DNA of 51,140 nt, taken from NCBI GenBank assembly GCA_945947035.1, contig CAMEXD010000009.1, forward strand, positions 1-51,140, in the 5' to 3' direction. The notes under the pieces were generated by a model, which was given only the letters and a program-made list of their open reading frames with translations, ran no database searches and was not told the origin of the DNA. This stretch comes from an uncultured Mycoplasma sp. GTDB taxonomy: Bacteria; Bacillota_I; Bacilli_A; RF39; UBA660. The translations under genes were made by a program, and so were the position numbers. Every line of letters begins with the position of its first letter. Within the stretch, counting starts at the first letter, position 1. Of this stretch, positions 1 to 51,140 are shown piece after piece.

Positions 1-80
1 AATTTATCACGATCTTCATCTGATAATCTTAAATATAACACCACCCTTACTAATGGTTTAGTAATATAGAGTTTATTCAA
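1..80 (-). CDS. Serine site-specific recombinase, N-terminal fragment cut by window edge
   Basis: Only about 26 codons are inside the window. Read on the minus strand from a TTG at 80 they give NKLYITKPLVRVVLYLRLSD and then EDRDK. The YLRLS-D-E-D pattern is the start of a resolvase/invertase catalytic domain, with the nucleophilic serine in LRLSDED. A GGGGG stretch lies 8 bases before the TTG, and the frame overlaps the end of the upstream 56-residue gene, which suggests translational coupling. The protein would be a small or large serine recombinase that inverts or integrates DNA; the rest lies to the left of the window, so the subtype is unknown. Confidence 0.6.
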   Translation of the reverse strand, partial: MNKLYITKPLVRVVLYLRLSDEDRDK

Positions 81-243
81 AATTACAGCCCCCAAGCATA
101 CGTTTTTCATTTCTTTTTATATAATTAAAATATTTCTTATTAAAAATAGTTTTTAACTCTTGTTCCTTAGGATTAGTAGTTCTAGTAATAAATTCTTCAC
201 TATAATTAAAATTAGTTTTTTTCATTTCCTTTTTATTCTTCAT
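73..243 (-). CDS. Small 56-residue protein upstream of serine recombinase
   Basis: A short lysine-rich frame starting at ATG 243 with a good ribosome site (AAAGGGG at 249-255, 5 bases before the ATG). It ends EKRMLGGCNFE and its stop overlaps the recombinase start. I do not recognise a family. The tight coupling suggests it belongs to the recombinase unit, perhaps as a directionality or regulatory partner, but that is inference from position only. Composition is ordinary for this genome. Confidence 0.5.
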   Translation of the reverse strand: MKNKKEMKKTNFNYSEEFITRTTNPKEQELKTIFNKKYFNYIKRNEKRMLGGCNFE

Positions 244-468
244 TTTTACCCCTTTAAAATAAAAAAGAACTATGGTAGTCCTAATCTAATATATGAAATA
301 AAATATAATTTGATACCGTTTTTTAGTTATTTTCATATATAATCATTTAATTCACTAATTTACACTAAAAAGAACTTTTTAATATCAATAATTTATATTA
401 TTTATTATTATTTTTAAAGTTTCATCAATATTTTTCGTCAAAGTAGTACATGATTGTTCTAACATTAA
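244..468. other. Non-coding AT-rich gap
   Basis: I see no convincing gene here. Short frames lack ribosome sites and known motifs. The region separates the recombinase unit from the broken deoxyribosyltransferase gene and probably contains the promoter for the 56-residue gene. Confidence 0.4.
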
Positions 469-1326
469 TTAAACACCAAATTCTTGCTTTCCTTCAACAT
501 AATATTTAACTTGATTTGAATCATATCCAATAATATTTAATTTATTATAGTAGGCAAAACCTTGTAAAATAGTTGAATCTAAATCTGGTTCATTTTCATC
601 ATAGCATGTTAAATAAATTTTACAATTTTTTAAATTTTTTAAATCTGTATCAACTGAATATCCCGATAAATACCTATTACTAATCCAATAAGTAATCCTA
701 TTTTCATCTAATATTTTAGTTATTTTCTCAACTATTATTTTATTCCATTCATATTTCAAACCCGAAAAATCTATAAAAACATCAAATTTATTATCACCAT
801 CAATATGTTGATATATCTTTTCTTTTGTATTATCTAATTTTTCAGAAACAAAATTAGAAAACATTTTAATATTAAAATCTAATTCATCTTCGTATGTTAA
901 TTTTCTATTATTTATATATTGATATTTAAATATATCAGCAACTTTATCCATAATAGGTGATAACTTATATTCAATATTACTCGATAATTTATTTTTGTAA
1001 AAATAAGTATTAAAAATATAAAGTGGCTCCCTTTTTGCGGCGAGGCAATACCCAATTTCAAATCAAACACCAGCCCCATAAGAGGTTCCATCAAATATAG
1101 TTATGAAAATATCATTATTATTTAAAGATTTTATATCTGCTTCAAAAATATTTTTAGAAACATTTCCAATTGTACTAATCTTCATATTACTATCTTTAAA
1201 TGGTAAATATATGTTATCGTCGCTTAATTTTTTACTATTTAAAACGCTATTATACATAACTACAGATGTTTTTCTATCGAAAAAACCATACAATTTTGTA
1301 GCCAAATATATATTATTTTTCTTCAT
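469..1326 (-). pseudogene. Nucleoside 2-deoxyribosyltransferase-like gene broken by in-frame TGA
   Basis: The first 87 codons (1326 down to 1066) begin MKKNNIYLATKLYGFFDR and run to NNDIFITIFDGTSYGAGV, the typical beta-strand and D-G motif of the nucleoside 2-deoxyribosyltransferase family (PF05014). A TGA at 1065-1063 follows, and the same frame continues without shift as FEIGYCLAAKREPLYIF, the family's conserved E-x-G helix, to a TAA at 469. The second half (ILQGFAYYNKLNIIGYDSN) resembles a second, degenerate domain of the same fold. In the family the residue at the TGA is usually small (Ala, Cys, Val), so a Cys codon turned to TGA is the simplest reading. Its start overlaps the MazG gene by 14 bases. 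Intact, it would exchange bases on deoxynucleosides. Confidence 0.7.
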
Positions 1327-1627
1327 ATTCCTTAACTCTCGTGTTTACACCATCAATTATTTTATACTCTCTATGTTTATTTTTATTTATTTTCTTTAAA
1401 AGTTCACTTTCTAAATCAATATTTAAAATTTCAGACAATCCCAATAGGTAAATCACAACATCTGCTATTTCTTCTCCAACATCATCTTTTTTCTTGCGCC
1501 ACGCTTCATATGCCTCAGATACTTCACCATATATTAAACAAAACTCTTTATTAATATCTGTAACATTAAATCCTTTATCTAATTTATTTTGATAAACACT
1601 TTTTTGTACTTGTCTCAAATCTACCAT
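1313..1627 (-). CDS. MazG-like nucleotide pyrophosphohydrolase
   Basis: 104 residues from ATG 1627, chosen because GGAGG sits 9 bases upstream. The middle carries the MazG signature: EFCLIYGEVSEAYEAWRKKK followed by VGEEIADVVIYLLGLSE, the two E-x-x-E/D helices that bind magnesium. Family members hydrolyse nucleoside triphosphates to monophosphates and clean damaged or excess nucleotides. The gene lies between a UDG-like gene and a deoxyribosyltransferase-like gene, all on one strand with overlaps, so it belongs to a nucleotide-pool maintenance cluster. It seems intact although two of its neighbours are not. Confidence 0.8.
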   Translation of the reverse strand: MVDLRQVQKSVYQNKLDKGFNVTDINKEFCLIYGEVSEAYEAWRKKKDDVGEEIADVVIYLLGLSEILNIDLESELLKKINKNKHREYKIIDGVNTRVKEYEEK

Positions 1628-1628
1628 T

Positions 1629-2216
1629 TTATTTTTCCTCCAATATTTCATTTATTATTTTTCTTATTTCAAATATTCTTTTTTCCATAAATTCCGGATG
1701 ATCTTTAAACCATTTTATATTAAGTGGGGATGGATGTGGTAATACAATGGCTAATTTCCCATTAATATAATTATTCTTGAAAATTAATTCGTTGAAATTT
1801 TCATTTGGAAAAAACACCTTTGCTGATTTTGCACCAATTATTATATAAAGCTTATTATTTATATATTCTAGTTCTTTTTTTATCCACTTTTCATAACAAA
1901 CCTTTGGTGGCATTCTATCGTTACCATTTTTATCTTTTCCAGGATAACAATGTGCAAGAGCTGCAATATAAAAATTATCTGGATTATAAAATGTTTCATC
2001 ATCAATCTTATACCATTCATATTTTAATTTTTTTCCACTTTGATCTGTAAAAGGTTTTAGTGTTTCGTGAACAGTAGCAGATGGTGCCTGACTAATTTGA
2101 ACTATTTTAGAATTAACATTTCCTAAAAATATAGGATGAGGTTGAAATCCAAATTTTTCTTTACAAATTTCACACTTCTTTAAATTTCCTAATAAACCAT
2201 TAAAATCTTCTCTCAT
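1629..2216 (-). CDS. Uracil-DNA glycosylase superfamily protein
   Basis: 195 residues. An N-terminal CEICKEKFG segment, QISQAPSATVHET after a beta strand, YIAALAHCYPGK, IIIGAKSAKVFF and the late VLPHPSPLN motif match the UDG superfamily, in which the H-P-S-P-x-N loop binds DNA. The family removes uracil or other damaged bases from DNA. The cysteines near the N terminus could bind an iron-sulfur cluster as in families 4 and 5, but only two are obvious. The start overlaps the end of the broken tmk gene by 17 bases. It appears intact. Confidence 0.7.
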   Translation of the reverse strand: MREDFNGLLGNLKKCEICKEKFGFQPHPIFLGNVNSKIVQISQAPSATVHETLKPFTDQSGKKLKYEWYKIDDETFYNPDNFYIAALAHCYPGKDKNGNDRMPPKVCYEKWIKKELEYINNKLYIIIGAKSAKVFFPNENFNELIFKNNYINGKLAIVLPHPSPLNIKWFKDHPEFMEKRIFEIRKIINEILEEK

Positions 2217-2717
2217 TCTTTTTTCTAAACTCCTCTATTTTGTCAATAACTTCACCAAATATATTTTCAATTGGTTGCATTCCATTAATATAAATCAGAT
2301 TATTTTCATCAAGAATAGATAAATATGCACTTCTAACTTTTCCTAAATATTCAGGTGTTGCTTTTATATTAAATTTTGTATCAGTATTTCTGTTAATAGA
2401 TTCATTTGGTGTTATATCAATAAAAAATCCTATATCAGATTTTGGAAAAACTGAATTGATATTAGTTACCCAATTTTTATCAACACCTTCTGTCTTATGT
2501 TTTTCATTCTTATGTATCTATCAGTTGCAAATAAATAAGCTTTCAAGATAGGATCTAAAGTTCCTTCTTTTGCCATTTTCTTTAGTTCTTTACCTATATT
2601 AGTTTCAAATTCTTTTGAAATTTCTGCAGCTATTCCTGATTTTGAATAATAATCTTTTATCATTTCCACCAATGTAGTTTTACCACAATTGTCTAATCCT
2701 TCAAAAATAACTAGCAC
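2200..2717 (-). pseudogene. tmk: dTMP kinase-like gene with internal deletion and frameshift
   Basis: The start is clear: MLVIFEGLDNCGKTTLVEMI with the P-loop, then KAYLFATDRYIRMKN. The frame then runs into a TAA after KIG. In another frame the protein resumes as TEGVDKNWVTNINSVFPKSD, then IGFFIDITPNESINR and a C-terminal tail, ending at 2200. Normal thymidylate kinases have about 25 residues between these blocks, including the D-R-Y/F-x-x-S-S-x-A-Y-Q-G motif needed for dTMP binding. That piece is absent, so this is an internal deletion of a few tens of bases that also shifts the frame. The product cannot be an active kinase. A second tmk must serve the cell if this was the housekeeping type. 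Confidence 0.75.
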
Positions 2718-2869
2718 AATATATCACCTCACATATATATTTATATTATAACATTAAAATTTACTATTTTATCATAAAAAAATTAAAATTTAAGAATCAT
2801 AATAATTAAAATAATTTATGAACATTTTATTAAAACTAATTATTGATAGGAATTAAAAAAATTGATAAA

Positions 2870-2990
2870 CTAATAAACGATATATGAAAAAAATCCAAAA
2901 AATTTTAAATAATAATCTTTGCTTGAATCTATGATTATATTATTTAAAGATTTAAACAATCGCTCAGTTGGTCCTGTTGGTCCAGTTGCC
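2870..2990 (-). pseudogene. Collagen-like Gly-Pro-Thr repeat relic
   Basis: Read on the minus strand, bases just below 2990 give ATGPTGPTERLFKSL and then an unremarkable tail to a TAG at 2870. GPT triplets are typical of bacterial collagen-like surface proteins. No start or ribosome site is present, so only a C-terminal scrap remains. The plus strand of the same bases gives SVGPVGPVA, so the repeat is short enough to be chance. Confidence 0.3.
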
Positions 2991-3013
2991 TAAATAAAAA
3001 AGTGGCACACATA

Positions 3014-3062
3014 ATAAAAATGATCTATTATAAAGACCATCTCTATAATAAGATCATTTTAT
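3014..3062 (-). terminator. Terminator of the arginine deiminase operon
   Basis: A long hairpin lies just past the arcD-like stop: AAAATGATCT (3017-3026) pairs with AGATCATTTT (3051-3060), and ATTATA pairs with TATAAT inside. On the minus strand it is followed by TTTTTATTAT. Confidence 0.75.
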
Positions 3063-3070
3063 ATTTATTA

Positions 3071-4513
3071 CTATATTATTAAACTAAATACTGACAAAAC
3101 TAGGATATTTGCTAAAGCTATAGTAATTACTATTTTTAAAGCCCACTTAAACCAAGTTGAATATTCCACCTTAGCAAGTGCAAGTCCACCCATAATAGCA
3201 CCACATGTTGGAGTTATTAAATTTACAAGTCCATTTGCTGAAACTAAAGTCATTATAGTAACTTCTGTACTATATCCTAATTGTGCAGCTAAAGAACCAA
3301 TTATAGGTGAAGATAATGTTGCCAATCCAGAAGATGATGGTACCAAAATTGATAAAACTATATGTAAAACATAATTAAGTGGTACAAACACTAATTCTGG
3401 TAAACGAGATAAGAAATTAGATGCGTTATAAATAATATAATTATCTAAATAAGTTACTGACATTAAGACACTAGCGCCTCTAGCAACTGCTATAATTAAT
3501 ACAACACCAACCATATCATCAGCACCATCTACAAAAGCATCAACAATTCCTTTCTCACCTAATCCATTGATAATTCCTATAACAATTGACATAATTAAGA
3601 ACCATAATGCTGCTTCATAGAACCACCAATTACCAAGTGAAGAACCAGTTAACCATCCTGTAAATTTATCAAAGAAACCAATTCCAAATTCACCCCATGG
3701 AATAAATCCAATAATCATGATAACAAAAGTTAAACCTAAAAGAATTAATGTGATTTTTTGTTTCATTGTTAGTTTTGCAACTTTTTCTTCTTTTAAAGCA
3801 AAATTACCAAATTTCTTTTCGGCAGCTTTTTGTTCTCTTAAAGACAAGAAAGTAGATCCCTTATCTTTTTTGACTTTCATAGCATAATTAATAACAAATA
3901 ATATTGAAATTGTTAAAGTTATCAACCATAAGAAAGTTCCAATTAAAATAACAAGTCCTTGATTTATAGCAACATTTTCAGGTAAAGCACTAATTGCTGC
4001 TCCAGTTGCAAAAGGATTAATTGTAGAACCAAGTACTCCAGATCCTGCTCCTAAAAGAACAATTGCAGATCCAACTAAAGGATCCATACCAGCAGCCATC
4101 ATTGTAGCAGCAAGAAGAACATAAAACCCAACTGTTTCCTCTAACATACCATAAGTAGTTCCGCCTATTGAGAATATTAGCATCAAAATAGGAATTAAAA
4201 TAATCTCATTACCCTTAAGTTTTTGAACTAATACTTTGATTCCAGTCTCAAGTGCTCCTGTTCTATTAAGAATCGCTAAAAATCCTCCAAGAACCATAAC
4301 AAATATTGCTACATCAACCGCAGACTCAAACCCTAATATCGGTGACATCAAAATATCAGATAATGATGCTCCGACAGTTCCACTACCATTAACAATTTCA
4401 TCACCAATAAATTGTGCATTTGGTAGCAAATGTGATAATAATCCTAATCCAAATATTAGAATTAAGATAATTGAAAAAGCCGATAACATTGTCTTTGACT
4501 TTTTCTTAGCCAT
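3071..4513 (-). CDS. arcD: YfcC-family arginine/ornithine antiporter-like permease
   Basis: 480 residues, nearly all hydrophobic, with about 12 membrane segments and a short basic N terminus. Segments such as FSIGGTTYGMLEETVGFY and LVPSSSGLATLSSPIIGSLA are typical of the YfcC/C4-dicarboxylate anaerobic carrier superfamily (PF03606). Members of this family replace the classical ArcD in several arginine deiminase clusters and exchange arginine for ornithine. It follows arcC by one base and is the last gene of the operon. The symbol is given by role and position; the substrate is inferred from the neighbours. Confidence 0.75.
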   Translation of the reverse strand: MAKKKSKTMLSAFSIILILIFGLGLLSHLLPNAQFIGDEIVNGSGTVGASLSDILMSPILGFESAVDVAIFVMVLGGFLAILNRTGALETGIKVLVQKLKGNEIILIPILMLIFSIGGTTYGMLEETVGFYVLLAATMMAAGMDPLVGSAIVLLGAGSGVLGSTINPFATGAAISALPENVAINQGLVILIGTFLWLITLTISILFVINYAMKVKKDKGSTFLSLREQKAAEKKFGNFALKEEKVAKLTMKQKITLILLGLTFVIMIIGFIPWGEFGIGFFDKFTGWLTGSSLGNWWFYEAALWFLIMSIVIGIINGLGEKGIVDAFVDGADDMVGVVLIIAVARGASVLMSVTYLDNYIIYNASNFLSRLPELVFVPLNYVLHIVLSILVPSSSGLATLSSPIIGSLAAQLGYSTEVTIMTLVSANGLVNLITPTCGAIMGGLALAKVEYSTWFKWALKIVITIALANILVLSVFSLII

Positions 4514-4514
4514 A

Positions 4515-5459
4515 CTATTTCCTCCTTTTTATTACTGTACCAGTTTTTCCATTTATTGCTTCGTTTGCTTTTTCTAAAGAACCAATAATAGCTACTTTGT
4601 CAAAAGAATCACGAACAAAATCAATACACGCTTCAACTTTTGGAAGCATACTACCTTTAGCAAAATGACCCTCAGATATATATTTTTCTGCTTCATCCAC
4701 CGTAATAGTATCAAGTGCTACTTGTTTGTCCGTATTGTAGTTTAAATACACCTTATCTACAGCAGTTAATATTAAAAGGATATCAGCATCTATCTCTTTT
4801 GCAAGTAATGCAGCAGAACGATCTTTATCGATTACAGCTTCTACACCCTCTAATAACTCAATCTTATTAGTTTTAATTACTGGTATACCACCACCACCAA
4901 CAGCAATAACAATATTATCATTATCAACTAGTTGTTTTATAATATTCTTCTCGATAATATCAATAGGCATTGGAGAAGGTACTACTCTCCTATAGCCTCG
5001 TCCAGAATCTTCAACAAATTGATAACCCTTTTCATTTTCAATTTTAATAGCTTCTTCTTTGCTATAAAACATTCCAATGGGCTTAGTTGGATTTTGAAAA
5101 GCACTATCACTTGGATCGACCTGAACTTGTGTTATCAAAGTTGCACAATTTTTAACAATGTTTTGTCTTTCTAGTTCATCTTGAATACATTGTTGCAATT
5201 GGTAACCTATATAACCTTGACTCATACTCCCACACTCTGCAAATGGCATTGATGGAGTTTTAGCTTCTCCATTTGAAGAATACTCCATTGCAAGTAATAT
5301 TTGACCAACTTGTGGACCATTTCCGTGAGTAAGAACAATCTTATTTCCCTCTTTTACTAAATTGACAATAATCTTTGCAACATTTTCAAGAAGTAATAAT
5401 TGTTCAGTAGGATTCTTTCCTAAAGCATTACCACCTAAAGCAATAACTATTTTACTCAT
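4515..5459 (-). CDS. arcC: Carbamate kinase
   Basis: 314 residues, the family length. It begins [20 protein letters not shown], and has [34 protein letters not shown] and [10 protein letters not shown], all amino-acid-kinase fold motifs of carbamate kinase, and [20 protein letters not shown] near the end. It converts carbamoyl phosphate and ADP to ATP, the energy-yielding step of arginine fermentation. Two ATGs are adjacent (5462 and 5459). The second is chosen since AGGGA lies 5 bases upstream of it. The start overlaps the end of arcB by 8 bases. Confidence 0.93.
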
Positions 5460-6450
5460 CATCTTCCCTCATAGTGGCATAAACAACTGCTTTAATTGTA
5501 TGTAATCTGTTTTCAGCTTCATCAAATACTTTTGATTTATCTGAAGTAAATACTTCATCAGTAACTTCCATTTCTTTTAGTCCATACTTCTCATAAATAT
5601 CTTTACCTATTGTAGTATTCAAATCATGAAAAGATGGTAGACAATGTAAAAATATAACATTTTCATTAGCATTGTCCATAATTTTTTTATTTACTTGATA
5701 TGGACTAAGTAATTTAATTCTTTCATTCCATACCTCATCTGGTTCACCCATTGATACCCATACATCAGTATAAATTACATCAGCGTTTTCTGAAGCTTTT
5801 AAAACATCTTCAGTCATTTCAATAGTTGCACCAGTTTCTTCAGCTATTTTTCTACATTTTTCCACCAAAGTAGAATTAGGCCATAAATCTTTAGGTCCAC
5901 AAGAAACAAAATGCATTCCCATTTTAGCACAAACTACCATTAAAGAATTAGCAACATTATTTCTAGCATCTCCGAAGAAAACTAATTTGATTCCATCTAA
6001 ATGACCGAAATTTTCTTCAACAGTCATAACATCTGCTAACATTTGTGTAGGATGAAATTCAGTTGTAAGACCATTCCAAACTGGAACTCCTGCATTTTCA
6101 GCAAGTGTTTCCACTATTTTTTGATCATATCCTCTATATTCAATTCCATCATACATTCTTCCAAGAACTTTTGCAGTATCTTCAATACTTTCTTTTTTTC
6201 CCATTTGAGAACTTCCTGGATCTAAATATGTAACTCCCATTCCCAAATCTAAACCAGCAACTTCAAAAGCACATCTTGTTCTAGTTGAAGTTTTTTCAAA
6301 AAGTAAAACAATATTTTTACCTTTTAGATAACGATGTTCAATAGAATTATGTTTTTTATTTTTAAAATCTTTAGCCAAATCTAAAAGATATCTAATTTCT
6401 TCTGGAGTGTAATCCAATAATGTTAAAAAATTTCTATTTCTTAAATCCAT
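5452..6450 (-). CDS. arcB: Catabolic ornithine carbamoyltransferase
   Basis: 332 residues. The carbamoyl-phosphate loop [14 protein letters not shown], the [14 protein letters not shown] segment and the HCLPSFHD motif identify ornithine carbamoyltransferase. Here it runs catabolically, cleaving citrulline with phosphate to ornithine and carbamoyl phosphate, since it lies between arcA (1 base away) and arcC (8-base overlap). The anabolic homologue argF would look similar, but no arginine biosynthesis genes are near. Length and motifs are complete. Confidence 0.93.
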
Positions 6451-6451
6451 A

Positions 6452-7699
6452 CTATTTCAAATCCTCTCTAACAAGTGGCATACTCATACATCTAGGTCCA
6501 CCACGTCCTCTTGATAATTCAGCACTACTCATTTCTAACACTTTAATACCATGTTCTCTTAAAATATTGTTTGTAATATTATTTCTATTATATACTACTA
6601 CTACACCAGGTGCTATACATAAAGTATTAGTTCCATCATTCCATTGTTCTCTTTCAGAAGATGTTTTTTCACCACCACCACAAGCTATTAAAGTAATCTT
6701 TCTTCCTAAATATTTTTCTAATATTTCTTCTAAAGAACCATTGATTTCTTTTACATTCAAATCTTCATCACTATCAGGAATATCTCCTTCGGTAATTTCA
6801 AAAACTTGAAGTGATTCCATAATTCCAGGATGATATGTAAACTTATCATAATCAATTTGGGTAAATACTGTATCCAAATGCATAAAAGCTCTAGATTCAG
6901 GAATATTAAATGCTAATATTGTATCAATATTACAATTTGGATTTTTAAACATATTTTTAGCAAGTAAATCAATTGCTCCAGCTTCAGTTCTTTGTGAAAT
7001 ACCAACTGCAATAATATGATCATTTAAATTAAGAACATCTCCACCCTCGATATGATAAGGTAAATATCTATCATAATATTTTTCTACATTATCTTTAAAA
7101 TCAGGATGATAATTAAATATATATTCAGCATAAATAGTTTCTCTGCTTCTAGTTACTGAATACATTTTGTTTAAAATAACTCCATTACCAGCACTTGCAA
7201 ATGGATCTCTTGTAAAATACAAGTTAGGCATAGGATCTGCTAAAAAATCTGATTCTTCGCTAACCAAATCAACCAATGATTTTTCAACTTCTCTTTTTGC
7301 ACTACTGATTTCTAGAAGTTTTATTCCTTCCATTGTCTTTAAAACAAGTTCTTTCTTGTTTCTAAAACTTTTTAAATATTCAAATACCAAATTTTTATAT
7401 TTTGGAGTTTTTATTCCTGCTTCATATATAAATTGTCTTAAAAACTTATCCAAAATATCATCACTAAGTTCTAATACTTCTGCCATTAAGTCTTCCAAGT
7501 AAAGAACTTCAACACCATTTTCTTTTAAGATATTAGCAAATTCATCGTGTTCCTTTTGTGCTTCAGGTAAAAAAGGAATATCATCAAATAATAGTCTAGT
7601 TAAACTATCAGGTGTTAAATTAAGTAGTTCATTACCAGGTCTATGTAATAATACCTTTTTTAAAGGTGCAATCTCGCTTTTTACATTAATTACACTCAT
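6452..7699 (-). CDS. arcA: Arginine deiminase
   Basis: 415 residues from ATG 7699, which has AAGGGAGA 6 bases upstream; the longer in-frame start at 7717 has no ribosome site. Motifs: LHRPG near the N terminus, [37 protein letters not shown], and [14 protein letters not shown] at the C terminus with the nucleophilic cysteine. It hydrolyses arginine to citrulline and ammonia, giving acid protection and feeding ATP synthesis through arcB and arcC. It is the first gene of the operon; a strong promoter precedes it. Confidence 0.95.
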
Positions 7700-7740
7700 T
7701 TTTTCTTCTCCCTTCATTTAGTAGTTCCCCTACTATTATG

Positions 7741-7769
7741 ATTATATCAAATAAAATATTCTTTTTCAA
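7741..7769 (-). promoter_or_regulatory. SigA-type promoter of the arc operon
   Basis: On the minus strand TTGAAA (7769-7764) and TATAAT (7746-7741) are 17 bases apart, upstream of arcA. The gap between glnQ-like and arcA is about 100 bases, so some readthrough from the importer genes is possible. I could not assign an ArgR box. Confidence 0.7.
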
Positions 7770-7820
7770 ATAATTTGACGCAAATAAACAATAAATTTAG
7801 AGTTTTTTTGCAAAAAGAAA

Positions 7821-8537
7821 TTATGCATTTAAAAAATCTTTAATTCTTTCGTTTTCTTTACTATTAAAAACTTCATCGACTGTTCCAAATAAAGATACTT
7901 TGCCATCGTCTAAAAACAATATTTTATTAGCGCATTTTTTAACAAAATTCATCTCGTGAGAAACAACAATCATTGTCATACCATCATCGGCAATTTTTTT
8001 AATAAGTTCTAATACTTCTCCAACCATTTCTGGATCTAGTGCTGAAGTTGGTTCATCAAACAAAATAATATCAGGATTCATAATAAGTGATCTTACAATA
8101 GCTACTCTTTGTTTTTCTCCACCAGAAAGTTTATTAGGATAACAATTAATTTTGTCACTTAAATTGATAGATTTAAGTAATTCAAATGCTTTTTTCTTTG
8201 CTTCGTTTTCTGTCATCATCTTTAATTTCACTGGTGCTAAAATAATATTTTCTTCAACAGTTAAATGTGGAAAAAGATTAAATTGTTGAAAAACCATACC
8301 AATTTTTCTTCTTAAATTAGATAAATCATTACTATTTTTATTTATTTCTTTACCTTCAAAAATAATCTTACCACTAGTAATTTCTTCTAATCCGTTTAAG
8401 CACCTCAAAAATGTTGATTTTCCACATCCTGATGGTCCAATAATAGCAATTATATCACCTTTTTCTACTTTTAGATTAATCCCCTTTAATACTAAGTTGT
8501 TTCCAAATTTCTTTTTTAAATTTTTAACCTCTAACAT
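7821..8537 (-). CDS. Polar amino acid ABC importer, ATPase subunit
   Basis: 238 residues. Walker A GPSGCGKST near residue 33, Q-loop VFQQFNLFPHLTVEENI, signature LSGGEKQRVAI, Walker B IILFDEPTSALD and switch histidine VVSHEM are all present. It belongs to the GlnQ/ArtP/HisP group that powers uptake of polar amino acids. It overlaps the permease gene by 14 bases and sits next to the arginine deiminase operon, so arginine is the likely substrate; that is inferred from context. Confidence 0.9.
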   Translation of the reverse strand: MLEVKNLKKKFGNNLVLKGINLKVEKGDIIAIIGPSGCGKSTFLRCLNGLEEITSGKIIFEGKEINKNSNDLSNLRRKIGMVFQQFNLFPHLTVEENIILAPVKLKMMTENEAKKKAFELLKSINLSDKINCYPNKLSGGEKQRVAIVRSLIMNPDIILFDEPTSALDPEMVGEVLELIKKIADDGMTMIVVSHEMNFVKKCANKILFLDDGKVSLFGTVDEVFNSKENERIKDFLNA

Positions 8538-9246
8538 TATTTAATCTCCCCTCCATTAAATTAACTACTTTAGAAAGTCCTAAAGTCATAATTAAATAAA
8601 TAAAAGCAATAATAATTAATGGAAAAAAGTAATCGTAAGTTCTAGAAGCAATTATATCAGAAGCTTTAGTAAGCTCAATAATTCCAATATAAGCTCCAAC
8701 CGATGTCTCTTTTAACAAAGTAATAAATTCATTTCCCAATGCAGGTAAAATATTTTTAATTGCTTGGGGTAAAATAATATATTTCATAACTTGTCCATAT
8801 TTTAATCCTAAAGAATATCCTGCTTCTGATTGACCAATAGGTATGGAATTAATGCCAGCTCTAATTATCTCTGAAACATAAGCTCCAGAATTAATACCAA
8901 AAGCTAAAATACCAACAAGGATTATATTAATATTAACAGATTTAAAAATAACATAATATATTATCATAAGTTGTAAAATAACTGGAGTACCTCTAATAAC
9001 ACTAACATATATTTTTGCAAGAATATTAATAAATTTTAATTTGCCTGTTTGTTCATGATAGTTACGAATTAAAGCAACCGCAACGCCAATAATAATACCA
9101 ATAATTACAGCAAAAAAAGCGATAATAATAGTATTAACTAATCCTTCAATAATAAACTTGTAACGATTATCATAAATAACACTTTGATAAAAAGAATCCC
9201 CAATATTTAGTAAAAATAACGCAATTTTTTCAAATATAAAACTCAT
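8524..9246 (-). CDS. Polar amino acid ABC importer, permease subunit
   Basis: 240 residues with about five membrane helices. EAGYSLGLKYGQVMKYIILP is the EAA loop that docks on the ATPase, and NSGAYVSEIIRAGINSIP precedes it, as in HisM/GlnP-type permeases. It would form a homodimer in the membrane. It lies 15 bases from the binding-protein gene and overlaps the ATPase gene. Confidence 0.9.
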   Translation of the reverse strand: MSFIFEKIALFLLNIGDSFYQSVIYDNRYKFIIEGLVNTIIIAFFAVIIGIIIGVAVALIRNYHEQTGKLKFINILAKIYVSVIRGTPVILQLMIIYYVIFKSVNINIILVGILAFGINSGAYVSEIIRAGINSIPIGQSEAGYSLGLKYGQVMKYIILPQAIKNILPALGNEFITLLKETSVGAYIGIIELTKASDIIASRTYDYFFPLIIIAFIYLIMTLGLSKVVNLMEGRLNNVRG

Positions 9247-9261
9247 AATTCACCTATCTTT

Positions 9262-9987
9262 CTAATTAGAAGAATGATTAATAATATAGTTATCAATCAT
9301 GCCATCATTTAAAAGTCTTGTTAAAACTTTGTTTATAGAATCAAGTAACTCTTTGTTATCTTTATTTACAATCATTCCATAGCTATCATGAGTAAGTTCT
9401 CCTTCTAAAATTATAAGTCCATTATTATTATTTAATATTTCTTTTGCAGGTAACTCATCCATAACAACACAATCAACTTTATTATCTTTTAAATCTTGAA
9501 TAGCAGCTAAATACTTTTTCTGTCTCACAATAGTTGCCTTATCATATTTTTTTGTCACATAACTATCTGCAACACTACCAAGTTGAACTGATATTTTTTT
9601 ATTATAAATGTCATCAACATTTTTGATATCACTATCTTTTTTGACAATAACAACTTGTTTAGAAGTAGAATAATTAATAGAAAAACTAACTTGTTTTGCC
9701 CTTTCGTCACTATAACTAATTCCAGCAGCACCAAAATCAGCCTTTCCTGTTTTAACCTCATTGATAATTGAATCAAAAGCAACATCTTTTATAACTAATT
9801 CTTTACCAAGTTCCTTTGCTATTTCTCTAGCAATATCTACATCTACTCCAACAATTTCTCCGTTTTCATAATATTCGTAAGGAGCAAAACCAGCCTCCGT
9901 TACCATTACTAATTCGTTGTTGTTTTTATTACAACCAACTAAACCAAAGATCAATAATAAAATAATAAAAAATTTTTTCAAAAACAT
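9262..9987 (-). CDS. Amino acid-binding lipoprotein of the ABC importer
   Basis: About 241 residues. The N terminus has a lysine-rich start, a hydrophobic stretch and the lipobox LVGC, so the mature protein is a membrane-anchored lipoprotein. The rest is a type II periplasmic-binding fold (SBP_bac_3): AGFAPYEYYENGEIVGVDVD, then IAREIAKELG, KADFGAAGISYSDER and VDCVVMDELPAKEIL. It would bind arginine or a related amino acid. ATG 9987 is chosen; it lies close to AGGAGAG, so the adjacent GTG (9990) or TTG (9981) are possible alternatives. Confidence 0.88.
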   Translation of the reverse strand: MFLKKFFIILLLIFGLVGCNKNNNELVMVTEAGFAPYEYYENGEIVGVDVDIAREIAKELGKELVIKDVAFDSIINEVKTGKADFGAAGISYSDERAKQVSFSINYSTSKQVVIVKKDSDIKNVDDIYNKKISVQLGSVADSYVTKKYDKATIVRQKKYLAAIQDLKDNKVDCVVMDELPAKEILNNNNGLIILEGELTHDSYGMIVNKDNKELLDSINKVLTRLLNDGMIDNYIINHSSN

Positions 9988-10295
9988 CACTCTCCTAGTA
10001 ATAAATAAATTATATCATAAATTTAATATAAATATTATAAAATTAATATAACTTTTTATTTTTAAATAAACCTAATAAAATAATTATAACTAAATTAACA
10101 AATGTAATAGATGAATCACTATTAAAATAAATTATAAGATTAAAAATCGAATACAAAACTAATAGTATCACTTTTTTTATTAAAACTTTTTTATAATATA
10201 TTAAACTAAAACCTTTCTAAATTTTTTTATCATAGTCAAAAAAACTTACTTAAAAAATAAAACCTCATATTATATATTGTAATATGGTGATAATT
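9988..10295. promoter_or_regulatory. Divergent intergenic region with extended -10 promoter
   Basis: 308 bases without a gene between two divergent units. On the minus strand TGATATAAT (10017-10009) is an extended -10 for the importer operon. The rest is A/T runs. A -35 is not obvious, and I see no operator. Confidence 0.5.
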
Positions 10296-10634
10296 ATGAA
10301 ATATATAAAAATCAAGTGTAAAGTAATCAATGATTTAAATACATGTAAATATCATGTTATTATATTAAATAACAAAAATATTATCTTTGATGGATATACT
10401 AAAGAAACAATATATTTAAATTTAAAAATTGGAATTTATAATATTGTAATTATTCCTTGTAATAATAAATCAAATAAAATTTGTTCTAGTTTTATTGTTG
10501 ATGACAATAGTTGTAATACATTTAATTTTGTATTTTATAAAAAAAATCCTATTACTATAAAAATAACGGGCAAGAATTATAAAGGTCTACCAATTGAGAA
10601 AGGAAAAATAATTATATGGCAAAACAACACATAG
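10296..10634 (+). CDS. Hypothetical protein, probably 5' part of a frameshifted surface gene
   Basis: 112 residues from ATG 10296, with GGTGATAA upstream. Beta-rich, no signal peptide, ends with GKNYKGLPIEKGKIIIWQNN. That ending resembles the end of the next frame (DAYYSDLPIENGEITLSEQE), so both seem to carry the same Ig-like or B-type repeat. The next frame overlaps it by 19 bases in the -1 frame and continues the repeat pattern. The two may be one gene split by a frameshift. Base composition is more AT-rich than in the second half. Function unknown. Confidence 0.5.
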   Translation: MKYIKIKCKVINDLNTCKYHVIILNNKNIIFDGYTKETIYLNLKIGIYNIVIIPCNNKSNKICSSFIVDDNSCNTFNFVFYKKNPITIKITGKNYKGLPIEKGKIIIWQNNT

Positions 10635-11167
10635 TTTCCATTACTAATGGAATAGGTAGTAAAGAACTTGCAAATGGTAATTATAGCGTAACATCATCTA
10701 TTACAGGTTATGATAACTCAACTATTACTCCAGACTCTGTTGAAATAAGTGAAGGACTAGATAATTATGAATTTACTGTTTCAGCTACTGGTACATTAAT
10801 TTTACATGTATCTGATGATGGTACTGAAATAGGTATTCCTATTGTTGGAGCTACATTTTATAGATGTGATGCTTCAGGAAATACTTATGGCGATGCTGTA
10901 GTAAGTGATGATGAGGGAAATGCAACTTTTAATAATGTTCCATATTCAACTGAAGGTAATGCTCCTAATGTTTATTATAAACAAACAAGTTCTGATGGGG
11001 AGCATGAATTTACTTCTGAACTTCAAACTGCTACTTTAGAAGAAGAAAATGTAACAATTGAAATAAGTAATCTTCCTGCAGTTGAAAGAACTATTAATTT
11101 AACTGATGCATATTACTCTGATTTACCAATTGAAAATGGTGAAATAACATTATCTGAGCAAGAATAA
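10616..11167 (+). CDS. Hypothetical surface-type repeat protein, likely continuation of preceding frame
   Basis: 183 residues from ATG 10616, with AAAGGA 11 bases upstream. The protein is acidic and rich in Ser, Thr, Gly and Asn. SATGTLILHVSDDGTEIGIP, then GATFYRCDASGNTYGD, is like prealbumin or Cna B-type domains of surface proteins. It lacks a signal peptide and an anchor. It either starts by coupling to the upstream frame or is the 3' part of a single frameshifted gene. A good terminator follows. Confidence 0.55.
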   Translation: MAKQHIVSITNGIGSKELANGNYSVTSSITGYDNSTITPDSVEISEGLDNYEFTVSATGTLILHVSDDGTEIGIPIVGATFYRCDASGNTYGDAVVSDDEGNATFNNVPYSTEGNAPNVYYKQTSSDGEHEFTSELQTATLEEENVTIEISNLPAVERTINLTDAYYSDLPIENGEITLSEQE

Positions 11168-11188
11168 AAAGGTGTTTAGCACCTTTTT
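11166..11188. terminator. Bidirectional terminator
   Basis: AAAAAGGTG (11166-11174), loop TTTAG, CACCTTTTT (11180-11188). A/T runs on both sides let it serve the converging genes on either strand. Confidence 0.8.
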
Positions 11189-11465
11189 ATATTGATTTAT
11201 TTTTGATTAAATATTTTTTTCTAAATTCTAAAATACATAAAATTAAAAATATTAAACTTATGATAATAATAAATAATCCCGCAACTTTATTTTGGTAACT
11301 TATAACAATTCCCAACACAAAAAGTCCTCCAATTATTGTTATAAAAAATAATACAATAAAGAAAATAAGAAAATATCTAATAAATGATGGTACTTTTTTA
11401 TTAGTAGATAAATAAATACTTCCTTCTAAAATTAAATCAATTAAAACTTCAATTAAAAATTCCAT
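11187..11465 (-). CDS. Small membrane protein
   Basis: 92 residues with two strong hydrophobic segments (YFLIFFIVLFFITIIGGLFV and LFIIIISLIFLILCILEF) and a basic C terminus. No family recognised. It lies 13 bases after the glucosyltransferase gene and is probably co-transcribed with it. Confidence 0.55.
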   Translation of the reverse strand: MEFLIEVLIDLILEGSIYLSTNKKVPSFIRYFLIFFIVLFFITIIGGLFVLGIVISYQNKVAGLFIIIISLIFLILCILEFRKKYLIKNKSI

Positions 11466-11478
11466 AATTACCTCTTAT

Positions 11479-12597
11479 TTACATATTATCTACTATTTTA
11501 AATAGTTTTTTCATAGCAGATTTATGATCTATTTTACTTATATTATCACACATTTTATTTAAATAATTATCATCAAGCATTAATTTATAATAAATATTAA
11601 ATGTTTTTTTATTTTTTCCCCATTTTGCATAACCTTTATGACATAATACTTTTCTGTTAACGATTTCTTGTCCACCATTACTTTTTACAAGTAACATTGG
11701 TTTATTAAAATAAAGACATTCTGTTATTTGTGCTCCACCTGGTTTTGTTACAACAAAATCACTTACCATATAAAACTCATTAACATTAGTGACATAACTA
11801 TATAATCTAATATTACTTTTATTATATTTTTTGACATATTCTTTAGCTTTTGAATAAGCTTTTTTATTTTTGCCTGCGATAAATAAGACATTACAATCAT
11901 AATTATTTTTTAATATTTCTTTAAAATAAATTAAATTATTTAATGCCCCATTTCCTCCACCTACAAAAAATAGGACATTTTTTTTATTATTATAAATTTT
12001 AAATTTTTTGAGAAGTTTTTCTTTAGCTAAATTTTCATAAACTTTAGGACAAATTGGTATTCCTGATGTATGAATTTGTTTATTTTTAAAACCTTTTTTT
12101 AATAAATAGAATTTTTCTTCAATACTTGATACTATAATAGCATCAATGCATTTGATTTTAGATAACCAAAAATTATGAGCATGATAATCTGTAACTATCG
12201 TAACTATTTTAGAATTAGTTATTCCTTTTTTGTTATATTTATTAATTAAATCTGTACCAAAAAAATGGGTAGCTATTGTTATATCTGGATTAAAATCATT
12301 TATAATTTTTTGTAACTTTTTACTTTTCAACAAAAACATTGAAGCATTGTTAAAAATGTAAGCTGATAACTTATTGTCAAAAGAAAAATAGATAAAAGAC
12401 CATATAAATGGTAGTTTAGTCATAAAAAATTCTGTTGTTTTTTTACTTAAATTACCTATTACTGGTATTCCATATGATATTAAATCAATAAGCATGCATT
12501 CATAATCTCCATTTGCTTCAAAATATTTTTTTATATATTCTGCAATAGTTTTATGACCACTTCCATATGTTGCATATAATATTAAAATTTTTTTCAT
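11479..12597 (-). CDS. MGDG synthase/UgtP-type diacylglycerol glucosyltransferase
   Basis: 372 residues. It begins MKKILILYATYGSGHKTIAE, the N-terminal motif of the monogalactosyldiacylglycerol synthase family, and has the nucleotide-sugar motif PGGAQITECLYFNKPML near residue 300, as in YpfP/UgtP (GT28 C-terminal domain). These enzymes move glucose from UDP-glucose to diacylglycerol at the inner face of the membrane, giving glycolipids and the lipoteichoic acid anchor. The lipid specificity cannot be read from sequence. MurG is related, but the N-terminal motif favours the glycolipid enzymes. Confidence 0.82.
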   Translation of the reverse strand: MKKILILYATYGSGHKTIAEYIKKYFEANGDYECMLIDLISYGIPVIGNLSKKTTEFFMTKLPFIWSFIYFSFDNKLSAYIFNNASMFLLKSKKLQKIINDFNPDITIATHFFGTDLINKYNKKGITNSKIVTIVTDYHAHNFWLSKIKCIDAIIVSSIEEKFYLLKKGFKNKQIHTSGIPICPKVYENLAKEKLLKKFKIYNNKKNVLFFVGGGNGALNNLIYFKEILKNNYDCNVLFIAGKNKKAYSKAKEYVKKYNKSNIRLYSYVTNVNEFYMVSDFVVTKPGGAQITECLYFNKPMLLVKSNGGQEIVNRKVLCHKGYAKWGKNKKTFNIYYKLMLDDNYLNKMCDNISKIDHKSAMKKLFKIVDNM

Positions 12598-12721
12598 TAT
12601 CTTTATAGTTACCTTTCTTTAATCCTATTTAATATATATTATATTATAAAAAATATAATTCTTAAATACTTTTATTTTAAACAAGTAAAAAATCAGGCAA
12701 TAATAAAATTTATCTGTTTTA

Positions 12722-12970
12722 TTATTTATTATCTTTCCATTCATGATATAAAATATCTTTAAGTACTAACATAGCATCTAATTCATTATAGTTATATGTT
12801 TCTTGTAATTCATTAATCATTTTTCTTATTTCTTTGGCATATTTAGAAATATCAACTTGTTTTTGATAAGTAGCTAAAACTGGATATTTTTTACTCCATG
12901 CTTTAGTCCAATTTACATTTTTTGTTTCTTCTTCATTAGTATTTTTAATTATTTCTTCTATATTTTTCAT
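12722..12970 (-). CDS. Hypothetical small acidic protein
   Basis: 82 residues, mostly helical and charged, with an aromatic centre (WTKAWSKKYPVLATYQKQ). GGATGTG precedes the ATG. No family recognised. The stop is followed on the minus strand by an AT-rich hairpin near 12696-12722 that could terminate it. Confidence 0.5.
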   Translation of the reverse strand: MKNIEEIIKNTNEEETKNVNWTKAWSKKYPVLATYQKQVDISKYAKEIRKMINELQETYNYNELDAMLVLKDILYHEWKDNK

Positions 12971-13009
12971 AAAATTTTCACATCCATTTTATTTAAAAAT
13001 TTTAAGTAA

Positions 13010-13035
13010 TAAAAAATCAAACTATAAAAGTTTGA
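13010..13035 (-). terminator. Terminator formerly next to tRNA-Leu
   Basis: TCAAACT (13017-13023) pairs with AGTTTGA (13029-13035); the minus strand then reads TTTTTT. It lies 12 bases beyond the CCA end of the duplicated tRNA-Leu tail at 13048. That is where a terminator would sit if the tRNA gene had once ended there. Confidence 0.65.
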
Positions 13036-13047
13036 CTAATTTTCAAG

Positions 13048-13083
13048 TGGTGCCTGTGAAGTAGACGTCTACACCTGTTATAA
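13048..13083 (-). repeat. Duplicated 3' end of tRNA-Leu (att-like relic)
   Basis: On the minus strand 13061-13048 reads CTTCACAGGCACCA, identical over 14 bases to the end of the tRNA-Leu gene at 14148-14135. Next to it is a perfect palindrome GTAGACGTCTAC (13061-13072). Insertion into a tRNA 3' end creates such a duplication. The 1.1 kb between the copies holds a nucleotidyltransferase gene and new terminators. Confidence 0.65.
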
Positions 13084-13172
13084 AGTAATTAATTTAAGTA
13101 TTAATAATATTTTGTATCAAAAGAAAGTAAATATGATATAATAATTTTTGTTTTTGGGAGGTGCTTTTAATT

Positions 13173-13952
13173 ATGCTTAATAATGAAATTATTAATTATG
13201 TAAATAAGCTTATTAAAGAACTTAACTTAACTAACTATATTGGAATTATAGTATATGGGAGTTATGTAGGAAATAGAACTAATAAACTTTCAGATTTGGA
13301 TGTTATGATAATTAAAGATAATTATGAAACACAAGATTGTGGTAGTTTATTAATTGATGGCATAAGAGTAGAATATTTTATACAAGACTTAAAAAGATTA
13401 TATCAATTAATAAAAAATGAAGTTGATAATAATGATCCTTCTCATTTAACAAAATTTGCAACTTGTGAAATCTTTTATGATTTTGAAGGTAAAACTGCAG
13501 AATTTTTAGATTATGCTAAAACATTATACAACACTAAGATTATTCCGTCATTTGATAACAATGATAAATTTTCAATTTTTTCTATTAATAATAGAATGGA
13601 AGATTTAGAATCATTAATTGATAACGAAAGTTTTTATGCTGTTTATTATATAACGTTAGAAAAAATCAGAACTCTATATGCGAAGATTAATGGAATAATT
13701 GATTTACCAATAATGAAAATAGAAAAAATTTATAATGATAATATTTTTGCAAAGAAGTATATCGCATCTTCATCTCATTGTTTACCTAATCAAAATTTTA
13801 TTAATTTATATCTACAATGTATAAAAATCGATGATAAAAATGTAATGCTTGATAACATAAAAAAATTATATAGTTATTCTTTTAAACAGTTAGATTTCAA
13901 TCCTGAAAATTTTTGTTTAAAATTCATTAAAAAACCACCTTTTCGAGTTTAA
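13173..13952 (+). CDS. Nucleotidyltransferase-domain protein
   Basis: 259 residues from ATG 13173, with GGGAGG 11 bases upstream (an in-frame GTG at 13161 is less likely). YGSYVGNRTNKLSDLDVMII is the G-S...D-x-D motif of polymerase-beta-type nucleotidyltransferases, at residues 30-50. The C-terminal part is helical, like the substrate domains of aminoglycoside or lincosamide nucleotidyltransferases. Those add AMP to antibiotics, but many relatives modify other targets, and I cannot assign the substrate. It lies alone between the two copies of the tRNA-Leu end and is probably cargo of that insertion. A TATAAT-like box stands about 25 bases before the ribosome site. Confidence 0.7.
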   Translation: MLNNEIINYVNKLIKELNLTNYIGIIVYGSYVGNRTNKLSDLDVMIIKDNYETQDCGSLLIDGIRVEYFIQDLKRLYQLIKNEVDNNDPSHLTKFATCEIFYDFEGKTAEFLDYAKTLYNTKIIPSFDNNDKFSIFSINNRMEDLESLIDNESFYAVYYITLEKIRTLYAKINGIIDLPIMKIEKIYNDNIFAKKYIASSSHCLPNQNFINLYLQCIKIDDKNVMLDNIKKLYSYSFKQLDFNPENFCLKFIKKPPFRV

Positions 13953-13965
13953 TCATTCAATATAT

Positions 13966-14002
13966 AAGACGCTTAATTTTATTACACTAATCGTCTTTTT
14001 TT
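13966..14002 (+). terminator. Terminator of the nucleotidyltransferase gene
   Basis: AAGACG (13966-13971) pairs with CGTCTT (13992-13997), followed by a run of T. The loop is long, so it may be weak. Confidence 0.5.
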
Positions 14003-14030
14003 GTTTGTGACAAAATATTTAACCCCCTAG

Positions 14031-14056
14031 GTATTTTGACACAAGCATCAAAATAC
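14031..14056. repeat. Perfect 9-bp inverted repeat
   Basis: GTATTTTGA (14031-14039) and TCAAAATAC (14048-14056) with an 8-base loop, preceded by ACCCCCTAG. There is no T run, so it is more likely a protein site or the end structure of the inserted segment than a terminator. Confidence 0.45.
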
Positions 14057-14067
14057 TAACTGAAAAA

Positions 14068-14093
14068 GAAAAAACAATCTTTTTTCAGATTGT
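14068..14093 (-). terminator. Terminator downstream of tRNA-Leu
   Basis: ACAATCT (14074-14080), loop TTTTTC, AGATTGT (14087-14093). The minus strand continues TTTTTTC. It lies 41 bases past the tRNA and appears to be supplied by the inserted segment. Confidence 0.7.
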
Positions 14094-14134
14094 ATGTATA
14101 TTTAAAGTTCTATTAGTTAGAACAGATTCGTCAA

Positions 14135-14221
14135 TGGTGCCTGTGAAGGGACTCGAACCCTTACGATATTGCTACCACTGGATTTTGAGTCCAGCGCGTC
14201 TACCTATTCCGCCACACAGGC
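14135..14221 (-). tRNA. tRNA-Leu (anticodon CAA)
   Basis: The minus strand folds as a class II tRNA: acceptor GCCTGTG pairs with CACAGGC, the anticodon arm CTGGA/TCCAG encloses CTCAAAA with anticodon CAA (reads UUG), a long variable arm follows, then the T-loop GGTTCGAGTCC. CCA is encoded. The 87-base length is normal for leucine. Confidence 0.95.
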
Positions 14222-14233
14222 AAGTAAAAGTTT

Positions 14234-14797
14234 TTATAAAACTTCTTCTTGTTCTTCTTTATATTTTGAATTATAAAGCTCAACTTCATCATCTTTTTTT
14301 ACATCTTCAAATTTAGGCAATTCATCTTTAGATGATAATCCAAAATAATCTAAAAATTCTTTAGTAATTCCATAAAGAATTGGTCTTCCTGCAACATCTT
14401 TTCTACCTAATTCTTTAACAAAATCTTTAGCTATTAAACTTCTTATCATTTGAGCTGAACTAACGCCTCTTAACTCATCAACTTCTAAACGAGTTATAGG
14501 TTCATTATAAGCTATTATTGCCAAAGTTTCAAGTGCTGATTGTGATAATTTTCTAACATCAGATATTTCAGTTAGTTTTTGGTAATACTTTCTATTTCTT
14601 TCTTTAGTCGTAAGTTTATATTTTTCTCCTAATTTTTTTATTTCTATTCCCCTATTTTCGTCTTCATAATCATGATTTAATTCTTCAAGTAAAAGACTTG
14701 TTTCTTCCTTGCTCTTTTCAATTATTGAAGAAATTTCATCAATACTTAATCCTTCATCCCCTACAACAAATAAAAGGCCTTCAAGAACTGATTTCAT
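14234..14797 (-). CDS. scpB: Segregation and condensation protein B
   Basis: 187 residues. Two winged-helix domains with the family's QSALETLAIIAYNEPITRLE and IRSLIAKDFVKELGRKDVAG, then GRPILYGITKEFLDYFGL. ScpB dimers bind ScpA in the SMC condensin complex that compacts and separates chromosomes. Its ATG shares a base with the scpA stop. The acidic tail is short. Confidence 0.93.
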   Translation of the reverse strand: MKSVLEGLLFVVGDEGLSIDEISSIIEKSKEETSLLLEELNHDYEDENRGIEIKKLGEKYKLTTKERNRKYYQKLTEISDVRKLSQSALETLAIIAYNEPITRLEVDELRGVSSAQMIRSLIAKDFVKELGRKDVAGRPILYGITKEFLDYFGLSSKDELPKFEDVKKDDEVELYNSKYKEEQEEVL

Positions 14798-15510
14798 TAT
14801 GCCACCTCACAATATATTTTATCAAAATTATTTTCTTGTGTAATTACTAATTCTTTATTTTTAGCCATTTCTAAAATTGATAAAAAGGTAATTACTACAT
14901 ATGGTTTTGATATATTATCAAATAAGTCAAAAAATTCAACTTTTTTTCTTGTTTTTAACAAAGTTCTTATTTCATAACTTCTTTCTTCTACTGACATTTC
15001 TCTTGTTGTTACTTTTGTACTTAATGGTTCTAGGTATTTTTTTCTTTCTAAATACTTAGAAAAAGCTTTTAGTAAATCATCAAGAGTAATATCATCGCTT
15101 ACTTTAACACTATTTGTTTCATATTCCTTTAATGAAGAAGGAACTTTAGTAAAGACCTCTTGTCTTTTTTCTTCAAGTTCTTTAAACACACCTGTCATTT
15201 CTTTATAGTTTTTATATTCAATTAATCTATTAATTAAGTTTTCTTTAGCATTTATAAATTCTTCATCTTCTTCATCTTTTTTATCACTAGGAAGTAAATA
15301 TCTTGATTTTAAATAAATAAGTTCAGATGCTAAAGTAAGATATTCTGAAGCTACAACTATATTTAAACTTTCCATATTTTCAATGTATGATAAATATTGA
15401 TTAGTTAAACTTACAATTTCAATATTCATAATATCCATCTTATCTTCTTTTATTAAATGAAGTAATAAATCAAGTGGACCTTCAAAATCCAATATTTTAA
15501 AATTATACAT
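14797..15510 (-). CDS. scpA: Segregation and condensation protein A
   Basis: 237 residues. The N terminus FEGPLDLLLHLIKEDKMDI and YLTLASELIYLKSRYLLP are typical of the kleisin ScpA, which bridges the SMC heads. The C-terminal winged helix (KKVEFFDLFDNISKPYVVIT) ends near residue 225. Length is normal. It forms a two-gene unit with scpB. Confidence 0.93.
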   Translation of the reverse strand: MYNFKILDFEGPLDLLLHLIKEDKMDIMNIEIVSLTNQYLSYIENMESLNIVVASEYLTLASELIYLKSRYLLPSDKKDEEDEEFINAKENLINRLIEYKNYKEMTGVFKELEEKRQEVFTKVPSSLKEYETNSVKVSDDITLDDLLKAFSKYLERKKYLEPLSTKVTTREMSVEERSYEIRTLLKTRKKVEFFDLFDNISKPYVVITFLSILEMAKNKELVITQENNFDKIYCEVA

Positions 15511-15543
15511 AAACCTTCACCAACATAATTATTATACCATAAA

Positions 15544-16746
15544 TTATAAACGAATACTTGTTTTTTCGCGATTGATATTAATTTCTAGTTTAGTATCATC
15601 ATTTATATACATACTTATCGTAGGATTATCTCCTAAATATGATAAAACATGTTCCACATATTTTGAATCACCAACATTTATCATATTTCTATAATAATCA
15701 TTTGTTATATAACCAAAGTCATAATAATCATCTAAAACACTTTTTTTACTTTTACCACAATCTTTAGCGTAACTTGTTAAAATATAATCCATATTACCAT
15801 AACCCATATTATAGGATTGAAGAGCTGCGATAGGATTATTTCTCATAAAATCCATTTGTTGTCTCATTATCATACAACCGATTTTGATATTAGTTTCTAA
15901 ATTAGTCATAGTATCTTCTGTTATTTTAAAAGTTTCATCACATTTGGTTTCATAATTATAAACTGTTATTTCTTTATTTTTCCAAACACTTTCTTCAATT
16001 TGCATAAGTCCAACAGCACCACTTTTTCTGTTTGTTGGATCATGAATTCCACTTTCTTGTGTTGCTAAAGCAATCATTAAATTAGCATCAAGTCCATACA
16101 TATTAGAATATTTAGTAATTAAATCACCATATTTTTCTTTACAAGTATCAAACTTTTGTGAATCACTTCTATCATCATAAGTAAGATCAATTTGAAATTC
16201 ATAAGTTTTTTCAAGCATTTCATTTAAAGAAACATTTTCTATTATTTGATTTTGCTCTTGTTCTTCTTTTTCTTCGAAAAAAAGATTGTTTACTTCTTCT
16301 ACTTCATCAAAAGAAGTTTCAATAATAAGACTATCTGTATTATCTATAGTACTAAAATTAATACCTTTAGCATTTTCTTTTAAAAGTGATGTTGCTGCGA
16401 TTCCTGCACTTAAAAGTACTGCAGTTGTACCTAATTTTAATCTGTTTAATTTAGCTTTTTTTAATTTTTCTTGTCTATATACCCTATTTAGTTTTACTTT
16501 TAAAACTTCAAATAAAGGATAATTTTTTACATTATCATAATCTTTAATTGTAACATCAACACCTGAAGCATTAAAGTTTATATCTTTTCCTATTACTTTT
16601 ACTTTTGATATTTTTTCATTTTGTAATTCTTGAACAAACTCTACAACATTTTTATTTATAAAATAAATACTTTTTTTATTTTTTTTAACTTCTGTTGCTT
16701 TTATATCTAAAATTCTTCCATTATTATAAATTTCTATTTTTAACAT
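15544..16746 (-). CDS. Membrane-anchored lytic transglycosylase
   Basis: 400 residues from ATG 16746 (GGTGA upstream). A cytosolic N-terminal 110 residues, one membrane segment (GTTAVLLSAGIAATSLL), then an outside SLT domain from about residue 225: NLMIALATQESGIHDPT with the catalytic glutamate, GAVGLMQIEESVW and AALQSYNMGYGNMDYIL. It cuts peptidoglycan glycan strands. The cytosolic domain is unusual for this enzyme class and I do not recognise it. It is one base from the DUF1292-like gene and may be cotranscribed with it. Confidence 0.8.
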   Translation of the reverse strand: MLKIEIYNNGRILDIKATEVKKNKKSIYFINKNVVEFVQELQNEKISKVKVIGKDINFNASGVDVTIKDYDNVKNYPLFEVLKVKLNRVYRQEKLKKAKLNRLKLGTTAVLLSAGIAATSLLKENAKGINFSTIDNTDSLIIETSFDEVEEVNNLFFEEKEEQEQNQIIENVSLNEMLEKTYEFQIDLTYDDRSDSQKFDTCKEKYGDLITKYSNMYGLDANLMIALATQESGIHDPTNRKSGAVGLMQIEESVWKNKEITVYNYETKCDETFKITEDTMTNLETNIKIGCMIMRQQMDFMRNNPIAALQSYNMGYGNMDYILTSYAKDCGKSKKSVLDDYYDFGYITNDYYRNMINVGDSKYVEHVLSYLGDNPTISMYINDDTKLEININREKTSIRL

Positions 16747-16747
16747 A

Positions 16748-16999
16748 CTAATCACCGTTTATAAATTCTTTTATTTTATCATTTACAAGTTTATAACAAA
16801 AATCATCATTTAAAGCATCAAGTACTATTTTGTTATTAAACATATGATAAGTTGAAGCATAGATATTTAATTTATCTTTATCATAAGTATTATCAGTATA
16901 AATAACATAGTTTTTATCATTAAAAGAAAAAGTATGTAACACTTCATATTTTTTTACATCGCCATTAATATCTTTTACTTCAATAAATAAATCTTCCAT
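16748..16999 (-). CDS. DUF1292-like small acidic protein
   Basis: 83 residues from ATG 16999 (GGTGA five bases upstream). EDLFIEVKDINGDVKKYEVL then FSFNDKNYVIYTDN is the pattern of the DUF1292 family (PF06949), usually found near RNA or cell-division genes in Firmicutes. No biochemical role is known. Confidence 0.6.
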   Translation of the reverse strand: MEDLFIEVKDINGDVKKYEVLHTFSFNDKNYVIYTDNTYDKDKLNIYASTYHMFNNKIVLDALNDDFCYKLVNDKIKEFINGD

Positions 17000-17108
17000 A
17001 TATATCACCATATCTTAAAAAAATTATATCATAAAAATTAAAGTTTGCATATAATTAATTTTTGATGTATAATATATGGCTAGAAAAAAAAGAAAGGATG
17101 TATTATTT

Positions 17109-17609
17109 ATGGCTAATAGATGTGGAGATTGTGATTATTTAAATTATAGAGATACTAAATGGGATGGAGAAAAAGTTTGGTGTAATAAAAAAGGTTATTA
17201 TGTAAAACCAGGAGAAGTTGCTTGTGAAGATTATACCTATCATGGACATAGATATGGAAGATATTTAGTAACAGCAACTTGTAATATTTTAAATATTAAT
17301 AAAGATTTTAAAGATAACTTATTTAAAGCTTTTGATCTTGTAAGATTTGAAAAAACGCCAGAAAGAGATTATATATATGATTGTTTAGAACAATATGATG
17401 TTGTTGGTCCAATTATTGCTGATTATTTATATAAAGATAATTTTAGAGAAGTAATTGCAGATTCAATGTTATATAATTATATACTTCCTTGTTATAAATT
17501 AATAAAAGAAGGAATTTATGAAGAAGCCGCAGATAAATATATTGAAATGACTTATACATTAATTGACTTTTATATGGGAGAAAATAAAAAAAATGTTAGA
17601 GAAAGATAA
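17109..17609 (+). CDS. Cysteine-cluster hypothetical protein
   Basis: 166 residues from ATG 17109, after GAAAGGATG. The N terminus MANRCGDCDYLNYRDTKWDG, then WCNKKGYYVKPGEVACEDY, has four cysteines spaced as in a small zinc or iron-sulfur knot. The rest is helical (YIYDCLEQYDVVGPIIADYL). Similar frames occur in other low-GC bacteria with the CGDC-WC-C pattern, but I know of no role. It converges on the spoVA operon and shares a terminator with it. Confidence 0.65.
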   Translation: MANRCGDCDYLNYRDTKWDGEKVWCNKKGYYVKPGEVACEDYTYHGHRYGRYLVTATCNILNINKDFKDNLFKAFDLVRFEKTPERDYIYDCLEQYDVVGPIIADYLYKDNFREVIADSMLYNYILPCYKLIKEGIYEEAADKYIEMTYTLIDFYMGENKKNVRER

Positions 17610-17624
17610 ACTCCAACATTTTTT
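17588..17624. terminator. Bidirectional terminator between 17109 gene and spoVAE
   Basis: AAAAAATGTT (17588-17597) pairs with AACATTTTTT (17615-17624), with GAG/CTC inside. It overlaps the last codons of the plus-strand gene and serves both directions. Confidence 0.75.
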
Positions 17625-17628
17625 TATT

Positions 17629-17979
17629 TTAATCTTTTGGTTTAAAGATAAGAGCAAAGATAAAGCTAAAGAATATAGCACTTGTTATTCCTGCTGCTGT
17701 AAAATCAAATACTCCCATAGCAATTCCCATAAAACCAGATTCTATAGTTCTATTCATAGCTCCATGCATAAGTAGATGTCCAAAACTTGTAATTGGAACA
17801 AGTGCTCCTCCTCCAACATGAACGATAATCATATCATAAATATTAAATAAATCTAGAAAAGTTCCAATAACAACAAATAAACTAGTAATATGTCCTGGAG
17901 TTAGTTTAGTATTATCTAAAATAGCTTGAGCAATTAAACATAAAACTCCACAGAACAAAAATGAATAAACGTACATCAT
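17629..17979 (-). CDS. spoVAE: Stage V sporulation protein AE
   Basis: 116 residues, membrane protein with about four helices. PGHITSLFVVIGTFLDLFNI then GGGALVPITSFGHLLMHGAM matches SpoVAE (C-terminal, SpoVAEb type). SpoVA proteins form the channel that moves dipicolinic acid into the spore and out during germination. Its ATG overlaps the TGA stop of spoVAD. Confidence 0.9.
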   Translation of the reverse strand: MMYVYSFLFCGVLCLIAQAILDNTKLTPGHITSLFVVIGTFLDLFNIYDMIIVHVGGGALVPITSFGHLLMHGAMNRTIESGFMGIAMGVFDFTAAGITSAIFFSFIFALIFKPKD

Positions 17980-18971
17980 TTTACCACCTCGAAACTTACA
18001 GCGTGAGCAATTCCTAAAATACTTTGTTTTTGAAATAAAAATGTTGGATTAAATAAAGCACCTGTTGTTATTAATAAAACTTTTTTTAATTTTTTCTCTT
18101 TCATTTGTTTAAAAATATAAGAATAATTAACAAGAGCACTACAAACTGGTCCAGAACCTCCTGCGGTTATTTCTTTTTGTTTAGAAAAATCATAAAGCAT
18201 AGTTCCACAATCATCATAATTTTTTCCTAAAGTCATATTATATTGTTCTTTTAAATAATCTTTCATAACTTCTTTACCAAATATTCCAAGATCTCCTGAT
18301 AAAATAAGATCATAATCATCAACTTTTTCATTTAGATTAGTTAAATGATTATATAAAGTATCACAACATGCTGGTGCCATTGCTGCTCCAACGTTATTAG
18401 CGTCTTTAAAATTAAGATCAACTATTTTACCAACTGTTGATGCTACAACTTTTATATTGCTTTTTTCATTACTTAACATAATACTTGCCCCTCCAGTTGA
18501 TGTGAATGTTGCTGTTTTTGGTTTTGGTGCTCCATATTCAATTGGATTTCTAAATTGTTTTTCACTTACTAGATTACTTGATGTAGTTGTACAAATACAA
18601 TTATTTATTTTTTTACTATCAATAAATGTTGATCCAATTATTATCTGTTCCATTGTTGTTGCACATGCTGTATAAATTCCTAAAAAAGGAATTTTATATT
18701 TTTTCGCGCCATAACAAGATACTGCAATCTGATTAGTTAAATCCCCTCCGATTAATAAATCAATATCTGTATCTTTTTTATTTGTTTTTTTTAGTAAAAT
18801 ATCCACTGCGTCATTAAATAATTTAACTTCTCCTTGTTCAATTGATTCCATTCCAAAATAATAATCATAATATTTTTTATCAAAATAAGAAGATAATTTA
18901 CCATTAGACTCTAAAACCCCAGCTACTGTTACGACATCTTTTACATATACATTATTATATTTACAAGTCAT
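17976..18971 (-). CDS. spoVAD: Stage V sporulation protein AD
   Basis: 331 residues with a thiolase-like fold. GIYTACATTMEQIIIGSTFI, then TATFTSTGGASIMLS and NYDDCGTMLYDF, are SpoVAD motifs. The family binds dipicolinic acid rather than acting as a ketoacyl synthase. It ends with TGA overlapping the spoVAE start, which shows that TGA is a stop in this genome. Length is close to the usual 338. Confidence 0.92.
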   Translation of the reverse strand: MTCKYNNVYVKDVVTVAGVLESNGKLSSYFDKKYYDYYFGMESIEQGEVKLFNDAVDILLKKTNKKDTDIDLLIGGDLTNQIAVSCYGAKKYKIPFLGIYTACATTMEQIIIGSTFIDSKKINNCICTTTSSNLVSEKQFRNPIEYGAPKPKTATFTSTGGASIMLSNEKSNIKVVASTVGKIVDLNFKDANNVGAAMAPACCDTLYNHLTNLNEKVDDYDLILSGDLGIFGKEVMKDYLKEQYNMTLGKNYDDCGTMLYDFSKQKEITAGGSGPVCSALVNYSYIFKQMKEKKLKKVLLITTGALFNPTFLFQKQSILGIAHAVSFEVVK

Positions 18972-18973
18972 AA

Positions 18974-19411
18974 TTAACCTCCTATTAAAAATCTTATAAT
19001 TCCAACAATATATGCTGAAACAATACCATAAAGGATAACACTTCCTGCTAGTTTAAAAATATTACTTCCAATTCCACAAACAAGACCTTCTTTTTTATAA
19101 TCTAATGCTGCACTTTGCATTGAATGAGCAAATCCTGTAATTGGTATTATTACTCCCATTCTTCCAAAATGAACAAAGTTATCAAAAAATCCTAAAGCTG
19201 TAAATAAACATGCAAGAAATATTAATGTTATTATCATAAATACTGACGCATCATTTGATGACACATTAAGAACTTTGGAATAAAACTCTACTAAAAAGTT
19301 ACCAAAAGCACCAATTAAACCTCCTATTACAAAAGCTTTAACTAAATTTAGTAACTTATTTTCATCAGGTTTATGCTTTTCTACAATTTCATTAAATTTT
19401 TTTTCATTCAT
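18974..19411 (-). CDS. spoVAC: Stage V sporulation protein AC
   Basis: 145 residues, with four to five membrane helices and the SpoVAC stretch AFVIGGLIGAFGNFLVEFYS and IIPITGFAHSMQSAALDYKK near the C-terminal half. It is the mechanosensitive part of the SpoVA channel. First gene of a minimal spoVAC-spoVAD-spoVAE operon, which is typical of clostridia and distant Bacilli. A forespore-type promoter lies just upstream. Confidence 0.92.
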   Translation of the reverse strand: MNEKKFNEIVEKHKPDENKLLNLVKAFVIGGLIGAFGNFLVEFYSKVLNVSSNDASVFMIITLIFLACLFTALGFFDNFVHFGRMGVIIPITGFAHSMQSAALDYKKEGLVCGIGSNIFKLAGSVILYGIVSAYIVGIIRFLIGG

Positions 19412-19427
19412 ATTATTTCACCATTAC

Positions 19428-19456
19428 TATTATGGAAAAATAAACTTTTTATATAC
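19428..19456 (-). promoter_or_regulatory. SigG/SigF-type forespore promoter
   Basis: On the minus strand GTATA (19456-19452) and CATAATA (19434-19428) are 17 bases apart. They match the -35 (GHATR) and -10 (CATnnTA) of SigF/SigG promoters. The site is 17 bases upstream of the spoVAC ATG. Confidence 0.65.
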
Positions 19457-19493
19457 AAAAAAACTCTATCTATAACAGAAAATAGAGTTTTTT
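19457..19493 (-). terminator. Terminator after sigF
   Basis: ACTCTAT (19463-19469) pairs with ATAGAGT (19482-19488); the minus strand ends with TTTTTTT. It separates the spoIIAA-sigF transcript from spoVAC. Confidence 0.75.
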
Positions 19494-19494
19494 A

Positions 19495-20145
19495 TCATTT
19501 AAGATTAGTTCTTAATCTTCTTAATATATCTTTTTCTTTTCTCGATATCATACTTTGAGTCATATTCAAAAGCTTTGATGTTTCCATTTGACTTCTTTCA
19601 TTGACATATCGTTCATTTATAATACTAAATTCTTCTGGACTTAAATTTTCTAAAGCAATTTTTAAATCTAAAATATCACTATCATAATTGTTGTCAACTG
19701 ATGATATTTTATTATATAAATTGTTGTCATTAAAGTCTACTTCGTCTAAACTTTCTACTAAAACTTTAGAATTTATCGCATCAACTATTGTTTTTTCATC
19801 AATCTCTAAAAACATTGCAATTTCTTTCGTACTTGGTTCTCTTTGTAATTTTTGACATAGATAAGATGTTGTTTTTTCTATAACTTCATTTAATTTAATT
19901 GAATCTTTACTTACTTTTAAGGTATTAGATTCTCTTAAATACTTTTTTATTTCACCAGTTATATAAAAATAAGCATAACTAGAAAATTTAGTATTTTTAT
20001 CTTCTTTATAATTTTTATAAGCGTTAATAAGACCCATAACTGCTACTTGATATAAATCATCTTTATCAAAATATCTAGTATATTTATTTATTATTTTATA
20101 AATCATATTCTCATTTTCATAAACTAAACTTGTTAAATCACTCAT
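19495..20145 (-). CDS. sigF: Sporulation sigma factor (SigF type)
   Basis: 216 residues. Region 2 reads DLYQVAVMGLINAYKNYKED followed by FSSYAYFYITGEIKKYLRES; region 3 has LQREPSTKEIAMFLEIDEK; region 4 ends METSKLLNMTQSMISRKEKD and then ILRRLR, the helix-turn-helix of the SigB/F/G group. It is shorter than Bacillus SigF (about 255). Position, between a SpoIIAA-like gene and the spoVA operon, matches the spoIIA-spoVA order and favours SigF over SigG. It should direct forespore transcription, including the promoter 17 bases before spoVAC. GGAGG precedes the ATG. Confidence 0.8.
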   Translation of the reverse strand: MSDLTSLVYENENMIYKIINKYTRYFDKDDLYQVAVMGLINAYKNYKEDKNTKFSSYAYFYITGEIKKYLRESNTLKVSKDSIKLNEVIEKTTSYLCQKLQREPSTKEIAMFLEIDEKTIVDAINSKVLVESLDEVDFNDNNLYNKISSVDNNYDSDILDLKIALENLSPEEFSIINERYVNERSQMETSKLLNMTQSMISRKEKDILRRLRTNLK

Positions 20146-20205
20146 AAATATCCTCCATCCAAAAATATATTAAACTATTTCTATGTCACATTTTTTTGTT
20201 TTTTG

Positions 20206-20541
20206 TTAAATGTTTACTAAATTGAAAACTTTTTTTTCATCTTTTATTTGATATAGGTTATCAAAAATATTTTCATTATAGGAAAAAAGCTTGTTAATTC
20301 CTACAATTATTAATTTTCCATTATTATCCTTTATATTTAAATAATTTTTTATTATAATATTTGTTCCATATTTATCTATATAATCTAATTCTTCTAAGTT
20401 AAGTAATACATACTTTACTCCATTACTTGTTATTAATTTTGTTAAATTATTATCTAACATATTACAAGTATCTCCATTTAATATTCCTTTTAATCTAACA
20501 AATAATATTCCTTTTTGAAAATTCATTTTTATATTTAACAT
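20206..20541 (-). CDS. spoIIAA: SpoIIAA-like anti-sigma factor antagonist, phospho-serine lost
   Basis: 111 residues from ATG 20541; AAAGGA precedes it by 11 bases. STAS fold: FVRLKGILNGDTCNMLDNNL then YVLLNLEELDYIDKYGTNII. In SpoIIAA the last block reads MDSSGLG with the serine phosphorylated by SpoIIAB. Here the two serines are Lys and Tyr, so that switch cannot work. The anti-sigma kinase SpoIIAB, which normally lies between spoIIAA and sigF, is absent: only 60 bases separate the two genes. The role may be structural or vestigial. Confidence 0.7.
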   Translation of the reverse strand: MLNIKMNFQKGILFVRLKGILNGDTCNMLDNNLTKLITSNGVKYVLLNLEELDYIDKYGTNIIIKNYLNIKDNNGKLIIVGINKLFSYNENIFDNLYQIKDEKKVFNLVNI

Positions 20542-20566
20542 AATTAACCAATCCTTTATAAGATAA

Positions 20567-20590
20567 ATTATAATTTTTATCTTTGTCGAA
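20567..20590 (-). promoter_or_regulatory. Spo0A box and -10 upstream of spoIIAA
   Basis: TTCGACA on the minus strand (20590-20584) is a perfect 0A box, with TATAAT (20572-20567) 11 bases on. The box takes the place of a -35, as at SigA promoters activated by phosphorylated Spo0A. A weaker inverted copy (TTCGATT) lies next to it. Confidence 0.65.
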
Positions 20591-20625
20591 TTATTTCGAT
20601 TTAACAATTTAATTTTTATTTTACG

Positions 20626-20656
20626 TAAAAAAAAGAAAGATTTATTTTATCTTTCT
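20626..20656 (-). terminator. Terminator after the RNase R-like gene
   Basis: AGAAAGAT (20634-20641) and ATCTTTCT (20649-20656) with a 7-base loop; the minus strand continues with eight T. It overlaps the last codons of the gene at 20642. Confidence 0.75.
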
Positions 20657-21997
20657 AGTAATAGGCTTTTCATCAATTTCGAAGAATCTTTTATTATAAG
20701 TTTTTACAAGTTCTTCAAAATTTTCACTATATTTTTCTATTAATTCTTCTTTAGATTTGTTTTTAATATATAAATCATTTATTAGTCTAAGCAAGTTATA
20801 ACCTACAAAAGTAAATGGTTTTAATTCTAGTTTATATCTTTCATGTTCTGCATAATGACCTAGATTAGTACAAGAGTAAAATGCTTTGTTATTGTTTTTA
20901 TTGCAAATAATATCATAGATTATCTTATAATCTTCATATGGTATTCTAAATAAATAATAATTTAAGTTAGCGATTTGATATTCTGCTTCTTTAAAACATG
21001 TTGCCATATGTACTTTGTAAATAAAAGGATAATCATTTTCATAAATATTTTTACCAACAACTTCATTTAAAATATGATTAAAAAGTTTTATATCATCTTT
21101 TAAATTGTTTATCTTTTTAGTATTGCCATAATAATTATTAAGTAATCTTGCTAAATCTGGAATTTTTTTAGTTAAAGTATTTCCTCTTAATGATTCATTT
21201 GATGTTGTTTTATTAAGTGTAAAAGATGGTTTCACTATACTTTTGAATACTTTAAAGTTTTTAACCTTACCATTTTTTTCTACTTCTATTGATATTGTTA
21301 TGCTTGGTCTTTCTTCATTTTCTTTATATGATAAAGCATTTATTATATAAGGATTAAGCATGTTGTTATTCATCATTTCTTTATACAAATAGCTATCCTC
21401 ATAAATAAGATTTAATAAATCAATAATATGAATATTTAAAGTAAAATTATCACTATTCTTTACAATACTATAGCAAGTACCCATTTCATTATAATTGTTA
21501 CTTTTAAGCATAAATACTGGTTCATTTATAATAATTCTATTTTGATTTTTTACTTCTTCAAGCATCAATTGTTTAGTTAGTTTTTCTATCTGTTTATCTT
21601 TTTTATAAGAAATATCTTCTTTTTTTTCTTGCTTACCTAAATTATTAATGCTTTCTATTAAATTAGATTTTTTATTATCGCTCATTTTTCTTTTAGAAAT
21701 ATATTTTTTTAATTCATTTAGTTTTTCTTTTATAATATAATCACTTTTATGATCATATTTTTCACTATTGTACATTTTGTTAAAAAGTCTTACGTAATAA
21801 TCTTTACTAACTACTTCTTTATTTTCAATGTATTCATGACACGAATTTATAAAATGATCTAAAATTACTTCAATTACTGGTTTTTCTTTTAATTCAAAAA
21901 CTTTTTTATGTTTTGTAAACAATTCTTTTAAATAATATTCATATTCTTCATTATTAAGCCAAAACTCAATAATATCATATAAATAATCATGTTTCAT
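20642..21997 (-). CDS. Degenerate RNase II/R-like (RNB fold) protein
   Basis: 451 residues. The N-terminal 150 are charged and helical. From about 165 on it resembles an RNB domain: FTLNIHIIDLLNLIYEDSYL, RPSITISIEVEKNGKVKNFK then VFKSIVKPSFTLNK, and near the end NLGHYAEHERYKLELKPFTF, the position of Y-x-H-F-TSPIRR. The aspartate cluster that binds magnesium in true RNase R (G-x-D-x-x-D-x-D-D-A) is replaced by NNYNEMGTCYSI, so it is probably inactive as a nuclease. It is 14 bases after pnp and likely cotranscribed. Divergence is high, so confirm by structure. Confidence 0.5.
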   Translation of the reverse strand: MKHDYLYDIIEFWLNNEEYEYYLKELFTKHKKVFELKEKPVIEVILDHFINSCHEYIENKEVVSKDYYVRLFNKMYNSEKYDHKSDYIIKEKLNELKKYISKRKMSDNKKSNLIESINNLGKQEKKEDISYKKDKQIEKLTKQLMLEEVKNQNRIIINEPVFMLKSNNYNEMGTCYSIVKNSDNFTLNIHIIDLLNLIYEDSYLYKEMMNNNMLNPYIINALSYKENEERPSITISIEVEKNGKVKNFKVFKSIVKPSFTLNKTTSNESLRGNTLTKKIPDLARLLNNYYGNTKKINNLKDDIKLFNHILNEVVGKNIYENDYPFIYKVHMATCFKEAEYQIANLNYYLFRIPYEDYKIIYDIICNKNNNKAFYSCTNLGHYAEHERYKLELKPFTFVGYNLLRLINDLYIKNKSKEELIEKYSENFEELVKTYNKRFFEIDEKPITRKIK

Positions 21998-22011
21998 AAA
22001 AATACCCCCAA

Positions 22012-24132
22012 CTACATAGCGTCACGTCTTGAAAAATTTAATCTTCCTTTACTATCTGTTCCAATTGCTTTAACTACTATTTCATCACCAACTTTAACAA
22101 CATCATCACATTTTTCAACGCGTTCTTTAGCTAATTTTGAAATATGTACTAATCCTTCACATCCTGGCCATACTTCTACAAATACTCCAAAAGATTCTAT
22201 TTTTGTAACTTTTACAGTGTAAAGTTTTCCTTCTTCTACTTCACGAGTAATATCTAAAATCATATTAACTGCTTTTTCTATTACTGCTTCATCGTTATGA
22301 TATAGAAGAATTCTACCATCATCATCAATATCTATTTTAATTGCATTTTTATCATTTACTGATTTTACGTTACTTGAATCTTGAATAATTTTAGTAATAA
22401 CATCTCCACCACGACCAATTACTAGTTTAATTTGATCTTCTCTTATCTTCATTTGTTTAATTTTTGGAGCATATTTAGATAATTCTTTTCTTGGTTCTTT
22501 AATTGCTGTTCTCATGTTTTCTAACACTTCAAATCTTGCTTTTTTTGCTTGGTGTAGAGCTTCACTTAATATTTCTTTAGTAATTCCTTTTATTTTAATA
22601 TCCATTTGTAAAGCACAAATACCATTTTCAGTACCTGCAACTTTAAAATCCATATCTCCAAGATGATCTTCTAAACCTTGAATATCAGTTAAAATTGTAT
22701 ATTTATCATCTTTTGTTATTAGTCCCATTGCAATACCTGCGACCATATTCTTAATCGGAACTCCTGCAGCCATTAAACTCATACAACCAGCACAAATACT
22801 TGCTTGTGAACTTGAACCATTACTTTCTAATACTTCTGATACAACTCTTATTGTATAAGGGAATTCTTCTTCACTAGGAAGCACTTGTAAAAGAGCTTTT
22901 TCTCCTAAAGCACCATGACCTATTTCACGTCTTCCTGGAGCTCCATATCTTCCTATTTCACCAACACTAAATGCTGGGAAGTTATAATGTAACATAAATC
23001 TTTTGCTTTCTTCGTCTGATAATCCATCTAAAATTTGATATTCAGATAAAGATCCTAGAGTTGTAACACTAAGAACTTGAGTTTGTCCTCTAGTAAATAA
23101 TGCTGATCCATGAGTACGTGGTAGTATATCAACAGAACTTGAAAGTGGTCTTATTTCATCTAAAGCTCTACCATCAGGTCTTATATGTTCTTCAGTTATA
23201 AGACGTCTTACTTCTTCTTTTTCAATTGTTGATACAACATCTTGAGCTTGTTTTTTAATATCTTCTAGATTTTCACTATCTTTATATAAATCTTCAATGA
23301 TATTTACAACTTCTTCTTTTAGAGCTTCAACTCTTTCTTCTCTTTCTTTTTTATCTGTTGTTTTTATAGCATTAACCATTTTAACTGTTATTATATCTCT
23401 TACTTTAGCATTAACATCATCATCTATTTTAAATAATTCATAATCAAATGTTTCTTTGCCAACTTCTTTTATTATTTCTTCTTCAAAAGCAATTAATTCT
23501 TTTATTTTTTCATGACCAAACATTAATGCTTCAAGCATATCTTCTTCACTTGCTTCTTTTGCACTTGATTCAACCATGTTAATTGCATCTTTTGTTCCTG
23601 CAACGGTAATGTATATTTCACTTTTTTCTACTTCTTCTGGAGTTGGATTTATAATTAGTTTGCCATCGACTTTACCAACAACTACCCCTGCGATTGGTCC
23701 TTCAAAAGGTAAATCACTAATACCTAAAGCAAGTGATGAACCAAAAAGAGCAGTAATTTCAGGACTAGTTTTAGTATCTACTGATAAAACGGTATTAACT
23801 ACTTGAGTATCATAACTAAATCCTTCAGGGAAAAGTGGTCTTATTGGTCTATCAATAAGTCTTGCTGCAAGAGTTGCAGAATCAGTTGGACGACCTTCTC
23901 TTTTTATAAATCCTCCAGGAATTTTACCTACTGAATATAATTTTTCTTGATATAAAACTGTTAAAGGAAAAAAATCACCTGCAGTTTTTTCTTTAGCGTG
24001 ATTAACTGCAGTTAAAACAACTGTATCACCATATCTTACAAGACATGCTCCATTTGATTGTTTAGCTAATTCTCCTATTTCAACTATTATTTTTCTTCCT
24101 TCAAAATCTTTTTCAAATACTTTCTTTTCCAT
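22012..24132 (-). CDS. pnp: Polynucleotide phosphorylase
   Basis: 706 residues. Two RNase PH domains ([20 protein letters not shown] in the first, [20 protein letters not shown] in the second), an alpha linker, a KH domain with [19 protein letters not shown] and a C-terminal S1 domain ([20 protein letters not shown]). It degrades RNA from the 3' end with phosphate. It follows rpsO as in most bacteria, with a hairpin between them. Confidence 0.96.
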
Positions 24133-24204
24133 ATTTTTTTATCCTTCCTACTATTAAACTATTTTTTAGTATATCCTAATTAATTTAATTAAATCCAAAA
24201 TAAA

Positions 24205-24222
24205 GACACTAAAAAATAGTGC
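24205..24222 (-). terminator. Hairpin between rpsO and pnp
   Basis: CACTA, five A/T bases and TAGTG (about 24208-24222). The minus strand ends TCTTTATTTT. It may partly terminate rpsO or be an RNA-processing site that stabilises the message. Confidence 0.45.
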
Positions 24223-24492
24223 CTACTTTCTTATTCCTAGTTTTTCAATTACTTCACGATATTTTACAATATCATTTTTCTTTAAGTAATTTAGTAAATT
24301 TCTTCTTCTACCAACTTTCTTTAAAAGTCCACGTCTTGAATGGAAATCATGTTTGTGTTCTTTTAAATGATTTGTTAAGTTAGTTATTTCTTCAGTTAAG
24401 ATAGCGATTTGTACTTCAGGAGATCCTGTATCTTTACTATCTCTTGCGAAATTTTTAATTACTTCAGCTTTTTTATCTTTTGATAAAGCCAC
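24223..24492 (-). CDS. rpsO: 30S ribosomal protein S15
   Basis: 89 residues, the normal length, starting at GTG 24492 with AAGGAGG 9 bases upstream. [59 protein letters not shown] and [20 protein letters not shown] are textbook S15. It binds 16S rRNA helices 20-22 and represses its own mRNA in many bacteria. Confidence 0.97.
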
Positions 24493-24571
24493 AAATAACA
24501 CCCTCCTTTATAAATTAGACCATATCCTAGTAATCAAGGTTTTTCGAATCACCAAGAAATGGAACAACAAT

Positions 24572-24600
24572 AATATACTATAAAATATATGAAAAATCAA
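24572..24600 (-). promoter_or_regulatory. SigA-type promoter of rpsO-pnp
   Basis: Minus strand TTGATT (24600-24595), 17 bases, TATATT (24577-24572). A 70-base leader follows before the ribosome site; S15 often regulates through such a leader. Confidence 0.6.
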
Positions 24601-24601
24601 G

Positions 24602-24630
24602 AAAAAAAAGAAGTTTTTTAGAAACTTCTT
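24602..24630 (-). terminator. Terminator of the Cadherin-like gene
   Basis: AAGAAGTTT (24608-24616) pairs with AAACTTCTT (24622-24630); the minus strand ends TTTTTTC. The stem includes the stop codon of the gene at 24618. Confidence 0.75.
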
Positions 24631-26573
24631 TTACAATACGGACAAGTCTTAAGTGATGCAGATACCCTATGTCCACAAATAGAACAAACTTTGGTGGCAT
24701 CTTTATCTTCTAAGACAACTGGTCTTTCTTCTTGTTCTTCTTTATATGTATTAAAATTAAATCTATTATTTAAATCTGGATTAATTCCACCTACATTATT
24801 AGAAACATTTGAAATAGTTGGTTTTTCTTGTTGAATGCTATTCATATTTTGATTTAAATAACTGTTTTCATAATTTGGATTAATTGATAATGGCTTAGTA
24901 GGTCCAAATGGATCTTCTTCTTTTTTTTCTTCATGATCCAAATTAGCTTGTTTTAATATTTCCTCTTCTCTTAGTTGATTCTTTAAGTTATCAGTAGTTA
25001 TCTTATCTTTATCTTTTTTATTTTTAATTAGTAAGACTACTATTCCAACAAGAGCAGCAACTCCTACAACAAATGCAATAATGATAAATATTAAATTATT
25101 ACTTTTTTCAATAACTATTCTATAATCCCTTGTTGTACCATCTAAACTAATTGTTGTAATAGTTATTACATCACCATTTTTTAAATTATTGTTTCCCTTT
25201 ACTCTTACTTCAGTTCCATCTTCTTCAACTGTTGATTTTATGACTAAACTATCTTCATCTTTAATTTTTAATGTATAGTCAGATTTATCATAACTAAATC
25301 CCAAATCATAACCTTCAACTACTAAGTTTATAAGATTTGGATTATCTCCTAAAGTTTCTCCTTCTTTTAATCTTTCAACTGTAATTTTATATATTTTTTC
25401 AGTTCCTTGTTCACTAGTTACTTTAATAATAATTGGTGTATTTTCTCCATCTTTTAAAGTTAGATTGTTATTTGTAATTTCAACTTTTGCAAGAGAACTT
25501 TCTGCTGTTGCAACAACATTTATTTTTTCTACTTCATGTAACACTTTTACTTTATATTCAGCAGTATCTTTATCAAAAATTAATTTTCCACTTGAGATTT
25601 CAAGATTACTTAAATAATTATTAGTATCTCTACCATCTTCTCTATTAACAATTATAGTATAAGCCGTTTTTGCTCCGCTTTCACTTGTTACGTTAATAGT
25701 AAATTTATTTTCGCCATAGTTTAGTGCTTTATCTTTTACTTCACCTGATACTGTTTGAGTATCATCTTTTTTTGTTGCAGATATAGTTATTTTATCAACA
25801 TCTTTTGTAACATTAACTGTATAAGTTTTTGTATTTTCTGCAAATGTTGGATTTAAACTTCCTGAAGATATTTGAATATTTTTTAATGCTGTATCTGTTT
25901 GACATACCCTATTAGCATTTATAGTATAAGTTCCTTTAGTTGATTTATCTTCTGCAGTTATTGTTAAAGTTATTTTATTATTTCCACAAACTAATTTTTT
26001 ATCTCCAACACCTGAAATAGTAGCATTAGAATCATTTGTTGTTGCAGAAACATTTATTGTTTCTTTTTTAACACTATCAATTGTACAACTATTATCTGCT
26101 AAATTACAACTTGCTTGTTTTCCATCTATCATTAATGTTTTTAATGTTGTATCATTGTTTAATACTTTTACTGTACTTTTAAGTGTTGTATTACTAACTA
26201 TAATAGAATTATTTAAATTATCTTTAGCATCAATTTGCAAAACTTCAATATCAGCATTTCCTATTAATGCATTTGTTTTTAAAGCTAAATCAAAACTTTT
26301 AACAACTTTACCTGTTCCAGTTAAATCAAGATCTGTCTCATTTATTGTTGTTCCAGATACAAAAACTTTTTCTTCATCTACTTTTACTACTGCTGAAAAC
26401 TCTTTTAATACTTCATCAGCATCAGGAGTAACATCTGATTTTATAGTACAACTTACTGTTCCTCCTTTTTTTACTGTGCTAGAACAATTTAAACTGAAAT
26501 CTGCACTTGCACCATAAACACAAAATGGCATAAACATAGTTAATAAGATTAATAAATAAAACCCTTTTTTCAT
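24618..26573 (-). CDS. Cadherin-like repeat membrane protein with zinc ribbon
   Basis: 651 residues. Signal peptide (MKKGFYLLILLTMFMPFCVYG), a cohesin-like N-terminal domain, then three or four Cadherin-like beta-sandwich repeats (PF12733 type; for example DTNNYLSNLEISSGKLIFDK), one membrane helix near residue 500 (LIFIIIAFVVGVAALVGIVV), and an inside tail of about 130 residues ending with CSICGHRVSASLKTCPYCK, a four-cysteine zinc ribbon. It displays beta repeats outside and a zinc finger inside. The role is unknown; adhesion or envelope sensing is plausible. Confidence 0.75.
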   Translation of the reverse strand: MKKGFYLLILLTMFMPFCVYGASADFSLNCSSTVKKGGTVSCTIKSDVTPDADEVLKEFSAVVKVDEEKVFVSGTTINETDLDLTGTGKVVKSFDLALKTNALIGNADIEVLQIDAKDNLNNSIIVSNTTLKSTVKVLNNDTTLKTLMIDGKQASCNLADNSCTIDSVKKETINVSATTNDSNATISGVGDKKLVCGNNKITLTITAEDKSTKGTYTINANRVCQTDTALKNIQISSGSLNPTFAENTKTYTVNVTKDVDKITISATKKDDTQTVSGEVKDKALNYGENKFTINVTSESGAKTAYTIIVNREDGRDTNNYLSNLEISSGKLIFDKDTAEYKVKVLHEVEKINVVATAESSLAKVEITNNNLTLKDGENTPIIIKVTSEQGTEKIYKITVERLKEGETLGDNPNLINLVVEGYDLGFSYDKSDYTLKIKDEDSLVIKSTVEEDGTEVRVKGNNNLKNGDVITITTISLDGTTRDYRIVIEKSNNLIFIIIAFVVGVAALVGIVVLLIKNKKDKDKITTDNLKNQLREEEILKQANLDHEEKKEEDPFGPTKPLSINPNYENSYLNQNMNSIQQEKPTISNVSNNVGGINPDLNNRFNFNTYKEEQEERPVVLEDKDATKVCSICGHRVSASLKTCPYCKRSF

Positions 26574-26690
26574 ACTCTTTTTTCTTCTCCTTCATTTAAC
26601 CAAAACCCAACTATTTTATAAACCAATTATACCAAATAAGAATTTAAATGTAAATATTAGAAAATATTTTTTTAAGAAAGTAACAATTAT

Positions 26691-27146
26691 TTACTTTTTT
26701 AGTATAATTTCACTTGATAAAAGTCTTTTTAAAATATGTCTTTTTAATTTATTCGTATTATCTTGAAATAATTCCATTTCAACCATAGTCCAAATTAAAA
26801 CCCAACCACCAATTAGTATTATTTCTTTAAAAATAGTTTCATTAATTAAAGTTGATAAAAAAATAGCAAATATCCCTAATATAAGGTATAAAATTTGAAT
26901 AATATTATTTCTTTCATGTTCTTTAATACTTTTTTGATACTCTAAATTTAAACCTTCCTTTATTAAAGAAACAATATCAATTCCCTTTATTTTAGTATTA
27001 ATAACAATTTTTATTTTTGTTTCATTATTTATATGAATTGAATTATTTATAATGTAATTAATTAACTCTTCCGATACAATATTTTTATTATATTTTTCAT
27101 ATAAATCATTTTCACTTTCTAAATCAACATCTATTATCTTTTCCAT
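26691..27146 (-). CDS. Small membrane protein beside ABC exporter
   Basis: 151 residues with two hydrophobic helices near the middle (IIQILYLILGIFAIFLSTLI and IFKEIILIGGWVLIWTMVEM) and charged ends. No family known to me. It lies 15 bases after the permease gene, so it is probably part of the exporter operon. Confidence 0.55.
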   Translation of the reverse strand: MEKIIDVDLESENDLYEKYNKNIVSEELINYIINNSIHINNETKIKIVINTKIKGIDIVSLIKEGLNLEYQKSIKEHERNNIIQILYLILGIFAIFLSTLINETIFKEIILIGGWVLIWTMVEMELFQDNTNKLKRHILKRLLSSEIILKK

Positions 27147-27161
27147 TTTTATCCTTCCTTT

Positions 27162-28766
27162 TTAAACATTAATTTTTTTATATTCTTTAATGCCAGATTT
27201 ATTTAAAATTGTATATAAAATAATAGAAATAATAAGCATCAAAATAATATGAAATAATAACAATAATTCTATTTTTATATAACTACTTAATAATACTATT
27301 CCTAAAATACTTATTATAAAAATACCCATGCCAATAAATACTGAAATCATTGAACTCATACTTTGTTTAACAACTTCTGTGTCATTAGATGCATTCATTT
27401 TAGGATATTTTAAATTGACAATTAAACCAATACAAGAAGTTAAGAAAACTATTAAAATACTTAAAATAGTAATAAGTAAAATGTATAAAATATTTGGTTT
27501 AATTATAATAAAAAAAACTAAATCAGAAAAAATAATAAATGGTAATTCTATAACAAAACAAGTTAATATCTTTGAATCAAGAATTGTTTTTTCTTTTATT
27601 GGTAAGCTTTTTGTAATATTAATTGTCTTACCTTCAAGAGAAATACTTGATGATGAAATTGATGTCATCAAACCAACAAATAAAATAAAGAAATAAAATA
27701 TTACTGGTAGAGATAAGTCTGTATTTATTCCAGATTCAGATAATATATCATTAAACATACTTGGACCTTTAATGCATAAAAATATTGATGCAATTGCACA
27801 AAGTAAAAGTCCAAATGATGTGTTAAACATATATACTGGAGATGAAAAATATCTTTTTAATTCTTTTCTTGCTAATGACTCAATTGGTTTTCTTTTTACT
27901 ATAAGTTCTTTCTTACTATTTGTTTTTATATGAAAACTGTTTTCACTTGATGATGATATAATTTTAAAATAGTATTTTGATCCTAATAAAACAAATAAAA
28001 TTAAAGGTATCAAATTCACTAAAAGTAATTTTATTAAATCTAACAAGTTAAATTTTGTAATTAAATTAATATATAGTCCAAGAGGATAATAAATGCTAGT
28101 TAATAAATCATTTATATTTGTTGCATTAGAAGCGATATCTTGAAAAAAGTTTTCAAAATTCATACTTAAATAAAATATTCCTAAAAATACAGCACTTGAA
28201 AGTAAAGTTTGAATTATTTTTTTTGCTTTAAATTTAGATGAAACTAGTTTTATTATATAACCTAAAATACTTGATACTACAGTAGGAATAATTGGTATCA
28301 AAAAACTCATAAGAAATGATATTAAATAAAAAGTAATACCTGGTTTTTCAAAATATATAAATACTACAAATTCTGGTAATAAAAACATTAAATTATATAA
28401 ATATTCAAATAAAAGTAATTTAAAGATTCTAACAAATAATATTTGATGTTTTTTTATTGGAAGTGAAAATAGTAATTCGTTATCTTTAGAATCAAATAAA
28501 ATTCCTTGAGATTTATAAATACCTTCAATAAAGGCAATAAAAGTTACAAAAATAATAAATAAACTTAGCATGATATAAGTTAAATGATAATTAGATAATT
28601 CTTTAGCAAACATATAAGCATACGTTCCAACTGCCATACTTACTATTAAAAATAGTATTATAGGAAAGATAAATTTAGTTATTTTGCTAGAATTTTCCTT
28701 TGCTTTATATTTAAACATATTCATGTCTTGACTAAGAGCAGCTTTTAATAAAGAGATTGTTTTCAT
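27162..28766 (-). CDS. ABC exporter permease
   Basis: 534 residues with about 12 membrane helices, of the ABC_export/ABC-2 type. SPVYMFNTSFGLLLCAIASI lies in the middle of the chain. It forms the membrane part of the transporter with the ATPase two bases upstream. Substrate unknown; in Firmicutes such pairs export lipids, peptides or antibiotics. Confidence 0.75.
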   Translation of the reverse strand: MKTISLLKAALSQDMNMFKYKAKENSSKITKFIFPIILFLIVSMAVGTYAYMFAKELSNYHLTYIMLSLFIIFVTFIAFIEGIYKSQGILFDSKDNELLFSLPIKKHQILFVRIFKLLLFEYLYNLMFLLPEFVVFIYFEKPGITFYLISFLMSFLIPIIPTVVSSILGYIIKLVSSKFKAKKIIQTLLSSAVFLGIFYLSMNFENFFQDIASNATNINDLLTSIYYPLGLYINLITKFNLLDLIKLLLVNLIPLILFVLLGSKYYFKIISSSSENSFHIKTNSKKELIVKRKPIESLARKELKRYFSSPVYMFNTSFGLLLCAIASIFLCIKGPSMFNDILSESGINTDLSLPVIFYFFILFVGLMTSISSSSISLEGKTINITKSLPIKEKTILDSKILTCFVIELPFIIFSDLVFFIIIKPNILYILLITILSILIVFLTSCIGLIVNLKYPKMNASNDTEVVKQSMSSMISVFIGMGIFIISILGIVLLSSYIKIELLLLFHIILMLIISIILYTILNKSGIKEYKKINV

Positions 28767-28768
28767 TG

Positions 28769-29473
28769 TTATTCTCCAAGCTCTAGGAAAGCATTTTCAA
28801 GGGAAGTATCGCCTTTTATTTCATTCATGCTTCCTACTTTTACAATATTTCCATTTTTTATGATTGCAACTCTATCACATAATTTTTCAGCAACATCTAA
28901 AATATGAGTTGAGAAAAAAATTGTTTTTCCTTCTTTTGTCATTTGTTTCATTATCTGTTTAATATCAAATACAGCTTTAGGATCCAAGCCAACAAAAGGT
29001 TCATCCATGATTAATACTTTAGGATTGTGAGATAAAGCTGCAATTAAAGCTACTTTTTGTTTCATACCATGAGAAAATGAAGAAATATCAGCTTTTAGTT
29101 TATCTTCTATTTCAAACATTTTAGCATATTTTAAAATATTTTCTTTTCTTAATTCATATGAAGTATCATACATATCACAAATAAAATTTATAAAATCAAT
29201 CGCAGTCATATTTTCATAAAGATCTGGATTATCAGCAACATATGCCATTTCTTTTTTACAATCAATTGGATCTTCTTTTATTGATTTTTTGTTTATTAAA
29301 ATATCACCAGCATCAAAATCCAAGATTCCAACTAAAGATTTAATCATTGTAGTTTTACCTGCGCCATTGTGTCCAATAAAAGCAAAGATTTCTCCATCTT
29401 TTACATCAAAGCTTACATTATTTAAAGCTTTTTTAGTTCCATTATAAGTTTTACTTACATTTTTTATTTCAAT
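28769..29473 (-). CDS. ABC exporter ATPase with non-canonical start
   Basis: About 235 residues. The real N terminus lies before the first ATG: TIEIKNVSKTYNGTKKALNN, then VSFDVKDGEIFAFIGHNGAG with the Walker A motif and KTTMIKSLVG. Signature SFSHGMKQKVALIAAL, Walker B VLIMDEPFVGLDPKA and H-loop STHILDVAEKLC follow. No ATG, GTG or TTG exists in frame between an upstream stop and the P-loop. GGAGG (29487-29483) lies 9 bases before an ATT (29473) and 6 before an ACG (29476), so one of these probably starts translation. The next ATG (29347) would remove the P-loop. Confidence 0.78.
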   Translation of the reverse strand: MEIKNVSKTYNGTKKALNNVSFDVKDGEIFAFIGHNGAGKTTMIKSLVGILDFDAGDILINKKSIKEDPIDCKKEMAYVADNPDLYENMTAIDFINFICDMYDTSYELRKENILKYAKMFEIEDKLKADISSFSHGMKQKVALIAALSHNPKVLIMDEPFVGLDPKAVFDIKQIMKQMTKEGKTIFFSTHILDVAEKLCDRVAIIKNGNIVKVGSMNEIKGDTSLENAFLELGE

Positions 29474-29694
29474 CGTACTTTTCCTCCATTTTTACTATTA
29501 ACTAGCTAACTTATTAATGTTAAATTTCTTCTTTATTATAACACTTATAGTAGTAAGTAGTAAATTATTAAATGTTATGTATAAAATTTTTTATATTTTT
29601 ATTATTTTTATTATCTAATCTTCAAAATACATTATAGTGTATTTCTTATTCATATAGAAAACTATTGTATGAAAAGTTTTTTTAATTTATTAAA

Positions 29695-29726
29695 CAAAAA
29701 AACTAGAATATTAAAAAAATTCTAGT
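29695..29726 (-). terminator. Minus-strand terminator at left edge of array
   Basis: ACTAGAAT (29702-29709) pairs with ATTCTAGT (29719-29726); the minus strand ends with TTTTTTT. It stops transcription from the array side. Confidence 0.6.
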
Positions 29727-29796
29727 GTGATTTTAACATTTTATGTTTACTTAAAAGTATACATAAAGATTGCTTACAATGAGAGTTTTTGTTCTC

Positions 29797-29806
29797 TTCA
29801 GGGGGC
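29797..29806 (+). repeat. Core site 1 (TTCAGGGGGC)
   Basis: Ten bases identical to core sites 2 and 3 and unlike the AT-rich surroundings. Preceded by a weak GAGA...TCTC hairpin. Proposed left attachment site of the element array. Confidence 0.55.
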
Positions 29807-29946
29807 CTAAAATTACAATTCAGTTTTATTTTATTACAATCAGTTCGTAATATTCTGCATTATAGTTGGAATATTTTGCAATAAAACAATAAATTGAAGA
29901 GAGCATTACCGATGATTTCGTGATAATTATCAATAAACATATATAA

Positions 29947-29977
29947 TTTGTATCTAAAGTATCTAATTTGTATTTAA
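29947..29977 (+). repeat. GTATCTAATT repeats, left arm
   Basis: TTTGTATCTAAAGTATCTAA and then TTTGTATTTAA: three copies of a TGTATCTAA-like unit about 140 bases inside core site 1. The same unit is repeated near the other end of the cassette at 33157. Proposed arm-type recombinase sites. Confidence 0.5.
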
Positions 29978-30070
29978 CTAAATTCATTATTTCGAGTATT
30001 TATAAGACTTTAACAATAGTTTTTACTCTCTTCAGTGAGAAGTTAAAAAAAGAACACAATTATATGTGCT

Positions 30071-32986
30071 CTATTCAGCAGTTATTAAATATTTCATTAT
30101 TATATTTGAGATTTCTTTTCTTTTTTTCTTATCTGCGATGCTATTCATAATTTTGTCACATTCAAAAATTATTTTTTCTTGTAATGCTTTTTCAATATTA
30201 GGAACACTTAAAGTTTTAATCTTTGTGCCATTTATTCCACCTTGGCCTCCCCTAGTTTTCAAAGGTTCCATCATCAATTGACCTTGCTCAGAATATAAGT
30301 AGTAAAATAAAAATTTAGAATTAATCAAATTATTAGTTCTTAAAATAAACACATGTTCATTAACTACCATTGTATCATTAACATGATCTATATAAATGAC
30401 TTTACCAGTTTTTGCACCATCTTTGCAAACAAGAACATCATCTTCTTTAACAATAGCATTCTTATTAATTTTTTCTTCAAAAAATATTTCTGGTATATAT
30501 TCAGGTTTTTCAAGATTTAGTTTACCAAAATCATCTAGATGACCACCGCCTAAGCTTAATATACCATCTTCTATTCTTCCAACTCCTCCAGCTGGTCTTT
30601 TGGCAGAGATAGGATCTTCACATAGAATTTTTTCCAAAGGCAAAGTTTGACAATTAAAAACAGGTAACTCATAATTTAGAGTTTCAATGTTAATTGAATA
30701 ATCATCCTCGTTTATACATTCCTCATAAGAATTTAATCTTATGAAATCACCTATATAATTCTTTGCATCTTTTAATTTACCATTTTCAAATAAATTTATT
30801 ATTTCGTTCGGATTTAGAAACATATTTTTAATATAGTAATTTAATTTAGTATTATCATTTTCGTTTACTTCATCATGGAAAATACCAGTGTCATATATTT
30901 TTAATCCTTCGCTACCTTTTCTATTAGAAAATTCATAACCTAATAATTTTCTTTCTAGTTTTTTATCATTTTGATGGTCTAAATTACAACATATAAAATT
31001 ATCTATTTGTTCAGTTGCATTTTTCTTTTTAAGAAATAAAATTACTGTTTTCATTTCTGTTGCCATAAATGCCTCAGTACCTAATTTTACAATAGATAAT
31101 AAAGACATTTTATTTAAGAGCATTTTTCTTGCTTCAACATAAACTTTTAATGGCGATGTTAAAAATGAATAAGGTAATATTAAAGCAGCTACACCGTTAT
31201 CGTTTAGTAATTGTATTGTTCTTTCAATAAATAAACATTCTATTTCTTTTGATGTATCATTTACATATTTTTTTAATTCAAAATTTCCTTCTAATTCTTT
31301 ACAAGCATTAACAAAACCATCTACGGCATATGGAGGATTGGCAATAACTAAATCAAATTGATTATTATTTTTTCCATTTTTAATATTTAGTTTTCCTTTA
31401 TACTTTTTGTTTTTAAAGTCAGCTAATCCATCAGCACATATAATATTTGCTATTCCATCGCCATTTAGAAAGCAAGCAATTTTAGTAGTCTTAGATAATC
31501 TATAATCTTTTTCAATACCATATATAAATTCACCGGCCCATCTATATCCATTAACCCATGAATTATAATTTTCAAGTTGCTTACTATTTAAGAAGTTTCC
31601 ATCAATTTTTTTTAATATATTATCTGCATACATCATTACTTCAGTTAAAAAATGTCCACTACCACATGCATAATCTATTGTATAAGGCATAAAATTTGGT
31701 TCACGACTTGTAAGCTTATTTTTTATAATATTTTCAATTGGTAAAGATTTTACAATGAATTCTGTAATTGGGGTTGGAGTAAAAAATTGACCTTCTTCTT
31801 GTTTAATCCCAATATTTAATAATTTTTCAAAAAAGTCTCCCAAAAATTGTTGCTTTCCATTATATTTAAGTTGTTTATCTTCTAATAATTTTACTATTTC
31901 TTTAACTACTTCACTGTTCTCTAAAAAAGTATTTTTATCAAAAACATCAATGAATGCAAACTCATTATTTTTATACAGACGCATTTCTATAAATATTTGT
32001 TTTAGTAAATCATATTTATCTGATAATGCTAACGAATTTATTTCATCTATAGAATGATCTGTAATTTCTAAGTCTAAGTAATTCTTTAATCCTTTTTTAT
32101 AAAGATCATTTAATCTTAATAATACTGTTTCAGGTGTTTCGCCTTTTTTCCATTGAAAATCCATTTCTTCATTTAACAATTTTTCGTCTTCATCAACTAT
32201 TTTACACAAAAATAAATTAAAAATTTTATTATAAGCATTATTTTTATCTGATATGGTATGTCTTCTAATAATTTCTGCGAATTGATTATATAAAGAACCT
32301 TCATAATTTTTTTTATCATTATTAACATCATGAAATGAAATAGGTCTTAATTCACTTTTAATAATTCCTTTGAATTCAACACCATATGCAGGAATATCAT
32401 TTTCAAAAAAACCTTTATTTTCAAAAGTTTTATCCCACTTTTCAAATAATTCATCACGATTATCATAATTATATTTTGTTAGATCAATTATTTTATAATC
32501 AAAATCAATTTCATTTGTTGAATCATTTAGTTCAGAGGTATACAACATAATATAAGACAAATTATTGTCTTGAACAGCATATCTAAATATTTGTTTCCCT
32601 TCTGATTGCGCCTTTGAAATAGCTTTCTTAAATTCTGTACCAAATGTTTTACATTCTATAATAGTAAATGCTTTTTTATCATTATTATATATTAAAATAT
32701 CTATATAATCTTTTGCATCTCCACAATCTTTTTCAAGTTCAATATTTTCACATTTATATCCTTTATCTAATAATCTAATTACACATTCTAAAACGACAAA
32801 GTTTTCCAATTTTACAAAATTAGTAATGGTATTGCGTCCTATTTTTATAGCTTTATCATATTCTATTTTTTTATTTACTATATCAACTTTTATTTCATTC
32901 AAATTGTAATTTTTTATCCATATATTATTATCAAAAGATTTAAAATTTAATTTTTGTAATAATTTTACTATTTTTTCTTCTTTCAT
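30071..32986 (-). CDS. Type IIG restriction-modification enzyme (nuclease-methylase-TRD fusion)
   Basis: 971 residues from ATG 32986 (AGGTGG upstream). The N-terminal 130 hold a PD-(D/E)xK nuclease: YIDILIYNNDKKAFTIIECK. A helical linker follows, then an N6-adenine methylase: motif I DYACGSGHFLTEV near residue 415 and motif IV NPPYAVDGF. The C-terminal 200 residues are a type I S-like target recognition domain (DDVLVCKDGAKTGKVIYIDH, then TRGGQGGINGTKIKTLSVPN). One chain thus recognises, methylates and cuts DNA. It is the only gene between core sites 1 and 2. Confidence 0.85.
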   Translation of the reverse strand: MKEEKIVKLLQKLNFKSFDNNIWIKNYNLNEIKVDIVNKKIEYDKAIKIGRNTITNFVKLENFVVLECVIRLLDKGYKCENIELEKDCGDAKDYIDILIYNNDKKAFTIIECKTFGTEFKKAISKAQSEGKQIFRYAVQDNNLSYIMLYTSELNDSTNEIDFDYKIIDLTKYNYDNRDELFEKWDKTFENKGFFENDIPAYGVEFKGIIKSELRPISFHDVNNDKKNYEGSLYNQFAEIIRRHTISDKNNAYNKIFNLFLCKIVDEDEKLLNEEMDFQWKKGETPETVLLRLNDLYKKGLKNYLDLEITDHSIDEINSLALSDKYDLLKQIFIEMRLYKNNEFAFIDVFDKNTFLENSEVVKEIVKLLEDKQLKYNGKQQFLGDFFEKLLNIGIKQEEGQFFTPTPITEFIVKSLPIENIIKNKLTSREPNFMPYTIDYACGSGHFLTEVMMYADNILKKIDGNFLNSKQLENYNSWVNGYRWAGEFIYGIEKDYRLSKTTKIACFLNGDGIANIICADGLADFKNKKYKGKLNIKNGKNNNQFDLVIANPPYAVDGFVNACKELEGNFELKKYVNDTSKEIECLFIERTIQLLNDNGVAALILPYSFLTSPLKVYVEARKMLLNKMSLLSIVKLGTEAFMATEMKTVILFLKKKNATEQIDNFICCNLDHQNDKKLERKLLGYEFSNRKGSEGLKIYDTGIFHDEVNENDNTKLNYYIKNMFLNPNEIINLFENGKLKDAKNYIGDFIRLNSYEECINEDDYSINIETLNYELPVFNCQTLPLEKILCEDPISAKRPAGGVGRIEDGILSLGGGHLDDFGKLNLEKPEYIPEIFFEEKINKNAIVKEDDVLVCKDGAKTGKVIYIDHVNDTMVVNEHVFILRTNNLINSKFLFYYLYSEQGQLMMEPLKTRGGQGGINGTKIKTLSVPNIEKALQEKIIFECDKIMNSIADKKKRKEISNIIMKYLITAE

Positions 32987-33156
32987 AATACCACCTATTA
33001 TCATTATACACTAGTTCAAAAAAAATCACAAGCTGTGATTAAAATTTAATTTTTAAAAAAATTATAAGTGTCAATTTTGCAAAGTATCCACAACCACCTC
33101 AAGAGAGCAAAACTACAATAAATGCAGATAAAATAAGGGTTTTCATCAATTTTGAA

Positions 33157-33200
33157 TTTGTATCCAGTGTATCTAATTCGTATCTAATTTGTATCTAATG
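33157..33200 (+). repeat. GTATCTAATT repeats, right arm of restriction cassette
   Basis: Four tandem copies of a TGTATCTAATT-like unit, with the same consensus as at 29947. They lie about 85 bases before core site 2. Confidence 0.55.
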
Positions 33201-33262
33201 CAATACAGTTGTAAGTAGCAAATCTTCGCAAACCCTTGTAAATACTGAGTAAAATAAAAAAT

Positions 33263-33294
33263 GCTAGGTCTCTCGACCTAGCTTCAGGGGGCAA
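33263..33294 (+). repeat. Core site 2 with adjacent hairpin
   Basis: GCTAGGTC, TCTC, GACCTAGC (33263-33282) is a perfect 8-bp stem. It is followed at once by TTCAGGGGGCAA (33283-33294), which recurs exactly at 41315. Confidence 0.65.
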
Positions 33295-33407
33295 AAATAT
33301 GTTGCAAATAAAATTAATTATTGCTAGTTAATTTCCTTATATTTCAAGCAATTTTAAATTAAATCTAATTATTAAAAGTTATATATTTTTAATCAATATT
33401 ACGAATT

Positions 33408-33430
33408 GAGTACCTAAATGGGTACCTAAA
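33408..33430 (+). repeat. GGGTACCTAAA arm repeats, left
   Basis: Two copies, GAGTACCTAAA and GGGTACCTAAA. The same pair occurs at 41231 beside the integrase gene, so these are likely arm sites of that integrase. Confidence 0.6.
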
Positions 33431-33478
33431 ATTGTTAATACTATTATTAATTCTTCATATAAATGAAAGGATAATATT

Positions 33479-33841
33479 ATGAATATAACTTATACAAAAT
33501 GTGGGGATTATTTATTACCAAATTTAACACTACCTGAAAAAGAAAACAAACAATTAAATAAATATGGATTATTAAGATTAGAATATTTAAAAAATAACAA
33601 AAAAGCATTATATCAAGAATTATTAATGAAAGATAAATTAAATAAACATCTTTTTTCAGTAAGTATAAATGCTGAAAATAAAGTAAATCATATAATTAAT
33701 GAATTAATAAAATCTGATACTTCTATTACAGAAAAACTAAAACTTGAAAATCAATTATTATGGGTTCAAAAAATGAATAATTATAAAAACATTGCTGAAG
33801 AAGTGATTTTAAAAGAAATTATTTATGGAGATGAACTATGA
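33479..33841 (+). CDS. TnpV family transposon-encoded protein
   Basis: 120 residues. ITYTKCGDYLLPNLTLPEKE, then YGLLRLEYLKNNKKALYQEL and LLWVQKMNNYKNIAEEVILK, match the TnpV family (PF14198), small proteins common in Firmicute integrative elements with no proven role. AAAGGA precedes the ATG. The TGA stop overlaps the next ATG. It marks the left end of the middle element. Confidence 0.85.
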   Translation: MNITYTKCGDYLLPNLTLPEKENKQLNKYGLLRLEYLKNNKKALYQELLMKDKLNKHLFSVSINAENKVNHIINELIKSDTSITEKLKLENQLLWVQKMNNYKNIAEEVILKEIIYGDEL

Positions 33842-34149
33842 TTAAGGGTAAAGAAGATATTACAAATAAAGAATTTGAAGAAATATTATTACCATTCTAC
33901 AACAATTATAATGAATATCTTATTAAGTTTGTAATACCAGATGCTGTAGCATTTTATTTAGCAAATGGATATAGTAGAAACTGTTTATCAGATTGTCCAC
34001 TAATCAATCATGCTAATTCAGCATTAGATATATTTAATGTTAGATGTAATGTTGATGAGTTAATTCCACAAATAAAATTAATATTAAGAATAAAATATAA
34101 TCTTAAAATTGTAAAAAATAATCCATTAAAATTGATTAAATTTGAATAA
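33838..34149 (+). CDS. Conserved element protein, paralogue of 41473 gene
   Basis: 103 residues. NKEFEEILLPFYNNYNEYLI, then AVAFYLANGYSRNCL, and ...LILRIKYNLKIVKNN near the end. The same layout is in the protein at 41473 (DEEFLNIIIPFDKKMDKYLI, AHYLAVGYE, LKDKYKLKIV). Both lie just inside a core site, so this gene marks the left end of each element. No family name is known to me. Coupled to tnpV by a 4-base overlap. Confidence 0.7.
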   Translation: MIKGKEDITNKEFEEILLPFYNNYNEYLIKFVIPDAVAFYLANGYSRNCLSDCPLINHANSALDIFNVRCNVDELIPQIKLILRIKYNLKIVKNNPLKLIKFE

Positions 34150-34153
34150 AAAA

Positions 34154-34186
34154 ACACTATCTAATCACTAGATAGTGTCATTTTTT
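34154..34186 (+). terminator. Terminator of the tnpV unit
   Basis: ACACTATCTA (34154-34163), loop ATCAC, TAGATAGTGT (34169-34178), then CATTTTTT. Confidence 0.85.
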
Positions 34187-34203
34187 AGTTTTAGGAGTAA
34201 TTT

Positions 34204-34272
34204 ATTTGTCTAGCCAGCACTGAATTTGTACTCCTGTACAAAATTCGTATATGGGAATAATCCCAAACCCTT
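34204..34272 (+). repeat. Inverted repeat, left copy, with hairpins
   Basis: A 24-base stretch beginning TGTCTAGCCAGC (34207-34230) is identical, inverted, to 37992-38015. Beyond it GAATTTGTAC/GTACAAAATTC forms a hairpin, and GGGAATAATCCC plus AACCC follow, also found in the right copy with changes. The two copies point inward around the three-gene cargo. Confidence 0.75.
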
Positions 34273-34285
34273 AATATTTTAAATT

Positions 34286-35395
34286 TTAATTTTCTTTTAA
34301 GTAGTTTATTATAGATGGTTTTTCTAACCAACATTTAATAGTAGCTCTTACTGCAAGAAAACTTATACTATCAGCAACATTTAATGCTTTATCTTTTCTT
34401 GTATTGTATTTTTCATCTTTACAACTATTTATAAGTTCATTAATATACTTATTTTTTTTGCAGTATGTATCAACTATATTTAAAATTTTTTCTTGATTTC
34501 CATGAACAATAGAAGATCTTATGTCATAAGCATATTCTAAACAATCTTTTGTAAATTTATTAGTTTGTTTAGTGTTTTTATTGTAATTTTTATCTATGTA
34601 CGAATTTAATAATATTCCAGCTTTTAAAACGAAATTTCGCTTAATTTCTCTATCTTCACTTATTAAAATACTTTCAATAATTGTAACATTATTAATTATA
34701 CTATTTTGTATTAAATTATGTTTTGAATAAATCATATCTATTGCAGTAAAAAATCTTCTAATTTCATTTTTATCTAGTTGTTCAAAAAAAGTTTTAAGCT
34801 GTAGTAAGTAATCTTCCGATAACTCTACATTTTTTCGCATTCCATCTTTTGATTTATAGGATACTAACAGGTCAAGTATTAAATTAATAAAATAGTCCTT
34901 TTCTTTTATATTTAAGATATTATTTGACAAAATGTATTCATAATCAGATCTTACTTTATAATTAAACTCGATGTTTTTACTATATATTCCATATAAACTT
35001 AATATATTAGAAATCATCTTATTAATTGACTCCTTATTAATATATTCCTCTATTATTTTTAAATCGTATGAAATAATAATCGTTCTATCAAGCATTTTGT
35101 CTATTTTTGTTTTAGAATTTATACTAAATCCTTTTTTTATAAGCATAAAACAAAAAACAATAATACCTCTAGTAACTTCATCGTATGACAATAAATTCAT
35201 ACTTAATTTTAAATCTTCATCTTCCTTATAAGTTTTTACTGCTTGATCAATAACTTTTTTATTTTTTTTATATACATTATCAATTTGTTCTTTAATTATA
35301 TTTTTTTCACCCTGCGTTAATTTTCTGAATGTTAAACCTATTTTTTTAATTCTTATTGTTTTTTTTAATTCAAAATTTACTATAATATTAAACAC
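34286..35395 (-). CDS. HEPN-like (Apea-type) hypothetical protein
   Basis: 369 residues, mostly helical, starting at GTG 35395 after GGTGATGAA. Near residue 293 it has YAYDIRSSIVHGNQEKI, an R-x4-H motif as in Apea-like HEPN domains, where it forms an RNA-cutting active site. The N-terminal two thirds have no motif I know. HEPN proteins are common toxic effectors in abortive-infection systems. It is the last of three cargo genes on the minus strand; 110 bases separate it from the TPR gene. HEPN assignment rests on one motif plus helical content, so it is provisional. Confidence 0.55.
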   Translation of the reverse strand: MFNIIVNFELKKTIRIKKIGLTFRKLTQGEKNIIKEQIDNVYKKNKKVIDQAVKTYKEDEDLKLSMNLLSYDEVTRGIIVFCFMLIKKGFSINSKTKIDKMLDRTIIISYDLKIIEEYINKESINKMISNILSLYGIYSKNIEFNYKVRSDYEYILSNNILNIKEKDYFINLILDLLVSYKSKDGMRKNVELSEDYLLQLKTFFEQLDKNEIRRFFTAIDMIYSKHNLIQNSIINNVTIIESILISEDREIKRNFVLKAGILLNSYIDKNYNKNTKQTNKFTKDCLEYAYDIRSSIVHGNQEKILNIVDTYCKKNKYINELINSCKDEKYNTRKDKALNVADSISFLAVRATIKCWLEKPSIINYLKEN

Positions 35396-35505
35396 ATTTC
35401 ATCACCAATCGCTTCTATTGTTTCTTTATATTCTTCATATATTTTATTCAAACTCTTTGTCTTGCTAACTCACCACAATTTAATCCGACATTATATTATT
35501 CCGCA

Positions 35506-36606
35506 CTATATTTTTTTCATCAATTCATCTTTAAGCATACTATACGTTTTATCTTTACTATATACGTGAAAGCCATTATCTATAGCTAATTGACAAATAT
35601 TAATTGCTTCATGATAATTTTTCTTTTTTTTATATAATACTACTAAATCTTTTATTGAACTAATACCAGAACGACCATTATCATTTATTTCATAAAAATT
35701 ATTTGTAAATTTATTTATTTCAACATAGAATCCTTTTGTTTTTAAAGCAATTTCTATATCTTTCATACATACATTTATAAATTTAATAATGTTTTCTTCA
35801 CTTTCATTCTTCTTTAATTCAATTTTTGCTAAATCTTTATATTCCAATATTTTTCTTCTCTCTTCAAACAAGTCTTTATATTTATTTTTTAAGTTATTAT
35901 AATAATCAAGATTATTTAACGCTTCTATTCTATCGTATCCAAGAAATTCATGATTTACTATGCCTAATTTAGAATTATTTATTTTTTTATAATAACTATC
36001 AATCACTCTTAAGTCAATGTAGTCCTTGCCAAAATCACCTTCAGTTGGATACTTCGCATATTTGCTTTTCCTAGCTTCTTCTAATTCCATTAAAGCTTTA
36101 TCATATTCTCTCATTGATTTATATCGATTTGCAATTTTTATATATGGAATTTGACTGCACACAAATTTTTTTGATTCATTATACACATCTATTGCCTCGT
36201 CATATTTTTTTGCTCCTTCATATGCTTTTCCTAAATCCAAATACATATTGAATAAATGATGATTCTTTCTTGTATTATAATTATCAAAAATAATATTATC
36301 TTTAAATGAATCTTCATATAAATCATGATTTAAATAATCAATAATTGCACTAATTGCATTGTTAGAATAACAGACAATGTTCCATGACCAAGCCTTTGCT
36401 CTAACATATCTAGCTAAAGGTGTATTAACATTTCCACATATTTGAACACATTTTATCAAAACATCTGATCTTACATGATTACATTCATCCCATATTTCAC
36501 TGCATAATTTTTCTTCATAATCCGACATTACTGCACGTCCAATTCCCATTGTTGAAAATAATTTATATGCAAAATCAGGATTATTAATTAAATATTTATC
36601 TTTCAT
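35506..36606 (-). CDS. TPR-repeat protein
   Basis: 366 residues from ATG 36606, overlapping the translocase gene by 11 bases; an earlier in-frame ATG (36639) is possible. TPR-like helices: MYLDLGKAYEGAKKYDEAID then VYNESKKF, RYKSMREYDKALMELEEARK and LYKKKKNYHEAINICQLAID. TPR domains bind other proteins. Between the translocase and the HEPN-like gene it could be a scaffold or sensor. No catalytic motif is visible. Confidence 0.6.
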   Translation of the reverse strand: MKDKYLINNPDFAYKLFSTMGIGRAVMSDYEEKLCSEIWDECNHVRSDVLIKCVQICGNVNTPLARYVRAKAWSWNIVCYSNNAISAIIDYLNHDLYEDSFKDNIIFDNYNTRKNHHLFNMYLDLGKAYEGAKKYDEAIDVYNESKKFVCSQIPYIKIANRYKSMREYDKALMELEEARKSKYAKYPTEGDFGKDYIDLRVIDSYYKKINNSKLGIVNHEFLGYDRIEALNNLDYYNNLKNKYKDLFEERRKILEYKDLAKIELKKNESEENIIKFINVCMKDIEIALKTKGFYVEINKFTNNFYEINDNGRSGISSIKDLVVLYKKKKNYHEAINICQLAIDNGFHVYSKDKTYSMLKDELMKKI

Positions 36607-37888
36607 ATTTAACCAATACCTCTCTTGGTTTAGAACCATTTGCTGGTCCTATTATCCCTCTTTCTTCTAATAAATCAATTAAACGCACTGCACGGTTATA
36701 TCCAAGTCTAAATTTTCTTTGAAGTAATGATGCACTTGCTCCCCTAATAGAAACAACATATTCTACTATTTCATCATAAAGAGGATCATCATAATCTTCA
36801 TTTTCATTTTCAATTAAAGTTTTTCTTTTGTCAAAGTTATATTGTGTTTTATTTTTATTAATTAAGTCTTTTATAATTGCACATATATCACTATCTTCTA
36901 CCATATTTGTATGGATTTGTTCAACTTCACTTATTAAATTTGAATTAACCAAAGCATTTCCAATGCCAGAAATTTTTTCTGCACCAGGTACTTCTAAAAT
37001 CATTCTAGAATCTTTTATGCTAGGAACCCTAAAAGATATTCGAGTAGGAAAATTTAATTTTGAAATAGATGGCAATATATCAGACGTAGGATGATTAGCA
37101 ACAATTATAAGATGAATTCCAACATTCCAACCGTTTTTAGTTAATTCTTCTATACAAAAATTATATTCATTTATATTACCATTAACAAAAGACATATAAT
37201 CATCAATAAAAATCAAATGATATGGTATTTTGTTTTCTTCATTTAATTTATTATAATTAGATATATTCTTTAATCCAGACTCTTTTAATTGTAAATATCT
37301 ATTTTTCATTTCATCTATTTCTAGTCTCAAAATTGATATTAATTTTTTTTCATCATTAATAACTGGAGTTAATAAATGTGGTTCTCCTCTATAACTTAAA
37401 TAATCAACACCTTTTGAATCAGCAAGAACAATTCTAATTTCATCATTCGAATATTTACTAATCAAACTTAACAAAATAGAATTAATCATATTAGTTTTAC
37501 CACTCATAACTGTTCCACCAATTAACAAATTAGGCATTTTTGTTATATCATGATATAGCCAATGATTATTATTATCTATTCCAAGTGGGATATTCAAAAT
37601 TCCAGAATCAGGAATACTTTCAATAGCCGACCTAAAATTTTTATCTTTAATTAATTTTAAATCCGGATATTGATATTTTGGTTTTTCTTTTACAATTTCA
37701 GTAGTTACTTCATTTTTTTCTCTATCATTAGAATACATTAAATTCCCGCATTTCCAACAATATCTAACATTCTTATCAACTAACGCATCACATTTTAAAC
37801 ACTTAATTTTATTATCACTATCATCTTCCATATAATTTTTTATTTGTATTTCTTTACTCTTTTTAAACATTTTATTAAACAAGCCCAT
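36596..37888 (-). CDS. FtsK-like DNA translocase with zinc ribbon and gamma domain
   Basis: 430 residues. A zinc ribbon with CLKC (30-33) and CWKC (44-47); an FtsK/SpoIIIE motor with Walker A GGTVMSGKTNMI at about 124-135, Walker B HLIFIDDYMSF; and a C-terminal winged helix IRGASASLLQRKFRLGYNRA followed by VRLIDLLEERGIIGPA, like the FtsK gamma domain that reads oriented chromosome motifs. It lacks the membrane part of FtsK, so it is a soluble pump. ICE coupling proteins of this family normally lack gamma. Walker A is intact. It is the first gene of the cargo after the XRE repressor. Confidence 0.75.
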   Translation of the reverse strand: MGLFNKMFKKSKEIQIKNYMEDDSDNKIKCLKCDALVDKNVRYCWKCGNLMYSNDREKNEVTTEIVKEKPKYQYPDLKLIKDKNFRSAIESIPDSGILNIPLGIDNNNHWLYHDITKMPNLLIGGTVMSGKTNMINSILLSLISKYSNDEIRIVLADSKGVDYLSYRGEPHLLTPVINDEKKLISILRLEIDEMKNRYLQLKESGLKNISNYNKLNEENKIPYHLIFIDDYMSFVNGNINEYNFCIEELTKNGWNVGIHLIIVANHPTSDILPSISKLNFPTRISFRVPSIKDSRMILEVPGAEKISGIGNALVNSNLISEVEQIHTNMVEDSDICAIIKDLINKNKTQYNFDKRKTLIENENEDYDDPLYDEIVEYVVSIRGASASLLQRKFRLGYNRAVRLIDLLEERGIIGPANGSKPREVLVKYER

Positions 37889-37950
37889 ATTTTCACCTCT
37901 ATTTTAAACAACTATACCTTTTCCTAATAGTTTTCCTAGTATTTTTTTTT

Positions 37951-38020
37951 ACTAAAGGGGTTGGGGATTCCCACATTGGAATTTGTGTCTATACAAATTC
38001 AGTGCTGGCTAGACATATAA
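37951..38020 (-). repeat. Inverted repeat, right copy, with hairpins
   Basis: The mate of 34204-34272: 24 identical bases at 37992-38015, then GAATTTGT...ACAAATTC and GGGAATCCCC-AACCCC read on the minus strand. It lies between the XRE gene and the translocase gene. Confidence 0.75.
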
Positions 38021-38110
38021 TTTATACTCATATGACAGCAATGACACACCTATTACACCCTAACCGTATATCTATAACTTCTGTCATAGTGTCATTACTA
38101 ACTAAAATAA
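38021..38110. other. TGACA-rich spacer
   Basis: Ninety bases with TGACAGCAATGACAC and, inverted, GTCATAGTGTCATTA. It lies between the inverted repeat and the XRE stop. A TGACACTT repeat occupies a comparable place at 44225. Possible origin or nicking site, unproven. Confidence 0.3.
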
Positions 38111-38638
38111 CTATTTATTATCAGTCAGTAATTTAGTTAAATCATCAATTGATTCTTTTTGATTTTTAATATCTTTTTCATTACTTTTAATATATTTTTT
38201 TATAACTTTAATAACTCTATTTTTCTCTTTCCTATCTAATTCAGAAATAATATTTAACTCCTCTAAATTACAATTATCTAATAATTCCTTAATAACTATT
38301 TTTATATATAATTCATCCTGCATTTGATTAACTATATCATCTAGTACAAGTATTGGAGCATTTTCAGGTTTAATAACCATGCTACTATAGGAATTATTTA
38401 CTGTTGCTTCTATTTCCTCTTTACTATACTCACATAACTCCATTAACATCTCTAAAGAAAGATTTAATACCGAACTCAATTTCTTTAAAGATAATACATT
38501 AGGTTTCTTTCTTTCACCCTTTTCAATTTTAGCAATTGTATTATTATCTATACCTGTTATTTTTGATAACTCTCTTTGAGATATATTAATTTTTTCTCTA
38601 GCCTCTTTTACTACACTAGCTAAAGTTTTATCGTTCAT
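38111..38638 (-). CDS. XRE-family repressor of the middle element
   Basis: 175 residues. An N-terminal helix-turn-helix: ASVVKEAREKINISQRELSK, then ITGIDNNTIAKIEKGERKKP. The C-terminal 100 residues are helical and likely mediate dimerisation. AGAGGTG precedes the ATG. It lies divergent from the replication-integration genes, with two perfect palindromes in the gap, and so should act as the maintenance switch of the element. The cargo genes follow it on the same strand. Confidence 0.85.
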   Translation of the reverse strand: MNDKTLASVVKEAREKINISQRELSKITGIDNNTIAKIEKGERKKPNVLSLKKLSSVLNLSLEMLMELCEYSKEEIEATVNNSYSSMVIKPENAPILVLDDIVNQMQDELYIKIVIKELLDNCNLEELNIISELDRKEKNRVIKVIKKYIKSNEKDIKNQKESIDDLTKLLTDNK

Positions 38639-38670
38639 TAAATTACACCTCTTTTTGACTTTCTAATACC

Positions 38671-38699
38671 ATTTTATCACAAATCAGATTATTCAACAA
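38671..38699 (-). promoter_or_regulatory. Promoter of the XRE gene (middle element)
   Basis: Minus strand TTGTTG (38699-38694), 17 bases, TAAAAT (38676-38671). Confidence 0.55.
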
Positions 38700-38704
38700 T
38701 ATTT

Positions 38705-38785
38705 TTGTGAGTTTTAATCACAAAATCTATTGACATTAATTATTATTAAATGTTATCATTATGTTGTGAGCATAACTCACAACAT
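38705..38785 (+). promoter_or_regulatory. Divergent promoter with two XRE operators (middle element)
   Basis: TTGACA (38730-38735) and TATCAT (38754-38759), 18 bases apart, drive the rightward genes. They are flanked by TTGTGAnnnnnnnTCACAA (38705-38723) and TTGTGAGCATAACTCACAA (38764-38782), the latter part of a 25-bp palindrome. Likely repressor sites. Confidence 0.75.
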
Positions 38786-38861
38786 AATTTCTTTCTTTAG
38801 TTGGTAATCCGTACATAGATATATTTATATCTAGAGTCTAAACGAAAGGAGGATAGTTTAT

Positions 38862-39098
38862 ATGGATGCTAGAGAAACTTTAAAACTTATTTCAAAGCAA
38901 TGGTGTAATCTTGATGATTTAATGAAACTTGCTGAAATAGGTAAAAATAATGCAGTTAAACTTAGAAGAGAGATAAAAAATGACCTAATTAATAAAGGTT
39001 ATACTCTTCCAAATAATCGATTACCAATGATTGAAGTCGTTAATAAACTAAAAATAAATATTAATTATTTAGAAAAGATGGCTAAAGAAAATTTATAG
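38862..39098 (+). CDS. Small helix-turn-helix protein conserved in both elements
   Basis: 78 residues. ETLKLISKQWCNLDDLMKLA, then EIGKNNAVKLRREIK, is a predicted helix-turn-helix of excisionase or replication-helper type. The protein beginning at 50924 matches it closely (ETLKLIAKQWCNLSDLMKLA and YYVPNNAVPMQEVV). GAAAGGAGG precedes the ATG. First gene of the rightward operon, then the ATPase and integrase. Possibly an excisionase; not proven. Confidence 0.65.
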   Translation: MDARETLKLISKQWCNLDDLMKLAEIGKNNAVKLRREIKNDLINKGYTLPNNRLPMIEVVNKLKININYLEKMAKENL

Positions 39099-39109
39099 AA
39101 AGGAATTAT

Positions 39110-40123
39110 ATGAAAACAATCGAAGAATTAAGTAATAGTATTGTCGATATTAATTATGTAATTGAAAATATGATTAGAGAAAATGCTCTATATTGTCTAC
39201 TTGGAGAAGCTAAAGTTGGCAAATCTGCTCTAGCTCTTCAAATAGCAAATTCCGTTTGTAATGGTTTTTCTTTTCTAAATTTAAAAACCAATAAAACACC
39301 AGTTTTATATTTAAGCACAGAAATGAATCCATCTGAAACTATTAGTCGTATTAATTTTATGGAATGTAACCTAAAAGAAAATAACTTTTTATACACTTTT
39401 CCAGAAGATAATATGACACAAATAAGTATATTAAAAGTTGAAAAAGAAATAAGTGAGTTCAAAGAAAAATACAATGGTAAATTGGTATTCATTGATATGT
39501 TTAATGGAATAAATTTTGGAAGTTATTATGATTTAAATAATTACCAAGATATGAGTCAAAAAATATTTCCGCAACTCCGTAAATTATGCAATGATTATAA
39601 AGTTACTATTATCATAGTTCATCATTTAAATCGTAAAGGTAAATCTTTAGGAAGTACTGCCATTGATACTTGTGTAGATGGTAAGTTAGCATTAAAACAA
39701 GATGAAAACATTAAATCAACTTTTTATTTAAGTTATGAAAGTAGAGATTATCCAAGTAAAGATTACGTACTGAAAAGAAATGATAATTTAATACTCAGTA
39801 TTGACGAAGATACCAAAGAAACACTTAATCCAAATCTAATTCAATTTTTAAAATATGCTATTAGCAAAAAGGAATTTACTTTTACTATTTCTGAAATGGT
39901 CAGTAAACTAAACTTATTTATTACTCCACCTGTTTTAGGTAAATTAATAGCAAATAATAAAGAAGAATTAGAAAAACTAGGATTATTTATAGAATGTAAA
40001 AGAACTCAAGCAGAAAGACTATACACTGCTAAATATAAGGAGCCTCTAGAAATACTTACTAATGATATTTTTTCAGTAAGTAACAGCAATAATTCAAGCA
40101 AGGAGGAAAATTATGGCAGTTAA
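39110..40123 (+). CDS. RecA-fold (RepA/AAA_25-like) ATPase
   Basis: 337 residues. Walker A LGEAKVGKSALALQIA at 31-46, TPVLYLSTEMNPSETISRIN, Walker B KLVFIDMFNGINF, and VTIIIVHHLNRKGKSLGSTA, which is the RepA/DnaB-like sensor strand. Such ATPases are hexameric helicases for plasmid or phage replication. The C-terminal 90 residues look like a winged helix. It lies 11 bases after the small gene and overlaps the integrase start. It probably helps the excised element replicate. Confidence 0.75.
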   Translation: MKTIEELSNSIVDINYVIENMIRENALYCLLGEAKVGKSALALQIANSVCNGFSFLNLKTNKTPVLYLSTEMNPSETISRINFMECNLKENNFLYTFPEDNMTQISILKVEKEISEFKEKYNGKLVFIDMFNGINFGSYYDLNNYQDMSQKIFPQLRKLCNDYKVTIIIVHHLNRKGKSLGSTAIDTCVDGKLALKQDENIKSTFYLSYESRDYPSKDYVLKRNDNLILSIDEDTKETLNPNLIQFLKYAISKKEFTFTISEMVSKLNLFITPPVLGKLIANNKEELEKLGLFIECKRTQAERLYTAKYKEPLEILTNDIFSVSNSNNSSKEENYGS

Positions 40124-41228
40124 ACTATTAGACAATGATGAATGGACAAAAGATGGCCGTAAATGGATTTTTTATGACTATGTAAAGAATTTGGATGGAA
40201 CTAGAAGAAAATATAAGTCAAAGAAGTTTTTCACTAAAACAGAGGCTTTAAAAGCTGAAAGAGAGTTTCTAACTATAAATACTGAAAGAAGTGACAAAGA
40301 TCGTAATATGACTTTTAAAGATTTATATACTCTCTTCTATGCTTATAAAGAAGACAAAGTGAAATATACTACTTTAAAGACTTATCGTGATAGAGAAAAG
40401 TTTTTCAAAGATTTAGATAATGTTAAATTAAAAGATTTTAATATTGAACACTTTGAAAAATGGAAAAAGCAGATAAATTCTTATGGATATACAACTAATC
40501 ATAAAAATCATTTATTTAAATTCTTTAAAGAATTATTAAACTTTGCTACTAAATGGTACAATTTTAACTTTACTGCAACTTATAACAAAATGACTAATTT
40601 TACTGACCCAAATGAAATGCCTAAAGAAATGTTATTCTTTACTTATGATGAATTTAAAAAATTTATTTCAGTAGAAAATGATATATTGTATAAGACAATG
40701 TTTGAAACTTTATATTATTGTGGACTTCGTCGAGGAGAACTTAGAGGTTTAACTTGGAAAGACATTGATTTTGATAATCAATATTTAAGTGTTAATAAAA
40801 ATATTGTTGCTACTCGTGGTGATGAAGGTAAATCATATATGGTAACTACACCAAAAACAAAATCAAGTATAAGAAATATTCCTATCCCTAAAGTTTTATT
40901 AGATGATTTAAAATTATTATATGAAGTTTCTAAAAGACATTATGGATTTAATGATGACTGGTATCTATTTGGAGATACAGAACCTATCACTAATGGAAAA
41001 CTTTGATGTAGGAAAAATAAAAATTGTAAGTTAGCAGAAGTTAAACAAATTAGAATACACGATTTTAGACATAGTTGTGCATCACTTTTAATTAATAGTG
41101 GTGCAACTATAAATGTAGTTGCAAAGTATTTAGGCCATACAAAAATAGATGAGACATTAAACACATATTCTCACCTATTTAAAAATCAAATGAATGAAAT
41201 TGTTAATATTATCGACAAACTAAATTAA
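40113..41228 (+). pseudogene. Tyrosine integrase interrupted by an in-frame TGA
   Basis: 297 codons (MAVKLLDNDEWTKDGRKWIF onward) with the arm-binding and core-binding domains and the first catalytic arginine in YYCGLRRGELRGLTWKDIDF; a TGA at 41004-41006 after ITNGKL; then the same frame runs 73 more codons: IRIHDFRHSCASLLINSGAT, LGHTKIDETLNTYSHLF with the HxxR, GH and Tyr nucleophile, to TAA at 41226. All catalytic residues are present except that the TGA splits them. No frameshift. A CGA-to-TGA change is simplest. AAGGAGG precedes the ATG. Confidence 0.85.
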
Positions 41229-41230
41229 AA

Positions 41231-41256
41231 TGGGTACCTATTTGGGTACCTAATAC
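41231..41256 (+). repeat. GGGTACCTA arm repeats, right
   Basis: TGGGTACCTA and TTGGGTACCTAA, two copies, starting three bases after the integrase reading frame. They match those at 33408 at the other end. Confidence 0.6.
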
Positions 41257-41292
41257 ATATATAAAATGGCATAAAGTCCTTATAAACAAAGT

Positions 41293-41326
41293 ATCCCGCC
41301 ATTTCTGACGGGATTTCAGGGGGCAA
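41293..41326 (+). repeat. Core site 3 with adjacent hairpin
   Basis: ATCCCGCC, ATTTCT, GACGGGAT (one mismatch) then TTCAGGGGGCAA (41315-41326), identical over 12 bases to core site 2. It lies 87 bases after the integrase. Confidence 0.65.
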
Positions 41327-41429
41327 TTCTATGAAAAAAGAGGTTTGTTAAAAAGCCCCGTAATATCGACATATAACTCATATATAGTTTAATAAAATTT
41401 AACTAAAAATTGATAAATTTAATTCAATT

Positions 41430-41450
41430 TGATGGGTAGCTGATGGGTAA
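41430..41450 (+). repeat. TGATGGGTA repeats at left end of third element
   Basis: TGATGGGTAGC and TGATGGGTAA in tandem, about 105 bases inside core site 3, the same place as the arm repeats of the middle element but with a different sequence. Confidence 0.45.
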
Positions 41451-41472
41451 AATGATAAAGAGAGGAATAAAA

Positions 41473-41787
41473 ATGATAAGGAAAAATAGTTGTGGAAATA
41501 TTACTGATGAAGAGTTTTTAAACATAATAATTCCATTTGATAAAAAGATGGATAAATATTTAATAAAGTATATGTATGAATATGTAGCACATTATTTGGC
41601 TGTAGGATATGAAATGAGTGCATTATGGGAATGTACTATAGAACAACAAGTTAATTCAGCTTTAACTAGATTTACCGATCCATTACTTGATGGAATATTT
41701 AATTATGATAAATTAGATAAAATATTAAAAGATAAATATAAGTTAAAGATAGTTGATAGAAAAACATCACAAATGATTAAATTATAG
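41473..41787 (+). CDS. Conserved element protein, paralogue of 33838 gene
   Basis: 104 residues from ATG 41473 (AGAGG upstream; an earlier in-frame ATG at 41443 lacks a ribosome site). ITDEEFLNIIIPFDKKMDKY, then YVAHYLAVGYEMSALWEC and LKDKYKLKIVDRK, aligns with the 33838 protein along its length. It marks the left end of the third element. Function unknown. Confidence 0.65.
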   Translation: MIRKNSCGNITDEEFLNIIIPFDKKMDKYLIKYMYEYVAHYLAVGYEMSALWECTIEQQVNSALTRFTDPLLDGIFNYDKLDKILKDKYKLKIVDRKTSQMIKL

Positions 41788-41796
41788 AATAATAAA

Positions 41797-41828
41797 ACTA
41801 GATGAGTTCAAATCATCTAGTTCTTTTT
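41797..41828 (+). terminator. Terminator of the 41473 gene
   Basis: ACTAGATGA (41797-41805), seven-base loop, TCATCTAGT (41813-41821), then TCTTTTTT. Confidence 0.85.
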
Positions 41829-41837
41829 TATGCTATT

Positions 41838-41930
41838 ATACCGTTATCGGTATGATATGTTTTTTAACATATTTTTTAGATATGTTAAAATTTTGCGATT
41901 TTTTTAACATATTATTCTATTTTGTTAAAT
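41838..41930. repeat. Inverted repeats ATACCG and TTAACATAT
   Basis: ATACCG-TTAT-CGGTAT (41838-41853) followed by several ATATGTT/AACATAT pairs to about 41930. It separates converging transcripts and probably acts as terminator for the minus-strand membrane operon. Confidence 0.4.
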
Positions 41931-41950
41931 TTTTAATTGATCGTAATATC

Positions 41951-42835
41951 TTAATCTTCCGATGCTTTTAATTTCTTTTGACCTTTAATTATCATATAAC
42001 TAGAAATACTTAAAGTTATTATAGATATTACCCCTCCAGTTAATGCATTCATTAATCTCATAAATTCAAATTCATTTTTTCCAAATGTTGCTATCATAGT
42101 TGTTTGAAGCATTAATATAGAAACACTAGCAGTTAATAAATTAATTACCTTAACTGATGATAATATAGGACTATTATATTTTTTATAAACAAATACATTT
42201 ATTATTGCACTTATAATTAAATAAAAAGTATAAAGTGCTGTTAAGTATATTATGTATCCTTCATATACAACTGCTACATTACTATTAACCATTTGAACAA
42301 TCATTATTACTAATGCTACATTTAATGCCATTATGAAATATCCAACATTTCTATAAATCTTATATTCTTTCTTTTTATCATACTTTCTTAAATTATTTAA
42401 TAAAACTATTTTTATTAAAGTTAGTAAGAAATAATATAATGCAAGTGAAACAAACCATACTGATTTATTTAATATTCCATTTGTAAATTTTATAAATATG
42501 AAACTAAAATTTATTATTGCAGAAAAGCATAAGTTAATTAGTGTTTTAAAACTAACATCTTCAAAATATTTTTTTATTAGTTTACTTTTATATAAAAGCT
42601 TTTTTGTATTCTTAAATATATTAGTATTTAAAAATCCATGTTTAAGATATGAATAAAATCTTTTTATATTTAGCAATACTACAATTAATGAAAATGTTGA
42701 GTAAAGATAACTAAAATATTTAATCGGATTTAATGCTTTATCATAACTCAAACTATAAACAAGTAAAATAATTGTACTTATTATTAATAATACTATCGTT
42801 ATTGGTTTAAAATGAAACTTATTTTTCTTATTCAT
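41951..42835 (-). CDS. Multi-pass membrane protein
   Basis: 294 residues with about eight hydrophobic helices (for example PITIVLLIISTIILLVYSLS). No motif recognised. Ends with a charged SED tail. Third of three genes in an operon divergent from the TetR regulator. Could be an efflux or stress-response membrane protein; the substrate is unknown. Confidence 0.6.
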   Translation of the reverse strand: MNKKNKFHFKPITIVLLIISTIILLVYSLSYDKALNPIKYFSYLYSTFSLIVVLLNIKRFYSYLKHGFLNTNIFKNTKKLLYKSKLIKKYFEDVSFKTLINLCFSAIINFSFIFIKFTNGILNKSVWFVSLALYYFLLTLIKIVLLNNLRKYDKKKEYKIYRNVGYFIMALNVALVIMIVQMVNSNVAVVYEGYIIYLTALYTFYLIISAIINVFVYKKYNSPILSSVKVINLLTASVSILMLQTTMIATFGKNEFEFMRLMNALTGGVISIITLSISSYMIIKGQKKLKASED

Positions 42836-42891
42836 ATTATCTTTACTCCTTTTTAAATGGAAATAAGGAAGAATAAATCTTCCTTTTTTAA

Positions 42892-43281
42892 TTACTTATT
42901 ACTCTTTAAATAAGAATATATTGGATAATTTAGAACACAAATTAGAAGACCTATAATTCCACAAATCATTCCTAAAATATCTAATCCACTTTTTCCATCT
43001 ACTAAAACTCTACTCATACCAAATCCCATCACAAGTGATCCAACGATTCCAATAATCCAAGTGGCAAGTAATCCTTTATCAATTGGTTTATGTTCTTTCT
43101 TAGGATGTGATTTTCTATATACAGGTATAATACATAATAGAACTATAAATCCTACTATTGCTACAATAACTCCAGCTGTAAACATATTCCATTCTGGAAT
43201 TAAACACATACACATTCCAAGTGCAAATATAAGTCCACCAACTGTTCCAAGAATAATTTCTAATAAAGTATCTTTTTTCAT
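42892..43281 (-). CDS. Four-helix membrane protein
   Basis: 129 residues with four hydrophobic helices in two similar halves: LEIILGTVGGLIFALGMCMC and LLATWIIGIVGSLVMGFGMS. The halves look like an internal duplication. The ATG shares its first base with the stop of the small gene upstream. No family assigned. Confidence 0.6.
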   Translation of the reverse strand: MKKDTLLEIILGTVGGLIFALGMCMCLIPEWNMFTAGVIVAIVGFIVLLCIIPVYRKSHPKKEHKPIDKGLLATWIIGIVGSLVMGFGMSRVLVDGKSGLDILGMICGIIGLLICVLNYPIYSYLKSNK

Positions 43282-43502
43282 TATTTAACCTCCTTCACTT
43301 TATTTTCTCTTTCCTCTTGTTCTTTCTTTAATCTTTGTTTTGCTTCTTCAATAGTTTCTCCGTCTTTTGTTAAAAATTCATCTACAAATTTATCTTCAAT
43401 TTTTGTATATGTTTTAACAACCCCATTTTCTATTTTCTTGTATCCACTAACTACTGCATCAGCAATTTTCTCATTTGCCTTAACCAATTTTGATTTAGCC
43501 AT
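43281..43502 (-). CDS. Small charged helical protein
   Basis: 73 residues: MAKSKLVKANEKIADAVVSG, YKKIENGVVKTYTKIEDKFV and GETIEEAKQRLKKEQEEREN. Internal repeats of YKKIE/YTKIED suggest a membrane-associated or amphipathic helix. Similar genes accompany TetR regulators and membrane proteins in other Firmicutes; no function is known. Confidence 0.6.
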   Translation of the reverse strand: MAKSKLVKANEKIADAVVSGYKKIENGVVKTYTKIEDKFVDEFLTKDGETIEEAKQRLKKEQEERENKVKEVK

Positions 43503-43519
43503 ATTTCTCTTCTCCTTTA

Positions 43520-43603
43520 AGTCAACACTTGTTGACTAATTACATTTATAGTATAATATTTATAGTTTTTTAAAACAATCAACAATTTTTAAACATTTGT
43601 TGA
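43520..43603. promoter_or_regulatory. Divergent region with two TetR-type operators
   Basis: AGTCAACA-CT-TGTTGACT (43520-43537) and TCAACAA...TTGTTGA (43579-43603) lie between the TetR gene and the membrane operon. Shared TCAACA arms suggest that one regulator binds both. Confidence 0.65.
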
Positions 43604-43621
43604 GATAATGGAGTGAAAGAT

Positions 43622-44152
43622 ATGAATACACCAAATAATAAAAGAAAAAAAGAATCAGTTGAAACAATCGAAAAAGTTTTTGCTAATCTTATTCAAAAGA
43701 AAAGTTTATCCGAAATATCAGTAACTGAAATATGCAAATTATCCAAATTAAATAGAACAACTTTTTATGCTAACTTTTTAGATGTTTATGATCTTGCAGA
43801 TAAATTTAGATTAAGAATGGAAGAACAATTAAAAGAAGTATATAAAGAAGAATATGATAAGCAAGAAAACTCAAATGATTTTTTAAAACTATTTAAACAT
43901 ATTAAAAATAATCAATTATTTTATAAAACTTATTTTAAATTAGATACTAATTCTTTACCAATGTATGAATATGATATAAACTTATCTAAATTATTATATA
44001 ATGATGAGTTTATTGACTATCACATAGAATTCTTTAAAGCTGGACTTAATGCAATTATAAAAAAATGGCTAGATAATGACTGTAAAGAATCTCCTGAAGA
44101 AATAATGCACATTATTGAAACCGAATATAAAAACAAGAGTATTTCTGATTAA
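43622..44152 (+). CDS. TetR/AcrR-family regulator
   Basis: 176 residues from ATG 43622 (GGAG eight bases upstream). The N-terminal helix-turn-helix ISVTEICKLSKLNRTTFYAN is typical of TetR. The C-terminal domain has no match I know and would bind a small ligand. It is divergent from a three-gene membrane operon and has palindromes in the gap, so autoregulation and control of that operon are likely. Confidence 0.8.
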   Translation: MNTPNNKRKKESVETIEKVFANLIQKKSLSEISVTEICKLSKLNRTTFYANFLDVYDLADKFRLRMEEQLKEVYKEEYDKQENSNDFLKLFKHIKNNQLFYKTYFKLDTNSLPMYEYDINLSKLLYNDEFIDYHIEFFKAGLNAIIKKWLDNDCKESPEEIMHIIETEYKNKSISD

Positions 44153-44195
44153 TACTCCTTTTTAATATATCGGAATATTACTATTTTATGATCTA

Positions 44196-44221
44196 TTAAA
44201 AAAGACTAGATTATCTAGTCT
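44196..44221 (-). terminator. Terminator of the DpnII-TrlF operon
   Basis: AGACTAGAT, T, ATCTAGTCT (44203-44221), a perfect 9-bp stem; the minus strand continues TTTTTT. Confidence 0.8.
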
Positions 44222-44224
44222 ATT

Positions 44225-44248
44225 ACACTTGTGACACTTGTGACACTT
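44225..44248 (+). repeat. GTGACACTT tandem repeat
   Basis: ACACTT then GTGACACTT twice in direct order. Position matches the TGACA-rich spacer at 38021 in the middle element. Possible replication or nicking site. Confidence 0.4.
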
Positions 44249-44306
44249 AAATATAGTACCCTCCTATAATCAAGTGACGCAACTGACACAATACTATTTT
44301 AACGTT

Positions 44307-44597
44307 TTATATTTCTATATCTTTCAAATCATCAATTGCTTTATTGTATGCGTCAATTATAGATTTAATAAACTTAAATAATTCTTTAAATTCATCTGTA
44401 GTATCATTATCGGCTATATATGATTCGTATTTTGATATATCACATTCTATTTTTTGATTTGTTTCATTTTCACTAATTTTTTTTACTAAATCACTTGTAT
44501 CAATTGTTTGATCTTCAATTGAATATTCATAATCATTTTCATCGTACGATACTATAATTTTTTTTCCGTCTGTGGTTGTTATAATGCATTTATTCAT
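44307..44597 (-). CDS. Small acidic protein after TrlF
   Basis: 96 residues from ATG 44597, overlapping the TrlF stop by 8 bases. MNKCIITTTDGKKIIVSYDE, then DYEYSIEDQTIDTSDLVKKI: a beta-rich start and an acidic helical tail. No family recognised. Its tight coupling suggests that it works with the PHP-ATPase, perhaps as a regulator or immunity partner. Confidence 0.6.
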   Translation of the reverse strand: MNKCIITTTDGKKIIVSYDENDYEYSIEDQTIDTSDLVKKISENETNQKIECDISKYESYIADNDTTDEFKELFKFIKSIIDAYNKAIDDLKDIEI

Positions 44598-47235
44598 TTT
44601 CTTCATCCTTTCTAATTGGCTCACCAATCTTATTATTAATGATATTGTATTTATGATATCTATTATCAAATATATAATTTCCACCATCTAACAATTTACA
44701 TACATTTTTACGGTGTTCTATTTTTTCTAATCCACCAGTTTCATAAGTAATATCACCCTCATCATTATCTGCAACAATTATATTTTCAGAATCACTATTA
44801 ATAGCGATAGCTGCGTTATGTGTAACCAATATTATTTGGTTTTTCATTCTTAATTCTCTAATTTTATCAATTAATATATCAGTAATAAATTTATTATCTA
44901 TATTGTCTTCTGGTTGATCAATCATGATAATAGATTCATCGCTTTTACATTGCTCAAGAATAATTTCTAGATAAATTGATGCTTTTTTTCCTTGTGACAT
45001 ATTATCTGAACTAACATTAATACTACTTCCTTTTTCAATTATAGAATATTTAGGCGCAAGTGTTTCTGTTATAGTATTTTTAATGTAATTAAAAACATAT
45101 ATAACGCTTTCAACACTGTTATCTTTATATTTAACTTTTAATTTACCATTTAAAAGATTTTCAAAGTTATTTGAAATAGACAGTTTAGTATCATAATCAG
45201 ATATCTTATCAGTAAACAATTTAACTAGAAAGTTTGAATCTATTGTATTATCAACTTTTGTATTTAAAGTATAGTTGTCATTGATTTTTTTATTTTTTTC
45301 ATCAATAATTATTTTTCTCAATTCAAGTTCTTTTGCATACTTTTTAAATTTAACACCATTTTTAAAATAATTATAGAATTTAACTGTTTCATTTTGGATA
45401 AGTCTTTTGGCATTGGCTATTTTTAACATTTCATTGCTCTTGTATTTATTTGATATTTCATTTAAATCTTCATTCAAATGATGAATAAACTGATTTAGAA
45501 CATATACTTTTTTATATAAGTCTATATAATAATTTAATTTGTTATTTAATAATTTTTCATATTGTTCAACAATTTCAATTTCTTCATCCCTAATAATTAA
45601 TTCATCATTTAGTTTTAATACCTTTAAGTTGCCAACATTAACTAATTCATCTTTAAATTTTTTAATTATCGTTTCTATATCTAATAAATTATAACTATTC
45701 TGATTTTTTAATGTTTCAATTATACTAGCCACAACATATTTTTCTTTTAATTCTTTAGAACTATTTATAAAAGTTGAAATTGAAATATTAGATTGATAAT
45801 TATTCTTTGTTGATATTAAATCAGAATATGAATTTATGAAGTTATCAATACATTTTGAGTAATCACTTATTTTACTATTTAATTCTTCACTATCCAATTT
45901 AGGAAAATCCAATTCATCTTTTAAGCCTATACCATTATTTTCAAATTTTTCGATAATTCCTTCTTGAGTAAATGCATGTAATTCACAAATATTGTTGTTT
46001 GAAAACTCCGTATTACAGTTCATTTTACTTTTTATAGTTTCCTCATCAACCAAAACATTATTCTTTTTTGTATAATCGTTTATTTTCGATTTTTCTTTTC
46101 CAGAAGCCAATGTGTTTAATATCGCATTAAATAAAAGACTTTTACCTGAAGATCTACCACCAACAATTGTATTTATTCCAGGAGATAAATCTATTGTATG
46201 TTCTATCGGATTTCCATTATTTAATGTTTTAAAAGAAACTTGTTCTAAATATTGATTTGGTACTGATGGTTTATTAGAAGAAATAATAATTCTACTTAAT
46301 GGATCTACAAAAGCCATCCTTAAGGTTTCAAAAGATAAGTCTCCTTTTATCCATGTATATTCATTTCTTTCTATAGTCTGATTTGAATCTTTTTTTGGAT
46401 ATGCTTCTATTTGATGATTATCAGAAAATACAACATAAGGCACTTCTTTTTTTGCACTAAAGTCCTCAGTCAATAATTTTTGAAAACCAATATTATAATT
46501 ATTAATTATCTTAGCATTGTTTCCAGGTACCATTTCTACCGAATTAACAACACCTAAAATTACCATGACTTGTGCCTCTGTTAGACCATTTTTATATGAT
46601 TCATACGCCTTAACAATATTAGCTGATTTATTACCATGTGATATTATTAAATAATCATCTTCTTTGAAAGCATTTGATAGTCTATCAAATGATGTATATC
46701 TATTTTTTAAATTGGTACTATTTAAATCAATATCTTGATTCTTTTTTGCTTTATAATCAAGTGATATTTTTTTGTACATTTCATTCAATTTTTCATTTAA
46801 AGATTTTGCATCTTTACTTTTAAAAATTACTAATGAATGAAAACTTTTCTTATCATAAGACTGGTCTTTTATACTATATTCTATTCTATCAAATAAATAT
46901 TCTTCTAAAATAATATCTAACTCAATACCTACTAGTAAACATCTCTCAGTTGTATCATAATCTTTATAATACTCTTCATATGCACTAACATTAATAATAT
47001 TATGATCAGTAAATGAAAACATTTTAACATCATGTTCGGGTGATGTAATCTTATCAATAATATCTTTTACAGAAAATGTACCTTTATAATCATTTTTCTT
47101 AGTCTTTTTCGATTCATCTGTATGTATATGTAAATCGCATTTAAAATAATCAGAATACTCTAATTTTTCATCCATGTTTTCAGAAATATTTGCAGTTTGT
47201 TCAATATTATCAGTTAAAACTTCATTTTCATCCAT
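44590..47235 (-). CDS. TrlF-type PHP-domain/SMC-like ATPase
   Basis: 881 residues. The N-terminal 300 hold a PHP phosphoesterase: DYFKCDLHIHTDESKK, MFSFTDHNIINVSAYEEY, later FSDNHQIEAYPKK. Then an SMC/ABC-type ATPase with Walker A INTIVGGRSSGKSLLFNAIL, a coiled coil in the middle, and Walker B SIIMIDQPEDNIDNKF with ILVTHNAAIAINS. TrlF-like PHP-ATPases are found in bacterial defence islands. Here the gene follows dpnB by 10 bases, so it joins a restriction operon. The PHP domain probably hydrolyses nucleic acid, gated by the ATPase; inference from family. Confidence 0.8.
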   Translation of the reverse strand: MDENEVLTDNIEQTANISENMDEKLEYSDYFKCDLHIHTDESKKTKKNDYKGTFSVKDIIDKITSPEHDVKMFSFTDHNIINVSAYEEYYKDYDTTERCLLVGIELDIILEEYLFDRIEYSIKDQSYDKKSFHSLVIFKSKDAKSLNEKLNEMYKKISLDYKAKKNQDIDLNSTNLKNRYTSFDRLSNAFKEDDYLIISHGNKSANIVKAYESYKNGLTEAQVMVILGVVNSVEMVPGNNAKIINNYNIGFQKLLTEDFSAKKEVPYVVFSDNHQIEAYPKKDSNQTIERNEYTWIKGDLSFETLRMAFVDPLSRIIISSNKPSVPNQYLEQVSFKTLNNGNPIEHTIDLSPGINTIVGGRSSGKSLLFNAILNTLASGKEKSKINDYTKKNNVLVDEETIKSKMNCNTEFSNNNICELHAFTQEGIIEKFENNGIGLKDELDFPKLDSEELNSKISDYSKCIDNFINSYSDLISTKNNYQSNISISTFINSSKELKEKYVVASIIETLKNQNSYNLLDIETIIKKFKDELVNVGNLKVLKLNDELIIRDEEIEIVEQYEKLLNNKLNYYIDLYKKVYVLNQFIHHLNEDLNEISNKYKSNEMLKIANAKRLIQNETVKFYNYFKNGVKFKKYAKELELRKIIIDEKNKKINDNYTLNTKVDNTIDSNFLVKLFTDKISDYDTKLSISNNFENLLNGKLKVKYKDNSVESVIYVFNYIKNTITETLAPKYSIIEKGSSINVSSDNMSQGKKASIYLEIILEQCKSDESIIMIDQPEDNIDNKFITDILIDKIRELRMKNQIILVTHNAAIAINSDSENIIVADNDEGDITYETGGLEKIEHRKNVCKLLDGGNYIFDNRYHKYNIINNKIGEPIRKDEENE

Positions 47236-47245
47236 AAATCTACTC

Positions 47246-48103
47246 CTATTTTAATGTTTCTAATATGCCATTATCCAAGTCATTAATGCTATATAATGTT
47301 GGTAATTCATTAAATGTTTCCTCTAAATTCTTTCTTGCACTCTTCCAACCCAATCCATCGGTAAACCATATAAATGTTACACCATCAACTTTTCTTGATT
47401 CTTCTGCTAGCATTTTATAACTACGTGCTGTTTCATTTAATTTTGAACCACCTGATGCATAGAAGTTTGTTTCAATTACGTAAACTTGATTATCGGTTTT
47501 AATAACAAAATCAAATCTTTTAGTCGATGTATTATTCCCAGACATTTCAGATAAATCTAAATTCCATTTTTTCTCTATATCTGATAGATACATTTCTTTA
47601 AAATAGTTTTCATTTTTCTTGTACCCAGCTTTGATAATAAAACTTTCTACTAAATCCTCCATCAAATGTCCACCACGATTTTTTCTACCATTTGAATCTA
47701 ATCCTACTTCGACACCTAATAAATAATCATATAAGTTATTTATAATATGTTTTTGTAGTAATTCAAATAAACCAGTTTCTCTCATAAATTTAATATAATC
47801 CCCAATTGAATAAACCATCTTATTGAACTTAAATAAATATTCATTTGTACTATCTTTTACAAATATTTCATTAGATCTTACAGCAAGTAACATTGGTATT
47901 ACTTCTAATGTTTCAGGATATTTTAAAATTATATTTTCAAATTCTTTTTCAATATCATTACTTCCAATTAGTGAATTTAGTATATTTAATTCAACTTTGT
48001 ATTTTTCAGCTGACTTATATATTTTTTCAAAATCAACATAATAACTATAATTTGAAATACTTGATTTAAAATTATCTAACCATTCATTAAAATCTCTATT
48101 CAT
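47246..48103 (-). CDS. dpnB: DpnII-type restriction endonuclease
   Basis: 285 residues, similar to R.DpnII throughout: DFNEWLDNFKSSISNYSYYV, GVEVGLDSNGRKNRGGHLME, TKRFDFVIKTDNQVYVIETN with the D-E-x-N catalytic block, and GSKLNETARSYKMLAEESRK. It cuts unmethylated GATC. Its ATG overlaps dpnA by 8 bases. Confidence 0.92.
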   Translation of the reverse strand: MNRDFNEWLDNFKSSISNYSYYVDFEKIYKSAEKYKVELNILNSLIGSNDIEKEFENIILKYPETLEVIPMLLAVRSNEIFVKDSTNEYLFKFNKMVYSIGDYIKFMRETGLFELLQKHIINNLYDYLLGVEVGLDSNGRKNRGGHLMEDLVESFIIKAGYKKNENYFKEMYLSDIEKKWNLDLSEMSGNNTSTKRFDFVIKTDNQVYVIETNFYASGGSKLNETARSYKMLAEESRKVDGVTFIWFTDGLGWKSARKNLEETFNELPTLYSINDLDNGILETLK

Positions 48104-48869
48104 TTTCTTTATTTTCCTTTCTTTTTATCGTTATATCTAAATATTCTTTTTCTAAATCTATACCTATGTATTTTCTTTTTAATTTATTAGCTACAATTCC
48201 AGTTGTTCCACTACCATTAAATGGATCTAGAATTAAATCTCCTTCATCCGTTGAAGCCAAAATAATTTTTTCTAATATAGCCATTGGTTTTTGTGTCGGA
48301 TGTTTCCCACACTTTTTTTCACTTAATTTTGTAAGAGAAGATTCCCATACATCTTTAGCTTGTTTACCTCCATTTAATTCTTTCATTAATTGATAATTAA
48401 ATTTATGTTTTGCTTTCTTTATATCCTTTTTAGCCCACAAAATTGTTTCAGTAGAATGAACGAAATATCTACAACTAATATTAGGTGGTGGATTCAATTT
48501 TCTCCATGTTATATTATTTATAATTTTAAATCCCTCTTGTTCAAGAGCCATACCGATTGAATAAATATTATGAAGTGTTCCACTTATCCATATTGTACCT
48601 TCATCTTTTAAAACATCATAACACAATTTTATCCATTCTCGATTAAACTGATGCTTTTCTTCAATACCAATTTTTTTATCCCAATCACCTTTATTTACTG
48701 AAACCATTTTTCCACCACTACATGATATACCATCACTTGATAAAAAATATGGTGGATCTGCAAATATCATATCTACAGTATTTTTCTTTATCTTTTTTAA
48801 TTCATCAAATGAGTCGCCTAAAATTAATTTAAAATCTTTTTTATTATAATAATATTTCTTTTTATTCAT
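48096..48869 (-). CDS. dpnA: DpnA-type N6-adenine methyltransferase
   Basis: 257 residues from ATG 48869 (GGGAGG 10 bases upstream). DMIFADPPYFLSSDGISCSG is catalytic motif IV first (beta class order), with SAM-binding LDPFNGSGTTGIVANKLKRK at the C-terminal end. It matches M2.DpnII, which methylates GATC also in single-stranded DNA and so protects DNA entering by transformation or conjugation. It fits mobile DNA well. Confidence 0.92.
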   Translation of the reverse strand: MNKKKYYYNKKDFKLILGDSFDELKKIKKNTVDMIFADPPYFLSSDGISCSGGKMVSVNKGDWDKKIGIEEKHQFNREWIKLCYDVLKDEGTIWISGTLHNIYSIGMALEQEGFKIINNITWRKLNPPPNISCRYFVHSTETILWAKKDIKKAKHKFNYQLMKELNGGKQAKDVWESSLTKLSEKKCGKHPTQKPMAILEKIILASTDEGDLILDPFNGSGTTGIVANKLKRKYIGIDLEKEYLDITIKRKENKENE

Positions 48870-48896
48870 TAAATTTAAACCTCCCATCTTATATAA

Positions 48897-49751
48897 TTAA
48901 TTATTAAAACCTTCCGTATTCTTATAATTAGTTATTATAACTTCTTCAACTTTACCTCTGTTTTTTGAATTAGCACCAATATTTCTTTGGGCTTCTACAT
49001 AGTTGAAATTAAAATCTTTATATAATTCCTTAATAAGTTTTGTATTGTAATTTGAAAGCATTACATAACAACCTCTTTTATCTAAATCTTTAAATACTTC
49101 TGCTAATCTTTTTTGTTCTTCTTTTCCAAATCCATTTTCAGTATAGCTATTAAATGTAGAAGTATCAGAATCATATGGTGGATCGAAATAGATAAAGTCT
49201 CCTTTTTTAGCATTCTTTACTGCTTCTTCAAAATCAGTTGATAATAGTTTTATATCATTAAAATTTAACAAACAATGAATTATTCCTAAATTTGGTCCAT
49301 CATATGTATTTACTTTATTTTTTTTGCCAGATGGTACATTAAATTCATTTTTACTATTAACTCTATATAGTCCATTAAAACAAGCTTTATTTAAATAAAT
49401 TGTTCTAGCTGCTCTTTTATAGTCAGCTAATTTATTAAACTTCTTTTTATCTCTATCTAAATCTCTTATTTCATAATAATAATCTTCTGAATGTTTAGTT
49501 TCATGTTTATTTAATTCACTACACATATTAGCAAATTTATTTTCATCTTTAATACATTCATAAACATTCATTAGTTCTGTATTATAGTCATTAATAACAG
49601 CCTTTTTTGGTTGAAGTTCATATAACATAGCTCCACCACCAACAAATGGCTCATAATATGTTTTAAAATCTTCTGGAACAAGATTTATCAATTTATCAAT
49701 AATTGATCTTTTACCTCCTGCCCACTTAACAAATGGTTTTGCTTTTAACAT
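48897..49751 (-). CDS. dpnM: DpnM/Dam-type GATC adenine methyltransferase
   Basis: 284 residues, the length of M1.DpnII. FVKWAGGKRSIIDKLINLVP and YYEPFVGGGAMLYELQPKKA are motifs X and I, GLYRVNSKNEFNVPSG the target domain, FIYFDPPYDSDTSTFNSYTE motif IV. It methylates the adenine of double-stranded GATC. AGGAGG lies before the ATG and the XRE repressor gene ends 18 bases upstream. Confidence 0.93.
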   Translation of the reverse strand: MLKAKPFVKWAGGKRSIIDKLINLVPEDFKTYYEPFVGGGAMLYELQPKKAVINDYNTELMNVYECIKDENKFANMCSELNKHETKHSEDYYYEIRDLDRDKKKFNKLADYKRAARTIYLNKACFNGLYRVNSKNEFNVPSGKKNKVNTYDGPNLGIIHCLLNFNDIKLLSTDFEEAVKNAKKGDFIYFDPPYDSDTSTFNSYTENGFGKEEQKRLAEVFKDLDKRGCYVMLSNYNTKLIKELYKDFNFNYVEAQRNIGANSKNRGKVEEVIITNYKNTEGFNN

Positions 49752-49769
49752 ATCCTATTACCTCCTGAA

Positions 49770-50291
49770 TTATAAATCTTTTGGTAGTTTTTGATAATCA
49801 TATTTTTCTTCTACCATTTCTAGTTGATCAAATGCAGATTGAACATCATCTATTGCTTTGTCAATTGTATATAAGCTATCTTTATTTTCTTTCATTATTT
49901 TCATATGTTCTATTGTCATAAACATTTTTTGTCTTGCTTTTCTTGTAACATTTCTCTTTTGATGATCAAATTCTAATAAATCTAACTCAGATTTTTTATA
50001 TTCATCAATCAAGTTTTTTAAATCCTTTGTGGATTTATTTTTGTATTTATCAATTCCATATATAGAAAATGATTCTCCATATCCAGATTCTTTTAACATT
50101 AAATCTAGAGATAAATCTAACTCTTCAGCTATCCTTTTCAATATATCTATATCAGGCTTTTTAATTTTCCCATTAATTGTGTCATTATATGTACTTTGAC
50201 TCATTCCAATCATTTTAGCTAATTCTCTCTGCGAATAACCTTTAAGTTTTCTTGCATTTTCAACCATCTCTTTAAAATCAGATATAGCCAT
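49770..50291 (-). CDS. XRE-family repressor of the third element
   Basis: 173 residues from ATG 50291 (AGAGGTG upstream; an earlier in-frame ATG at 50336 has no ribosome site). FKEMVENARKLKGYSQRELA, then KMIGMSQSTYNDTINGKIKK, is the helix-turn-helix. A helical C-terminal part follows. Its gap to dpnM is 18 bases, so repressor and restriction genes are probably one transcript. Divergent from a replication module, with two operators. Confidence 0.85.
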   Translation of the reverse strand: MAISDFKEMVENARKLKGYSQRELAKMIGMSQSTYNDTINGKIKKPDIDILKRIAEELDLSLDLMLKESGYGESFSIYGIDKYKNKSTKDLKNLIDEYKKSELDLLEFDHQKRNVTRKARQKMFMTIEHMKIMKENKDSLYTIDKAIDDVQSAFDQLEMVEEKYDYQKLPKDL

Positions 50292-50334
50292 AATCACACC
50301 TCTTTCAAGAGTCTTATATCCTCTCCTATAAACC

Positions 50335-50363
50335 ATTTTACCATTAAAAAAAATTATTGTAAA
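50335..50363 (-). promoter_or_regulatory. Promoter of the XRE-dpnMAB-trlF operon
   Basis: Minus strand TTTACA (50363-50358), 17 bases, TAAAAT (50340-50335). Operator 1 begins 7 bases upstream of the -35. Confidence 0.6.
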
Positions 50364-50369
50364 TAAAAA

Positions 50370-50445
50370 GAACGAATTTTTCGTTCAAAAGTATTGACTT
50401 AAACTTTTTTGAGTGTTATATTTGTATCGAACGATATTATCGTTC
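50370..50445 (+). promoter_or_regulatory. Rightward promoter flanked by two XRE operators (third element)
   Basis: TTGACT (50394-50399), 17 bases, TATATT (50417-50422). Operators GAACGA-5-TCGTTC at 50370-50386 and 50429-50445 are perfect palindromes; the second overlaps the start point. The sequence differs from the operators at 38705, so the two repressors have separate targets. Confidence 0.8.
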
Positions 50446-50446
50446 A

Positions 50447-50615
50447 TAGAAAGGAGATGATAAATTACAACTTAGTAGTTGCGGAAATCACCGATATGCC
50501 GAACTTATAAAATGCAAGGTCGAAATAATAACCCTATTGGCACGGGAGTTACGAAATAACTAAAATTTCGAATATATGGGAGAACCCAGGGATAACTCTA
50601 CTCTATTTTAAAAGA
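50447..50615 (+). ncRNA. Unassigned leader region, possibly structured RNA or tiny ORFs
   Basis: About 170 bases of higher GC than the surroundings between the promoter and the first gene. It contains GGCACGGGAGTTACG, AAATTTCGAA and GGGAGAACCCAGGGA, with short pairings. Two tiny frames occur (ending EITDMPNL and encoding NNNPIGTGVTK) without good ribosome sites. I do not recognise an RNA family. A structured leader or peptide attenuator is possible. Confidence 0.4.
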
Positions 50616-50629
50616 AAGGAGGTAATTAA

Positions 50630-50905
50630 ATGGGAAACTTTAAAGTATATAGAGCTTTTGATGAATTTCTAAAAGATCCGAATATATCTTTAAGAGCTAA
50701 AGGATTCTTAACAATGGTATTAACTAATAATATTACTACTGGATTTGAAGTAGAAAAATATTGTTCAGATTCCAAAGAAGATATTAAAGATGCTTTATTA
50801 GAATTAAGAATAGCTAAATATATTAGATATAACTCAGAAACAAATATGTTAGAAGCAAATGCTGTTCCATACGATAAATGGAATGAAGAAGAATACGAAT
50901 TATAA
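50630..50905 (+). CDS. Replication-type winged-helix protein
   Basis: 91 residues with GAAAGGAGG upstream. MGNFKVYRAFDEFLKDPNIS, then LRAKGFLTMVLTNNITTGFE, resembles the N-terminal winged helix of phage or plasmid replication initiators (DnaD/RepA-N-like). It is short and has no other domain, so it may bind DNA only. First gene of the rightward module of the third element. Confidence 0.55.
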   Translation: MGNFKVYRAFDEFLKDPNISLRAKGFLTMVLTNNITTGFEVEKYCSDSKEDIKDALLELRIAKYIRYNSETNMLEANAVPYDKWNEEEYEL

Positions 50906-50923
50906 GAAAGGATGTGATAATGT

Positions 50924-51140
50924 ATGACAGCAAGTGAAACATTAAAATTAATAGCAAAACAATGGTGTAATTTAAGTGATTTAATGAAACTAGCAGGTGT
51001 TGGAAGAAATAATGCGTTAGTTATTAAAAGCACTATTAAAAAGAGATTAGAAAGTGAAAATTATTATGTTCCAAATAATGCAGTACCAATGCAAGAAGTT
51101 GTTAAATACCTAAATATAGATATTCCATACTTAGAAGCTA
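50924..51140 (+). CDS. Small helix-turn-helix protein, paralogue of 38862 gene (cut by window edge)
   Basis: 72 residues inside the window from ATG 50924 (GAAAGGATG upstream). ETLKLIAKQWCNLSDLMKLA, then GVGRNNALVIKSTIK, aligns with the 38862 protein over its whole visible length. By analogy an ATPase and an integrase should follow to the right. Possible excisionase. Confidence 0.65.
   Translation, partial: MTASETLKLIAKQWCNLSDLMKLAGVGRNNALVIKSTIKKRLESENYYVPNNAVPMQEVVKYLNIDIPYLEA

Follow-up and report, generated by a model that had tools for sequence, protein, structure and literature searches.

A SpoIIAA-type STAS protein kept and rewritten beside sigF in an order of predicted spore formers lacking SpoIIAB and SpoIIE

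The spoIIA operon of Bacillus and the locus in the window

In the textbook scheme, gene expression is coupled to asymmetric division by the SpoIIAA/SpoIIAB/SpoIIE/SigF switch. The locus described here shares several features with the Bacillus spoIIA operon, i.e., a SpoIIAA-type STAS protein encoded upstream of sigF, spoVA genes downstream, a Spo0A box upstream and, in some relatives, dacF upstream, whereas the order to which it belongs, one of small and uncultured Bacilli of gut type, has neither SpoIIAB nor SpoIIE, the SpoIIAB-docking face of SpoIIAA is replaced order-wide and, in the genus of the window, the phosphoacceptor serine is absent as well. Another non-canonical STAS-only regulator, SypA of Vibrio fischeri (PMC8256260), likewise acts on a protein other than an anti-sigma factor of the SpoIIAB type, but it is still phosphorylated on a serine by SypE, whereas here no kinase was found and the window lacks the serine. 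Judging from gene content and the published pattern, the order in which the ancestral loss fell is probably RF39 of GTDB, and the absence of spoIIAB and spoIIE from RF39 has already been published, in one sentence of a sporulation gene survey (PMC10868615, Microb Genom 2024) that does not deal with spoIIAA, whether its site, the pairing with sigF or the selection acting on it; the loss of spoIIAB noted in the preliminary description of this locus is real, but not new for the order. The open-access papers that were found contain no description of the retained and rewritten SpoIIAA. An order of predicted spore formers with Spo0A, the sigma factor and SpoIIR but without two of the three control proteins indicates that the switch is replaceable, which raises the question of what replaces it, and predictors of spore formation that rely on spoIIAB may misjudge lineages of this kind.

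The window, i.e., the whole stretch of DNA that was analyzed (51,140 nucleotides), is contig C9 of a 1.17 Mb MAG with a completeness of 71% (G000). The genes of interest lie on the minus strand, where the spoIIAA-like STAS gene (20206..20541, 111 aa, with IDKYGTN at residues 55–61 as its MDSSGLG site) is followed by the sigF-like sigma factor gene (19495..20145, 216 aa, regions 2, 3, and 4 present), spoVAC (18974..19411, TIGR02838 at 3e-47), spoVAD (17976..18971, PF07451 at 3e-113), and spoVAE(b) (17629..17979, TIGR02839 at 6e-39, over its cut-off). The canonical position of spoIIAB is occupied by a 60 nt gap (20146..20205, minus strand) too small for any gene, so that the order initially read, spoIIAA, 60 bases and then sigF with no spoIIAB between, is borne out. 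A Spo0A box, TTTGTCGAA (20582..20590, plus strand; TTCGACAAA in the reading direction of the operon), lies roughly 45 nt ahead of the STAS start; no other perfect 9-mer occurs anywhere in the window (1 found, 0.28 expected).

The STAS protein (P0001) matches the Pfam family PF01740 (4e-10, over the gathering score) as well as TIGR00377, while its match to TIGR02886 (spore_II_AA; 1e-11, 44.7 bits) remains under the equivalog cut-off of 114.75. Its nearest solved structures are those of SpoIIAA, and in the comparison with 1auz FMDSSGLGVILGRY pairs with YIDKYGTNIIIKNY. Its gene sits in a SpoIIAA-type cluster (dacF-spoIIAA-(spoIIAB)-sigF-spoVA); in the window it is followed by sigF and spoVA, and in two relatives (G005 and G025) dacF lies upstream of it. 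For the sigma factor (P0002), the best match was the SigB/F/G family (1e-42), followed by SigF (1e-37), both under their equivalog cut-offs; the SigF score of 130.2 bits compares with a TIGR02885 cut-off of 321.45 that was reached by 0 genomes of the order and by 0 class outgroups. The same STAS-sigma arrangement is found in a second, independently assembled MAG from this genus (G001, JAQXMG010000092.1, 93% complete), so the arrangement is not an assembly error, and misassembly as the source of the missing spoIIAB is ruled out. Directly upstream of the STAS operon, the window encodes a protein of 451 aa in which the RNB (RNase II) domain is partial (20642-21997, minus strand), the gene for which also occurs in the congener but does not adjoin STAS in the other relatives read.

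Distribution of SpoIIAB and SpoIIE

The order was sampled with 288 genomes from 102 genera, probably all of them MAGs, of which 245 were at least 90% complete. The preliminary description had called for a search of the genome for SpoIIAB and SpoIIE and for a comparison with relatives, and both agree with its reading of a lost kinase. No genome of the order (0/288, and 0/245 among those at least 90% complete) matched the SpoIIAB model at E ≤ 1e-18; in the genome of the window the model matched only histidine-kinase-like proteins, and in the congener there was no match at E ≤ 0.001. In family f1, the ORFs matched by this model have the size of histidine kinases, and the short HATPase frames considered as SpoIIAB candidates in G029, G017, G015, and G014 proved to be split or partial histidine kinases. 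Incompleteness of the MAGs as the reason for the missing SpoIIAB is ruled out by the 245 near-complete genomes. SpoIIE was above the cut-off in none of the 288 genomes, that of the window included, and four weak sub-cut-off matches covered the phosphatase part only. Of the components of a partner switch, neither the HATPase kinase/anti-sigma factor nor the SpoIIE-type phosphatase was thus found in the order. Both are present in 8/8 class outgroups with an intact spoIIA operon, and in the class outgroups without SpoIIAB, SigF/SigG matches likewise did not rise above those of housekeeping sigma factors. The absence of SpoIIAB and SpoIIE is a trait of the whole order and no local accident.

Retention and rewriting of the STAS protein

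The STAS gene was detected in 223/288 genomes of the order and a SigF/SigG-type sigma factor in 268/288. In 131 of the 132 loci fetched, the STAS gene stands directly before the sigma gene, with a median gap of 15 nt (maximum 157), and in relatives the two overlap or almost abut, while in the outgroups spoIIAA and sigF are separated by 430–587 nt with SpoIIAB sitting between. The sole exception is a locus of G002 (L248, G002:C28, 766-3263), in which metK lies between the two genes; in addition, 4/35 sampled genera (G009, G014, G016, and G025) have a sigma gene without an adjoining STAS gene, and therefore the STAS-SigF partnership is not strictly required. The core of the Spo0A box, TGTCGAA, was located at most 150 nt upstream in 120/132 loci of the order, mostly at −55 to −68. 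As the box is also found in 5/8 outgroups, Spo0A control of the operon was inherited and is not new. In the ancestor of the order SpoIIAB and SpoIIE were lost, but spoIIAA and sigF stayed together as a compact pair of genes downstream of a Spo0A box.

The median dN/dS in 28 sister pairs was 0.16 for STAS and 0.17 for SigF, and the STAS protein has acquired new near-invariant residues (e.g., E7 in 96% and G11 in 97%, the window itself having Asn at position 7). The STAS protein is no relic, since the purifying selection acting on it is as strong as that on sigF, and spoIIAA is hence not a leftover of the operon. In about a dozen sampled relatives, a secreted or membrane protein with no clear Pfam family and a YRxYKEEK-like start is encoded directly upstream of the STAS-sigF operon (e.g., L096 2205-3755, L009 35-1432, L088 168-1328, and L093 4636-5772), a candidate sporulation protein.

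The preliminary description took the replacement of MDSSGLG by IDKYGTN, with neither serine, as the loss of the phosphorylation site. This is correct for the genus of the window, in which position 58 is a Tyr, but it does not extend to the order, as among its 132 loci Ser58 occurs in 32 and Ser57 in 13. An order-wide loss of Ser58 is therefore ruled out. At position 58 the other frequent residues are Lys (38), Tyr (14), Ala (12), and Glu (10), with further ones below these, and at position 57 Glu occurs in 38 loci; the outgroups have Ser-Ser at 57/58 in 8/8. In the tree of STAS and SigF, the Ser58 forms fall mostly within one clade, where Ala, Asp, Arg, His, Cys, and Thr occur at this position too. 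Ranked by conservation among the 111 columns, positions 57 and 58 are 102nd and 96th, while D56 is 5th and G59 is 8th. What is gone order-wide is the conserved SSGIGxxLGR face, with G61 kept in 0/132, G65 in 0/132, and R66 in 2/132, the canonical DSSGIGxxLGR having become, for instance, DxxGxDAxLNT. The Asp at column 22, which corresponds to Asp23 of B. subtilis SpoIIAA, a contact with SpoIIAB, was kept in 16/132 (the docking-face residues D23, S57, S58, G61, G65, and R66 follow the alignment numbering, save D23, which is the B. subtilis number). Compared with a SpoIIAA of the usual kind, the protein of the window thus has a Tyr in place of the phosphorylatable Ser58, and neither a cognate SpoIIAB nor the docking face. 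The rewriting of the whole docking face makes a stronger statement than the loss of the serine, and site 58 is unconstrained. Left without a kinase partner, SpoIIAA gave up the whole conserved docking face but remained subject to purifying selection. The earlier conclusion that both halves of the switch holding SigF inactive are missing stands for SpoIIAB, to which SpoIIE has to be added, while SpoIIAA itself, though without the serine in this genus, is retained under selection and has not lost Ser58 throughout the order.

A second SpoIIAA with the serine had been named as a finding that would speak against this reading, and it was encountered only in part, on contig C30 of the same MAG (L028, G000:C30, 1163-4936), where a second STAS-sigma pair has the site IDSYSIK. 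This pair groups with the genus of G023, is most like G023 in its DNA, and is absent from the 93% complete congener; we therefore treat C30 as probably mis-binned. The C30 pair stands behind a dacF that is disrupted in its 5′ part by a large serine recombinase ending at the junction, similar to a skin-type element.

Control of SigF in the order

Spo0A is present in the genome of the window and in most of the family, as is the sporulation marker YlbJ (TIGR02871) in most of the family, while SigG and SpoVAC/AD/AE are kept across it. SpoIIR was found in 35/37 family genomes; in the remaining two (G006 and G034), SigF and SigG are missing as well. Given that Spo0A and SpoIIR are retained, both the input of SigF and its main output persist. 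Just before spoIIR, a conserved promoter-like motif (GWATAA-N14-18-CAMTAT) occurs in 10/20 genomes (L220-L239) against 0.09 expected, for a motif chosen after looking at these sequences, and the genome of the window and its congener have a related GCATAA...CATTAT upstream of spoIIR. The motif is a candidate SigF promoter of the order, which SigF may use. Since SpoIIAB and SpoIIE are gone, yet SpoIIR is kept in 35 genomes with SigF/SigG-type sigma factors, another way of controlling SigF is implied, in support of the initial proposal that SigF is confined by other means, and spore formation in this order of predicted spore formers must start in some other way.

The best explanation, which we put forward tentatively, combines a Spo0A-gated production of SigF with the STAS protein as its phosphorylation-free partner. 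Spo0A would gate the production of SigF, and the STAS protein, acting independently of phosphorylation, would be a dedicated post-translational partner of SigF. Most likely it would bind SigF or the SigF holoenzyme directly, restraining or tuning SigF until some septation cue, after which SigF would drive spoIIR in the forespore and SigE would be turned on in the mother cell. We hypothesize this direct binding from the pairing of the genes and from selection. The modelling of STAS with SigF that had been suggested as a check gave no support for a contact, as AlphaFold2 folded both parts of a natural in-frame STAS-SigF read-through fusion but with no confident mutual arrangement (mean pLDDT 73.8, pTM 0.36), and the mutual information between the two proteins was not above that of clade-preserving shuffles (130 pairs, low power). 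The more specific proposal, that SpoIIAA, once an anti-anti-sigma factor, now regulates SigF directly and independently of phosphorylation, the intervening kinase having been deleted and the two ends of the switch acting on each other, is possible but rather doubtful; if true, it would amount to a new type of sigma factor control and to a new way in which transcription becomes cell-specific during endospore formation.

A new STAS partner other than SigF, for instance a protein of the septum or membrane or a different regulator, is about as likely as SigF itself, and a reading in which SigF owes its confinement to that partner, or else to transcription alone, deserves the same tentative credence as the favored explanation. 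It would fit the want of structural or covariation support for a STAS-SigF contact, the many partners that STAS domains serve (review PMC8256260), and the secreted or membrane protein gene directly upstream of STAS in the relatives mentioned above; however, this gene does not adjoin STAS in the window, and sigF is the only fixed neighbor, no other partner gene being fixed nearby. If SigF were instead governed by Spo0A-driven transcription and promoter selectivity alone, with the STAS gene kept as a relic for translational coupling to sigF, the conserved Spo0A box, the overlapping or almost abutting genes, and the loss of STAS in four of the 35 genera would fit, but the protein sequence of a coupling leader would be dispensable, whereas many STAS sites are near-invariant and the amino-acid-level selection equals that on sigF, and we regard this reading, largely disfavored by the dN/dS values, as improbable.

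A decaying pathway in bacteria that have given up sporulation is similarly unlikely. The genomes are small, SigF/SigG and SpoIIR are wholly lost in G006 and G034, and one tool scored RF39 MAGs as non-sporulating with a 0% sporulation probability (PMC12536801), but this SpoMAG score may be biased because spoIIAB is among the genes common to all its predicted sporulators, and the family keeps Spo0A, SpoIIR, SigG, SpoVAC/AD/AE, and YlbJ, with selection acting on both the STAS and sigma genes. It is very improbable that SpoIIAB is there but was missed through incomplete MAGs, strong divergence or fusion: the genome of the window is only 71% complete, but neither the near-complete genomes (at E ≤ 1e-18) nor the congener (at E ≤ 0.001) gave a match, the family f1 hits to the model were of histidine-kinase size or, where short and inspected, split or partial histidine kinases, and the partner has lost its docking face.

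Elsewhere in the window, a region resembling a mobile element (30071-51140) carries a type I-like methylase, an FtsK-like ATPase, an integrase, two DNA methyltransferases, and a large PHP/ATPase gene, and an arginine deiminase pathway cluster (3071-7717) encodes arginine deiminase, ornithine carbamoyltransferase, carbamate kinase, and a YfcC-type transporter.
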